Positions 1 to 51,211 of a DNA stretch of 51,211 nt are shown here, one piece after another (within the stretch, counting starts at the first letter, position 1; the number at the start of each line of letters is the position of its first letter). The translations under genes and the position numbers were made by a program. Source of the stretch: Bacteroidales bacterium (GTDB lineage: Bacteria > Bacteroidota > Bacteroidia > Bacteroidales > JAFGUD01); contig JAFGXO010000016.1 in assembly GCA_016936595.1 (NCBI GenBank), positions 1 to 51,211 of the forward strand, read 5' to 3'. The notes under the pieces were generated by a model that searched no databases, was not told the origin of the DNA, and saw only the letters and a program-made list of their open reading frames with translations.

Positions 1-1
1 T

Positions 2-1891
2 ATGAGCGAAGATCAAAATGAAAAAACTAACGAAACTGAAGAAATTCAAGAACCTAAGGTAATTACCTCAGAGGAACTTCAGGAACAAAATCAAAAAGCG
101 GAAGTTCTTAATGCTTCAACTTTAGATTTTGACTGGGATCAAATTGAAAAAGACAAAGAAATTACTTCTGAAAAAAAAGATTTAGAAGAAATTTATGGAC
201 AAACTCTTTCTACTATTGAAAGTAATGAAGTAATTGAAGGATATGTAATTGCTATTACTGATAGAGAAGTTGTAATTAACATCAGTTACAAATCCGAAGG
301 TGTTGTTGCTTTAAATGAATTTAGATACAACCCTGATTTGAAAATTGGTGATAAAGTTGAAGTACTTGTTGTAAATACTGAAGACGAAACCGGACAATTG
401 GTTTTATCGCACAAACGTGCAAGAGTTATGAATGCTTGGGATAAAATTAATGTTCATTATACCGGTGGTGATATTGTTAAAGGGTTTATAAAAAGTCGTA
501 CTAAAGGTGGTATGATAGTTGACTTATTTGGAATCGAAACTTTCTTGCCCGGTTCGCAAATAGACGTTAAACCTATTACCGATTATGATGCTTTTGTTGG
601 AAATACAATGGATTTTAAAATTCTTAACATCAATTTAGAATTTAAAAATGTTGTTGTTTCACACAAAGCAATTATCGAAGATGAATTAGAAGAACAAAAG
701 AAAGATATTATTGCTAAACTTGAAGTTGGTCAAATTCTTGAAGGTATTGTTAAAAACATCACCCAATATGGTGTATTTATGGACCTTGGAGGAGTTGACG
801 GTCTTATTCACATTACTCATTTATCATGGGGCAGAATTTCTCACCCAAGTGAAGTTGTTGAAATTGGACAAAAACTTAAAGTTGTTATCCTTAACTTTGA
901 TGAAGATAAAAAACGTATTGAACTTGGTTTAAAACAATTACAAAAACACCCATGGGACGAATTAAATCCAGATTTGAAAGTTGGTGACGTTGTTGAGGGC
1001 AAAGTAGTTGTATTAGCTGATTATGGTGCTTTTGTTGAAATTGCCCCAGGCGTAGAAGGTTTAATTCACGTTTCTGAAATGTCTTGGTCGCAACACTTAC
1101 ATAGCGCACAAGATTTCCTTAAAGTAGGTGATGTTGTTGAAGCTAAAATTTTAACTCTTGATCGCGAACAAAGAAGAATGTCATTAGGTTTAAAACAAAC
1201 TAAACCTGACCCTTGGGAAAAAATTGACGAAAGATATCCTGTTGGTTCAAAACATATTGCCCGAGTAAGAAGTTTCTCTAATTTTGGAATATTTGTTGAA
1301 ATAGAAGAAGGTGTTGACGGTTTAGTTCACATTTCTGATTTATCATGGACTAAAAAAATTAATCACCCTTCAGAATTTACTAAAGTAGGCGAAAATATTG
1401 ACGTTATTGTTCTTGAAATAGACCAAGAAAACAGAAGATTAAGTCTTGGACATAAACAACTTGAAGAAAATCCTTGGGACGTTTTTGAAACTGTATTCTA
1501 CAAAGATTCTGTTCACGATGGAACTATCATTAGTGTATTTGATAAAGGTGCAAGCGTATTGTTACCTTACGGTGTAGAAGGTTTTGCTTCAAAACGCCAT
1601 ATCAAAAAAGACGATAATTCTTTTGCCAGACCCGAAGAAAAACTTCCTTTTAAAGTTATTGAGTTTTCAAAAGTTGCTAAAAGAATAGTTGTTTCGCACA
1701 CAAAAGTTTGGGAAGATAAAAATAAAGTTGAAGAAGAAAAACAAAAAGTAAAATCTGATAAAGTAATGTCTAAACAATCTAATGAAAAAACAACATTGGG
1801 TGATATAGCTAATTTAGACGAGCTTAAAGAAAAACTCTTGAACAAAAGCGAAAATTTAGATAAAGATACTAAAGAGAAAAATGAAGAATAA
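2..1891 (+). CDS. rpsA: 30S ribosomal protein S1 (multiple S1 RNA-binding domains)
   Basis: 629 aa; repeated S1/OB-fold motifs (VGQILEGIVKNITQYGVFMDLGGVDGLIHITHLSW; VGDVVEGKVVVLADYGAFVEIAPGVEGLIHVSEMSW; etc.); acidic/Lys-rich termini typical of Bacteroidota S1. Confidence 0.95.
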   Translation: MSEDQNEKTNETEEIQEPKVITSEELQEQNQKAEVLNASTLDFDWDQIEKDKEITSEKKDLEEIYGQTLSTIESNEVIEGYVIAITDREVVINISYKSEGVVALNEFRYNPDLKIGDKVEVLVVNTEDETGQLVLSHKRARVMNAWDKINVHYTGGDIVKGFIKSRTKGGMIVDLFGIETFLPGSQIDVKPITDYDAFVGNTMDFKILNINLEFKNVVVSHKAIIEDELEEQKKDIIAKLEVGQILEGIVKNITQYGVFMDLGGVDGLIHITHLSWGRISHPSEVVEIGQKLKVVILNFDEDKKRIELGLKQLQKHPWDELNPDLKVGDVVEGKVVVLADYGAFVEIAPGVEGLIHVSEMSWSQHLHSAQDFLKVGDVVEAKILTLDREQRRMSLGLKQTKPDPWEKIDERYPVGSKHIARVRSFSNFGIFVEIEEGVDGLVHISDLSWTKKINHPSEFTKVGENIDVIVLEIDQENRRLSLGHKQLEENPWDVFETVFYKDSVHDGTIISVFDKGASVLLPYGVEGFASKRHIKKDDNSFARPEEKLPFKVIEFSKVAKRIVVSHTKVWEDKNKVEEEKQKVKSDKVMSKQSNEKTTLGDIANLDELKEKLLNKSENLDKDTKEKNEE

Positions 1892-1925
1892 ATTGCAATA
1901 TTTAAAAATTTTGCACGATATTTGC

Positions 1926-1957
1926 CCACCTGATATTATTCAGGTGGTTTCTTTTTT
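1926..1957 (+). terminator. Rho-independent terminator after rpsA
   Basis: ccacctga-N6-tcaggtgg hairpin followed by tttcttttttattt. Confidence 0.75.
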
Positions 1958-1981
1958 ATTTAATTCCTAAAACTCAAAATA

Positions 1982-2356
1982 ATGTCCGACAACAGATTTA
2001 AAATCGAAAAAAAGGATTTTTACACTTTAATTACTATTGAAAACGACAAATTAGACGCAATTATTGCTCCGGTTCTAAAATCAGAATTAGTTTTAATTGC
2101 CGGTAATGGCGAAAAAAATATTGTAATTGAAATGGAGAATGTTAAATATTGCGATTCATCAGGATTAAGTACAATCCTTGTTGCTAATCGCTTATCTAAG
2201 AATGCTCGAGGAACTTTTGTTTTAAGCAATTTGCAAACTGCAGTTATGAGGTTGATTTCTATTTCTCAATTAGATACTGTTTTAAACATTGCTGATAACA
2301 TTGAAGAAGCTCAAAAAATAATTCTTAGAAATTTTGAAAGCTCTGATAATGAGTAA
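1982..2356 (+). CDS. STAS-domain protein (anti-sigma factor antagonist-like)
   Basis: 124 aa, VIEMENVKYCDSSGLSTILVANRL contains the DSSG phosphoserine-type STAS motif. Confidence 0.85.
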   Translation: MSDNRFKIEKKDFYTLITIENDKLDAIIAPVLKSELVLIAGNGEKNIVIEMENVKYCDSSGLSTILVANRLSKNARGTFVLSNLQTAVMRLISISQLDTVLNIADNIEEAQKIILRNFESSDNE

Positions 2357-2364
2357 TTTACAAT

Positions 2365-3303
2365 ATGAATTTTAAAATTCAAATTTTAGGTAGTAATTCT
2401 GCAATTCCATATTTTAACAGATTTAACACCGCACAAATTATTACAGTTCATAATGAGCCGTATTTGATCGACTGTGGCGAAGGTACCCAGATTCAAATGC
2501 GGCGATATGCTGTTAAATACTCAAAAATTAACAATATTTTTATCAGTCATTTGCATGGCGATCACTATTTTGGTTTATTTGGATTACTTTCTACCTATAA
2601 ACTTAATTCTCGAAATAAAGCTTTAACAATTTATTCTGACCCAAAATTAGAGAAGATGTTAAAATCTGAATTTTCTCCTATTAATTTGGCTGAATTAGGT
2701 TTTGATGTCTTTTTTGTAAACCTGCCTAAAAATGATCAGGTGATTTTTGAAAATAAACATCTTTCTATTAAAACAATTAATCTTAAGCATGGAATTGATA
2801 CAAAAGGTTTTTTGTTTGAAGAAAAAAATGGCGATTTAAACATTTCTAAAGATGCTATCTTAAAATACAAACTTTCTATTGATCAAATATTGTCAGTAAA
2901 AGCCGGAAATGATTTAGTTATTAATGGTAAAGTGATTCCCAATAAAAACCTTACTCTCAAATTGCCTTCACCACGTAGTTTTGCTTTTTGTTCCGATACT
3001 GCTTATCATGAACCTATAATCAAATCTATAAAAAATATTGATTTACTTTATCACGAAGCCACATATTGCCAAGATAATACTGAAAAAGCTGCCGAAGTTT
3101 TACATTCTACTGTTATTCAAGCAGCTACAATTGCTCAAAAAGCTAACGTTAAGCAACTTATTATTGGCCATTTTTCGTCAAGTATTACTAACTTAAATTT
3201 ATGTCTTGCCGAAGCTAAACCCGTTTTTGATAACACAATTCTTGCTAAAGATGGACTTACTATTGAAATTACCAGAAAGCATGAATTAATTGTAACCGAG
3301 TAA
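2365..3303 (+). CDS. rnz: Ribonuclease Z (tRNA 3' endonuclease)
   Basis: 312 aa; metallo-beta-lactamase motif FISHLHGDHYFGLFGLLST, LIDCGEGTQIQMRR, LLYHEATYCQD, IIGHFSS. Confidence 0.93.
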   Translation: MNFKIQILGSNSAIPYFNRFNTAQIITVHNEPYLIDCGEGTQIQMRRYAVKYSKINNIFISHLHGDHYFGLFGLLSTYKLNSRNKALTIYSDPKLEKMLKSEFSPINLAELGFDVFFVNLPKNDQVIFENKHLSIKTINLKHGIDTKGFLFEEKNGDLNISKDAILKYKLSIDQILSVKAGNDLVINGKVIPNKNLTLKLPSPRSFAFCSDTAYHEPIIKSIKNIDLLYHEATYCQDNTEKAAEVLHSTVIQAATIAQKANVKQLIIGHFSSSITNLNLCLAEAKPVFDNTILAKDGLTIEITRKHELIVTE

Positions 3304-3314
3304 CTTTTTTCGAA

Positions 3315-4400
3315 ATGGAGTTCATTGGATTTAATAGCTGGAATGAAAAGTTGAAAAATGAACAACATTTAATCATTGCAGGACCCTGTTCAGCCGAAAC
3401 TAAAGAACAAGTTTTAAACACTGCTGTTAAAATAGCCCAAAATACTAAGGTTAAAGTTTTTAGAGCCGGTGTTTGGAAACCTCGTACAAATCCCGGGAAT
3501 TTTGAAGGAGTTGGTGTTGAAGCTTTGGATTGGCTGATTGCGGTTAAAAATCAAACAGGACTACTAACTATGGTTGAAGTTGCTACTCCTGAACATGTTA
3601 GAGCTGCTTTGGAAAAAAAAGTTGATTTTTTGTGGATTGGGGCTCGAACAACGGTTAACCCTTTTTCTGTTCAGGCTATTGCCGACGAGCTTAAAGGGGT
3701 TGACATACCTGTTTTAATAAAAAATCCTATAAATCCCGATTTAAAATTGTGGATTGGTGCTATTCAACGTATTTATAAAGCCGGAATTAAAAAAATTGCT
3801 GCAATTCATCGCGGTTTTTTCCCATTTGAAGAAACAAAATTTAGGAATATCCCTAAATGGGAAATTATGATTGAGCTTAAAACTACTTTCCCTAATTTGC
3901 AAATTATTACAGATCCAAGCCATATTGCCGGTAAATTTGATTTAGTTCCTGATGTTGCCGAAATGGCACTCTCTATGAACGTGGACGGCTTGATGATTGA
4001 AACACACATAAATCCTAAAATTGCTCTTAGTGATGCTGCTCAACAATTAACTCCTTTTCAGCTTAAAGAATTATTGGATAATTTAACATTCAGGCAAAGT
4101 AAACCAGAAAATGCTAAAATTATTGATGATTTACAACAACTTAGGCATAGTATCGATTCTATTGATTTTCAACTTTTAGAACTTTTGGCTAAACGTATGC
4201 AAATTGTTGAAAAAATTGGATTTTATAAAAATCTACGTAAAATTAGTGTTTTTCAGGTTGAAAGATGGAAAGATATTCGCGAAACCAGAATACAAGCCGG
4301 TGGTGATTTGAATTTAGATGCCGATTTTGTTAAAAAAATTCTTCAACTTGTGCATAATGAATCTATTAATGTTCAAACAAAAAAAAATATCAATAAATAA
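3315..4400 (+). CDS. Bifunctional 3-deoxy-7-phosphoheptulonate synthase / chorismate mutase type II
   Basis: 361 aa; IIAGPCSAET, FRAGVWKPRTNPGNFEGVG, ITDPSHIAGK (DAHP synthase) plus C-terminal AroQ-like LRHSIDSIDFQLLELLAKRMQIVEKIGFYK. Confidence 0.92.
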   Translation: MEFIGFNSWNEKLKNEQHLIIAGPCSAETKEQVLNTAVKIAQNTKVKVFRAGVWKPRTNPGNFEGVGVEALDWLIAVKNQTGLLTMVEVATPEHVRAALEKKVDFLWIGARTTVNPFSVQAIADELKGVDIPVLIKNPINPDLKLWIGAIQRIYKAGIKKIAAIHRGFFPFEETKFRNIPKWEIMIELKTTFPNLQIITDPSHIAGKFDLVPDVAEMALSMNVDGLMIETHINPKIALSDAAQQLTPFQLKELLDNLTFRQSKPENAKIIDDLQQLRHSIDSIDFQLLELLAKRMQIVEKIGFYKNLRKISVFQVERWKDIRETRIQAGGDLNLDADFVKKILQLVHNESINVQTKKNINK

Positions 4401-4401
4401 T

Positions 4402-5424
4402 ATGAAAAAAATAAGTTTCTTTATTGCTTTGTTTATACTTTTAAATTTAAGTGTAAATGCATTTCCTTGTAAAAAAACGCTTTTAGTGGTTAGTTACAAT
4501 GTTGAAAATTTGATGGATACTCTTGATACTCCTCTTAAAAGCGACCAAGAATTTCTGCCAACTTCTGATAAACAGTGGAGCACCCAACGTTATTTTAAAA
4601 AATTAAATGATATTGCTGCGGTTATTAATGATATCGACAAAAAACATTTTCCTGATTTAATTGGCCTAGTTGAAATAGAAAATAAAGCAGTAGTTGAAGA
4701 TTTGCTGAAAACACATGTGTTTTTAACCAAAGGATATAAAATTTCGCACAGAGAAACTAAAGACCCTCGTGGAATTGATTTGGCCTTGGTTTATAATCCT
4801 AAAATATTCGATTTTTATGCTGATTACCAGTATGATATATTTGATAGTAATGGTGTAGCGTATAATACTCGCCAAATTTATCTTGTTAAAGGAATAGTAG
4901 AACACGATACTTTGTATGTTTTTTTAAATCATTGGAAATCAAGGTCGGGCGGGCAAACAGAAACCCAGTTTAAACGGATTCTTGCTGCAAAAAGATTAAA
5001 TGAAATTATTCAGTATATTTTCAGCTATAATCCATCTGCTAACATAATTTGTTTGGGCGATTTTAACGATACCCCAACCGATATTAGTATTAATCAAACC
5101 TTGAATGCTTCTTCCGATTCAATATTTGCTTCGGATTATGAATTATTTAATTTAACAGCACATCTTGCTAAGCAAAATTTGGGAACTTATAATTATAGAG
5201 GAAACTGGAATATGATTGATAATATTATTGTTACTCAAAATTTTCTTAACAAAAAAAATACTATTTATGCTAAAAATACTGCTCAAATTTATTCAAGTAG
5301 TTTAAATAGTTATTATTCCGATAAATTAAAATTAAATGTTCCAAACAAAACTTACGGAGGAGATAACTATTACGGAGGCGTAAGTGATCATTATCCGATT
5401 TATTGCTACTTAAAAGTGAAATAA
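4402..5424 (+). CDS. Endonuclease/exonuclease/phosphatase family protein, secreted
   Basis: SYNVENLMDTLDTP, GLVEIENKAVVEDL, FLNHWKSRSGG, ICLGDFNDTP, GVSDHYPIYCYL are EEP-fold motifs; ORF track starts at 4318 but ATG at 4402 with signal peptide is more plausible. Confidence 0.88.
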   Translation: MKKISFFIALFILLNLSVNAFPCKKTLLVVSYNVENLMDTLDTPLKSDQEFLPTSDKQWSTQRYFKKLNDIAAVINDIDKKHFPDLIGLVEIENKAVVEDLLKTHVFLTKGYKISHRETKDPRGIDLALVYNPKIFDFYADYQYDIFDSNGVAYNTRQIYLVKGIVEHDTLYVFLNHWKSRSGGQTETQFKRILAAKRLNEIIQYIFSYNPSANIICLGDFNDTPTDISINQTLNASSDSIFASDYELFNLTAHLAKQNLGTYNYRGNWNMIDNIIVTQNFLNKKNTIYAKNTAQIYSSSLNSYYSDKLKLNVPNKTYGGDNYYGGVSDHYPIYCYLKVK

Positions 5425-5631
5425 GCTTATATCTTGTTTTGTTTATGTATTTTTTTTAAATACTTGATTTTATGTTTATTATGGCAGTAGTTTCCATTTT
5501 AAGCGAATATTTTACCCTAATTAAAGTTAATTTTGTCGATAGATTTAGTAAATTTGTCATTTATTAAAAATAGCTCAATTTTTTTATAGCTATTATTAGC
5601 AATAAGAGATTTAATTTTATCTTAAAATTTT

Positions 5632-7398
5632 ATGCCGGCATTTGACATCATAGTAGTTTACTCCGTAATAATTTTTATAATTGTTTCGCTTTATTTCGAC
5701 TTAATTGGAGCCGGATTTACTTTTTTAATAGGAGTAACACTGCTCGGGGTATTGGGAATATTAACTCCTAAAGAAATGCTTGTTGGAGCATCTAATGAGC
5801 AAATCGGAGTTATTATTTTACTTTTGTTAGTGGGTAATGTTTATCGTAAAACTTCGCTATTAAATTCATTGTTCGATAGGGTTTTTAGAAATATTAAATC
5901 CTATAAAGCTTTTGCCGGTAGAGTTACGTGGATTATTGCTCCTCTTTCTGCTTTTTTAAATAATACTCCTTTGGTTGCTTTAATGATGCCTTACGCTTAC
6001 GACTGGTCGAAAAGAAATAATCAACCGATTTCTAAAATATTACTTCCCCTGTCTTATGCCGCAATATTAGGAGGTTGTGCTACTTTAATTGGAACTTCTA
6101 CTAATTTAATTGTAAATGGAATGGTTGAGGAGCAAGGAATGGCTTCGCTAAACATTTTTGACTACACAGCTGTAGGTTTACCTATGATATTTATTGGATA
6201 TTTGTACATGCGTTTTATCGGACACAAACTTTTGCCTAATAATTACATTACCAGTGAAAAAGTAGCTAATAATGCTCGTCAGTATGTGGTTGAGGCTCAG
6301 GTGGCTCAAAATTCAATTATTGTCGGAAAAACTATAGAAGAAGCAAATCTGAGAAATTTAAGGGGCTTGTTTTTAACCCAGATTATTAGAGAAGGTCAAA
6401 ATTTACCTGCTGCTCCTAACGACACAATTCTACTACCAAATGATGTACTTATGTTTGCCGGCGAAACTGATTCTATTGCCGAACTTTTAGAATTGCACAA
6501 AAGTTTGAGAATGCCCTCAGTTGGTATGTTTGCTCACAAAAAAAATCTGGATATTGTTGAAATAGTTATCCCCGACAATTCAATTTTAGCAAGTAAAACT
6601 TTAAAAAACCTAAATTTTAGAGGCAAGTACGATGCTACTGTTATTGCGATACACCGAAATGGCGAAAAAATTAGGGGTAAACTTGGTGCCGTAAAATTAA
6701 AACCCGGCGATACCTTGCTTTTGCTAACAGGCGAAAATTTCTCTAAATTTTCCGAAAATGTACGTGATTTTTATATAATATCTAAAGTTAAAGAAATTAG
6801 AAAATTATCACGCCTGCAATCATTAACTCTACTTATTGGTACTATTGCTGCTATTGTCCTGTCTTCTCTCGGACTTATAAAACTCTTTTTTGCTCTTATT
6901 GTACTCATTAGCTTGCTTTTAATTTTAAATGTTACCAATCCACAAGAATTAGCAAAAAGTGTTGATTATGATTTAGCTTTTATTATTGCAATGTCGCTTG
7001 CCTTGGGAATAGCTATGGAAAAAACCGGAGTTGCCGAAATTTTAGGAAACATTATGGTGGATATTTTTAAACCATGGGGAAACATTGGAATTTTAGCAGG
7101 ATTGTACATTATTACAGCAATATTGGCTGCTTTTATAACTAATAAGGCTGCCGTTGCTCTTATTTTTCCTATTGTTTTAAATATTGCTGTCGATCTGGGT
7201 AATAATCCAATTCCATATATTTTAACAATTTCGTTTGCGGGAGCTGCTAATTTTATGACTCCTATTGGTTATCAAACTAACACTATGATATATGGTCCTG
7301 GTGGTTATAAGTTTAGAGACTTTTTAAAAGTTGGAACTCCGCTTACAATAGTATACGGAGTGGTTACTATTATTGTTTTATCTTTTATGTATTTTTAA
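5632..7398 (+). CDS. SLC13-family/ArsB-NhaD-superfamily permease with two TrkA-C (RCK_C) domains
   Basis: 588 aa; N- and C-terminal multi-TM halves (APLSAFLNNTPLVALMMPY; LGGCATLIGTSTNLIVNG; FAGAANFMTPIGYQTNTMIYGPGGYKFRDF) flanking two RCK_C-like repeats. Confidence 0.88.
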   Translation: MPAFDIIVVYSVIIFIIVSLYFDLIGAGFTFLIGVTLLGVLGILTPKEMLVGASNEQIGVIILLLLVGNVYRKTSLLNSLFDRVFRNIKSYKAFAGRVTWIIAPLSAFLNNTPLVALMMPYAYDWSKRNNQPISKILLPLSYAAILGGCATLIGTSTNLIVNGMVEEQGMASLNIFDYTAVGLPMIFIGYLYMRFIGHKLLPNNYITSEKVANNARQYVVEAQVAQNSIIVGKTIEEANLRNLRGLFLTQIIREGQNLPAAPNDTILLPNDVLMFAGETDSIAELLELHKSLRMPSVGMFAHKKNLDIVEIVIPDNSILASKTLKNLNFRGKYDATVIAIHRNGEKIRGKLGAVKLKPGDTLLLLTGENFSKFSENVRDFYIISKVKEIRKLSRLQSLTLLIGTIAAIVLSSLGLIKLFFALIVLISLLLILNVTNPQELAKSVDYDLAFIIAMSLALGIAMEKTGVAEILGNIMVDIFKPWGNIGILAGLYIITAILAAFITNKAAVALIFPIVLNIAVDLGNNPIPYILTISFAGAANFMTPIGYQTNTMIYGPGGYKFRDFLKVGTPLTIVYGVVTIIVLSFMYF

Positions 7399-7400
7399 TT

Positions 7401-7979
7401 ATGAATAAAAAAATGTTTTTTATTGGTTTATTGTTATTTTTCGCTTCAGAAATGTTTTCTCAAGATGTTGATTTTTATATTAAAAATCAAAACGATAATT
7501 TTGATTTTCAAAAGATGCCCAAGGAAATGTCGTTTGATGAGTATAATATTTTGTCGCAAAGTTTTAGAATGCAAGATATGATGTTTGGCTTTTTTGTGCC
7601 CGGTTATGTTCATTTTAAAGCCAACGATAAAAAAACAGGATATGCTTTGGTTACTTTATCTTCGTTATCTTATGCTACTTTTGCTTACCAATTGGTTTGG
7701 TCTAAAAATAATCTCTCGGATTCTTCTTTTTTTTATAATTTGAATAATTTATCTTCTCTGTCAAGTGATTTAAAAACAAATACTCTAATAATGGGAGGGG
7801 CTTTGTTTACAATTGGATCTTCTTATTTATTTGATATTATACACGGAAAATACCGTTTGCAAAAAAAACAAAATGCTATTAGGTATAAATACAGTTTAAA
7901 GGCTTCTTTATCTGATGCATATATTCCTAATAAATATAGTAATATTGCATGTTTTTTTTCAATGAAAATTTATTTCTAA
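7401..7979 (+). CDS. Hypothetical exported membrane protein
   Basis: 192 aa with signal peptide MNKKMFFIGLLLFFASEMFSQ; FFVPGYVHFKANDKKTGYALVTLSSLSYATFAY resembles the small DUF5683-type proteins. Confidence 0.6.
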   Translation: MNKKMFFIGLLLFFASEMFSQDVDFYIKNQNDNFDFQKMPKEMSFDEYNILSQSFRMQDMMFGFFVPGYVHFKANDKKTGYALVTLSSLSYATFAYQLVWSKNNLSDSSFFYNLNNLSSLSSDLKTNTLIMGGALFTIGSSYLFDIIHGKYRLQKKQNAIRYKYSLKASLSDAYIPNKYSNIACFFSMKIYF

Positions 7980-7998
7980 CAAATTAACTATTTTTAAA

Positions 7999-8709
7999 AT
8001 GATTAAAATTTATATTCTTTCAATTTTTTTATTCACTGGTTTTTTTGTCAATTCTCAAAATTTGAAGCCTGAAATTAAGTACTTGCAAATTATTAATAAT
8101 CAGAATAATAAATTTATTATTAATGATAATATTAGAAATGCGGAAATTTGTGCTGACAGCCTATTTTATCGGATAGATACATATAATAATGATGTTTCTT
8201 CGTTCTTTTTACTCCTTTCTGAAAGTTATTATCTTTTAAAAAAATATGATTTAGCTCTTTTTACGCTTTTACAACAAAGAATATTGTTTTATTCCGATAG
8301 TATTAATATTTATTCCAAAAAATTGCTTAATCAATGTTTGAATAAAACAAATAAAAAACTGCCGGCTTCGTTTTCCATTCTTGAAAAATCTTTAGATACA
8401 ATACTCTTTGTAAATTCTGCACAAAAAGTTGATTTTTTGTTTTCAATCACATTTTTTATAAACTCAAAAAATACAAAGCATAAACTTTTAAATTTAATAA
8501 CTTTTTATGAAAAATATTTTAATCAAAATGTTTCGTTTGGTATGGCAAAATGGAAACTTTTAAACACAGCAGGCATAAATTTAAAAACACAAACAAAATA
8601 TTTATTAATTAATGATTTTAATAATCCTTTATCAGATTATGATAATCAGGATTTGCTTTATAATTTGCCAATAAAACTAAAAAACAAGATTTTAAATCAC
8701 AATACATAG
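7999..8709 (+). CDS. Hypothetical secreted protein
   Basis: 236 aa, signal peptide MIKIYILSIFLFTGFFVNSQ, helix-rich; abuts the trkH start codon (TAG-ATG). Confidence 0.55.
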   Translation: MIKIYILSIFLFTGFFVNSQNLKPEIKYLQIINNQNNKFIINDNIRNAEICADSLFYRIDTYNNDVSSFFLLLSESYYLLKKYDLALFTLLQQRILFYSDSINIYSKKLLNQCLNKTNKKLPASFSILEKSLDTILFVNSAQKVDFLFSITFFINSKNTKHKLLNLITFYEKYFNQNVSFGMAKWKLLNTAGINLKTQTKYLLINDFNNPLSDYDNQDLLYNLPIKLKNKILNHNT

Positions 8710-9648
8710 ATGAACCCAAGAGGATATAGAACGATTAACATGTTTTTTGTCATAAATTTATTGGGCAGAATTGTAGTTATCGAAAGCTTATTTATGTTAT
8801 TTCCTTTAATAACAAGTATATACTATGATGAAGCGATAAAATTTAAAATTTTAGCATCAGTTTTAATAACATTCTTTTCCGGATTATTAATTTTCTTCTC
8901 AACAAAAAATTTAATAAGAAAAGATTTTTCAAAAAGAGAAAGTTTTCTTCTCGTAACATTATCATGGTTAGTAATTTCCTTATTTGGTTTAATACCCTTT
9001 GTTATTACCGGTGAATTAAATTTTACCGACGCTTTTTTTGAAACTGTTTCGGGATTTACTACAACCGGAGCTTCCAATTTATTTGATATTGAGGCTATGC
9101 CTAAAAGTTTACTTTTTTGGCGTAGTGAAACACACTGGATTGGAAGAATGGATTTATTCGAGAGTTTGACCCATACTTTTGGTACTGTTGCAACAGGCGG
9201 TTTTTCAACTCGTTCGGCAAGTGTAGGAGCCTTTTCACCTTATATTCAGTATGTTATAGTTGTTTTTATGATTCTTGCCGGAATAAATTTTTCTCTTTAT
9301 CTGTACTTGATAAAAAGAAATTTTTCTAAATTTTTTAAAAACGAAGAACTTAAATTTTATATTTTAATCATAATAATTTCTACAGCATTTGTTTTTATGT
9401 TCTTGCTTATTGGAAAAGGGTTTGGTTCTATAGAAGAAACTTTCAGGCATTCAATTTTTCAAACTGTGTCGATATTAACTACAACCGGTTATGGAACAAT
9501 AGATTATTTATACTGGCCTCACGCTGCCTTAGCTGTTATTTTGTTACTTATGTTTGTAGGTGCTTCTGCCGGTTCTACAACAGGTAATATGAAAGTTATT
9601 CGTCATGTTATTTTTGTGAAAAATTTAAAAATTATTTTAAACAGATGA
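8710..9648 (+). pseudogene. trkH: TrkH potassium transporter, N-terminal part; internally deleted and followed by a frame break
   Basis: FTDAFFETVSGFTTTGASNLFDIEAMPKSLLFWRSETHWIG (P-loop 1) runs directly into MDLFESLTHTFGTVATGGFSTRSAS (P-loop 2); ends at TGA within ATGA before the LIHPDAV segment. Confidence 0.75.
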
Positions 9649-9986
9649 TACATCCAGACGCAGTTTCAGTAGTGCATTATAATAAAAAAGTAGTACCAAC
9701 CGAAGTTTCAAATTCTGCAATGGTTTTTATTATTGCTTATTTACTTATTGTATTTTTATCAACTATTATCGTTACATTTTTTAATGTTGATTTGGCTACA
9801 AGTTTTGGTGCCGTAGTTGCAACCTTAGGGTGCATTGGACCGGGCATTGGAGCTGTAGGTCCTGCCGGAACTTATTTTGCTTTTAGCCCGTTTTTGAAAT
9901 ATTTTTTATCGTTTTTAATGATTCTTGGGCGTTTAGAAGTTTTTACTGTGATAATACTTTTTACTCGAAGTTTTTGGAGAGGTTAA
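9645..9986 (+). pseudogene. trkH: TrkH potassium transporter, C-terminal part (second half of a split gene)
   Basis: MIHPDAVSVVHYNKKVV...FGAVVATLGCIGPGIGAVGPAG...LSFLMILGRLEVFTVIILFTRSFWRG is the canonical TrkH C-terminus; 4-bp ATGA overlap with the upstream ORF. Confidence 0.75.
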
Positions 9987-10001
9987 AATAACAATAAGAA
10001 T

Positions 10002-10997
10002 ATGATTGATAATTATTTAGTACAACTATTTAAAATTAAAACCCAAGATGATTTTAAAATATTAGCTTTAGAAGCTTTTAATTTACAGTATAAATACAAT
10101 AAACTTTATTCTCAATATGTTGATTATATTAAAGTTAAGCCTAGCACAGTTAAAAATTTAACAGATATTCCTTTTTTGCCAATTCAATTTTTTAAATCTC
10201 ATAAAATTTTAACAGAATTTAAAAGTCTGCTTAAAAAACAGTTTGTAGTCTTTCATAGTAGCGGAACAACCCAAATCATAAAAAGCAAGCATTATGTATA
10301 TGATACTGAAATTTATGAAAAATCTTTTATAAAAACATTCAAACAACTAATTGGCAAACCGCATGAATATGTAATATTAGCACTGCTTCCATCGTATATA
10401 CAGGCTGGCAATTCTTCTCTGGTTTATATGGTTGATAAACTTATTTCTCTGTCAAAAAATAGTTCCAGTGGTTTTTTTTTAAAAAACTACGATAAATTAT
10501 TGTATGTTTTAAAAGAATTAAAAAAACAGAACAAAAAAGTTATTTTATTTGGTGTTACCTATGCCTTACTGGAATTTTCCGAAATATTAGACGAAAAGTT
10601 TCCAAATATTAAAATTATCGAAACCGGAGGAATGAAAGGAAGAGGAGAAGAATTAACCCGAACTCAATTGCATAATGAATTGAAAAATAAATTTGGAACC
10701 CAACAAATATTTTCGGAATATGGTATGACAGAACTACTTTCGCAAGCATATTCTTTGTCAGACGAATTTTTTATTCCTGCCAAAACAATGAAAATTTTAA
10801 TAAGAGATATAAACGATCCTTTCTCGTATTTAAGTACTGGAAATACCGGAGGAATTAATATTATTGATTTATGTAATATTTATTCATGTTGTTTTATAGA
10901 AACAAAAGATCTTGGAAATAAAGCAAAAAATAAATTTCAGGTTATCGGACGTTTTGATAATAGTGATGTAAGAGGTTGTAACTTAATTACTTATTAA
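10002..10997 (+). CDS. LuxE-type acyl-protein synthetase / acyltransferase
   Basis: 331 aa; FVVFHSSGTTQIIKSKHYVYD, IPFLPIQFFKSHKI, IIETGGMKGRGEELTR, IFSEYGMTELLSQAYS are LuxE adenylating-domain motifs. Confidence 0.82.
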   Translation: MIDNYLVQLFKIKTQDDFKILALEAFNLQYKYNKLYSQYVDYIKVKPSTVKNLTDIPFLPIQFFKSHKILTEFKSLLKKQFVVFHSSGTTQIIKSKHYVYDTEIYEKSFIKTFKQLIGKPHEYVILALLPSYIQAGNSSLVYMVDKLISLSKNSSSGFFLKNYDKLLYVLKELKKQNKKVILFGVTYALLEFSEILDEKFPNIKIIETGGMKGRGEELTRTQLHNELKNKFGTQQIFSEYGMTELLSQAYSLSDEFFIPAKTMKILIRDINDPFSYLSTGNTGGINIIDLCNIYSCCFIETKDLGNKAKNKFQVIGRFDNSDVRGCNLITY

Positions 10998-11035
10998 AAA
11001 TATTTTAAATTTGAGATATTATATTGAAAAATAAA

Positions 11036-11066
11036 TTTGTTAAAAAAGATAAAATTTCTAATTTTG
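11036..11066 (+). promoter_or_regulatory. Candidate Bacteroidota primary-sigma promoter of the first susC
   Basis: TTTG (11036-11039) - N19 - TAatTTTG (11059-11066), close to the -33/-7 consensus TTTG/TAnnTTTG; about 55 nt upstream of the ATG. Confidence 0.55.
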
Positions 11067-11120
11067 TTTCTGGATTTTTTAACTATTAAAAATCAATTAT
11101 TAACCTATTAAATTAATTTT

Positions 11121-14100
11121 ATGAGAAAGATTATGATGCTGTTTGCACTCTTAGGATTGTTGGGATTGCAAACGTTTGCTCAAAAAACTATTACAGGAAG
11201 TGTAACAAATTCCGACGATGGCTCTACTATCCCCGGAGTTAACGTAGTAGTTAAAGGAACAACAATCGCTACTGTTACTGATGATAACGGTAAATATATG
11301 TTGTCAAATGTTCCTGATAATGCCGAAAAATTAGTTTTTTCGTATTTAGGAATGCAAACACAAGAAATAACAATTTCAGGAAATGTTGTTGATTGTGAAA
11401 TGACCGGAGATGTTGCCCTTGGCGATGTTGTAGTAACTGCACTTGGTATTTCCAGAGATCAAAAATCTCTTGGATATTCTATTCAACAAGTTGACGGTAA
11501 TGATGTAAATACCGTTAAATCCAGCAACTTTATGAATCAATTATCCGGAAAAGTATCCGGTGTTCAAATTCAAACAAACACTAACTTTGGTGGATCTACT
11601 AACATTATAGTTCGTGGTTCTTCTTCTTTAACCGGCGACAATCAAGCATTATTTGTGATTGATGGAGTTCCTGTTGACAATTCATTATTTAATGATGCGT
11701 ATCAAAAAGTTGGTGGTGCCGGTTACGATTATGGTAATTCTGGTGCAGATATTAACCCCAGTGACATCGAATCTATTACAGTGTTAAAAGGAGCTGCTGC
11801 AACTGCTCTATATGGCTCTCGTGCCGGTAATGGTGTTATCTTAATTATTACTAAAAAAGGAAGTAACTCTAAAGCTTTAGGGGTTGATATTTCTACAAAC
11901 TACACTGTTGGAATTGTTGACCAATCAACTTTCCCTCAATATCAAAATTTATACGGAGCAGGTTATGGTCCATTTTACGGACCTGACGAAGATGCATATT
12001 TTAACGAAGCCGATATTGACGGCGACGGAACTATGGATTATATTGTTCCTACTAACGAAGATGGCTCTTATGGTGCAGCTTTTGATCCTAATTTAATGGT
12101 TTATCAATGGAATGCGTTTTTTCCCGGTTTATCAACTTATGGAACAAAAACACCTTGGACTGCTGCAGAAAACGGAGCTTTATACTTCTTTAATAATTCT
12201 TCATCGCTTTCAAACAGCGTTCAGGTTTCTGGAGGAAGTGATGTAGCTACTTACAGACTTTCATATCAAAATGTTAACCAAACAGGTATTTTACCCAACA
12301 GCCATTTAAGTAAAAATAACATTAGTTTAGCAGGTACTTATAGTATCACAGATAATATCAAAGTAACTTCTTATGCTAATTTTATTAATACAGCTACGGT
12401 AGGTCGTAACTCAACAGGTTATTCAGGTAATATTATGTCTTCTTTCCGTCAGTGGTGGCAAACTAACGTTGACGTTAAACAACAACAAGAAGCATACGAA
12501 TTATTAGGTACAAATGCAACTTGGAATACTTATGGTGCAACAAATACAAATCCTGCATACTGGGATAATTTTTACTGGCAACGTTATCAAAACTACCAAT
12601 CAGATGACAGAAATCGTTTTTTAGGTTACACTCAAATAGATTGGGACGTTACAGATTTTTTGAGCTTTACTGCAAGAGCTGCTATTGATAATTATAACTT
12701 TGTTCAAGAAGAAAGAAGAGCAATTGGTTCAATTGCAACTCCTTTTGGTGTAGCTTACGATGATTTAACATCAGGATATGGCTTTAAAAACACAAATTTT
12801 TCAGAAACTAACTTTGATTTTATTGCTAATTTTAAACATGATTTTAGCGACAATTTCAACTTTAGAGGTTTAGTTGGTTCTAACATCAGAAATTCTAAAA
12901 GAAGCTTTTTATTTGCTTCTACAAATTCAGGGTTAGTTGTTCCTAATTTATACTCACTTTCAAACTCTGTTGAAGCTTTATTGCCTCCTGTAGAAACAGT
13001 AAGTGATATTTTAGTTTATGGTTATTTTGCTAACGCTTCTTTTGGTATCTCTAACATGTTATATCTTGAAGGTAGTGTTCGTGTTGATCAATCTTCTACT
13101 TTACCACTTGATAACAATACTTATTTTTACCCATCAGGTTCTGCCAGTTTCTTGTTCTCTGAACTTATAGGTGCCGATTGGTTAAGTTTAGGTAAAGTAA
13201 GATTTAATTATGCAGAGGTTGGTAATAGTGCACCTTTTGCAAGATTACAAGATGTATATTATCAAAGTTCTTCTTTTAATGGAAATGCAGTATTTTCTAA
13301 TGGTGCAACTAAATTTAATCCTGATTTAATACCTGAAAGAACTAAAAGCTTAGAAGCAGGTATTACCTTAAATTTCGGTAAAGATAGTAGAGCTGGTATA
13401 GATTTAGCTGTTTATAACAACAGTACAGTAGATCAAATTATGCCTGTTGCAATTTCTTATGCTACCGGTTATACTTATAAATATGTTAATGCCGGCGAAA
13501 TGAATAACAAAGGTGTTGAAGTAATGTTAAACTTGACTCCTATTAAAACTCCATCAGGTTTTAGATGGGACATGAATCTTAACTGGTCTAAAAACGTAAA
13601 TACAGTTGTTTCTCTTGCAGAAGGTGTTGATAACCTTGAAATTGCAAGCTTGCAAGGAGGTGTATCTATCAATGCTAGAGTAGGAGAGCCTTATGGAACT
13701 ATTCAAGGAACCGATTATGTTTACGATCCTGACGGTAATCCGGTTGTTTCAAGCACAAGTGGATATTACTTAAAAACTTCTACTTCTGATCAAATAATTG
13801 GCGATATCAATCCCGATTGGATGGCCGGTTTAAGAAACTCTTTTACTTATAAAGGTTTTAATTTCAGTTTCTTAATTGATTGGAAACAAGGTGGAGATAT
13901 CTTCTCTCTTGATTTATGGTATGGTATGGGAACAGGTTTATATCCTGAAACAGCTGAAATTAATGATTTAGGAAACAATGTTAGAGATGACATTATTGTT
14001 AATGACGACGGTTCTTACGATGCTGCAAGTGGTGGTGTAATTCTAGACGGTGTTAATATGGAAATTAGTGATGCAGGCGACACTTCTTATGTTGCTAATA

Positions 14101-14420
14101 CTACAAGAGCTTATGCAGGTTGGTATGCTAATCCTTGGGGTTGGGCACGCGCAAACAATGCACAACACGTATATGATGCCAGTTACATCAAACTACGAGA
14201 AGCTTCAATCTCATATTCTTTACCTCAATCAATGTTCACTAACTCTATTATTGGTGGAGTATCTATTGGTATTGTTGGTTCAAACTTATTCATTATCCAC
14301 AAAAATCTTCCTTATGCCGACCCTGAAACTTCTCAAGGTGCCGGTAATATTCAAGGCTGGCAAAGTGGTGTTATGCCAACTACCAGAAATATTGGTTTCA
14401 CATTAAATGTTAAATTTTAA
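11121..14420 (+). CDS. SusC/RagA family TonB-linked outer membrane protein
   Basis: 1099 aa; carboxypeptidase-like domain ITGSVTNSDDGSTIPGVNVVVKGT, plug LSGKVSGVQIQTNTNFGGSTNIIVRGSSSL, IESITVLKGAAATALYGSRAGNGVILIITKKG, terminal NIGFTLNVKF. Confidence 0.95.
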   Translation: MRKIMMLFALLGLLGLQTFAQKTITGSVTNSDDGSTIPGVNVVVKGTTIATVTDDNGKYMLSNVPDNAEKLVFSYLGMQTQEITISGNVVDCEMTGDVALGDVVVTALGISRDQKSLGYSIQQVDGNDVNTVKSSNFMNQLSGKVSGVQIQTNTNFGGSTNIIVRGSSSLTGDNQALFVIDGVPVDNSLFNDAYQKVGGAGYDYGNSGADINPSDIESITVLKGAAATALYGSRAGNGVILIITKKGSNSKALGVDISTNYTVGIVDQSTFPQYQNLYGAGYGPFYGPDEDAYFNEADIDGDGTMDYIVPTNEDGSYGAAFDPNLMVYQWNAFFPGLSTYGTKTPWTAAENGALYFFNNSSSLSNSVQVSGGSDVATYRLSYQNVNQTGILPNSHLSKNNISLAGTYSITDNIKVTSYANFINTATVGRNSTGYSGNIMSSFRQWWQTNVDVKQQQEAYELLGTNATWNTYGATNTNPAYWDNFYWQRYQNYQSDDRNRFLGYTQIDWDVTDFLSFTARAAIDNYNFVQEERRAIGSIATPFGVAYDDLTSGYGFKNTNFSETNFDFIANFKHDFSDNFNFRGLVGSNIRNSKRSFLFASTNSGLVVPNLYSLSNSVEALLPPVETVSDILVYGYFANASFGISNMLYLEGSVRVDQSSTLPLDNNTYFYPSGSASFLFSELIGADWLSLGKVRFNYAEVGNSAPFARLQDVYYQSSSFNGNAVFSNGATKFNPDLIPERTKSLEAGITLNFGKDSRAGIDLAVYNNSTVDQIMPVAISYATGYTYKYVNAGEMNNKGVEVMLNLTPIKTPSGFRWDMNLNWSKNVNTVVSLAEGVDNLEIASLQGGVSINARVGEPYGTIQGTDYVYDPDGNPVVSSTSGYYLKTSTSDQIIGDINPDWMAGLRNSFTYKGFNFSFLIDWKQGGDIFSLDLWYGMGTGLYPETAEINDLGNNVRDDIIVNDDGSYDAASGGVILDGVNMEISDAGDTSYVANTTRAYAGWYANPWGWARANNAQHVYDASYIKLREASISYSLPQSMFTNSIIGGVSIGIVGSNLFIIHKNLPYADPETSQGAGNIQGWQSGVMPTTRNIGFTLNVKF

Positions 14421-14431
14421 AAATTATTAAA

Positions 14432-15868
14432 ATGAAGAATAAAATATTATTATTATTTATATTTGCCCTCGGTCTTATGGCTTCGTGTACTGATAATTTC
14501 GAAGAATTAAATACAGACCCGAAGCACCCTACGAGTGTACCTGCTGAGTATTTAATAACTAATGCTCAAATAGAATTATCAGACCAAATTTCAAGTACTA
14601 ATGTTAATAATAACATTTGGAAACTTGTTGCTCAATATTGGACTGAAACTACTTATACTGATGAATCAAATTGGGATATAGTTAATAGAACTATTGCTGA
14701 TTATATTTTTAGAAACAATTATCGTGTTCTTAAAGATTTAGATGATGCCAGAACTATTGTCGAAGCTGAAGAACCGGTTCTTGATGCTGATAAGGCAGTA
14801 AAACAAAATAAATTATACATTATTGATTTAATGCAAGTTTATATATATCAAAGATTGGTTGATATTTTTGGCGATATTCCTTACACTGAAGCTTTAGATT
14901 ATGAAAATTATACTCCAGTATATGATGATGCAGCAACTATTTATGCTGATTTAATTGCTCGTACTGAAGCAGCTTTTGATGGCTTTGATGTTGCCGAAAC
15001 TTCTTTTGGTGATGCTGATGTATATTATAACGGTGATGTTGCTCTTTGGAAAGAATTTGCCGGTGCTTTGTTAATTAAACTTGGTATTACTATTGCCGAT
15101 TATGATGCAGTTCTTTCAAAATCAGCTGTTAACAAAGGTGCTACAAATACCTTCACTTCTTTAAGTGCAGGTGCATATATGCCTTATGTTAGTTCTGCTC
15201 CGTATAACAATCCTTTATACGACGACTTAGTATTAAGCGGAAGAGCAGACTTTGTTGCTGCTAACACAATTGTTGACAAAATGCTTGAATTAAACGATGG
15301 TCGTATTTCTCATTATTTTGAATTGGTTGACACTATTTATGTTGGTGGAGAATATGGACATTCAAGTTCATCTGCAACAAATTCTCATCCTTGTGATGCT
15401 GTTTATCAACCTGATTTCCCAGGTATTTTATTGACTTATGACGAAGTATTATTCTATCTTGCCGAAGCTGCTGCTCGTGGTGGATACACTTTAAGTTTAT
15501 CAGCCGAAGAATATTTTAATGCTGCTGTAACCCAAAGCTTTTTATGGTGGGGTGCTTCTGCCGACGATGCTAACGATTATCTAACTGAAAATCCTTATGC
15601 TAGTTACACTAATTGGAAAGAAGCTATTGGAACTCAAGGTTGGATAGCAATGTACACTAGAGGTCTTGAAGGTTATAATTTCTTCAGACGTTTAGATTAT
15701 CCTGCTTTTAATATGCCTCCAACTCCTCCTGATGGTGTTGAAGATATTCCTACTCGTTTTACTTATCCTATCAATGAACAAACATTAAATGCTGCTAATT
15801 ACCAATCTGCATCTTCTGCAATTGGCGGTGATTTTATGACAACTAAATTGTTTTGGGATAAATTCTAA
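14432..15868 (+). CDS. SusD/RagB-family nutrient-binding lipoprotein
   Basis: 478 aa; lipobox LMASCTDNFEELNTDP; LMQVYIYQRLVDIFGDIPYTEALD; ILLTYDEVLFYLAEAAARGG. Confidence 0.92.
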   Translation: MKNKILLLFIFALGLMASCTDNFEELNTDPKHPTSVPAEYLITNAQIELSDQISSTNVNNNIWKLVAQYWTETTYTDESNWDIVNRTIADYIFRNNYRVLKDLDDARTIVEAEEPVLDADKAVKQNKLYIIDLMQVYIYQRLVDIFGDIPYTEALDYENYTPVYDDAATIYADLIARTEAAFDGFDVAETSFGDADVYYNGDVALWKEFAGALLIKLGITIADYDAVLSKSAVNKGATNTFTSLSAGAYMPYVSSAPYNNPLYDDLVLSGRADFVAANTIVDKMLELNDGRISHYFELVDTIYVGGEYGHSSSSATNSHPCDAVYQPDFPGILLTYDEVLFYLAEAAARGGYTLSLSAEEYFNAAVTQSFLWWGASADDANDYLTENPYASYTNWKEAIGTQGWIAMYTRGLEGYNFFRRLDYPAFNMPPTPPDGVEDIPTRFTYPINEQTLNAANYQSASSAIGGDFMTTKLFWDKF

Positions 15869-15876
15869 TAATAATT

Positions 15877-15906
15877 AAGAGGCTCCGTAAAGAGCCTCTT
15901 TTTTTT
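15877..15906 (+). terminator. Rho-independent terminator after first susCD pair
   Basis: aagaggctc-cgtaaa-gagcctctt followed by tttttt. Confidence 0.85.
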
Positions 15907-16320
15907 GTAATTTTATAATTTCGTTTTTTTCAGTACCCTACCTTATTATCTTTTTATCTTTTAAATATGTAATTATCTATTTTATAAGAATTTAATTGTA
16001 TTTTAATGAATTGTTGAAAAATTGATAAAAAAATGATTAATAACTTTTGAGTTTTTTTAAGGTGTTAATTGCTAAATTATTAGCTGTAAAAATGTATTCA
16101 GAAGAACTACTATTCAGTTTGTTATACTTTAAAAAAAAACTTTTTGAATTTATCAAAATATTGTAATTATGAATTTTTAGAAAACTTATAGACACTTTAT
16201 AAATTGATTCAACCCAAATTTTACAATTATTAGTCATTTTAACCATGTGGTCACCCAAGAAGACTATTAGTAACTTAAAAAAGATACATGCAAACAAGAT
16301 TCTATTTAATATAAAATAAA

Positions 16321-16400
16321 TTTAACTTAAAAATAACATTATTTTTTTAAAAATTAAACTTATCCGGCTAAAGCAAAAAATATTTAACTTAAAAATAACA
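16321..16400. repeat. 18-bp direct repeat tttaacttaaaaataaca (two copies)
   Basis: Identical copies at 16321-16338 and 16383-16400, 62 bp apart, in a gene-poor AT-rich gap. Confidence 0.7.
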
Positions 16401-16460
16401 AGATTTGTTAAAAATAAAATAATCTATTTAAAAATAATACAACTAATATCTTAAAAAAGC

Positions 16461-16488
16461 CTCTTCAATTTAATGAAGAGTTTTTTTT
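16461..16488 (+). terminator. Orphan Rho-independent terminator-like hairpin
   Basis: ctcttca-N6-tgaagag followed by tttttttt; no + strand CDS immediately upstream. Confidence 0.65.
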
Positions 16489-16575
16489 GTTCTAATTATT
16501 TGGCAAATGTTTGATTTTAAGAACTTTCAAAAAATTTAACATTTATATGTTTTAAAAAACTTCTTCTTTTTTGTT

Positions 16576-16603
16576 TTGTTAAGTTAATTTTTTTTAAATT
16601 TGT
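16576..16603 (+). promoter_or_regulatory. Candidate promoter of second susC
   Basis: TAaaTTTG at 16596-16603 preceded by TTTG at 16576-16579 (spacer 16) or 16571-16574 (spacer 21); ATG at 16654. Confidence 0.4.
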
Positions 16604-16653
16604 AAACTTAAAAAAATATTTAATAATAATAGAAATTCTAAAAACAATAATTT

Positions 16654-19600
16654 ATGAAGAAATTAGGAATTTTACTTTTCTTTATCAGTTTTCTGAGCGT
16701 TAGTTTGTTTGCACAAAGAACTATCACCGGAAAAATAACTGATGAAAATGGTGATGAACTCCCTGGAGCAATAATTAGAGTTCAAAATACTAATGTAGCC
16801 GCACTATCTTCTTTTGATGGAACATATACCATTGTTGTTCCTGCCGGTGCCGATTCATTAGAATTTTCTGCAATTGAAAAACAACCTGTTGTTAAAGGTG
16901 TAACCTCTGATGTAATTGATGTTCAGTTAGAACCAACAAAAGATATTCAGGTTACACAAGTTGTAGTTGTTGGTATGGGTATTAAACAAGACGAGAAAAA
17001 AGTTGGATATGCAATTTCAACTGTTGGAGGAGATGATCTTGTTAAAAGCCAAACAAGTAGTGCAATGAATGCATTGCAAGGAAAAATACCCGGAGTAAAT
17101 ATTACTACAGCTTCTGGAGCCTCTGGTGCTTCTACCAGAGTAATATTTAGAGGGTTTTCTACAATTTATGGTAGTAATCAACCTCTATATGTTGTTGATG
17201 GGGTTCCAATTAATAATGCTTTTAGTGGAAGTACATCTCTAAACGGTGGAACTGATTTTGGTAATCAAGCAAATGATATTAACCCTGATAATATCGAAAG
17301 TATTTCTTTTTTGAAGGGATCTGCAGCTACCGCTATTTATGGAAACCGTGCAGCAAGTGGTGTTATCATTATTACAACTAAAAGTGGTGGTAATAATAAT
17401 AATAATAAAACGAGTGTTTCTATTAGCTCGTCTTATAAATTCTCTTCTCCTTTACGTTTGCCTCAGCTTCAAAATATTTATGGACAAGGTATTTACGGTA
17501 ATTGGGATCAACGAGAAAATACAAGTTTCGGTCCAAAATTTGATGATCAACTTCATTATTGGGGGCACGTTGTTGATGGACAAAGACTTATCAAACCATA
17601 TTCTGCTTTACCTAATAATGTGGCTGATTTTTTTGAAATAGGTCATTTTATGCAAAACTCTGTATCTGTTTCCGGTGGAGACAATAATACAAGTTATAGA
17701 CTATCGTTTTCTAATACTAATGACGATGGGATTATGCCTTATGATAAGGATAGTTATAAAAGAAATACTGTTTCGCTACACGGACGTGCTAATTTATCGA
17801 ATAAAATTTCTTCTGAAGCTACTTTTACATATTTAAATAAGAAAAATAAATTTGTACCTACCGGACAAGGTGGACAATCTGTTTGGAATAATGTTTTGCA
17901 ACAACCTCGAGATATTCCAATTATTGACCTTGCTAACTATCAAGATCAGTTTTATGATATAAATACTTATTATAGTCCTTATACAACTAATCCATACTGG
18001 CCTCTTTTAGAAAATGGTAATACTTATAATGAAGATCGTATGTATGGAATGGCTCAAATCGGTTACGAAATTACTCCTCATTTTAATGCAATGTATCGTA
18101 TTGGTGCTGATATTTCTAATAGCCAAACTAAAGAATGGAGAGCCAAAAAAATTAATGATGGTGATGGTTTTAATGCCGGAGTTGATAATGAATTTGGTAG
18201 CGTTGAAGATTATACTGTATGGAGAAATCAGTTGAATAGTGATTTTTTACTTACTTATAGTAATAATTTTGGTCCTTTTAGTTTAAGTGTTTTAGCTGGA
18301 CACAATATTAACCAATATTCGTATCATAGTCAATATCAATACGGAAGTAATTTGGATATTGAAGGTTTTTATCATATTTCAAATACAACAGAAACTCCTA
18401 CAATGAGCACAAATAATTCATTGAGTAGAATTGTTGGTGTATATGGAAATGTTGATTTAAGTTATAATGGTTGGTTAAATTTTGCTGTAACAGGAAGAAA
18501 TGACTGGTCATCAACTCTACCACAAAAAAATAATTCATTTTTTTACCCTGGTGCTAGTTTAGGTTTTGTTTTTACCGATGCTATTCCGGCTTTTGAAAAT
18601 ATTAAAGCTGTTTTCCCTTATGGTAAAATTAGATTGAGTTATGGTAAAACAGGTAAAGATGCTTCAGCATATAGCATTTACCCGTATTTTTCTCAAAATT
18701 CCAGATTCCCTTTGCCTAATCAAGTAAATGGATTTACAGTAGGTAATTCAGCTGGTAGTCCTGATCTTACGCCTGAAATGACCAGCGAATTTGAAATAGG
18801 TACTGATTTAAGATTCTTTAATGGAAGATATAGACTAGACTTTACTTATTATAACAGAACAATAAATAGACTTATTTTCCCTGTTGAATTAGCACCTTCT
18901 ACCGGCTATACTTATGTAATGTCAAACTTAGGTTCAATGTCAAACAAAGGGATTGAATTACAACTTATTTTAAATGTTTTGGATAAAGAAAATTTATTTT
19001 TGAACTTTATTTGGAACTTTAGTATAAATCGTTCTGAAATAATACAGTTGGGTGACATGGATGTTTATAGTTATACCGGTTTATTAGGAGGAACAGAAAC
19101 TTGGTTCCGTTTTTACGGACGCGATAGTTTAGGTAACCCCGGAGGACCTCTTGGTGAATTTGAAGTTTCAAAACCGGAAATTTGGGTTGACGGAGACGGT
19201 GTTGAACATTTTGTTGTTAATGCTCAAGGTACCCCTAAATTAGCTGAAGAAGGCTATGACAGAGCTGGTACTTCTCAACCTGATTTTATTACCGGATTTA
19301 CTACTGAATTAACTCTTTTTAAAATTTTCAACGTTAGTGCAACTTTAGATTGGCATCAAGGTGGAATTATGTACTCTCGTACTGCCGGCATGTTATATTT
19401 CACAGGTATAACTCCTACAACACTTTATAATGATAGACAACCTTTTATTGTTCCTAATTCGGTTGTTAAAATTGGCGAAGATGGTGACGGAAATCCAATT
19501 TATGCCGAAAACACACGTCCTGTTATTCAAGACAATATGGGTGGTATGCCTGATTCTTATTGGGATAGAGGTGGTACCTTAGTTGGAAAACATGAACTTG

Positions 19601-19857
19601 TTGATAAAACTTTCATTAAATTGCGTGATCTTGTTGTTTCAGTTAGTATTCCTTCAAAATATCTTCAAAAAACTCCTTTTGGTAGTGCATCTGTTGGATT
19701 TGTTGGAAATAACTTGTTAATTTGGACACCTTCTTCTAACAATATAATTGATCCGGAGATGACAACTTTCGGAAACGATTTAGAAGCTGAATTTGGTGAA
19801 TTTGGAGCAACCCCTACTATTCGTTCACTCGGATTTAATTTAACTTTAAAATTTTAA
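16654..19857 (+). CDS. SusC/RagA family TonB-linked outer membrane protein
   Basis: 1067 aa; ITGKITDENGDELPGAIIRVQNT, LQGKIPGVNITTASGASGASTRVIFRGFSTI, IESISFLKGSAATAIYGNRAASGVIIITTKSG, terminal SLGFNLTLKF. Confidence 0.95.
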   Translation: MKKLGILLFFISFLSVSLFAQRTITGKITDENGDELPGAIIRVQNTNVAALSSFDGTYTIVVPAGADSLEFSAIEKQPVVKGVTSDVIDVQLEPTKDIQVTQVVVVGMGIKQDEKKVGYAISTVGGDDLVKSQTSSAMNALQGKIPGVNITTASGASGASTRVIFRGFSTIYGSNQPLYVVDGVPINNAFSGSTSLNGGTDFGNQANDINPDNIESISFLKGSAATAIYGNRAASGVIIITTKSGGNNNNNKTSVSISSSYKFSSPLRLPQLQNIYGQGIYGNWDQRENTSFGPKFDDQLHYWGHVVDGQRLIKPYSALPNNVADFFEIGHFMQNSVSVSGGDNNTSYRLSFSNTNDDGIMPYDKDSYKRNTVSLHGRANLSNKISSEATFTYLNKKNKFVPTGQGGQSVWNNVLQQPRDIPIIDLANYQDQFYDINTYYSPYTTNPYWPLLENGNTYNEDRMYGMAQIGYEITPHFNAMYRIGADISNSQTKEWRAKKINDGDGFNAGVDNEFGSVEDYTVWRNQLNSDFLLTYSNNFGPFSLSVLAGHNINQYSYHSQYQYGSNLDIEGFYHISNTTETPTMSTNNSLSRIVGVYGNVDLSYNGWLNFAVTGRNDWSSTLPQKNNSFFYPGASLGFVFTDAIPAFENIKAVFPYGKIRLSYGKTGKDASAYSIYPYFSQNSRFPLPNQVNGFTVGNSAGSPDLTPEMTSEFEIGTDLRFFNGRYRLDFTYYNRTINRLIFPVELAPSTGYTYVMSNLGSMSNKGIELQLILNVLDKENLFLNFIWNFSINRSEIIQLGDMDVYSYTGLLGGTETWFRFYGRDSLGNPGGPLGEFEVSKPEIWVDGDGVEHFVVNAQGTPKLAEEGYDRAGTSQPDFITGFTTELTLFKIFNVSATLDWHQGGIMYSRTAGMLYFTGITPTTLYNDRQPFIVPNSVVKIGEDGDGNPIYAENTRPVIQDNMGGMPDSYWDRGGTLVGKHELVDKTFIKLRDLVVSVSIPSKYLQKTPFGSASVGFVGNNLLIWTPSSNNIIDPEMTTFGNDLEAEFGEFGATPTIRSLGFNLTLKF

Positions 19858-19875
19858 TTTGATAAACATATTATT

Positions 19876-21411
19876 ATGAAAAAAATATTTTTAATTGCAG
19901 CAGCCTTATTGTTGTTAATACCTTTTGGTTGCCAAAAATTTCTAGATGTTAATCATGACCCTGATTTACCTGAAGAGTCTACTGTTCAGTTGGTTTTACC
20001 TTCTGCTATGACAGGTGGTTCTGAAGTATTGGGTGGTTACGTGATGATGCTTGGACAAATATGGTCTCAGCAATGGACTGCAATAAATTTTTATCACGAA
20101 GAGGAAACTTTTAATGTGCCTGCCGGTAAATACGGATACGATATTGGTACATGGAGAAGTTTATATTCCGGTGCTCTTATGGACTATGAATGGGTAAGAA
20201 ATACTGCTTACGAGAATGGTAATTGGACTTATTATTTAATTGCAACAGTTATGCAATCATATACTTATCAGGTTTTAGCTGATTTATGGGAAGATATTCC
20301 TGTTTCTGAAGCTTTGAAAGGTTTAAGTCCTCACTATGATTATGGTTCTGATGTATATGATACACTTATTGCAAGAATTGATTTTGCCTTAGCTCAAGAT
20401 TTAGAAGCTACCACTTGTGAACAACCCGGTGAAGACGATTTAATATTTGCTGGTAATATGAACGATTGGATTGCTTTTGCTAATACATTAAAGCTAAAAA
20501 TGTATTTGAGAGAATCTGTTGTTCGTCCTGATGTTGCTCGTGCAGGTATTGAACCTCTATTAGCTGCTGATGTACCATTATTAGATTATACAGATGCTAC
20601 TTATACTGCTTTCTCTGATGAGGAAAGTAGAGATAATTTTATGTATGGAATGGAATTTAGAGGCGGAAATATTAGCATGCGTGCTAGTAAAACTATGATT
20701 GATTATTTAAATGATGTTAACGATCCTCGGATTGACTATATTTATGTTAAGGATCCTGCTGCTACAGATCACATTGGCGTATTTCAAGGTGATTATTTGA
20801 ATACATATACCGAGTATAATGTTCAAAAACCTATGTTAAGTCGTCCAAGAATTACTCCAACTATGCCTTTTTATTATTTTACAAAAGCACAGGTTTTATT
20901 AATGCTTGCTGAAGCTGAATTAAGATTTGGAAATGCCGGAATGGCTCAAACATATTATGAGGCTGCTATGGTTGCTGATGCTGATCGTTTAAATGCTTTG
21001 TTCGCTTCTGAAATATCTTCTGGTGAGTTAGTTGAAATTGACCCTGTACTATTGGATGGTATTGCTGATTATAATTACCCCGTTGGTGGATCTATTGACC
21101 AAATTATGGAGAAAATTATTTTGCAAAAATGGATTGTATCTGCTAATGTTATGGCAATAGAAGCTTTCTTTGAGCATAATCGTACAGGATATCCTCCTGA
21201 AGCTCCTTATAAGCTTTCTGATGATGAATTTGAAGACTATTATGATTTAACAAAAGGTGAATGGATACAACCTCCAAACTCTGTGTTAACTCCTCCTATT
21301 TTATTTCCAAAAAGATTACTTTATTCAAGTACCGAAATGAATAGAAATGAGTTTGCCCCTGCTGAAGTAAAATCAATTAATGAACCAGTTTGGTGGGATT
21401 ATCAACATTAA
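19876..21411 (+). CDS. SusD/RagB-like lipoprotein
   Basis: 511 aa; lipobox LIPFGCQKFLDVNHDPDLP; SYTYQVLADLWEDIPVSEAL; FYYFTKAQVLLMLAEAELRFG. Confidence 0.9.
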   Translation: MKKIFLIAAALLLLIPFGCQKFLDVNHDPDLPEESTVQLVLPSAMTGGSEVLGGYVMMLGQIWSQQWTAINFYHEEETFNVPAGKYGYDIGTWRSLYSGALMDYEWVRNTAYENGNWTYYLIATVMQSYTYQVLADLWEDIPVSEALKGLSPHYDYGSDVYDTLIARIDFALAQDLEATTCEQPGEDDLIFAGNMNDWIAFANTLKLKMYLRESVVRPDVARAGIEPLLAADVPLLDYTDATYTAFSDEESRDNFMYGMEFRGGNISMRASKTMIDYLNDVNDPRIDYIYVKDPAATDHIGVFQGDYLNTYTEYNVQKPMLSRPRITPTMPFYYFTKAQVLLMLAEAELRFGNAGMAQTYYEAAMVADADRLNALFASEISSGELVEIDPVLLDGIADYNYPVGGSIDQIMEKIILQKWIVSANVMAIEAFFEHNRTGYPPEAPYKLSDDEFEDYYDLTKGEWIQPPNSVLTPPILFPKRLLYSSTEMNRNEFAPAEVKSINEPVWWDYQH

Positions 21412-21435
21412 TTTATAATTTAAAATTTGTTTATT

Positions 21436-22089
21436 ATGAAAAATAAAATAACAATATTTTTATCATTAATAATTCTGATTTCTCTTTCAAGTTGTCAGTT
21501 TTATACAGATATTGATACTACAGGAGATGTTTCTTATGTATCTACAAAACCTGTTATTACTCTTTTAGGTGAACCTATAATGAGTTTGCAGGTAGGCGAT
21601 AATTATGTTGATGCAGGAGTTGAAGCATTCGCTACTGAGGATACTATTTTAAATGCCGAAATTGTTTCCGGTATTGTTGATGCTAATACTGAGGGCTTTT
21701 ATGTTGTAACTTACAAAGCAACAAATGGCTTTAATTGGTCAACTTATGCTTATCGATCTGTTTTAGTTCATGATGGAACTCCCTATACTCTTGATATTGC
21801 TGGAACTTATAGAATTGGTTTCCAATTTTATTCTGATGTTCAAAAATATTCAATTGATGGCTATTGGGAAATGACTAATGTATTTGCTGAGGAAGGTGTA
21901 ACTCTTTCTATTGTTTTTGCTGATATGGGCGATGGAGTAAATTATACTTTGGTTCCTGGTGAACACATTACTAAAGGACAGTATTATGGAACCGCTGTAA
22001 AAAGTGGAAATAAACTGATTTTTACAATGACCTTTTTGGGACTTAACGGAAGTACGACTGTAAAGAACTTTGAATGGACAAAAGCCTAA
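21436..22089 (+). CDS. Lipoprotein with DUF5011-like Ig-fold domain (BT_2262-like)
   Basis: lipobox ISLSSCQFYTD; PVITLLGEPIMSLQVGDNYVDAGVEAFATEDTI...GFYVVTYKATNGFNWSTYAYRSVLV matches the DUF5011 pattern; ATG at 21436 preferred over ORF start 21427. Confidence 0.75.
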   Translation: MKNKITIFLSLIILISLSSCQFYTDIDTTGDVSYVSTKPVITLLGEPIMSLQVGDNYVDAGVEAFATEDTILNAEIVSGIVDANTEGFYVVTYKATNGFNWSTYAYRSVLVHDGTPYTLDIAGTYRIGFQFYSDVQKYSIDGYWEMTNVFAEEGVTLSIVFADMGDGVNYTLVPGEHITKGQYYGTAVKSGNKLIFTMTFLGLNGSTTVKNFEWTKA

Positions 22090-22118
22090 CAGTTTAATTA
22101 AAAAAAATATAAAATATT

Positions 22119-22685
22119 ATGAAATCTATTTTGAAAATATTAATAATATCATTTGTTGCTTTTATAGCTTCTTGTAATTTGTATCCGGATTGGACAAATT
22201 ATGTTGAATATTCCGACGTGTATCCCATTTGTGGGGAGTATTATGTACAGGATTATGATATGAATACTGATACCGTTATTGCTGATGGAGAATGGTATAT
22301 TTTGTATATTTATAATAAGTCTTATAACCCAACTAAAGATTCTATATGGATTGATAGTCGCTTAGGTCACCCTGCTGGTGTTAGCGATTACGCATTTAAA
22401 TATAAAATTAAATGTAAAGCTGATACTGTTAACTTATCTTTTGATGTTGAAAGAGCTGGAGATGTTTCTGGTAGTAATGTAAATCCATTAGATTCTGCAA
22501 TTAGTGTTACAATAACCAAAAGCAAAATTTGGGATTTAAGTGATGGTATTGAAGATCCAACTCCTGACAGCATCTTTTTTGAGTTGTCTTATTATAATAA
22601 ATTCGGAAATCTTTCGGCTTCTTACGTTGTAAAAGGTCACAGAAAAACCGGTTGGGAAAATCCAAACTTTGATGATCCTATGTAA
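22119..22685 (+). CDS. Lipid_bd-family (lipid-binding putative hydrolase) lipoprotein
   Basis: 188 aa; lipobox FIASCNLYPDW; ICGEYYVQDYD...YILYIYNKSYNPTKDSIWIDSRLGHPAGVSDYAFKYKIKCKADTVNLSF. Confidence 0.65.
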   Translation: MKSILKILIISFVAFIASCNLYPDWTNYVEYSDVYPICGEYYVQDYDMNTDTVIADGEWYILYIYNKSYNPTKDSIWIDSRLGHPAGVSDYAFKYKIKCKADTVNLSFDVERAGDVSGSNVNPLDSAISVTITKSKIWDLSDGIEDPTPDSIFFELSYYNKFGNLSASYVVKGHRKTGWENPNFDDPM

Positions 22686-22693
22686 TATGTTAT

Positions 22694-22729
22694 TGCATTG
22701 AGATTATTAAAATCTCAATGCATCTTTTT
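22694..22729 (+). terminator. Rho-independent terminator after the susCD-lipoprotein unit
   Basis: tgcattgagat-tattaaa-atctcaatgca (11-bp perfect stem) followed by tcttttt. Confidence 0.8.
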
Positions 22730-22751
22730 AAATTTATAAACTAAAAAAAAA

Positions 22752-24644
22752 ATGATTATGAAAAAAATGTTTATTTTAGGGCTAGTTATTGTCTTTTCGA
22801 TGAGTTTGTTTGCCCAAACAGACGTTGTTAATGTAAACAAAACACCTATATTAACAAAAACAATCGCCCAAAAACCAAATCAAAAAGTTGTGTTACATTT
22901 TGCCGATGATGCAAAATCTATTCCTGTTGGTGTTCCAATTGGACGTACTAATTATGACTTACAATCTAATAGCTGTGTTGCTAAAAGAATGATTGTACAT
23001 GCAGACGGAACTATTTCTGCTGTATGGTTAGAAGATCAATCTGATGCTCCCGGAGGTTCTACTAGAGGAACAGGATATGCCTTTTATGATGGAACTTCTT
23101 GGCAATATGTTTCTGGTTTAGGTTCAGATGCAAATTCTCATATTGACGCAGTTAGAACTGGTTGGCCCGCTCTTATGTCAGATGGAACTAAAGAATTTGT
23201 TGCTAATCATCAATCTACAGCTCCTGGTTTATTTGGTTGGTCTCAAAATAAAGGTGCTGCCGGTACCGGTTGGTCTCAAAATGATATTACCGGAGGACCC
23301 GAGGCAATGTTATGGCCTCGTGCTGCTTCTGCAGGCAATAACTTTTATGTAATTGCTGTTGACGATTATACAACCTCTCAAGCCGAGATTGATGCACTTC
23401 ATTTTTACAAATCGGATGATGCAGGTGCTACTTGGACTTACAAAGGTGAAATTCCAGATTTTTCTACTTATTATGCTTATGGTAATGGCGACCAATACGC
23501 TATCGATGCTTATGATTCAATAGTTGCAATTGTTTATTTTTCTGGTTTTGGAGATACTCGTTTATGGAAATCTACTGACTATGGCGAAACTTGGATTACT
23601 AAAGCTATTGTTGATTTTCCAATGGATGCTTATGACGGTACTGCCGGAAATTTGATTGATATGGATAGTGATGGTCAAGCCGATACCTTATACTCTTCTG
23701 ATGATATGGGTGACGTTATTATTGACCACGATGGTATGGTACATTGCGTTTTTGGCAGAATGAGAATTTTAGACGAAGACCCTGCTGATGATGGTGCTTC
23801 TTCTTATTTTCCTTATACTGATTATTTATTATACTGGAATGAAGACATGGGCGAAGGTGTTTGGGACGGTTCTACTGTTGGTGATAACATTTTTGACATG
23901 GCTGTTTCGCCATTGGTTGATACTGTGGGGTATTCTTTTGACTTAGATGGTAATAATGTCATCTGGGAGTTTGTAGATGCAGGAACCGAAATTCCTTTTG
24001 GAATATATTACTGTAGCATAACTTCAATGGGTAGTTTAGGTATTGATAATGACGGAAATATCTACTGTGCTTTTACTACTGTTATGGAAGGTGATAATTA
24101 TGCTAAAACTGATGCTACTCCTAATCCTCAATCTTTTAGAGGTGCTTGGTTAAGAGTTCGCGATACTAATGGTGTTTGGCTAGACCCTGTTTGTGTTTCC
24201 GATATTGACGGTACAAATGCAGAAAATGTTTTCCCAACTTTAGCAAGAAATGTTGATGGTGTTGCTCATTTATGGGTGCAATGGGATAATGAACCTGGTT
24301 TATATATTAGAGGAGACGAAGATCCTAACGTAACTGATAACTACATTATTTACAAAAGTATTCCAGTTGATACTTTAGGTATTGTTCCTTCTTCTGTTGT
24401 TTCTGTTTATCAACATAATGAACTTAAAGCTTATCCAAATCCAGTTACTAACCTGCTTACTGTAGAAGTACAAGCTGGTTCAACTATTCAAATTTATTCT
24501 ATACTTGGTGCTTTAGTTCAAACTGTTGTTGCTACTGATAATACAACTGTTATTGATATGGCTAATTTACCTGCCGGTACTTACGTTATTAAAGCTACTA
24601 CTGATAATGACATTGCGACTACTAAAATTTTAAAAATTAAATAA
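22752..24644 (+). CDS. Secreted Asp-box (sialidase/BNR-like) protein with T9SS type A C-terminal sorting domain
   Basis: signal peptide; Asp-boxes SDDAGATWTY and STDYGETWIT; C-terminal LKAYPNPVTNLLTVEVQAG...IYSILGALVQT...NLPAGTYVIKATTDNDIATTKILKIK. Confidence 0.88.
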   Translation: MIMKKMFILGLVIVFSMSLFAQTDVVNVNKTPILTKTIAQKPNQKVVLHFADDAKSIPVGVPIGRTNYDLQSNSCVAKRMIVHADGTISAVWLEDQSDAPGGSTRGTGYAFYDGTSWQYVSGLGSDANSHIDAVRTGWPALMSDGTKEFVANHQSTAPGLFGWSQNKGAAGTGWSQNDITGGPEAMLWPRAASAGNNFYVIAVDDYTTSQAEIDALHFYKSDDAGATWTYKGEIPDFSTYYAYGNGDQYAIDAYDSIVAIVYFSGFGDTRLWKSTDYGETWITKAIVDFPMDAYDGTAGNLIDMDSDGQADTLYSSDDMGDVIIDHDGMVHCVFGRMRILDEDPADDGASSYFPYTDYLLYWNEDMGEGVWDGSTVGDNIFDMAVSPLVDTVGYSFDLDGNNVIWEFVDAGTEIPFGIYYCSITSMGSLGIDNDGNIYCAFTTVMEGDNYAKTDATPNPQSFRGAWLRVRDTNGVWLDPVCVSDIDGTNAENVFPTLARNVDGVAHLWVQWDNEPGLYIRGDEDPNVTDNYIIYKSIPVDTLGIVPSSVVSVYQHNELKAYPNPVTNLLTVEVQAGSTIQIYSILGALVQTVVATDNTTVIDMANLPAGTYVIKATTDNDIATTKILKIK

Positions 24645-24666
24645 CATCTTTTTAAAATAAATTAAG

Positions 24667-24697
24667 AAGGCTATCTGTTTTGATAGCCTTTTTTTAT
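24667..24697 (+). terminator. Rho-independent terminator
   Basis: aaggctatc-tgtttt-gatagcctt followed by ttttt. Confidence 0.85.
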
Positions 24698-24731
24698 TTT
24701 CTTTGCATTCTTAAATTAATGATCTTAAAAT

Positions 24732-26000
24732 ATGATAAACAGAAAAAAGGCTCCTAAACTTGATTTTATTAATCAACTTAAAACTCCCGACATTAAAATT
24801 CATAAACTTAATAATGGCGTGAAGTTATATTTTATTAAATCTACAAATACCGAAATATCTGAAATTATTTGGCATTATAATACCGGCGTTTGGGAACAAC
24901 AAAAACTTTTAGTTGCAGGAATGACTGCTAAAATGCTCTCCGAAGGGTCTAAAAATTATTCCTCAAGCCAAATTGCTGATGTTTTTGACTTTTACGGTGC
25001 ACAATTTTCTAAAGAAGCATCTATGCATTCTACTTCTTTTAAATTAATGGCACTTAATAAATATTTGCCTAAACTTATTAATATCGTGTCTGAAATTTTA
25101 TCGGAACCTTCTTTTGATAAAAAAGAATTTGAAGTTCTGAAAAAGGAAAATAAACAAAAATTTTTAATTGATCTTGAAGAAATTGAAACCGTTGCCAGAT
25201 ATTCTTTAGAACAAAATATATATGGTGTAAATCACCCCTATGGTTGGGTTGCAAAACCCGAAGATTACGACACTTTAGATTTAGATAGCCTTAAATCGTA
25301 TTTTGAAAAAAATTATTCGGCTAATAACTTGAATATTATTGCTGTTGCTAATAATGAAAATATTGTTATAGATATTTTAAAAAAAGAGTTTGAAAATTAT
25401 CATAAAAATATTATTCAAACAAATGTTAATAAATATAAAGTTCAATCTTTAAAGCAAGTACAGTATATTCCAAAAAAAACTTCTTTTCAATCGGCTATAA
25501 GGGTAGGGTGGAAATTATTTAATCGTCAGCATCAGGATTATTGCGATATGCTTATTTTTGATACTCTTTTGGGCGGTTATTTCGGCTCAAGATTAATGCA
25601 AAATATTAGACAAGATTTAGGATTAACATATTCTATATACTCTTCTCTTAAAGCTTTAAAATACGAGGGTACATTTCAAATTGTATCCGAAGTTAATAAA
25701 GAAAATAACAATAGAGTTTTAGATGAAATATTTGTTGAAATTAATAAACTAAAAACTGTTTATGTTTCTGATAAAGAAATGCTAAATCTTAAAAATTACA
25801 TGTTAGGTTCTTTACTTCGTTCTATTGACGGAAATTTTAATTTTGCCTCTGCATTATCTTCTTTTTTAACTTATAATACTGATTTTCAGTTTTATACTAA
25901 ATTTGTTGACCGAGTAAAAAATATCACTCCCGATAGAATAAAAACTTTAGCTAATAAATATTTTGACACAAAAGAAATGTTTTCTGTTATAGTTGGTTAA
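24732..26000 (+). CDS. M16-family (insulinase/pitrilysin-like) peptidase, probably the non-catalytic-type subunit
   Basis: 422 aa; LNNGVKLYFIKSTNTEISEIIWHYNTGVWEQQKLLVAGMTAKMLSEGSKNYSSSQIADVFDFYGAQF and LGGYFGSRLMQNIRQDLGLTYSIYSSL fit M16; the HxxEH zinc motif is not evident at the expected position. Confidence 0.85.
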   Translation: MINRKKAPKLDFINQLKTPDIKIHKLNNGVKLYFIKSTNTEISEIIWHYNTGVWEQQKLLVAGMTAKMLSEGSKNYSSSQIADVFDFYGAQFSKEASMHSTSFKLMALNKYLPKLINIVSEILSEPSFDKKEFEVLKKENKQKFLIDLEEIETVARYSLEQNIYGVNHPYGWVAKPEDYDTLDLDSLKSYFEKNYSANNLNIIAVANNENIVIDILKKEFENYHKNIIQTNVNKYKVQSLKQVQYIPKKTSFQSAIRVGWKLFNRQHQDYCDMLIFDTLLGGYFGSRLMQNIRQDLGLTYSIYSSLKALKYEGTFQIVSEVNKENNNRVLDEIFVEINKLKTVYVSDKEMLNLKNYMLGSLLRSIDGNFNFASALSSFLTYNTDFQFYTKFVDRVKNITPDRIKTLANKYFDTKEMFSVIVG

Positions 26001-26098
26001 GTTATCATCTTTGAAAAAATACTTTCTAAAAGTATTATGTAAATAATAAAAAAGTTGTTATATTAGCAACTTTATCATTTTTGAATAAATTAAAATAT

Positions 26099-27766
26099 AT
26101 GAATAATTTTACTCGGATAACTTGTGTAAACAATGGACTGTCTAAAGAATATCCTCTTGGAACAACTTTGAGCGAAATTGCTGATAATATGTGTATTAAA
26201 ACGAGCAAGCCTATTTTGGGAGCTCGAGTTAATAATAAACTAAAAGAACTTTCATACAGAGTTTTTAACCCTAAATTTATCGAATTTATTGATATTACAA
26301 ATATCGACGGTTTAAGAATGTATCAACGTTCGTTATCTTTTGTTTTAATGAAAGCCGTTAAAGATATACTTCCTAATAGCCAACTTAAAATTGAACATTC
26401 TATATCAAAAGGATTTTATTGCGAACTTGAAAAAGAATCCGGATTATTGCCGGAACAAGTGCTTGCTATTTCTGACAGAATGAGGCAAATTATTAACAGT
26501 GATTTGCGTTTTAGACGCGAACAAATACCTACAGATGAAGCAATTAAACGATTTGATGAAAATAATTTATCCGAAAAAGCAAAGCTTTTTAAAACTCGTC
26601 CTACTTTGTTCACTTCAACATATTATCTTGATAATCAAATAGATTATTTTTATGGATATTTAGTGCCTTCAACTGGGTATCTTAAAGTTTTTGATTTGAT
26701 TCCGTATTATAATGGAATGTTACTTCGGTTTCCTTCAAGTAATGAGCCCGAAAGTTTGGGCGAAGTTATTGAACAACCTAAATTATTTGACATAGTGCAG
26801 GAGTTTAAAGATTGGAGCGAAATTATTGGGGTTTCAACTATTGGTAGTATTAACGAGCTCGTGCAAGAAGGAAAAAACAGCGATTTGATTAAGGTTACTG
26901 AAGCCTTGCATGCAAAAAAAGTATCACAAATTGCCGATCAAATTCACAAAAAAAGCTCTGTTAAATTAGTCCTTATTGCCGGACCTTCTTCTTCAGGAAA
27001 AACAACTTTTTCTAAACGACTTGCTGTTCAACTTAAAGTGTTAGGTATTAGCTCTTTATCAATTTCTCTTGATAATTTTTTCGTTGATAGGGAGGATACT
27101 CCAATTGACGAAAATGGCGATTACGATTTTGAATCTGTTTTTGCTCTTAATCTTGACTTGTTTAATTCTACTATGAATAAATTAATTTCCGGGCAAAAAA
27201 CAACTATTCCTGAATTTGATTTTCATCTGGGGCGCAGTAAAATTGACCCTAACCATAAAATTACTCTTCATAAAGATGAAGTACTTATTGTTGAAGGCAT
27301 TCATGGCTTAAATCCAAAATTAACCGAACATATCGAAGATAAATTTAAATATAAAATTTATGTTTCGGCATTAACTACTCTTGGAATTGATTTACATAAC
27401 CGTATTCCAACTACCGATAATCGATTAATTAGAAGAATAGTACGGGATTTTCAGTACAGAGGTTATTCTCCCGAAGAAACTCTTAAACGATGGCCGAGTG
27501 TGCGTAGAGGCGAAGATATAAATATTTTCCCTTTTCAAGAAGAGGCTGATGTGATGTTTAATTCTGCTTTACTTTACGAATTAGGTGTTCTTAAAAGATA
27601 TATTGAACCTTTGCTTAAAAAAGTTCCCGAAACAGTATATGAATATTCCGAAGCTCAGCGACTAATTAAATTTTTATCCTATTTTGCCGAAGCAGACAAC
27701 GAAAACGAAATTCCTCCAACTTCAATTTTACGTGAATTTTTGAGTGGAAGTTCTTTTCATTATTAA
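26099..27766 (+). CDS. Nucleoside kinase (uridine kinase-like) with N-terminal TGS/threonyl-tRNA-synthetase-like region
   Basis: LVLIAGPSSSGKTTFSKRLAVQLKVLG Walker A, ISLDNFFVDREDTPIDENGDYDFESVFALNLDLFN, VEGIHGLNPKL; ATG at 26099 preferred over TTG 26081. Confidence 0.88.
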   Translation: MNNFTRITCVNNGLSKEYPLGTTLSEIADNMCIKTSKPILGARVNNKLKELSYRVFNPKFIEFIDITNIDGLRMYQRSLSFVLMKAVKDILPNSQLKIEHSISKGFYCELEKESGLLPEQVLAISDRMRQIINSDLRFRREQIPTDEAIKRFDENNLSEKAKLFKTRPTLFTSTYYLDNQIDYFYGYLVPSTGYLKVFDLIPYYNGMLLRFPSSNEPESLGEVIEQPKLFDIVQEFKDWSEIIGVSTIGSINELVQEGKNSDLIKVTEALHAKKVSQIADQIHKKSSVKLVLIAGPSSSGKTTFSKRLAVQLKVLGISSLSISLDNFFVDREDTPIDENGDYDFESVFALNLDLFNSTMNKLISGQKTTIPEFDFHLGRSKIDPNHKITLHKDEVLIVEGIHGLNPKLTEHIEDKFKYKIYVSALTTLGIDLHNRIPTTDNRLIRRIVRDFQYRGYSPEETLKRWPSVRRGEDINIFPFQEEADVMFNSALLYELGVLKRYIEPLLKKVPETVYEYSEAQRLIKFLSYFAEADNENEIPPTSILREFLSGSSFHY

Positions 27767-27807
27767 TTTTATTATCTTTATACTCATTTTTCAAATTTAA
27801 TATTCGT

Positions 27808-28701
27808 ATGAACAATATTCTTGAAATAAAAGGTCTAACTAAACATTACGGTAATATTACTGCCGTTAATAATTTGAATGTTACAATTCCTCGGGGATCT
27901 GTTTTTGGCGTTTTAGGACCTAATGGTAGCGGAAAAACTACTACTTTAGCCTGTGTTCTTGGTATTGTTTTACCAGATAGTGGAACTTTTAAATGGTTTG
28001 ATTTACCTGCTGGACAGCTTGCTAATAATAAGCTTGGTGCTATTATCGAACAACCAAATTTTTACCCTTATCTTAACGCAATTCAAAATCTTGAACTTGT
28101 AGCAAAAATTCGGAACATAAAAAATCCAATGCCCGAAATTGAACGTGTATTACATAAAGTTCACCTTTTTGAGCGAAGTACAAGTAGCTTTTCTTCTTAT
28201 TCTTACGGAATGAAAAGACGCTTAGCATTGGCGGCAACTTTATTAGGTGATCCTGATTTGCTTATTTTTGATGAACCTACTAACGGATTAGACCCCGAAG
28301 GTATTTCTTTTGTTCGTAATCTTATTATCGATCAGGCTAAATTAGGTAAAACTATTATTATTGCCAGTCATATTCTCGACGAAGTTGAAAAAGTTTGCAC
28401 CGATGTGATGATATTAAAAAATGGAAATTTAATTACCTCCGGTAAAGTTGTTGATGTTTTACAGGGCGACGAAAAAATTCATTTAATATCTGATGATAAT
28501 AATGCTTTACATGAACTTTTAGTCAGAAATGATATTGTTCAAAGTGCCGAATTTGAAAATGATAAACTAATTATTGTTCTTAAAAAAGGTGTTAAAACTC
28601 GTCAAATTAGCGAATTAGCCTTTGAAAATAAAATTATAATTACCAACATCGAAACTAAAAAGAAAACATTAGAAGACGAATTTTTAGAATTGATAAAATA
28701 A
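27808..28701 (+). CDS. ABC transporter ATP-binding protein
   Basis: 297 aa; GPNGSGKTTTL Walker A, YSYGMKRRLALAATLLGDPDLLIFDEPTNGLDPEG signature/Walker B, ASHILDEVEKV. Confidence 0.93.
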   Translation: MNNILEIKGLTKHYGNITAVNNLNVTIPRGSVFGVLGPNGSGKTTTLACVLGIVLPDSGTFKWFDLPAGQLANNKLGAIIEQPNFYPYLNAIQNLELVAKIRNIKNPMPEIERVLHKVHLFERSTSSFSSYSYGMKRRLALAATLLGDPDLLIFDEPTNGLDPEGISFVRNLIIDQAKLGKTIIIASHILDEVEKVCTDVMILKNGNLITSGKVVDVLQGDEKIHLISDDNNALHELLVRNDIVQSAEFENDKLIIVLKKGVKTRQISELAFENKIIITNIETKKKTLEDEFLELIK

Positions 28702-28730
28702 TATTAAAACAGTTGATTTTTGTTCTTGTA

Positions 28731-28777
28731 CCACTGATGCTTATTTTTTCTGAAATTTGTATCAGTGGCTTTTTTTA
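28731..28777 (+). terminator. Rho-independent terminator
   Basis: ccactgat ... atcagtgg followed by cttttttt, immediately before the convergent obgE end. Confidence 0.65.
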
Positions 28778-29776
28778 TATCTCTGTATCGTTAATTTTTG
28801 ACCACAGCAAATCTTTTAACTCTTTTATACCTTTTTGTGCAACCGAAGAAATAAATACATAAGGAATATCAACTATCACATTTTTTCTTATATCATCCAT
28901 CAGTTCGTCATCAAGCATATCTATTTTTGTGATTGCTAATATTCTGTCTTTATCTAAAAGTTCCGGATTGTAGTTTTTAAGTTCGTTTAATAAAATTTCA
29001 TATTCTTTACTGATGTCATCTGAGTCGGCAGGCACCATAAATAATAAAACCGAATTTCTTTCTATATGGCGTAAAAATCTCAAACCCAGCCCTTTACCTT
29101 CGGCGGCTCCTTCAATTATACCAGGAATATCAGCCATGATAAATGATTTAAAATCACGATATTGTACAATTCCTAACTTAGGAGTTAAAGTTGTAAACGG
29201 ATAATCGGCAATTTTGGGACGTGCTGCACTAACAGTTGACAAAAGTGTTGATTTTCCGGCATTTGGAAAACCTACAAGACCAACATCTGCTAAAACTTTT
29301 AATTCTAAAATAAATTCGCCTTCAATTGATGGTTCGCCTGGTTGTGCGTATCTTGGTGTTTGATTTGTTGGAGATTTAAAATTTGTATTTCCTAACCCAC
29401 CTCTGCCTCCTTTTAACAATGTTTTTATTTCATCAGGTTCTGTAATTTCAAGAACAGTTTCTCCTGTTTCAGCATTTTTTACTACAGTTCCTAATGGAAC
29501 TTCTATGGTAATATTTTGTCCGTCGGATCCTGTTTTGTTACCGGAACTGCCATTACCGCCATGTCCGGCTCTAAAGTGTCGCTCAAATTTTAAATGAAGT
29601 AATGTCCACATATCTGCTTTGCCTTTTAAAAAAATGCTTCCGCCTTTGCCGCCATCTCCTCCGTCGGGGCCTCCTTTGGGTATATATTTTTCTCTGCGTA
29701 GATGAACCGAACCGGCTCCGCCTTTGCCCGACATGCAATATATTTTAACGTAATCTATAAAGTTTGTGTGTGCCAT
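28775..29776 (-). CDS. obgE: GTPase ObgE/CgtA
   Basis: 333 aa; Gly-rich Obg fold [71 protein letters not shown]. Confidence 0.96.
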
Positions 29777-30954
29777 TTTTTTCGTATTTCTGTTGGAACA
29801 AGGTTTGTTAAATTTAAAAAATTAAGTGGATTTTCAACCGAAATTTTATGCATTATTTTGCTGCCTAAGTTTGTTACAAATTGGCTTCTAATATCTTTGT
29901 ATTTACCTTCTATTGTTATCATGTAAAAATCTGTACCAAAAAGTGTTCTTTCAGAAACTAACTTGTTGTTATTGAATAAATCAATAAATGTTTTATGAAT
30001 TTCGGGTAAGTGCATAATGTACGATAAATCGGCGTAAACATTTGGATATCTTTCCATTAAATCAATTATTCTATATGTCCATGCTTTTCTAGAAGTATTG
30101 TTTTTCCATTCGCTTACTCCGCCAAAGTGTGCAAAATTAATTCTTAAATTCGGAAAAGCTTTTAAAACCGGCTCCCAATTTTGTGGACGGTTAAAAAGTT
30201 GTTCGTATTGTCTTTTGAAAAAGAACGTTTTTTTTTCATTTTTTAATATCAGCTCTCCGTTTTGATTCAAATCATAATATTTTAAATTAAAAGAATTTTT
30301 GTTTGAATGAACACTTCCTGAACATGAATGGGTAACAACCGGAATATCATATCTTGCACATTGCTCAAAAATTTTCATCAAATTGGGGTGCGAAGGTAAA
30401 AAACCCAAAGAAGGATAAATCTTTACCCCAAAAAAATTATATTCTTTTGAAAAAGCTTTATTAAAAAGTTCTAAATGTTTGGTGTTATTAGGATCAATTG
30501 CAACAAAAGGAAGAAAAAGTGAAGGATTTTTATCTCTTACTAATTTATATTCTTCTAATTGTTCAAAAATATCTTTTGCGGTTTTTCCTGTTATTCCTTT
30601 GGAAAAATCCATCATTAACGAACAAAAAATTGTGTTTTGAGGAGTGCTGTTTATTAAATATTCGGCAATATCTTCTGTTGATTTTTTTGAAACAAAATCT
30701 ATAAAATATGCGTAGTTATAAAGTTTGTCGTCGTCGCTGGAAACAAATTCAAGTATAGATTCTAATTGTTTTAGAAATGACGCATTTACTAAATATGGAA
30801 TACGTATCCCAAAGTATTTATCGGGGATAAAATCTTTATTAAATAAGTGAACATGAACATCAAATCTGAAATCTCCTTGCTCAAACAAGGATAAAATAGA
30901 AGAATTTAACCTTGATTTTGTTGTTTTTGAAATATTGGAATTAAATTTGTTCAT
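29755..30954 (-). CDS. Amidohydrolase-family protein
   Basis: 399 aa; [43 protein letters not shown] metal-site-type motifs. Confidence 0.8.
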
Positions 30955-31063
30955 ACATAAATCGGTGATGAATGCTTATTTAAGTTTTTTTCTAAAAATA
31001 AATAACAAACTAACGACAAAAGTAAACTAAATTTTTTAATTTTGCTGCATTAACTTAATATCT

Positions 31064-31444
31064 ATGTTAGAACCTATAAAATTAAACAAAAAAGAAGACA
31101 CTCCTTCGGTAGTGCTTGATAAACAAGAATCAATATTCTTTTTTGAAGGGATCTCTATTCCCGAAGATTCAACTAAATTTTATCAACCAATTATTGATTG
31201 GCTTAATTTATATTCGCAAGACCCTAATGATTATACCGAAGTAATTTTTAAAATAAAATATTATAATACATCTTCTTCTTTGCAAATTGCTACTTTAATA
31301 AAAATTTTTGATTTGCTTTTTAATGACGGACATAAAGTCCTTATAAAATGGCATCATCATCCACAAGATGAGGCTCTAAAAGAAGATGGCGAAGAGTTTG
31401 CCGAGTTTTTTAATGTTCCTTTTGAAATTATTTCAGATTTTTAA
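31064..31444 (+). CDS. SiaC-family (DUF1987) regulatory phosphoprotein, copy 1
   Basis: 126 aa; GISIPEDSTKFYQPIIDWLNLYSQDP, KIKYYNTSSSLQIATLIKIFD, IKWHHHPQDEALKEDGEEFAEFFNVPFEI. Confidence 0.88.
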   Translation: MLEPIKLNKKEDTPSVVLDKQESIFFFEGISIPEDSTKFYQPIIDWLNLYSQDPNDYTEVIFKIKYYNTSSSLQIATLIKIFDLLFNDGHKVLIKWHHHPQDEALKEDGEEFAEFFNVPFEIISDF

Positions 31445-31554
31445 TAAATTTTGTGATTTTTATTTTAAAAGGGTTCTTACATAATCAAAATCGGATTTAA
31501 AAAAAAATTTATTTTTAAACATTATTTTGTTTACTTTGTAAAAAATCATCAAGT

Positions 31555-31932
31555 ATGTTTGATCCTTTAAAAATACATAGTAAAAATTTTTTACCTGAGG
31601 TTGTTTTAGATAAAGATAAAGGCATTTTTATAATTAAAGGTAAATCAATTCCTGAAGACAGTAGTGAGTTTTACTCGCCAGTGTTTAAGTGGTTTGAAGT
31701 ATATTTTGAAAATCCGAATCCCGAAACTGTTTTCTTCTTACAATTAGATTATTATAATTCATCATCTGCACGTGCTATTGCTAATTTAATTAAATTATTT
31801 GATGATAAGTTTAATCTTGGAGTTAATGTTAAAGTTATTTGGAGCTATAACCCTGATGATGAAGCAATGAAAGAAAACGGCGAGGATTTTAGTTTGCTTT
31901 TTTCTCTTCCAATTGAAATTAATCCATATTAA
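31555..31932 (+). CDS. SiaC-family (DUF1987) regulatory phosphoprotein, copy 2
   Basis: 125 aa; GKSIPEDSSEFYSPVFKWFEVYFENPN, QLDYYNSSSARAIANLIKLFD, VIWSYNPDDEAMKENGEDFSLLFSLPIEI. Confidence 0.88.
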   Translation: MFDPLKIHSKNFLPEVVLDKDKGIFIIKGKSIPEDSSEFYSPVFKWFEVYFENPNPETVFFLQLDYYNSSSARAIANLIKLFDDKFNLGVNVKVIWSYNPDDEAMKENGEDFSLLFSLPIEINPY

Positions 31933-31942
31933 AGTATAAAAT

Positions 31943-33133
31943 ATGTACAGTAAAATTAAAGAATTTTTACAACAAGAATTAAAGTCGATTAATGAAGCCG
32001 GCTTGTATAAAAACGAAAGAATAATTACTTCTGCTCAAGATGCTGAAATTAAGCTTGATAGCGGTAAAACGGTTCTTAATTTCTGTTCAAATAATTATCT
32101 TGGTCTTTCTTCACACCCAAAAGTTATTAAAGCTGCTAAAAATGCACTAGATACTCACGGATATGGTATGTCTTCGGTTCGTTTTATTTGTGGAACTCAA
32201 GATAATCATAGATTACTCGAAGAAAAAATAGCCAAATTTTTTGGAATGGAAGATACTATCTTATATGCAGCTGCTTTTGATGCTAATGGTGGTGTTTTTG
32301 AACCTCTTTTATCCGACGAAGATGCAATAATCTCCGATCAACTTAATCATGCCTCAATTATTGATGGTATCAGATTGTGTAAGGCTAACAGATTTAGATA
32401 TAAACATGCAGATATGTCCGATTTAGAGCAGCAACTTAAAGATGCTCAATCAAGCCGTTTTAGAATGATTGTTACCGATGGCGTTTTTTCAATGGACGGT
32501 GATATTGCTAAACTAAACGAAATTTGCAATTTAGCTGAAAAATATGATGCAATGGTTATGGTTGATGATAGTCATGCTTCTGGTTTTATTGGCAAAACCG
32601 GTAGAGGAACTCATGAATATCATAAGGTAATGGATAGAGTTGACCTTATTTCAAGCACGCTTGGCAAAGCTCTTGGTGGTGCAATGGGTGGTTTTATTAC
32701 CGGAAAACAAGAAATTGTTGATTTATTACGTCAACGTTCTCGACCTTATTTATTCTCAAATTCTTTATCTCCGGTTATTGTTGGGGCTGCTTTGCAAGTT
32801 TTTAATATGCTTAGCGAAACTACCGAACATAGAGATAAATTAATGTGGAATGCCGAATATTTTAAAGAAAAAATTCAAAAATTAGGTTTTGATATTAAAC
32901 CTACTCAATCGGCTATTGTTGCAATTATGCTTTATGATGCAAAATTATCGCAAGATTTGGCCGCTAAACTTCTTGATGAAGGCATTTATGTTACCGGTTT
33001 TTATTATCCTGTTGTGCCTAAAGGCGAAGCAAGAATTAGAGTCCAACTTTCTGCTGCTCATACAAAACAACATATTGATAAAGCTGTTGCTGCTTTTGCA
33101 AAAATTGGTAAAGAACTTGGAGTTTTAAAATAA
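31943..33133 (+). CDS. kbl: Glycine C-acetyltransferase (2-amino-3-ketobutyrate CoA ligase)
   Basis: 396 aa; [69 protein letters not shown]. Confidence 0.92.
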
Positions 33134-33159
33134 TTTTTATTACACATTATTTCTTAAAG

Positions 33160-33190
33160 CCTAATCGATTATCGGTTAGGTTTTTTTTTA
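33160..33190 (+). terminator. Rho-independent terminator after kbl
   Basis: cctaatcga-tta-tcggttagg followed by ttttttttt. Confidence 0.8.
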
Positions 33191-33277
33191 CTTTTATTTG
33201 AAATCTAATAACTTTCAAACTTTTAATATTAATAAAATAGTTTTATAGGCGTTAAACTTTAAAATCATACTACAAAT

Positions 33278-34051
33278 ATGCAATTAATTGATACTCACGC
33301 TCATCTTTTTTGGGATAAATTTGATGCCGACTTAGATCAGGTTATCGAAAGAGCTAAAAAAAATGGAATTAATAGAATTTATAACCCAAATGTTGATTCT
33401 TCAACAATCGATAAACTGTTGCAAATTACTGAAAAATATCCCGATATCATTTTCCCAACAATGGGGCTACACCCAAGTTCAGTTAAAGAAGATTTTGAAA
33501 AAGAACTTGAATTAGTTGAAAATCAATTAAATAATGGAAAGTTTTATGGAGTGGGGGAGATTGGTATTGATTTATATTGGGACGAAAATAAAAAATTTAT
33601 CAATCAACAAATTGAAGCTTTTACTTTTCAAATTAGATTGGCAAAAAAATTAAAACTCCCGATTATTATTCATGCTCGAAAATCATTTAACGAAATTTTT
33701 AATGTTATAGACAAAGAAAATGATGACCAACTGTTTGGTATATTTCATTGCTTTTCGGGAAACATTGGACAAGCAGAAAAAATTTTAGAGTATGGTGGCT
33801 TTAAACTTGGCATAGGTGGTGTTGTTACATACAAAACTTCAAAATTGCCAAAAGTTCTTAAAAAAATTGATTTAAATCACTTAGTATTAGAAACAGATTC
33901 TCCTTTTTTAACTCCTGAACCTTTTCGTGGACACCGAAATGAAAGTGCTTACATTAAGGATATTGCTATTAAAATTGCTGAAATAAAGGATATTAGCCTA
34001 TATGATGTTGCCGAAATTACAACAAAAAATGCTTTAGAGATATTTAGTTAA
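33278..34051 (+). CDS. TatD-family hydrolase
   Basis: 257 aa; IDTHAHLFWDKFD, MGLHPSSVKED, GVGEIGIDLYWD, PIIIHARKSFNE, FHCFSGN, LETDSPFLTPEPFRGHRNESAYI. Confidence 0.93.
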   Translation: MQLIDTHAHLFWDKFDADLDQVIERAKKNGINRIYNPNVDSSTIDKLLQITEKYPDIIFPTMGLHPSSVKEDFEKELELVENQLNNGKFYGVGEIGIDLYWDENKKFINQQIEAFTFQIRLAKKLKLPIIIHARKSFNEIFNVIDKENDDQLFGIFHCFSGNIGQAEKILEYGGFKLGIGGVVTYKTSKLPKVLKKIDLNHLVLETDSPFLTPEPFRGHRNESAYIKDIAIKIAEIKDISLYDVAEITTKNALEIFS

Positions 34052-34164
34052 ATCTATTTTTAAATATATTCTTTGTATTCCAATAACACTTAAAAAAATT
34101 TCGTTAGTTGTACATATATGCCTATCTTTATACAAAAATTTTTAAACTAATAAAAATATATTTT

Positions 34165-35469
34165 ATGCAAACTTTAATTGATAAATTAAGTAAAAAAATT
34201 GACGAACATCGCCCTCGTACTGTTCGTTTATTAAAAGAGTATGGTGATGTTGAACTTGGAAAAGTAACTATTGGTCAGGCTATTGGTGGAATGAGAGGTG
34301 TAAAAGTTCTTGTAACTGATATTTCTTATCTTGATCCTAACGAAGGAATTAGATATCGTGGCAAAACTTTACCCGAAGTTTTTGAATTATTGCCTAAACC
34401 TGCCGGAAAAGATTATCCTTACGTTGAATCACTTTGGTTTTTTCTTTTAACCGGTGATGTTCCTACTCAAGCCGAAGCCGAAGATCTTGTTGAAGAATTT
34501 AAAAAACGCAGAAAAATCCCTCAATATGTTAAAGATATTTTAAATGCAGCCCCTAAAGATTCTCATCCAATGGCTCTTTTTTCAATGGCTGTTGTTGCTA
34601 TGCAAAAAGAATCTAAATTTTATAAAGCTTATAACGAAGGTTTAGATAAAATGACTGCTTGGATTCCCATGTATGAAGATTCAACCGATTTATTAGCAAA
34701 AATGCCCGGAATTGCTGCTTATATTTACAGAATGAAATATAAAAATTCTGATTTTATTGATGATGATATGAGCCTTGATATGGGTGGAAATTTTGCTCAC
34801 ATGATGGGGATTCCTGTGCCTTATGATGATGTTGCTAGAATGTATTTTATTACACATGCCGACCACGAAAGTGGTAACGTTTCGGCTCACTCTACTCACC
34901 TAATTGCATCAGCTTTATCTGACGCTTATTATTCTATTTCCGGTATGTTAAACGGTCTTGCAGGACCTCTTCATGGATTAGCTAATCAGGAAGTACTTCG
35001 TTGGATTCAAGGCGTGCGTGAACAAATGGGCAACAAAATTCCTACTAAAGAAGAAATGTCTAAATTTGTTTGGGATACCCTAAATTCAGGGCAGGTTATT
35101 CCGGGATACGGACACGCTGTGCTTAGAAAAACAGACCCGCGTTACACTGTTCAACGCGAATTTTGTATTAAACATCTTAATGATGATATTTTATTCAAAT
35201 ATGTTGATGTTCTTTATCAAGTTGTTCCCGATATTTTAAGAGAACAAGGTAAAGCTAAAAATCCATGGCCTAATGTTGATGCTCAGTCGGGTGTTATTCA
35301 ATGGTTTTACGGACTACAAGAGTATGATTTTTATACTGTGTTATTTGGAGTTGGTAGAGCAATTGGTACTTTAGCTAACATTACTTGGGATAGAGCTCTT
35401 GGTTATCCTATTGAAAGACCTAAATCACTTACTACCGATATGGTTGAAGCAGTTGCTGGTATTAAATAA
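34165..35469 (+). CDS. gltA: Citrate synthase (eukaryotic/mitochondrial-like type)
   Basis: MQTLIDKLSKKIDEHRP...; LDPNEGIRYRGKTLPEV, ITHADHESGNVSAHSTHLIASALSDAYYSISGMLNGLAGPLHGLANQEVLRWI, GYGHAVLRKTDPRY; ATG 34165 preferred over ORF start 34108. Confidence 0.93.
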   Translation: MQTLIDKLSKKIDEHRPRTVRLLKEYGDVELGKVTIGQAIGGMRGVKVLVTDISYLDPNEGIRYRGKTLPEVFELLPKPAGKDYPYVESLWFFLLTGDVPTQAEAEDLVEEFKKRRKIPQYVKDILNAAPKDSHPMALFSMAVVAMQKESKFYKAYNEGLDKMTAWIPMYEDSTDLLAKMPGIAAYIYRMKYKNSDFIDDDMSLDMGGNFAHMMGIPVPYDDVARMYFITHADHESGNVSAHSTHLIASALSDAYYSISGMLNGLAGPLHGLANQEVLRWIQGVREQMGNKIPTKEEMSKFVWDTLNSGQVIPGYGHAVLRKTDPRYTVQREFCIKHLNDDILFKYVDVLYQVVPDILREQGKAKNPWPNVDAQSGVIQWFYGLQEYDFYTVLFGVGRAIGTLANITWDRALGYPIERPKSLTTDMVEAVAGIK

Positions 35470-35490
35470 ATCTATTGCAAATTATTTTAT

Positions 35491-35520
35491 AATAAACGCC
35501 TCTTTTTAGAGGTGTTTATT
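35491..35520. terminator. Bidirectional terminator hairpin between convergent genes
   Basis: aataaacgcctct-tttt-agaggtgtttatt, 13-bp stem with one wobble. Confidence 0.65.
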
Positions 35521-35541
35521 ATAACTTTTTATCTTGATAAA

Positions 35542-37605
35542 TTAAAACATCTTATATCTAATCCCGATATTTATCCACCTGCCGGGAAGTTTTATATAGC
35601 TTAAATCATAATATTCTGTATTTAACATGTTTGAAATTTGAACATAAAAAGTAAAATGTTTAATCGAGTACGAAAGTTTTGTGTCAAATATTAAAAATGG
35701 AGAAAATTGTGATTCTGCAAATGCGTTGGTTTCATTATTAAAAATAAAATACGACCCATTTCTGTAATTATATTTTGCCGACCAAGCTAAATAAAAGTTC
35801 TTTAGTAATTTATGATTTGCTGAAATGCTTAAATTATGCTTTAAATAATTTAAACTATATTTTGAAATAATTTCTGTTTGTGGTTTATTTTGATTTAAAA
35901 ATGTGTAGTTTATTGTGAGATTTTCTATCAATTTTATTTTAAATTTTTTGCTTAACATAACTTGAAATCCGAAAGTATTTACTTCTGTGTAATTCATTGT
36001 TTTCCATTTGTCTGTTTCGTTTAATTTAACCCAATCTATTAAATTTTTAGCAATTCTGTAAAAAACGGCACTCTGAATTGTAAATTTTGATTGTTTGTAT
36101 TTAAAACCATATTCATAAGTTGTTGCTTTTTCGGGTTTTAAATTAATATTTCCTTCATTTGAAGGACCGGTATAATACAAGTCTGTAAATGTAGGTAGTC
36201 TTACTCCCTGATTAACTGATAAATAGCTCGAAAAATTATTTGTAAATAAAACAGTAAATGATCCGGAAAAACTTTGAAAAAAGCCAAAAATTTCATTGTA
36301 AATAGAATTAATTCCGGCCGATAATTCAATTTTACCTATTTTTTTATATTGTTCAACATAAGCATTAAAAATCAATCTGTTGTCTCCTTTTGTAAATGGT
36401 GAGTTTTCTTTTATAAGATTACTATCTAAATCAATCCCCAAATTTGAGCTTTTAATATTATCATTTTGTATAAATAAGCCATAATATGAGTCGCCTAAAA
36501 ATGTTGAAAAACTTGAACTAATTGTAGCACCAAATGTTTGAGTTTGGTGATAATTATGTCCTGCGTAGTATGCCCATGATCGATAACTATTTTGAGCGTA
36601 TTTTGCCGTGTCTGAGATGCCTCTGATCCAAAAATCTCCGTTTTTTACATACCAATCTTCGTCTTCTCTAAAAAGCTCAAATCTATCTAAATGTAAATTG
36701 TAAAAAGCATTTATTTTATGTTGAAAATTTTTGCCGAATTTTAAATTAATACCCGAATTAAATTTACCAATATCTTCTGATTGATATGGGTAATTGGGAG
36801 AATAAAAATTTTGAGCACCATAACTTTTTATGCTTAAAGAGGTTTGAAAATCTATAATTATTTTTTTTGAATTGTAATTTTGGTTATAAAATATATTAGC
36901 CTCTGTAAAATCGGTATTTTCTGTGTATCCGTCAGATTTTTTTACATTAACCGACATTACTTTTCCGTTTTTTCCATTGTTAACTATAAATGACGTGCTA
37001 AAATTAAATAAATTATGTTGTCCATAAAAAGCCGAAATATATCCCTGATGTATGTTATTTTTAGTAATAATATTTATTGCTCCACTATATGCTCCAATCC
37101 CGTATTTATTTGATGCAGGACCTTGAAAAACTTGAATATTTGAAATTAAATCTAAAGAAATTGGGAGGGCAAAAGAATTATGGCCGGTTTGAGGATCAGA
37201 AATTGGAAAACCATTTAAAAGTATTAGAGCTTGATCAAAATTACCTCCGCGAATGCTCACGTCCGATTGAACATCGGAAAAGCCTCGCTGCTGAAAATCA
37301 ACGCCTAATGTTCCATCAAGTGCATCAGCTAAATTTGATGAAGACAATAAATTATTGTTAAAATTTATAATATTAATGATTGAGTTATTGTAAACTTTGC
37401 CCCGTTTAGCATCAATTAATATTTCAGAAATACCAATTGTGTCGTTTTGAGCAACTGCATACGAAAAGGAAGCGGATATGTAAACCATTGGAAGCACTAA
37501 AATTATAACAATTTTTTTTAAAGAATTTAAAATTGAAAAACCTTTGTTTTGCCATCTTTTAAAAAAGACAAATGTGTTTGACTTAATGTGAGTTTTAGTT
37601 CTCAT
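35542..37605 (-). CDS. TonB-dependent receptor (BtuB/cobalamin-receptor-like)
   Basis: 687 aa; plug GTLGVDFQQRGFSDVQSDVSIRGGNFDQALILLNGFPISDPQTGHNSFALPISLDLISNIQVFQGPASNKYGIGAYSGAINIITK; LNTEYYDLSYIKLPGRWINIGIRYKMF end. Confidence 0.88.
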   Translation of the reverse strand: MRTKTHIKSNTFVFFKRWQNKGFSILNSLKKIVIILVLPMVYISASFSYAVAQNDTIGISEILIDAKRGKVYNNSIINIINFNNNLLSSSNLADALDGTLGVDFQQRGFSDVQSDVSIRGGNFDQALILLNGFPISDPQTGHNSFALPISLDLISNIQVFQGPASNKYGIGAYSGAINIITKNNIHQGYISAFYGQHNLFNFSTSFIVNNGKNGKVMSVNVKKSDGYTENTDFTEANIFYNQNYNSKKIIIDFQTSLSIKSYGAQNFYSPNYPYQSEDIGKFNSGINLKFGKNFQHKINAFYNLHLDRFELFREDEDWYVKNGDFWIRGISDTAKYAQNSYRSWAYYAGHNYHQTQTFGATISSSFSTFLGDSYYGLFIQNDNIKSSNLGIDLDSNLIKENSPFTKGDNRLIFNAYVEQYKKIGKIELSAGINSIYNEIFGFFQSFSGSFTVLFTNNFSSYLSVNQGVRLPTFTDLYYTGPSNEGNINLKPEKATTYEYGFKYKQSKFTIQSAVFYRIAKNLIDWVKLNETDKWKTMNYTEVNTFGFQVMLSKKFKIKLIENLTINYTFLNQNKPQTEIISKYSLNYLKHNLSISANHKLLKNFYLAWSAKYNYRNGSYFIFNNETNAFAESQFSPFLIFDTKLSYSIKHFTFYVQISNMLNTEYYDLSYIKLPGRWINIGIRYKMF

Positions 37606-37674
37606 GTAAATAAATTTTGTTTGTTAATAAAATAGTTTAATTTTGAAGTGCAAAAATCAAATTTTTTCGGTACA

Positions 37675-38082
37675 ATGCAAAAAATAATTGTCATTCAAAC
37701 AGTAAAAAAGAACGAACTTTACAACATTACAAGTAAAGTTTCTGAATTTGTAGAAAAATGCTGCGTAAAGAGTGGCATAGTTAATGTATATGCACAAGGA
37801 GCAACGTCCGGAATTATGATTCAAGAAAATTGGGATAATTCTGTACAAAGTGATGTTCTTAATTTTTTGCAGAGTATTATTCCAAGTGGAGTGTGGGAGC
37901 ATGATAAACAAGATAACAACGGAGATGCTCACATAAAAGCCGGAATTGTTGGACCAAGTGAAACAATTCCAATCATTGATGGAAAACTGGGATTGTCAGA
38001 ATGGCAAAATATTTTTTTCTGTGAATTTGATGGTCCAAGAAAAAAAAGAACTATTATTTTAACTATTTTTGCTAATAAATAA
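37675..38082 (+). CDS. YjbQ/UPF0047 family protein
   Basis: VNVYAQGATSGIMIQENWD, DNNGDAHIKAGIVGPSETIPIIDGKLGLSEWQNIFFCEFDGPRKKRTIILTI; ATG at 37675 or ORF start 37648. Confidence 0.88.
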   Translation: MQKIIVIQTVKKNELYNITSKVSEFVEKCCVKSGIVNVYAQGATSGIMIQENWDNSVQSDVLNFLQSIIPSGVWEHDKQDNNGDAHIKAGIVGPSETIPIIDGKLGLSEWQNIFFCEFDGPRKKRTIILTIFANK

Positions 38083-38156
38083 TTTTTTGGAATATTATTT
38101 GTTCAAATTTTGAAAACTAAATTATTTTATTTTACTTTGACAAAAATTCATGCTAG

Positions 38157-39302
38157 ATGAATAATAAAGCATTTTCAGAGTCATATAAAAATTTTGTAGT
38201 CAACTTATTCAATGGAATTGAAAAGGGTGATTTAGAATACATCTATAAAGGTGAAGTTACCTCAACGGTTGTTACAAATATTTTAGACTTGGCTAAACTT
38301 AATTTAAATGATATTGATTTAAAACCACTTAGTTCAAGAATCTATTTTATTTTGGGCGAAGGTTTGCAAAATATATCACGGCATCAAGACAAAATTGATG
38401 GTACTACCCCCAGCGATAGTATAATTTTAATCAGCAAGCAAAAAGATACTTATAATATTACCACCGGTAATTTAATTAGAGTTGATAAAAAAGAAGAGCT
38501 TGAAGAAAAAATGCAGAAAATCAATTCAATGAATATTGATGAACTGCGTTATTTTGCCAGATATATAAGAAAAAATTACACTTTATCTGAAAAAGGCGGA
38601 GCTAATTTGGGGCTGGTTGAAATGGCAAAAAGATCCGGCAGTAAGCTTATTTATGGTTTTAAAGATTATTTACCCAATTACTCTTTTTTTTATTTTACAA
38701 TTGAATTAGACTTAAAAAACACTAAGCCAACGGATATTTTAATTATTCCTAAAAATGAATATAGAAATATTAATTTCCTTAAAAGATTTCATCAAACTTT
38801 AGCAGATCAAAATATTTATCTTGTTTTTAAAGGCGATTTTCATCAAAATAATATTTTGGCTTTGTTTGATATTTTAAGAAAACAAATGGCAGAAACGGTT
38901 GTTTCAATAAAGCTTAAAAATGTTCTTATTGAGGTTTTACAAAATATAGAAAAACATGGAGATAATTTACATGAAATTACAGATTGGAAACCAGGAATTG
39001 TTACAATACATCAATCTGAAGATGATTTTTTTCTTACAGCTTCAAACTATATAATTAACTCCAGAATTCCCCAATTAAAAAACAAAATTGATCAAATAAA
39101 TTCTTTGTCTCGTGATAAACTTAATGAGCTTTATCGCGAAAGTTTACTTGATTTTAATCAGGAAATTACAGCCAAAAAAACAGGATTAGGATATATCGAT
39201 ATTAGACGCAGAAGTGGCACACCTTTATCTTTCGATTTTATAAAAGTTGATGATAACTATTCGTTATTTTTTATTCAAATTATAATTAAAGACAAAAATT
39301 AA
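38157..39302 (+). CDS. Tandem two-domain SiaB-family (DUF6272-like, GHKL-type) protein kinase
   Basis: 381 aa; N-box-like EGLQNISRHQD (res 68-78) and EVLQNIEKHGD (259-269); G-box-like GGANLGLVEMAKRSG (147-161) and KKTGLGYIDIRRRSG (340-354); both pairs about 192 aa apart; followed directly by a SiaC gene. Confidence 0.8.
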   Translation: MNNKAFSESYKNFVVNLFNGIEKGDLEYIYKGEVTSTVVTNILDLAKLNLNDIDLKPLSSRIYFILGEGLQNISRHQDKIDGTTPSDSIILISKQKDTYNITTGNLIRVDKKEELEEKMQKINSMNIDELRYFARYIRKNYTLSEKGGANLGLVEMAKRSGSKLIYGFKDYLPNYSFFYFTIELDLKNTKPTDILIIPKNEYRNINFLKRFHQTLADQNIYLVFKGDFHQNNILALFDILRKQMAETVVSIKLKNVLIEVLQNIEKHGDNLHEITDWKPGIVTIHQSEDDFFLTASNYIINSRIPQLKNKIDQINSLSRDKLNELYRESLLDFNQEITAKKTGLGYIDIRRRSGTPLSFDFIKVDDNYSLFFIQIIIKDKN

Positions 39303-39311
39303 TATAAAAAT

Positions 39312-39686
39312 ATGAAAGCATTAGAAATACAAGCAACAGCCGACACTCCCAAAGTTATTTTGGACAAAGACAAAAATTATTTTGAAATCTCTGGATTGTC
39401 GCTTCCTGAAGATGCTATTGAATTTTACAAACCAATAATGGCTTGGTTAGAAGACTATGCAGATGATCCAAACTCAGATACTGTATTTAATTTAAAATTA
39501 GAGTATTTTAACACTGCTTCGTCTAAACAAATTATTCAACTTTTGTTATTTTTAGAAAAATTAAACTCTAAAACAAATGTGAAAATTCGTTGGCATTATA
39601 AAGATATTGATGAGGATATGCATGATTTGGGTGAAGAATATTCTGAAATTATTAAAGTTAATTTCGATTTAGTAGAATATACTTAA
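39312..39686 (+). CDS. SiaC-family (DUF1987) regulatory phosphoprotein, copy 3
   Basis: 124 aa; GLSLPEDAIEFYKPIMAWLEDYADDPN, KLEYFNTASSKQIIQLLLFLE, IRWHYKDIDEDMHDLGEEYSEI. Confidence 0.88.
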   Translation: MKALEIQATADTPKVILDKDKNYFEISGLSLPEDAIEFYKPIMAWLEDYADDPNSDTVFNLKLEYFNTASSKQIIQLLLFLEKLNSKTNVKIRWHYKDIDEDMHDLGEEYSEIIKVNFDLVEYT

Positions 39687-39710
39687 AAATAATTATTAAG
39701 TTAACATATT

Positions 39711-39736
39711 AAAACGCACTAATTCAGTGCGTTTTT
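39711..39736. terminator. Terminator hairpin between siaC copy 3 and convergent gldB
   Basis: aaaacgcact-aattc-agtgcgtttt, 10-bp stem, followed by t. Confidence 0.75.
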
Positions 39737-39740
39737 GTGC

Positions 39741-40745
39741 TTATGGTTGATAGTATGAATTGTTGTAAATTATCATGTAATCGGAAATGTTCATTAGTTC
39801 TTTTAGCGTTATTTGCGGGTTGTTTTCAGTGTATGCTTCAATAATTTTGTAACCTATAAAAGCACCCGCTCTGGGTGCCGACTTTGTTTGAAATGGAGTT
39901 GTAAATGGTGCTTCTCCGGTGTAGGTTTTTATATCCATAAAATTTGTTGAAAAAAGCATTTCCTCTGAAATTAAGTACTCCCAAATATTTTTTTCATATT
40001 CATTTGCCCAACCCCATTGTGAGTATTTGTAGCCCCATTTTAGTGTGTCGTTTACTTCGGGTAACATCGCATCTAAAAAGTATTGAACTCTTCCTTGATA
40101 AATCATATTTGATAAAACTGTATTTATTGAATCATTGTACGGAAATTGTGCTGTACACCACGCTCGCATTACGTCAACCGGAAGCATTTCTTTGGTCATT
40201 CGGCGTACTAAATAATTTTCAAACATTCCCGAATAAGCAGTAAACGACTTGCCAAGGTATTTATCTAAACTTATTCCAATATAGTTGTTTCCAGTAAAAA
40301 CAGATATATTATAGCCTGAAATACAAGTGTTTATTGTGGGTATTGTGGTGTTGGGGAAATAATATTTGTAATGTTTAAAAGCATTTGTTAAATTTTGCTC
40401 AATAAAATTATCGTTTGGTGGAAAAACAGAAAGAACATGATTATATAAATCCATTTGATCGCAATAGTAATAAAAATCTGTTAAATGATCATAAAAAGTT
40501 CGCTGATCCGGTAATCCAACTCCTATTAGTTTTGTGTTATAATCTGTAAAAAAATCACTATATTTATCTTGCATCTTTGGCATTGCATAGTAAATACTGT
40601 CGCCGCTAAGACTAAACATTTCGATGTCGAATCTGTTAATCTCAAGGTTTATTTCTTGATCCGAAACATCAACGTTAAATTTATTATTATTGCAACTTGA
40701 TAAAATAAATATTATTGCGAGCAACGATAGTCCGTATTTTTTCAT
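39741..40745 (-). CDS. gldB: Gliding motility lipoprotein GldB
   Basis: 334 aa; lipobox IFILSSCNNN; INRFDIEMFSL, HYKYYFPNTTIPTINTCISGYN, ISLDKYLGKSF, GWANEYEKNIWEYLISEEMLFSTN. Confidence 0.82.
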   Translation of the reverse strand: MKKYGLSLLAIIFILSSCNNNKFNVDVSDQEINLEINRFDIEMFSLSGDSIYYAMPKMQDKYSDFFTDYNTKLIGVGLPDQRTFYDHLTDFYYYCDQMDLYNHVLSVFPPNDNFIEQNLTNAFKHYKYYFPNTTIPTINTCISGYNISVFTGNNYIGISLDKYLGKSFTAYSGMFENYLVRRMTKEMLPVDVMRAWCTAQFPYNDSINTVLSNMIYQGRVQYFLDAMLPEVNDTLKWGYKYSQWGWANEYEKNIWEYLISEEMLFSTNFMDIKTYTGEAPFTTPFQTKSAPRAGAFIGYKIIEAYTENNPQITLKELMNISDYMIIYNNSYYQP

Positions 40746-41671
40746 TTTTGTTTATTTTTTATGTAATTTATGTTCCTGTATAATCCTGTATATTTTGTTC
40801 TTTTAACGGCCGAATTGATAAAAATATTATTAAATGTTTGTTCAGAAATATTTTCCCAGTCCTTTTTTTCTAATTGCAAAAGTAAAAAATGTGGATTAAA
40901 TCTTTCATCTTCTGTTGGAATTGATTTTTTATTCCATGGGCAAACATCTTGACAAATATCGCAGCCAAAAATATTATTTTTAAAATTTAAGTTAAAATCA
41001 TTTTCAAATTCCCCTTTTTTTTCTATTGTTTGATAAGAAATACAATTGTTTGAGTTAATAATATATGGTTTTATTATTGCTCCTGTTGGGCAAGCTTCAA
41101 TACATTTTGTGCAACTTCCACAGTAAGAGTTAATTTGTTTAGTTGAATAGGTTAACTCTATATCAATAATTAATTCACCTATAAAAAAAAATGAGCCTTT
41201 TTTTGTTAGTAACATTGAGTTTTTTCCAATCCAGCCTAAACCGGCTTTTTTTGCAATTGATCGTTCTAATACCGGTGCTGAATCAACAAATACTCTACCG
41301 TTTACGGGTTCAATTTGTTTGTTAATAAATTCAAAAAGTTTATATAAATCATCTTTTAATATTTTGTGATAATCTGCACCGTAGGCATATTTTGAAATTT
41401 GGTATGTGTTGTTATTTTGCTGTTTTTGAGGAAAGTAATTTTTGAGAACAACAATAACAGATTTAGCGTTTTCAACAAGCAAATTGGGGTTTAAACGTTT
41501 TTCAAAATTTCGCTTCATGTAGCTCATGTCTGCGTGATAGTTGTTATCTATCCATTTTTGTAAATGTTCTTTTTCTGAGGATAAAAAATCGGCTTTTATT
41601 ATTCCTATTTCGTTAAAACCTGTTTTAAGAGCTTGATTTTTAATGAGTTCTGTTTTTTCAGAAATATTCAT
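40742..41671 (-). CDS. queG: Epoxyqueuosine reductase QueG
   Basis: 309 aa; two 4Fe-4S motifs CGSCTKCIEACPTGAI and GCDICQDVCPWNKKSIPT; VFVDSAPVLERSIAKKAGLGWIGKNSMLL. Confidence 0.95.
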   Translation of the reverse strand: MNISEKTELIKNQALKTGFNEIGIIKADFLSSEKEHLQKWIDNNYHADMSYMKRNFEKRLNPNLLVENAKSVIVVLKNYFPQKQQNNNTYQISKYAYGADYHKILKDDLYKLFEFINKQIEPVNGRVFVDSAPVLERSIAKKAGLGWIGKNSMLLTKKGSFFFIGELIIDIELTYSTKQINSYCGSCTKCIEACPTGAIIKPYIINSNNCISYQTIEKKGEFENDFNLNFKNNIFGCDICQDVCPWNKKSIPTEDERFNPHFLLLQLEKKDWENISEQTFNNIFINSAVKRTKYTGLYRNINYIKNKQK

Positions 41672-41700
41672 TTGTTTTTGTAATTTTAATTTACTTAAAA

Positions 41701-41727
41701 AAAACCCAACATTTTTTGTTGGGTTTT
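41701..41727 (-). terminator. Rho-independent terminator after mltD-like gene
   Basis: aaaacccaaca-ttttt-tgttgggtttt inverted repeat; A-run on + strand gives a T-run on - strand. Confidence 0.75.
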
Positions 41728-41745
41728 TATTTGTAAAATAAATAA

Positions 41746-43299
41746 TTATTTACGTTTAATTTTAATAACTTGTCCAATTTGTAGATGCTGAACATCGCTA
41801 TTTGTAAAACTGTTAATAGTTTTTATATCATCGTGAGAAACACCATTAAATTTTTGTGCTATAGTATATAAGTTATCACCTGATTTTATAGTATAATAAA
41901 TAAAATTTGGATCAAGGTTTTGTTGGGCAGTTGTTCTATTGCTTGATTTATTTTGTTTTTGATCAAAACTCATTGAATTAAAGCTGTTGTAATACGATAC
42001 TTTACGTAAAGGTTCATAGATTTTTAAAGTTTGACCAACGGTAAGTCTGTTAGATGTTAACCCGTTCCAACATTTTATATCGCTTATCGACACGTCAAAC
42101 CATTCGGCAATAAAAGAGTAGGTGTCGCCTGATTTAATAGTGTAGTTAACAACTCCCATACCGCTAAAATCATAATCGGGGCATGGTGGCGGAGTGTATG
42201 TTGATTGTCTGTAAGTGTTATTATTTCGATGTGTTGGCATTGATTTTACAACAAATTTACTCGAAAATAGAATAGAATCATTGTAATCGTAAATTTTATC
42301 TTCGTTAATTAAATAATTCATAATTTCTTCAACCGGTAGTCGTAAAGCGTAGGGTTTTACGTACCCCGGGATAATATCTAATTTAAATTGAGGATTTAAA
42401 TCTCTAAGTTGTTCTATTGGAATATCTAACACTTCGGCAACTTGTAATAAGTGTAAAGTATCGGTTACCATAACTGTATCAGTATTTAAAGGTAATTGAA
42501 TATCAGCAGGATAAAAATTATGTTCGTCGGTGTAGTTCATAATATAAGTCATAGCAATAAATGCTGGAATATATCCTCTTGTTTCGCGGGGTAGATACAT
42601 GTAAATGTCCCAAAAATCAGTTTTTCCACCCGAACGAGCTATTGCTCTGCGAACATTACCGGCACCACAATTGTATGATGCTAAAGCTAAGTTCCAATCT
42701 CCAAAAATAGCGTATAGTTCATCTAAATATTGAACAGCAGCTTCGGTGCTTCTGAGTGGGTCGCGGCGTTCGTCAACATAACTGTTAATTTCTAAATTAT
42801 ATCTTTTGCCTGTTGCATAAATAAATTGCCAAATTCCGGTTGCTCCGGCACTCGAAACTGCTCTTGGATTTAAAGCTGATTCAATAATTGGTAAATATTT
42901 TAGCTCAAGTGGCATGTTGTGTGCATCAAGTTCTTTTTCGAACATTGGAAAATAATATTCCGAAAGACCCATATATGTAGGAATCATGTATTTGCCTTTT
43001 TTAAGATATAAATAAATCCATTGTCTAACTTTTTCGTTATAAGACAGTTGTATAGGTGTTGGTATTAGTTTTAGTCTTTCAATTATTATAGAATCGGAAA
43101 CGTTAATGTCGTGATCGTTTGTGAAAATGTTTTTTTGAACACTTGTGTCTAATGATGTTTTAACGTACCATCCATTTAATAAACTGTCAAAATTTGACAT
43201 AGTTTGTGCTCTTAGAAGAGAGTCTTCATTAATTTGAGCATTAATTACTGTGTTTGATAATAGCGTGAAAGAAAATAAAATAAAGAAGAGTTTTTTCAT
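41746..43299 (-). CDS. Membrane-bound lytic murein transglycosylase D-like protein with two LysM domains
   Basis: 517 aa; ESALNPRAVSSAGATGIWQFIYATGKRYNL, ALASYNCGAGNVRRAIARSGG; LysM repeats VNYTIKSGDTYSFIAEWFDVSISDIKCWNGL and IYYTIKSGDNLYTIAQKFNGVSHDDIKTIN. Confidence 0.93.
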   Translation of the reverse strand: MKKLFFILFSFTLLSNTVINAQINEDSLLRAQTMSNFDSLLNGWYVKTSLDTSVQKNIFTNDHDINVSDSIIIERLKLIPTPIQLSYNEKVRQWIYLYLKKGKYMIPTYMGLSEYYFPMFEKELDAHNMPLELKYLPIIESALNPRAVSSAGATGIWQFIYATGKRYNLEINSYVDERRDPLRSTEAAVQYLDELYAIFGDWNLALASYNCGAGNVRRAIARSGGKTDFWDIYMYLPRETRGYIPAFIAMTYIMNYTDEHNFYPADIQLPLNTDTVMVTDTLHLLQVAEVLDIPIEQLRDLNPQFKLDIIPGYVKPYALRLPVEEIMNYLINEDKIYDYNDSILFSSKFVVKSMPTHRNNNTYRQSTYTPPPCPDYDFSGMGVVNYTIKSGDTYSFIAEWFDVSISDIKCWNGLTSNRLTVGQTLKIYEPLRKVSYYNSFNSMSFDQKQNKSSNRTTAQQNLDPNFIYYTIKSGDNLYTIAQKFNGVSHDDIKTINSFTNSDVQHLQIGQVIKIKRK

Positions 43300-43336
43300 T
43301 AGTTTAATTTTTTTTGGTAAAAACTGTACAAATTTA

Positions 43337-43903
43337 CTAAAAATAAAATTGAAAAGTTAATCCGTAAACAGGATTGAGTGCAAAAGTATTAAAATAAGGT
43401 TTAAAATTCAAGGATAAATCATCAGAGATGTCAAAATCACTAAGTTCGGCGTCAACATAAGCGTCTATAACATTTATTGTCCACCACAATATTCCTCCAA
43501 TAAAAAACAAATCCCTCTGTCGTCTGGCAACGTTATAATTATTTGCCAGTTCGTTTAAATCTGAAATTCCGGTTGTTGGAAATTTTAGATGTTCGGGTAT
43601 TGTTTGGTCTTGCATTAAAAGAATATCGTTTCTGTATGCAATATAAGCCCATTGAGATTTTCTAATATAATATCCAACTCCACCAAAAACGCCATAAATT
43701 ATCGGGATTTTATAGTATTTTCTGTTGTATATTTGTCCGGCTCCGGGCAAAACTGCCGATAAAGCAATTGCAACAGTTGGATTACGTACAGGTTTAACTT
43801 TTTTAGTTGTAGTATCTTGAGAAATAATAATTAAACTGTCATTTTGTGAAAATATTTGAATTGAAAATACAACAAAAAAAAGCAAAAAAATTAGGTACTT
43901 CAT
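43337..43903 (-). CDS. DUF5683-domain exported protein
   Basis: 188 aa; NPTVAIALSAVLPGAGQIYNRKYYKIPIIYGVFGGVGYYI; located next to parB as commonly seen in Bacteroidota. Confidence 0.82.
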   Translation of the reverse strand: MKYLIFLLFFVVFSIQIFSQNDSLIIISQDTTTKKVKPVRNPTVAIALSAVLPGAGQIYNRKYYKIPIIYGVFGGVGYYIRKSQWAYIAYRNDILLMQDQTIPEHLKFPTTGISDLNELANNYNVARRQRDLFFIGGILWWTINVIDAYVDAELSDFDISDDLSLNFKPYFNTFALNPVYGLTFQFYF

Positions 43904-44781
43904 TAAGACAATAAATTTACTATTTTTTCTAAAAGTTCAGAATTATTAAAATCAATTATAAGTTTTCCGCTGCCATCACCCGATAATTTAATATCAACTT
44001 TTGTGCTGAATTTTTCTTCAATATCTGTTTTGTAAATAGATATTTCTTCAGGTATTTCAATTTCTTTTTTTGTTGAACGTAACGGCGGATTAATAATTGC
44101 ATCAACAGCCTCTTTAGTTTTTTTAACCGATAATCCGGCGGCTAAAATTTTGTAAAAAACTTTAAGTTGGTTATGTCTGTCTGGTAATGAACTTAATACC
44201 TTTGCATGCCCCATTGTAATTTTTGTTGAACGCAATCCGGCTTGTACTTCGGGTGGAAGTTTTAATAACCTTAAATAATTGGCTATTGATGAACGACCTT
44301 TTCCGGTTCTTTCGCTCAAGTTTTCTTGTGTTAAACTGCATTCGTCCATTAAACGTTGATATGAGATTGCAATTTCAATAGGATTAAGATTTTCTCTTTG
44401 TATATTTTCAACTAATGCAAATTCAAGCATTTCTTGATCGTTTGCATCTCTAACAAAGGCAGGTATTTTTTCTAACCCTGCTAATTTTGATGCACGTAAT
44501 CTTCTTTCGCCTGATATTAATTGAAATTTATCTTTATTAAGTAATCTTACTGTTATTGGTTGAATTATTCCTAATTGTCGTATAGATTCGGCTAACTCAA
44601 GTAAGGCTTGTTCGTCAAATTGAGATCTGGGCTGAAAAGGATTTGTGTCAATTTTATTAACATCTATTTCTGCAATATTACCGGTTTTTATTGCTTCTTC
44701 TATTGTTTTTGCCGGCGTATAACTTGATTCCGGAATTAATGCTCCTAGTCCTTTGCCTAATCTGTTTTCGTTTTTTGCCAT
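43903..44781 (-). CDS. parB: ParB/RepB/Spo0J family partition protein
   Basis: 292 aa; LGKGLGALIPES, IDTNPFQPRSQFDEQALLELAESIRQLGIIQPITVR, LISGERRLRASKLAGLEKIPAFVRD. Confidence 0.96.
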   Translation of the reverse strand: MAKNENRLGKGLGALIPESSYTPAKTIEEAIKTGNIAEIDVNKIDTNPFQPRSQFDEQALLELAESIRQLGIIQPITVRLLNKDKFQLISGERRLRASKLAGLEKIPAFVRDANDQEMLEFALVENIQRENLNPIEIAISYQRLMDECSLTQENLSERTGKGRSSIANYLRLLKLPPEVQAGLRSTKITMGHAKVLSSLPDRHNQLKVFYKILAAGLSVKKTKEAVDAIINPPLRSTKKEIEIPEEISIYKTDIEEKFSTKVDIKLSGDGSGKLIIDFNNSELLEKIVNLLS

Positions 44782-44872
44782 AATTGTTTTTTTTCTGGTT
44801 AATCGTTAAAAGTTCATTAAACCAAGTGTAGTTGTAAAAACTTTTATTTTGAAGTTATTAATCAAAAGCAAT

Positions 44873-45670
44873 TTACTTTTCTTCTTCCTCTTCATCGGTT
44901 GCAGCAGGTTCGTTATTTGCTATTAGTTCTCGTCCTAAATTTAAATAATTTATTGCTCCGGTAGATTTTGCATCATAAGTAATAACGGGTAAGCCATGGC
45001 TTGGAGCTTCTGTTAATCGGATGTTTCTTTGAATAATTGTTTCAAAAACTAACGATTGAAAATGTCTTTGTACTTCTTCAACAACAAGATTCGATAGTTT
45101 TAAACGAGCATCGTACATTGTAAGTAAAAATCCTTCTATTTGAAGTTCAGGGTTTAATCCGTTTTGTATCATTTTAACGGTGTTTAACAGCTTGCCAAGT
45201 CCTTCTAATGCAAAATATTCACACTGAACCGGTATGATAACTGAATCGGCTGCTGTTAAGGCGTTTAAGGTTAATAATCCAAGTGATGGCGAGCAATCAA
45301 TTAAAATATAATCGTAATTATCTGAAATTTCTTTAATTGCTGTTTTGAAAATTCGTTCTCGGTTATCAAAGTTAAGCATTTCAATTTCTGCTCCAACTAA
45401 ATCTATGTGAGAAGGTAATATGTCGAGTCCCGGAACGTCTGTTTTTTTAACGGCATCTTTTATATTGATTTCATTTACAACGCATTCGTATATGCTATTT
45501 TCAATTTCACGTGGGTCAAATCCCAAGCCGGAAGTTGCATTTGCTTGTGGATCAGCATCTATAATTAGTGTGCGTTTTTCAAGAACAGCTAAACTGGCTC
45601 CTAAATTTATTGAGGTCGTTGTTTTGCCTACTCCGCCTTTTTGATTTGCAATTGCAATAGTTTTTGACAT
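44873..45670 (-). CDS. parA: ParA/Soj family chromosome-partitioning ATPase
   Basis: 265 aa; IAIANQKGGVGKTTTSINLGASLA deviant Walker A, LIIDADPQANATSGLG, LIDCSPSLGLLTLNAL. Confidence 0.96.
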   Translation of the reverse strand: MSKTIAIANQKGGVGKTTTSINLGASLAVLEKRTLIIDADPQANATSGLGFDPREIENSIYECVVNEINIKDAVKKTDVPGLDILPSHIDLVGAEIEMLNFDNRERIFKTAIKEISDNYDYILIDCSPSLGLLTLNALTAADSVIIPVQCEYFALEGLGKLLNTVKMIQNGLNPELQIEGFLLTMYDARLKLSNLVVEEVQRHFQSLVFETIIQRNIRLTEAPSHGLPVITYDAKSTGAINYLNLGRELIANNEPAATDEEEEEK

Positions 45671-45753
45671 CTTAAATGCTTTTAGAATTTTTGCAAAATT
45701 ACAAAAAAAACAAAAACTATTTAAAAATAATTTCTTTTTTAATTAACATTCTT

Positions 45754-45770
45754 TTCACAGTCATTGTGAA
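45754..45770. promoter_or_regulatory. Palindromic candidate operator upstream of parA
   Basis: ttcaca-gtcat-tgtgaa, 84 bp upstream of the parA start codon. Confidence 0.3.
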
Positions 45771-45919
45771 TAGTATGTTTATAAGGTTTTGATAATTTAT
45801 ATAACTGTCATTAAATTAGATACTTATATGTACTTTGTGTTTTGTTGTAATTGTTGATAAATATATTTATTTTGATTGTAATTTATTGTGTTTTAGTATA
45901 TTATATAGCTTGATAAAAA

Positions 45920-45950
45920 AAACACATTAAGACTAAGCAATAATGTGTTT
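45920..45950. terminator. Terminator hairpin downstream of the - strand lipoprotein/membrane-protein pair
   Basis: aaacacatta-agactaagcaa-taatgtgttt, flanked by A-run and T-run (works in both directions). Confidence 0.65.
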
Positions 45951-46017
45951 GTTTTTTAGATTTTTAAAACTTTTTTGTCAAAATTTTAAATAATTATAAA
46001 TTTAATTTTAGTGTAAA

Positions 46018-46356
46018 TTATTCTTTACTTTTTTTATCTGTTTTTAATTTTCGGGCAATTGATGCCGATTTTATCACAATAAGTCCAAATGCCGAAAAGA
46101 AAAATAATATTATTAGCCCGTACAATATTTTATTTGAGGATATTATTAGTCCAAATATTCCTAATATAACTATTACAACCCCAAAAAAAGATGTTGGTTT
46201 AAACATTGAAAAAACAAATATAAACATTAACACAAATAATGCAACCCCTGTAACAAAATTCTCAACGTCAGCATTTGCAATTTTAAACAGAGTTACTGCT
46301 CCAATAATAAAAAAAATATTAACTAATGAACCTAAAATTAGTCTTGCGGTTTTCAT
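46018..46356 (-). CDS. Small integral membrane protein, hypothetical
   Basis: 112 aa, about four hydrophobic segments; 4 bp downstream of the lipoprotein ORF. Confidence 0.6.
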   Translation of the reverse strand: MKTARLILGSLVNIFFIIGAVTLFKIANADVENFVTGVALFVLMFIFVFSMFKPTSFFGVVIVILGIFGLIISSNKILYGLIILFFFSAFGLIVIKSASIARKLKTDKKSKE

Positions 46357-46360
46357 TTTT

Positions 46361-46861
46361 TTATTTTTTTAGATTAAATGAACGTATTATTTCGTCGTTA
46401 TAATACTCATTAAAACTTTTGCTTGTTTTATCTGAAGTAACTCTTATTATATAGTAGTAATATTCGTTTGGCACAACAGCAAAGCTCCAAAAATATTTTA
46501 GGTCGTCGTAGTTATTTACTCCATTTATTACAACTGCGTTGTAGCCACTTATTTGAGTGTTTCTTGTTACAAGGTTTTTTGTGTCTTTCCCTGCTAAAAA
46601 AAAGTTTAATTCTTTTGAAACACATTCATTTATTGATAAAAAGGCGTTTTTATTTCGCCGTATTACCCATACTGAAAATTCCTCACTGTTGTTGTCTAAT
46701 TGTACGTTTGTTGTATCTTTTTTTATCGTTTGCGATTCAACATTTGCCTCAGGAAATTTGAAGTAATATTCATCTGTTTCAATTATTTTGTACTTTTTGC
46801 AACCAAGTGCTAAAATTGAAATCAGAAAAAATAAGGCAATTACTACTTTATTTAATTTCAT
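46361..46861 (-). CDS. Hypothetical lipoprotein
   Basis: 166 aa; lipobox ISILALGCKKYK. Confidence 0.65.
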   Translation of the reverse strand: MKLNKVVIALFFLISILALGCKKYKIIETDEYYFKFPEANVESQTIKKDTTNVQLDNNSEEFSVWVIRRNKNAFLSINECVSKELNFFLAGKDTKNLVTRNTQISGYNAVVINGVNNYDDLKYFWSFAVVPNEYYYYIIRVTSDKTSKSFNEYYNDEIIRSFNLKK

Positions 46862-46897
46862 TTTTCTAATTTTGTGGAAATTTTAAAATCGTATTCC

Positions 46898-47272
46898 ATG
46901 TTCGACAATTTAATGCAAAATTTATTCCTTAATACTCAAAATAAGATTGAAGAAGAAAAAAAAGTGCTTGAGGAAAAAATAATAGAATATTCATCTGCCG
47001 ATGATTATATTAAGATAAAACTTAATGCAAATATTAAAGTTTTAGATATAAGTATTTCTCCTAACATTATTAGTGAAGATAAAGAAATGCTTGAAGATTT
47101 TCTTGTTGTAAATTTTAATAAAGCTATTGAGTTGGCTAATAAAGCAAGAGAGGAACAACTTGAAAGTATAAAAACCGAAATGATGCCTGATATTAATGAT
47201 ATTTTAGGGTCTTTTTCTGATGATTTTGATGATGACAATTTTGATGATAACGACGATGAAATTATTCAATAA
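46898..47272 (+). CDS. YbaB/EbfC-family nucleoid-associated protein with acidic C-terminal tail
   Basis: MFDNLMQNLFLNTQNKIEEEKKVLEEKIIEYSSADDYIKIKLNANIKVLDISISPNII matches the YbaB pattern; ATG at 46898 preferred. Confidence 0.8.
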   Translation: MFDNLMQNLFLNTQNKIEEEKKVLEEKIIEYSSADDYIKIKLNANIKVLDISISPNIISEDKEMLEDFLVVNFNKAIELANKAREEQLESIKTEMMPDINDILGSFSDDFDDDNFDDNDDEIIQ

Positions 47273-47296
47273 ATTAAAGAAAATAATATAAAAATT

Positions 47297-47758
47297 ATGA
47301 AAAGAGTAATATATTTTATTGTTGTGTTGGTTTTTATTGTTAGTTGCTCCGATGAGTATCAACCCGGAAACTATTACCCCGATGTTGATGGGGGAATAGA
47401 GGAGGTTTTCCCTGATTCTATTGCCGGCTTAAAGTCCAATACAAAATTTGATTTTATGAATGATTCCTGTAAGTCAATTTCTGCTACTTATGGCGATAAA
47501 AGTGATATATATATACAAATCTTGCTTGTAGATTTTGATTATTCTTCGCCCAAAGAATGTATTAGTAACTATATTATGCCTCAATTTAAAGAATTTGCAA
47601 AAATTAAAAAGAATTACAACGAATTTCAAGTTACTGCTTCAAACGATGATTTTAATGCCTTTACATGGTATGAAGATGAGTTCGTTTTTTTCTTAAAATG
47701 TCATAACAAATATCTTGACGCAATAGTTCGCGAAACTTCTTATCTAAAATACAAATGA
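47297..47758 (+). CDS. Hypothetical lipoprotein
   Basis: 153 aa; lipobox FIVSCSDEY; 4-bp ATGA overlap with anmK. Confidence 0.65.
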   Translation: MKRVIYFIVVLVFIVSCSDEYQPGNYYPDVDGGIEEVFPDSIAGLKSNTKFDFMNDSCKSISATYGDKSDIYIQILLVDFDYSSPKECISNYIMPQFKEFAKIKKNYNEFQVTASNDDFNAFTWYEDEFVFFLKCHNKYLDAIVRETSYLKYK

Positions 47759-48813
47759 TATATAATGTACTTGGCTTAATGTCCGGAACTTCGCTTGATG
47801 GACTGGACTTGGCTTTGTGTAAGTTTGATTCTAAAGACTTTAAGAATTTTTCTGTGATTAAAACTATCACAGCAGAATTTCCTGAGGATTTAAGTAGTCA
47901 GGTTAAAAATGCTTTGATGTTATCGGCTATTGAATTTGTTGAACTTCATAAAAATTTTGGTGAATTTATTGCTGCTCAAATTAATAAATTTTTATCAACT
48001 TATAAAATTGATTTTGTTGCATCACACGGACATACTGTAGTTCATTTTCCTTTTAAAAATGTTAATTTTCAGATTGGTGATGGAGCCACTATCTCTTCAT
48101 TAACAGGGCTTCCGGTTGTTTGCGATTTTAGGAGTAATGATATTGCTCTAGGTGGGCAGGGAGCTCCTTTAGTGCCTGCCGGTGAAAAATATCTTTTTTC
48201 TGATTATGATACTTTTTTAAATATTGGCGGATTTTCTAATGTTAGTTTTTGGAGAGAAAAAATATTAGCTTACGATATAACACCAACAAATTATGCCCTA
48301 AATTATTTTGCTAATTTGCTTAACCAAAAATTTGATAAAAATGGCAATTTTGGCAGAAAAGGAGATATAAACTTTGAATTACTATCTAAATTGAGTCAAC
48401 TAACGTATTATAAAAAAACTCCACCAAAATCTCTTGCCGACCATTGGTTTTTTAGTGATTTTTTACCCGAAGTTGAAAAATTTAAAATTCCAATTCATGA
48501 TAAAATGAGAACAATTTACGAACTTTCAGCTGTTAAAATTGGCGAAAATTTAGATCAATTTAACACCAAAAAAGTTCTTGTAACCGGTGGAGGGGCTCAC
48601 AATTTATTTTTAATCGAATTATTGAAAAAAAATACTCGTGCAAAAATAATTATTCCAAGCAAACAAATTGTTGATTATAAAGAAGCAATAATTTTTGCTT
48701 TTCTTGGATTGTTGCGTTGGCTTAAAATCCCAAATTGTTTGTCATCGGTTACAGGTGCTAAATTTGATAATATTGGAGGTGCAATTTATCAAACTAAACA
48801 GCTCTTTAAATAA
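47755..48813 (+). CDS. anmK: Anhydro-N-acetylmuramic acid kinase
   Basis: 352 aa; LGLMSGTSLDGLDLALC, ASHGHTVVHFP, FQIGDGATISSLTGLPVVCDFRSNDIALGGQGAPLVPAGEKYLF, LVTGGGAHNLFLIELL. Confidence 0.94.
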   Translation: MIYNVLGLMSGTSLDGLDLALCKFDSKDFKNFSVIKTITAEFPEDLSSQVKNALMLSAIEFVELHKNFGEFIAAQINKFLSTYKIDFVASHGHTVVHFPFKNVNFQIGDGATISSLTGLPVVCDFRSNDIALGGQGAPLVPAGEKYLFSDYDTFLNIGGFSNVSFWREKILAYDITPTNYALNYFANLLNQKFDKNGNFGRKGDINFELLSKLSQLTYYKKTPPKSLADHWFFSDFLPEVEKFKIPIHDKMRTIYELSAVKIGENLDQFNTKKVLVTGGGAHNLFLIELLKKNTRAKIIIPSKQIVDYKEAIIFAFLGLLRWLKIPNCLSSVTGAKFDNIGGAIYQTKQLFK

Positions 48814-49427
48814 GCTCTGCTTTCTTGCCCAAGGTTAAACAATAAATCTAAAATACTTAAATTTGGTTCAAATTTATATCGGTCGGCGAAAACCTGCATG
48901 TATTGTTGTGTTTTAAAGTTTTTATCCTCAAGTTTTTCTTTTGGTGAAAGAGAAAATCTGTAGTCGTTGGTGTTATTTTTATCAATTTCTAAAAATTCTT
49001 CACTTATGTTTATGTTTGCTTCAATCGCAAGTAAACTAAGCGATGTTTCTAAAATATAATAGTTTAAATCAATTAGATATGAATATTTTTTTTTAAAAAA
49101 AGGATAATAATCTTCAATAAAAAATTCATAAAAAGGAGAAGAGGCGTACGCACTTTTTATGGATTGTAAATGTTGATTCTGCCAATTTTCGGCATAATTT
49201 ATTTTAATGTCTTTGGTTTTTATTTTTCCGGTTCTGCCTTTAGTAACCGGCACAACTAAACTTAATTTTCCATTGGCTCCCAAAATATAGCAACGATTGC
49301 GAAAAGTTTGTTTTGGAAATGTTTCATTATTATCAATAATAATTGAATTATATTTTAATATTTTTGTAAGATACTGTATGTTAGGGAAATAAGCTGTAGA
49401 AAGTAAGCTCTGATTAGTAGTTTGCAT
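48789..49427 (-). CDS. WbqC-family protein
   Basis: 212 aa; STAYFPNIQYL, FRNRCYILGANGKLSLVVPVTKG, NWQNQHLQSIKSAYASSPFYEFFIEDY. Confidence 0.88.
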   Translation of the reverse strand: MQTTNQSLLSTAYFPNIQYLTKILKYNSIIIDNNETFPKQTFRNRCYILGANGKLSLVVPVTKGRTGKIKTKDIKINYAENWQNQHLQSIKSAYASSPFYEFFIEDYYPFFKKKYSYLIDLNYYILETSLSLLAIEANINISEEFLEIDKNNTNDYRFSLSPKEKLEDKNFKTQQYMQVFADRYKFEPNLSILDLLFNLGQESRAYLKSCLV

Positions 49428-49436
49428 ATCTTTTTT

Positions 49437-51023
49437 TTAAAGTAAAACTAATAATTGCGAAAAAATTATTACCAACACTAAGGCAAAAGGATAAACTGTT
49501 GCATAAGCTACCGGAGCAGCGTTAGTGTCTGATTTTGATTGAACTACACCTAATCCCGGAGTGCTTGTCATAAGTCCGGTAATTAAACCAAGAAGTGTTA
49601 AAAAATTAAATTTGAATATATATCGTCCAATTAAAATACCTAAACATATAGGACTAAAAGTAATTAAAATGCTAATTAACAGTAAATAAACACCTAAATC
49701 TTGTATTGTTTGAACTAAATTTACTCCGGCTTGGGTTCCAATAACGGCTAAAAATAATGCTAAGCCTAATTGCCTTAATAATTGATTTGCCGACGATGAA
49801 AGTGTCCATAATATAGGACCTGTTTTGCCAATTCTGCTTAATAATAAACCGGCAATTAGAACTCCTCCGGTATTTCCGAGCGAAAAATCAAATAAATTAC
49901 CAATAGGTATTTTAATTTTTCCAATAAAAACTCCTAATAAAACTCCAAGAAAAATAGGAATAAAATCGGTGTCGGAAAGTAATTTTTTGTTGTTTCCTAT
50001 AATTTCGGCTGCTTTATCTACGCCATTTTTTGAGCCGGCAATAAGTAATTTATCGCCAAATTTAAAATATGTTTCCGGTGTTGGAGTTATGTCAATTCCC
50101 GAACGTCTTATTTTAACTACACTACAATTGTATGCCGAAATATTAATGTTTTTATAGGTTTTATTTATTATTTTTTTGTTTGTTACAATTATCCATCTTA
50201 TATCGTATTTATCGGTTAACGGAATTTGCTTTTCTACTGGTGTTCCAAACACTAATTCTGCTTTTTTTAGTGCATCTTCGGTTCCTACAAGTCTAATAAG
50301 ATCGCTTGTAAATATTTGAGAATCACTGGTTGGTGTGTAAGCTTTATTGTTATGTAAAATTCTGGAGGCTGTTGTGTTTGTTATTTCTCTAAGATTAATT
50401 TCATGAAGATATTTTTCGTTTAAATTTGGATTAGTTATCTCAAAAGTTTTACCCGAAATTTCCGGAAAATCTTTTCTTAATGATGCTAAATACTCGCTCT
50501 CTTCTTTTTTGAAGTCGATTTTAAGAATTTTAGGTAAAAAGTTTACCCCTAAAATAACTCCAATAATACCAATAGGATATGCTAAACCGTATGCAATAGA
50601 TACAAGCGGCGATTTAGAGGCTTCGGTAGCAGCAGCTAAACCCGGCGAACTTGTTAATGCTCCTGCAAAAGCACCTACATTTAGTTCTTTTCCGATGCCG
50701 GTTATTTTGCCAACAAAAAAGGCTAAAATTGCAGTTATTGATAATACGATAAATGATAATAATAAAAATTTTTGACCGTTTTTTCTGAATGCGTCAAAAA
50801 AACTTGGTCCTGTTTGCATTCCTACAGTAAAAACAAATATAACTAAACCAAAGTTTAGAAATATTTTGGGTATTTCAAACTGAAAATGTCCTAAAATTAA
50901 TCCTGCAAACAAAATGCCTGATAATTCAAGCGAAATACCCTTAATTTTTATTTTCCCGATTATTAAACCTAAGCTAACAACTAAAAATAATGCACCAATG
51001 CCTGTTTTTAAATATTCTATCAT
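49437..51023 (-). CDS. AspT/YidE-type putative transporter with central RCK_C domains
   Basis: 528 aa; duplicated membrane halves (LELSGILFAGLILGHF / GNTGGVLIAGLLLSRIG; GALTSSPGLAAATEAS / GLMTSTPGLGVVQSKSDTNAAPVAYATVYPFALV) around two TrkA_C-like segments. Confidence 0.9.
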   Translation of the reverse strand: MIEYLKTGIGALFLVVSLGLIIGKIKIKGISLELSGILFAGLILGHFQFEIPKIFLNFGLVIFVFTVGMQTGPSFFDAFRKNGQKFLLLSFIVLSITAILAFFVGKITGIGKELNVGAFAGALTSSPGLAAATEASKSPLVSIAYGLAYPIGIIGVILGVNFLPKILKIDFKKEESEYLASLRKDFPEISGKTFEITNPNLNEKYLHEINLREITNTTASRILHNNKAYTPTSDSQIFTSDLIRLVGTEDALKKAELVFGTPVEKQIPLTDKYDIRWIIVTNKKIINKTYKNINISAYNCSVVKIRRSGIDITPTPETYFKFGDKLLIAGSKNGVDKAAEIIGNNKKLLSDTDFIPIFLGVLLGVFIGKIKIPIGNLFDFSLGNTGGVLIAGLLLSRIGKTGPILWTLSSSANQLLRQLGLALFLAVIGTQAGVNLVQTIQDLGVYLLLISILITFSPICLGILIGRYIFKFNFLTLLGLITGLMTSTPGLGVVQSKSDTNAAPVAYATVYPFALVLVIIFSQLLVLL

Positions 51024-51211
51024 TTAGTTTTTGTTTTAATTTCATCAAAAAAAATAAATATATTTTATTTAAATGCTTGATTTAATGTGTTTTATGGTTT
51101 AAAAATAATTAAAATATTTGTGTTTATTTGGCAAAGCCTTTTTTACAATTATATGCAAATTAAAACAATTTGATTTTTTTAAAAAAGTAAATATAAATTA
51201 AAATAATAAAA

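Follow-up and report, generated by a model that had tools for sequence, protein, structure and literature searches.

The window analysed here, the whole stretch of 51,211 nucleotides from a Bacteroidales bacterium, encodes a bacterial signalling kinase with two SiaB domains in one chain, followed directly by a gene for SiaC. The features to which the text refers are as follows.

37648-38082, forward strand: YjbQ (UPF0047) gene, 74 bp upstream of the tandem gene.
38157-39302, forward strand: tandem SiaB-family kinase gene, ATG start, 381 aa, assigned from profiles and predicted fold.
38196-38705, forward strand: head 1 (D1), approximately residues 14-183, from profile boundaries and its own fold; N-box E68..Q71-N72..R75-H76, N105 and lid KGGANLGL (146-153).
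38706-38780, forward strand: linker, approximately residues 184-208, the stretch between the two domain matches.
38781-39287, forward strand: head 2 (D2), approximately residues 209-377, from profile boundaries; N-box E259..Q262-N263..H267, N297 and lid KKTGLG (340-345), in which the first two lid glycines are missing.
39312-39686, forward strand: SiaC, the likely substrate (PF09345, 4e-38), 9 bp downstream of the tandem gene, with a putative phosphosite Thr in EYFNTASSK.
31064-31444, forward strand: second SiaC paralogue, without a neighbouring SiaB (PF09345, 3e-33), phosphosite NTSSS.
31555-31932, forward strand: third SiaC paralogue, immediately following the second (PF09345, 2e-34), YYNSSSAR, in which Ser replaces the phosphosite Thr.

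The same replacement of the phospho-Thr by Ser is seen in a few other SiaCs (L141 and L162). YjbQ was considered as a general conserved partner of the tandem gene and rejected, being found only in the window and at one related locus (L117) and absent upstream at five others (L118, L119, L120, L122 and L133).

An earlier note on this DNA had read the protein as two complete SiaB domains, and profile searches with each half bear this out. Pfam DUF6272 (PF19788) matches the full 381-residue chain as two stretches (2e-58) and the single halves at 3e-28 (98.6 bits) and 4e-30 (104.5 bits), both above its curated cut-off of 26.6 bits, and the NCBIfam model SiaB_fam_kinase (NF038262) scores the halves at 102 and 120 bits, both above its cut-off of 85 bits. 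Aligned with each other, D1 and D2 share 25% identity (E = 6e-14), and the motifs quoted in the note recur at offsets of 191-193 residues (E68/E259, N72/N263, N105/N297 and G152/G345), in agreement with the approximately 192 residues proposed there. ATP-site motifs had been claimed for both copies, and the catalytic N-box Glu and Asn (E68/N72 and E259/N263), which are invariant or nearly so in relatives, are indeed found in both heads together with lid residues. The residue labels N68 and N259 were mistaken: these positions are the glutamates E68 and E259, the asparagines of the N-box being N72 and N263.

Structure prediction likewise gave a duplicated rather than a single fold, as expected of the whole-domain duplication that had been suggested. 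The AlphaFold model of the full-length chain, built with 60 tandem relatives (pLDDT 82.5, pTM 0.81), shows the same succession of helices and strands in each half, and its pTM allows the relative placement of D1 and D2 to be predicted with some confidence. In a Foldseek search of the PDB with the full chain, both SiaB chains of 6kko, a complex of P. aeruginosa SiaB with SiaC, rank first (TM approximately 0.83 over one half), with SpoIIAB among the weaker matches below them. Folded alone, D1 likewise has its closest PDB match in 6kko (TM by query 0.73, by target 0.81), and D2 is the only half that finds 6kko in a PDB sequence search. Both heads therefore count as SiaB domains, D1 by its fold match and D2 by its sequence match to the same structure.

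The window protein is a member of the SiaB family by profile, fold, N-box and an adjacent SiaC with a phosphorylatable residue, and it is predicted to act as a kinase toward SiaC. With Pseudomonas aeruginosa SiaB (PA0171; PDB 6kko; NF038264/NF038262; DUF6272), which is single-domain as the earlier note held of known SiaBs, it shares the fold, the N-box Glu and Asn, the lid, an adjacent SiaC substrate and the presence of PP2C phosphatases in the genome. It differs in having two domains per chain with unequal lids, in its low identity (27% for D2 and 24% for D1), in scoring below the cut-off of the kinase_SiaB equivalog NF038264 (87 vs 225 bits) and in that no siaD-type GGDEF gene is adjacent or detected in the window genome. 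It is thus neither a SiaB of the P. aeruginosa type nor a component of a SiaD module. The anti-sigma kinases SpoIIAB and RsbW are likewise GHKL-type kinases of a STAS-like partner that work as dimers and are opposed by PP2C phosphatases, but they are not tandem chains, are not recognisably close in sequence and match only weakly in structure (TM approximately 0.5-0.65 by target); unlike them, SiaB is not known to have a sigma factor partner. Both halves also match the slr1658 superfamily regulators (NF047703) weakly, far below the cut-off (38 vs 100 bits).

The earlier note could not say how common the fusion is in Bacteroidota; the tandem is real and is not a local oddity, being an old architecture spread across many families of the class. 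Of nine DUF6272 proteins encoded by the window genome itself, the tandem form accounts for three (C193, C54 and C192). Full-length tandems occur in 67 of approximately 294 further genomes in a sample of the order (counted by a genome best E < 1e-70) and in at least 41 of approximately 388 genomes sampled from the class (counted from the full-length rows among the matches listed). A phylum-wide sample of 397 genomes yielded one tandem-bearing genome besides that of the window, which indicates that tandems are concentrated in particular groups within the class. Among named genomes, a scan returned at least 568 relatives, and the tandem is present at all of the best 80 loci among these, most of which are labelled as Bacteroidales metagenome-assembled genomes and some as Chlorobi. 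Tandem SiaB is an old and widespread Bacteroidota design.

In a tree of 132 domains, the D1s group together and the D2s group together, with four label changes in all against a minimum possible of two and a shuffled mean of 62; the D1 cluster is connected to a large group of SiaBs with one domain. This separate clustering points to an old rather than a recent origin, and the tandem appears to have arisen by one old duplication or fusion, with the exception that two divergent tandems on long branches (L070 and L024) are placed with uncertainty and possibly had a second, separate origin. Recent duplication inside the window genome was ruled out, since across distant families D1s group with D1s and D2s with D2s. 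A sequencing or assembly artefact was ruled out by full-length orthologues in two genomes of the same genus (77-78% identity), and a pseudogene by the substitution rates of these orthologues, in which dN is 0.15-0.19 and dS is saturated in both heads, a pattern that reflects purifying selection on each.

The two heads are systematically unequal. Across 115 distinct tandem proteins, the N-box Asn and the second Asn (N105/N297) are kept in every D1 and every D2, and the N-box Glu and the last lid Gly are each kept in 115 D1s and 113 D2s, so that by a five-residue test both heads are complete in 103 of the 115. In D2, the E, Q-N, N and G-L-G positions are invariant across 60 aligned proteins. The first and second lid glycines are Gly in all 115 D1s, where the lid usually has the canonical form KGGAGLGL, whereas in D2 they are almost always replaced, mostly by Lys or Glu. 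Mean identity between relatives is 47% for D1 and 38% for D2, with D1 the more alike in 95% of pairs, and D2 evolves faster than D1. The lid change need not mean that D2 has lost catalysis, as the related kinase SpoIIAB is active with non-glycine residues preceding its GMG motif.

P. aeruginosa SiaB phosphorylates SiaC at Thr68 (PMC7647112, PMC7278518), and the two form a 2:2 complex that dissociates upon phosphorylation (PMC7647112). The tandem could be a fused 2:2 unit of two equally active heads, each phosphorylating one SiaC without division of labour. This would fit the binding of SiaC by the SiaB homodimer (PMC7647112), the core catalytic residues kept in both heads and the correlation of distances of both heads with those of SiaC (0.60 vs 0.63, a difference whose interval includes 0 and which favours neither head). 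The lid and rate differences between D1 and D2 are consistent over 115 proteins, however, and D1s and D2s separate in the domain tree, which makes equal heads unlikely.

In a subclade of eight, made up of the window protein with L117-L120, L122, L125 and L133, the third lid glycine of D1 is Asn or Ser, a replacement seen in no other D1 of the 115; the window protein has Asn150, a position occupied by Gly in 107 of 115 relatives. D2 of this subclade keeps Gly at the same lid position, and the head roles could be reversed here, to judge from these residues. One head might also be a true pseudokinase binding only nucleotide or SiaC, in this subclade perhaps D1 rather than D2, as the D1 lid would suggest together with the closer identity of the window D2 to P. 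aeruginosa SiaB and its being the only half recovered by PDB sequence search. Against this, purifying selection has kept E68, Q71, N72, N105 and three of the lid glycines in D1, and Asn or Ser occupies the same lid position in 7 of 61 single-domain SiaBs, so the replacement is probably tolerated and is no proof of inactivity. A pseudokinase head is a serious contender that we nonetheless consider doubtful.

SiaC is a near-constant companion of the tandem. Among 81 tandem ORFs in named genomes, SiaC lies directly downstream of 60 and is fused to 17, with one at a contig end and three without SiaC; the SiaB-SiaB-SiaC fusions are approximately 500-518 aa long and make up about a fifth of tandems. 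All 85 adjacent and all 21 fused SiaC partners have Thr or Ser at the phosphosite. Two adjacent SiaC genes occur at a minority of tandem loci (L084, L085, L087, L117 and L118). The earlier note had raised the idea that a tandem could phosphorylate two substrates, and heads tuned to different SiaC paralogues would suit the three SiaC genes in the window, the 14 SiaC against nine SiaB proteins in the genome, and the two SiaC genes that follow the tandem in the same-genus relatives L117 and L118. The idea found no direct support. Only one SiaC adjoins the tandem at most loci, the fusions carry one, and second SiaC genes also occur away from tandems, as beside the single-domain SiaB on contig C142, which has two. 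It is the least probable of the readings considered, and we regard it as improbable. The note's other suggestion, an intramolecular dimer with unequal heads, would fit better.

Tandem SiaB genes often lie just after a same-strand housekeeping gene, which is ftsZ at eight loci, dapF at seven and a sigma-70 type gene at one. In the window, a promoter scan gave matches no more numerous than in shuffled sequence. No PP2C phosphatase gene lies beside the tandem gene in the window, and the window genome has 48 SpoIIE-type PP2C matches (approximately 47 domains). SpoIIE-type PP2C is the commonest family among next-downstream genes of tandem loci (14 of 96). At thirteen or more loci, the gene convergent after SiaC encodes a sensor of TPR, propeller or membrane type, in many cases with a PP2C domain at the C-terminus, and these sensor/PP2C genes are likely the counterpart of SiaA.

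Taken together, we lean slightly towards the tandem as a covalently joined, asymmetric counterpart of the SiaB homodimer, with specialised heads that phosphorylate the adjacent SiaC against PP2C phosphatases. The tandem chain would be made beside its SiaC, from the one transcript that the two genes probably share, and D1 and D2 would pack as a built-in pseudo-dimer with ATP occupying both pockets. In the family at large, D1, with its intact glycine lid, would be the main SiaC kinase, and D2, with its changed lid and faster evolution, would be a partner that binds nucleotide, shapes or gates D1 and perhaps holds SiaC; both this division of labour and the pseudo-dimer geometry are what we infer from the comparisons above. 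PP2C phosphatases of the SiaA/SpoIIE kind would remove the phosphate mark, and unphosphorylated SiaC would then act on its target, which is here unlikely to be a diguanylate cyclase.

The output of the P. aeruginosa module is SiaD (PMC8457831, PMC7278518). No GGDEF domain was detected in the window genome, which is approximately 85% complete and was searched with positive controls that were found, nor in seven of eight SiaB-bearing relatives searched, which hold 2 to 23 SiaC; the same-genus genome G460 encodes a single GGDEF protein. The c-di-GMP/SiaD output therefore cannot be assumed here. An expanded switch of 13-23 SiaC is seen in each of seven genomes, the window genome and G460 among them, and only G460 has GGDEF. 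After six SiaB-SiaB-SiaC fusions, and at one further locus (L131), the next same-strand gene encodes a protein of approximately 660 aa that combines pentapeptide repeats with an Ion_trans_2 channel domain and is a candidate SiaC output. A bolder reading, which strikes us as rather unlikely, has a covalently asymmetric switch kinase evolving in Bacteroidota, with one SiaB head sensing nucleotide and gating the other without catalysis of its own. It would work within a greatly expanded SiaABC network (up to approximately 20 SiaC per genome) with outputs other than c-di-GMP, possibly an ion channel after some fusions.

In the open-access literature searched, no paper was found on the tandem SiaB form or mentioning DUF6272, nor any description or test of how unequal heads share work. 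Databases already contain the tandem architecture, which is frequent in this part of Bacteroidota yet apparently undescribed. Kinases of the SiaB type were described recently, and one of them is well studied. The survey also shows SiaABC-type switching to be widespread in Bacteroidota, often without the known c-di-GMP output, which leaves another output to be found. In a fused, unequal pair the heads can be mutated singly, which makes the role of each protomer in a partner-switch kinase dimer testable.
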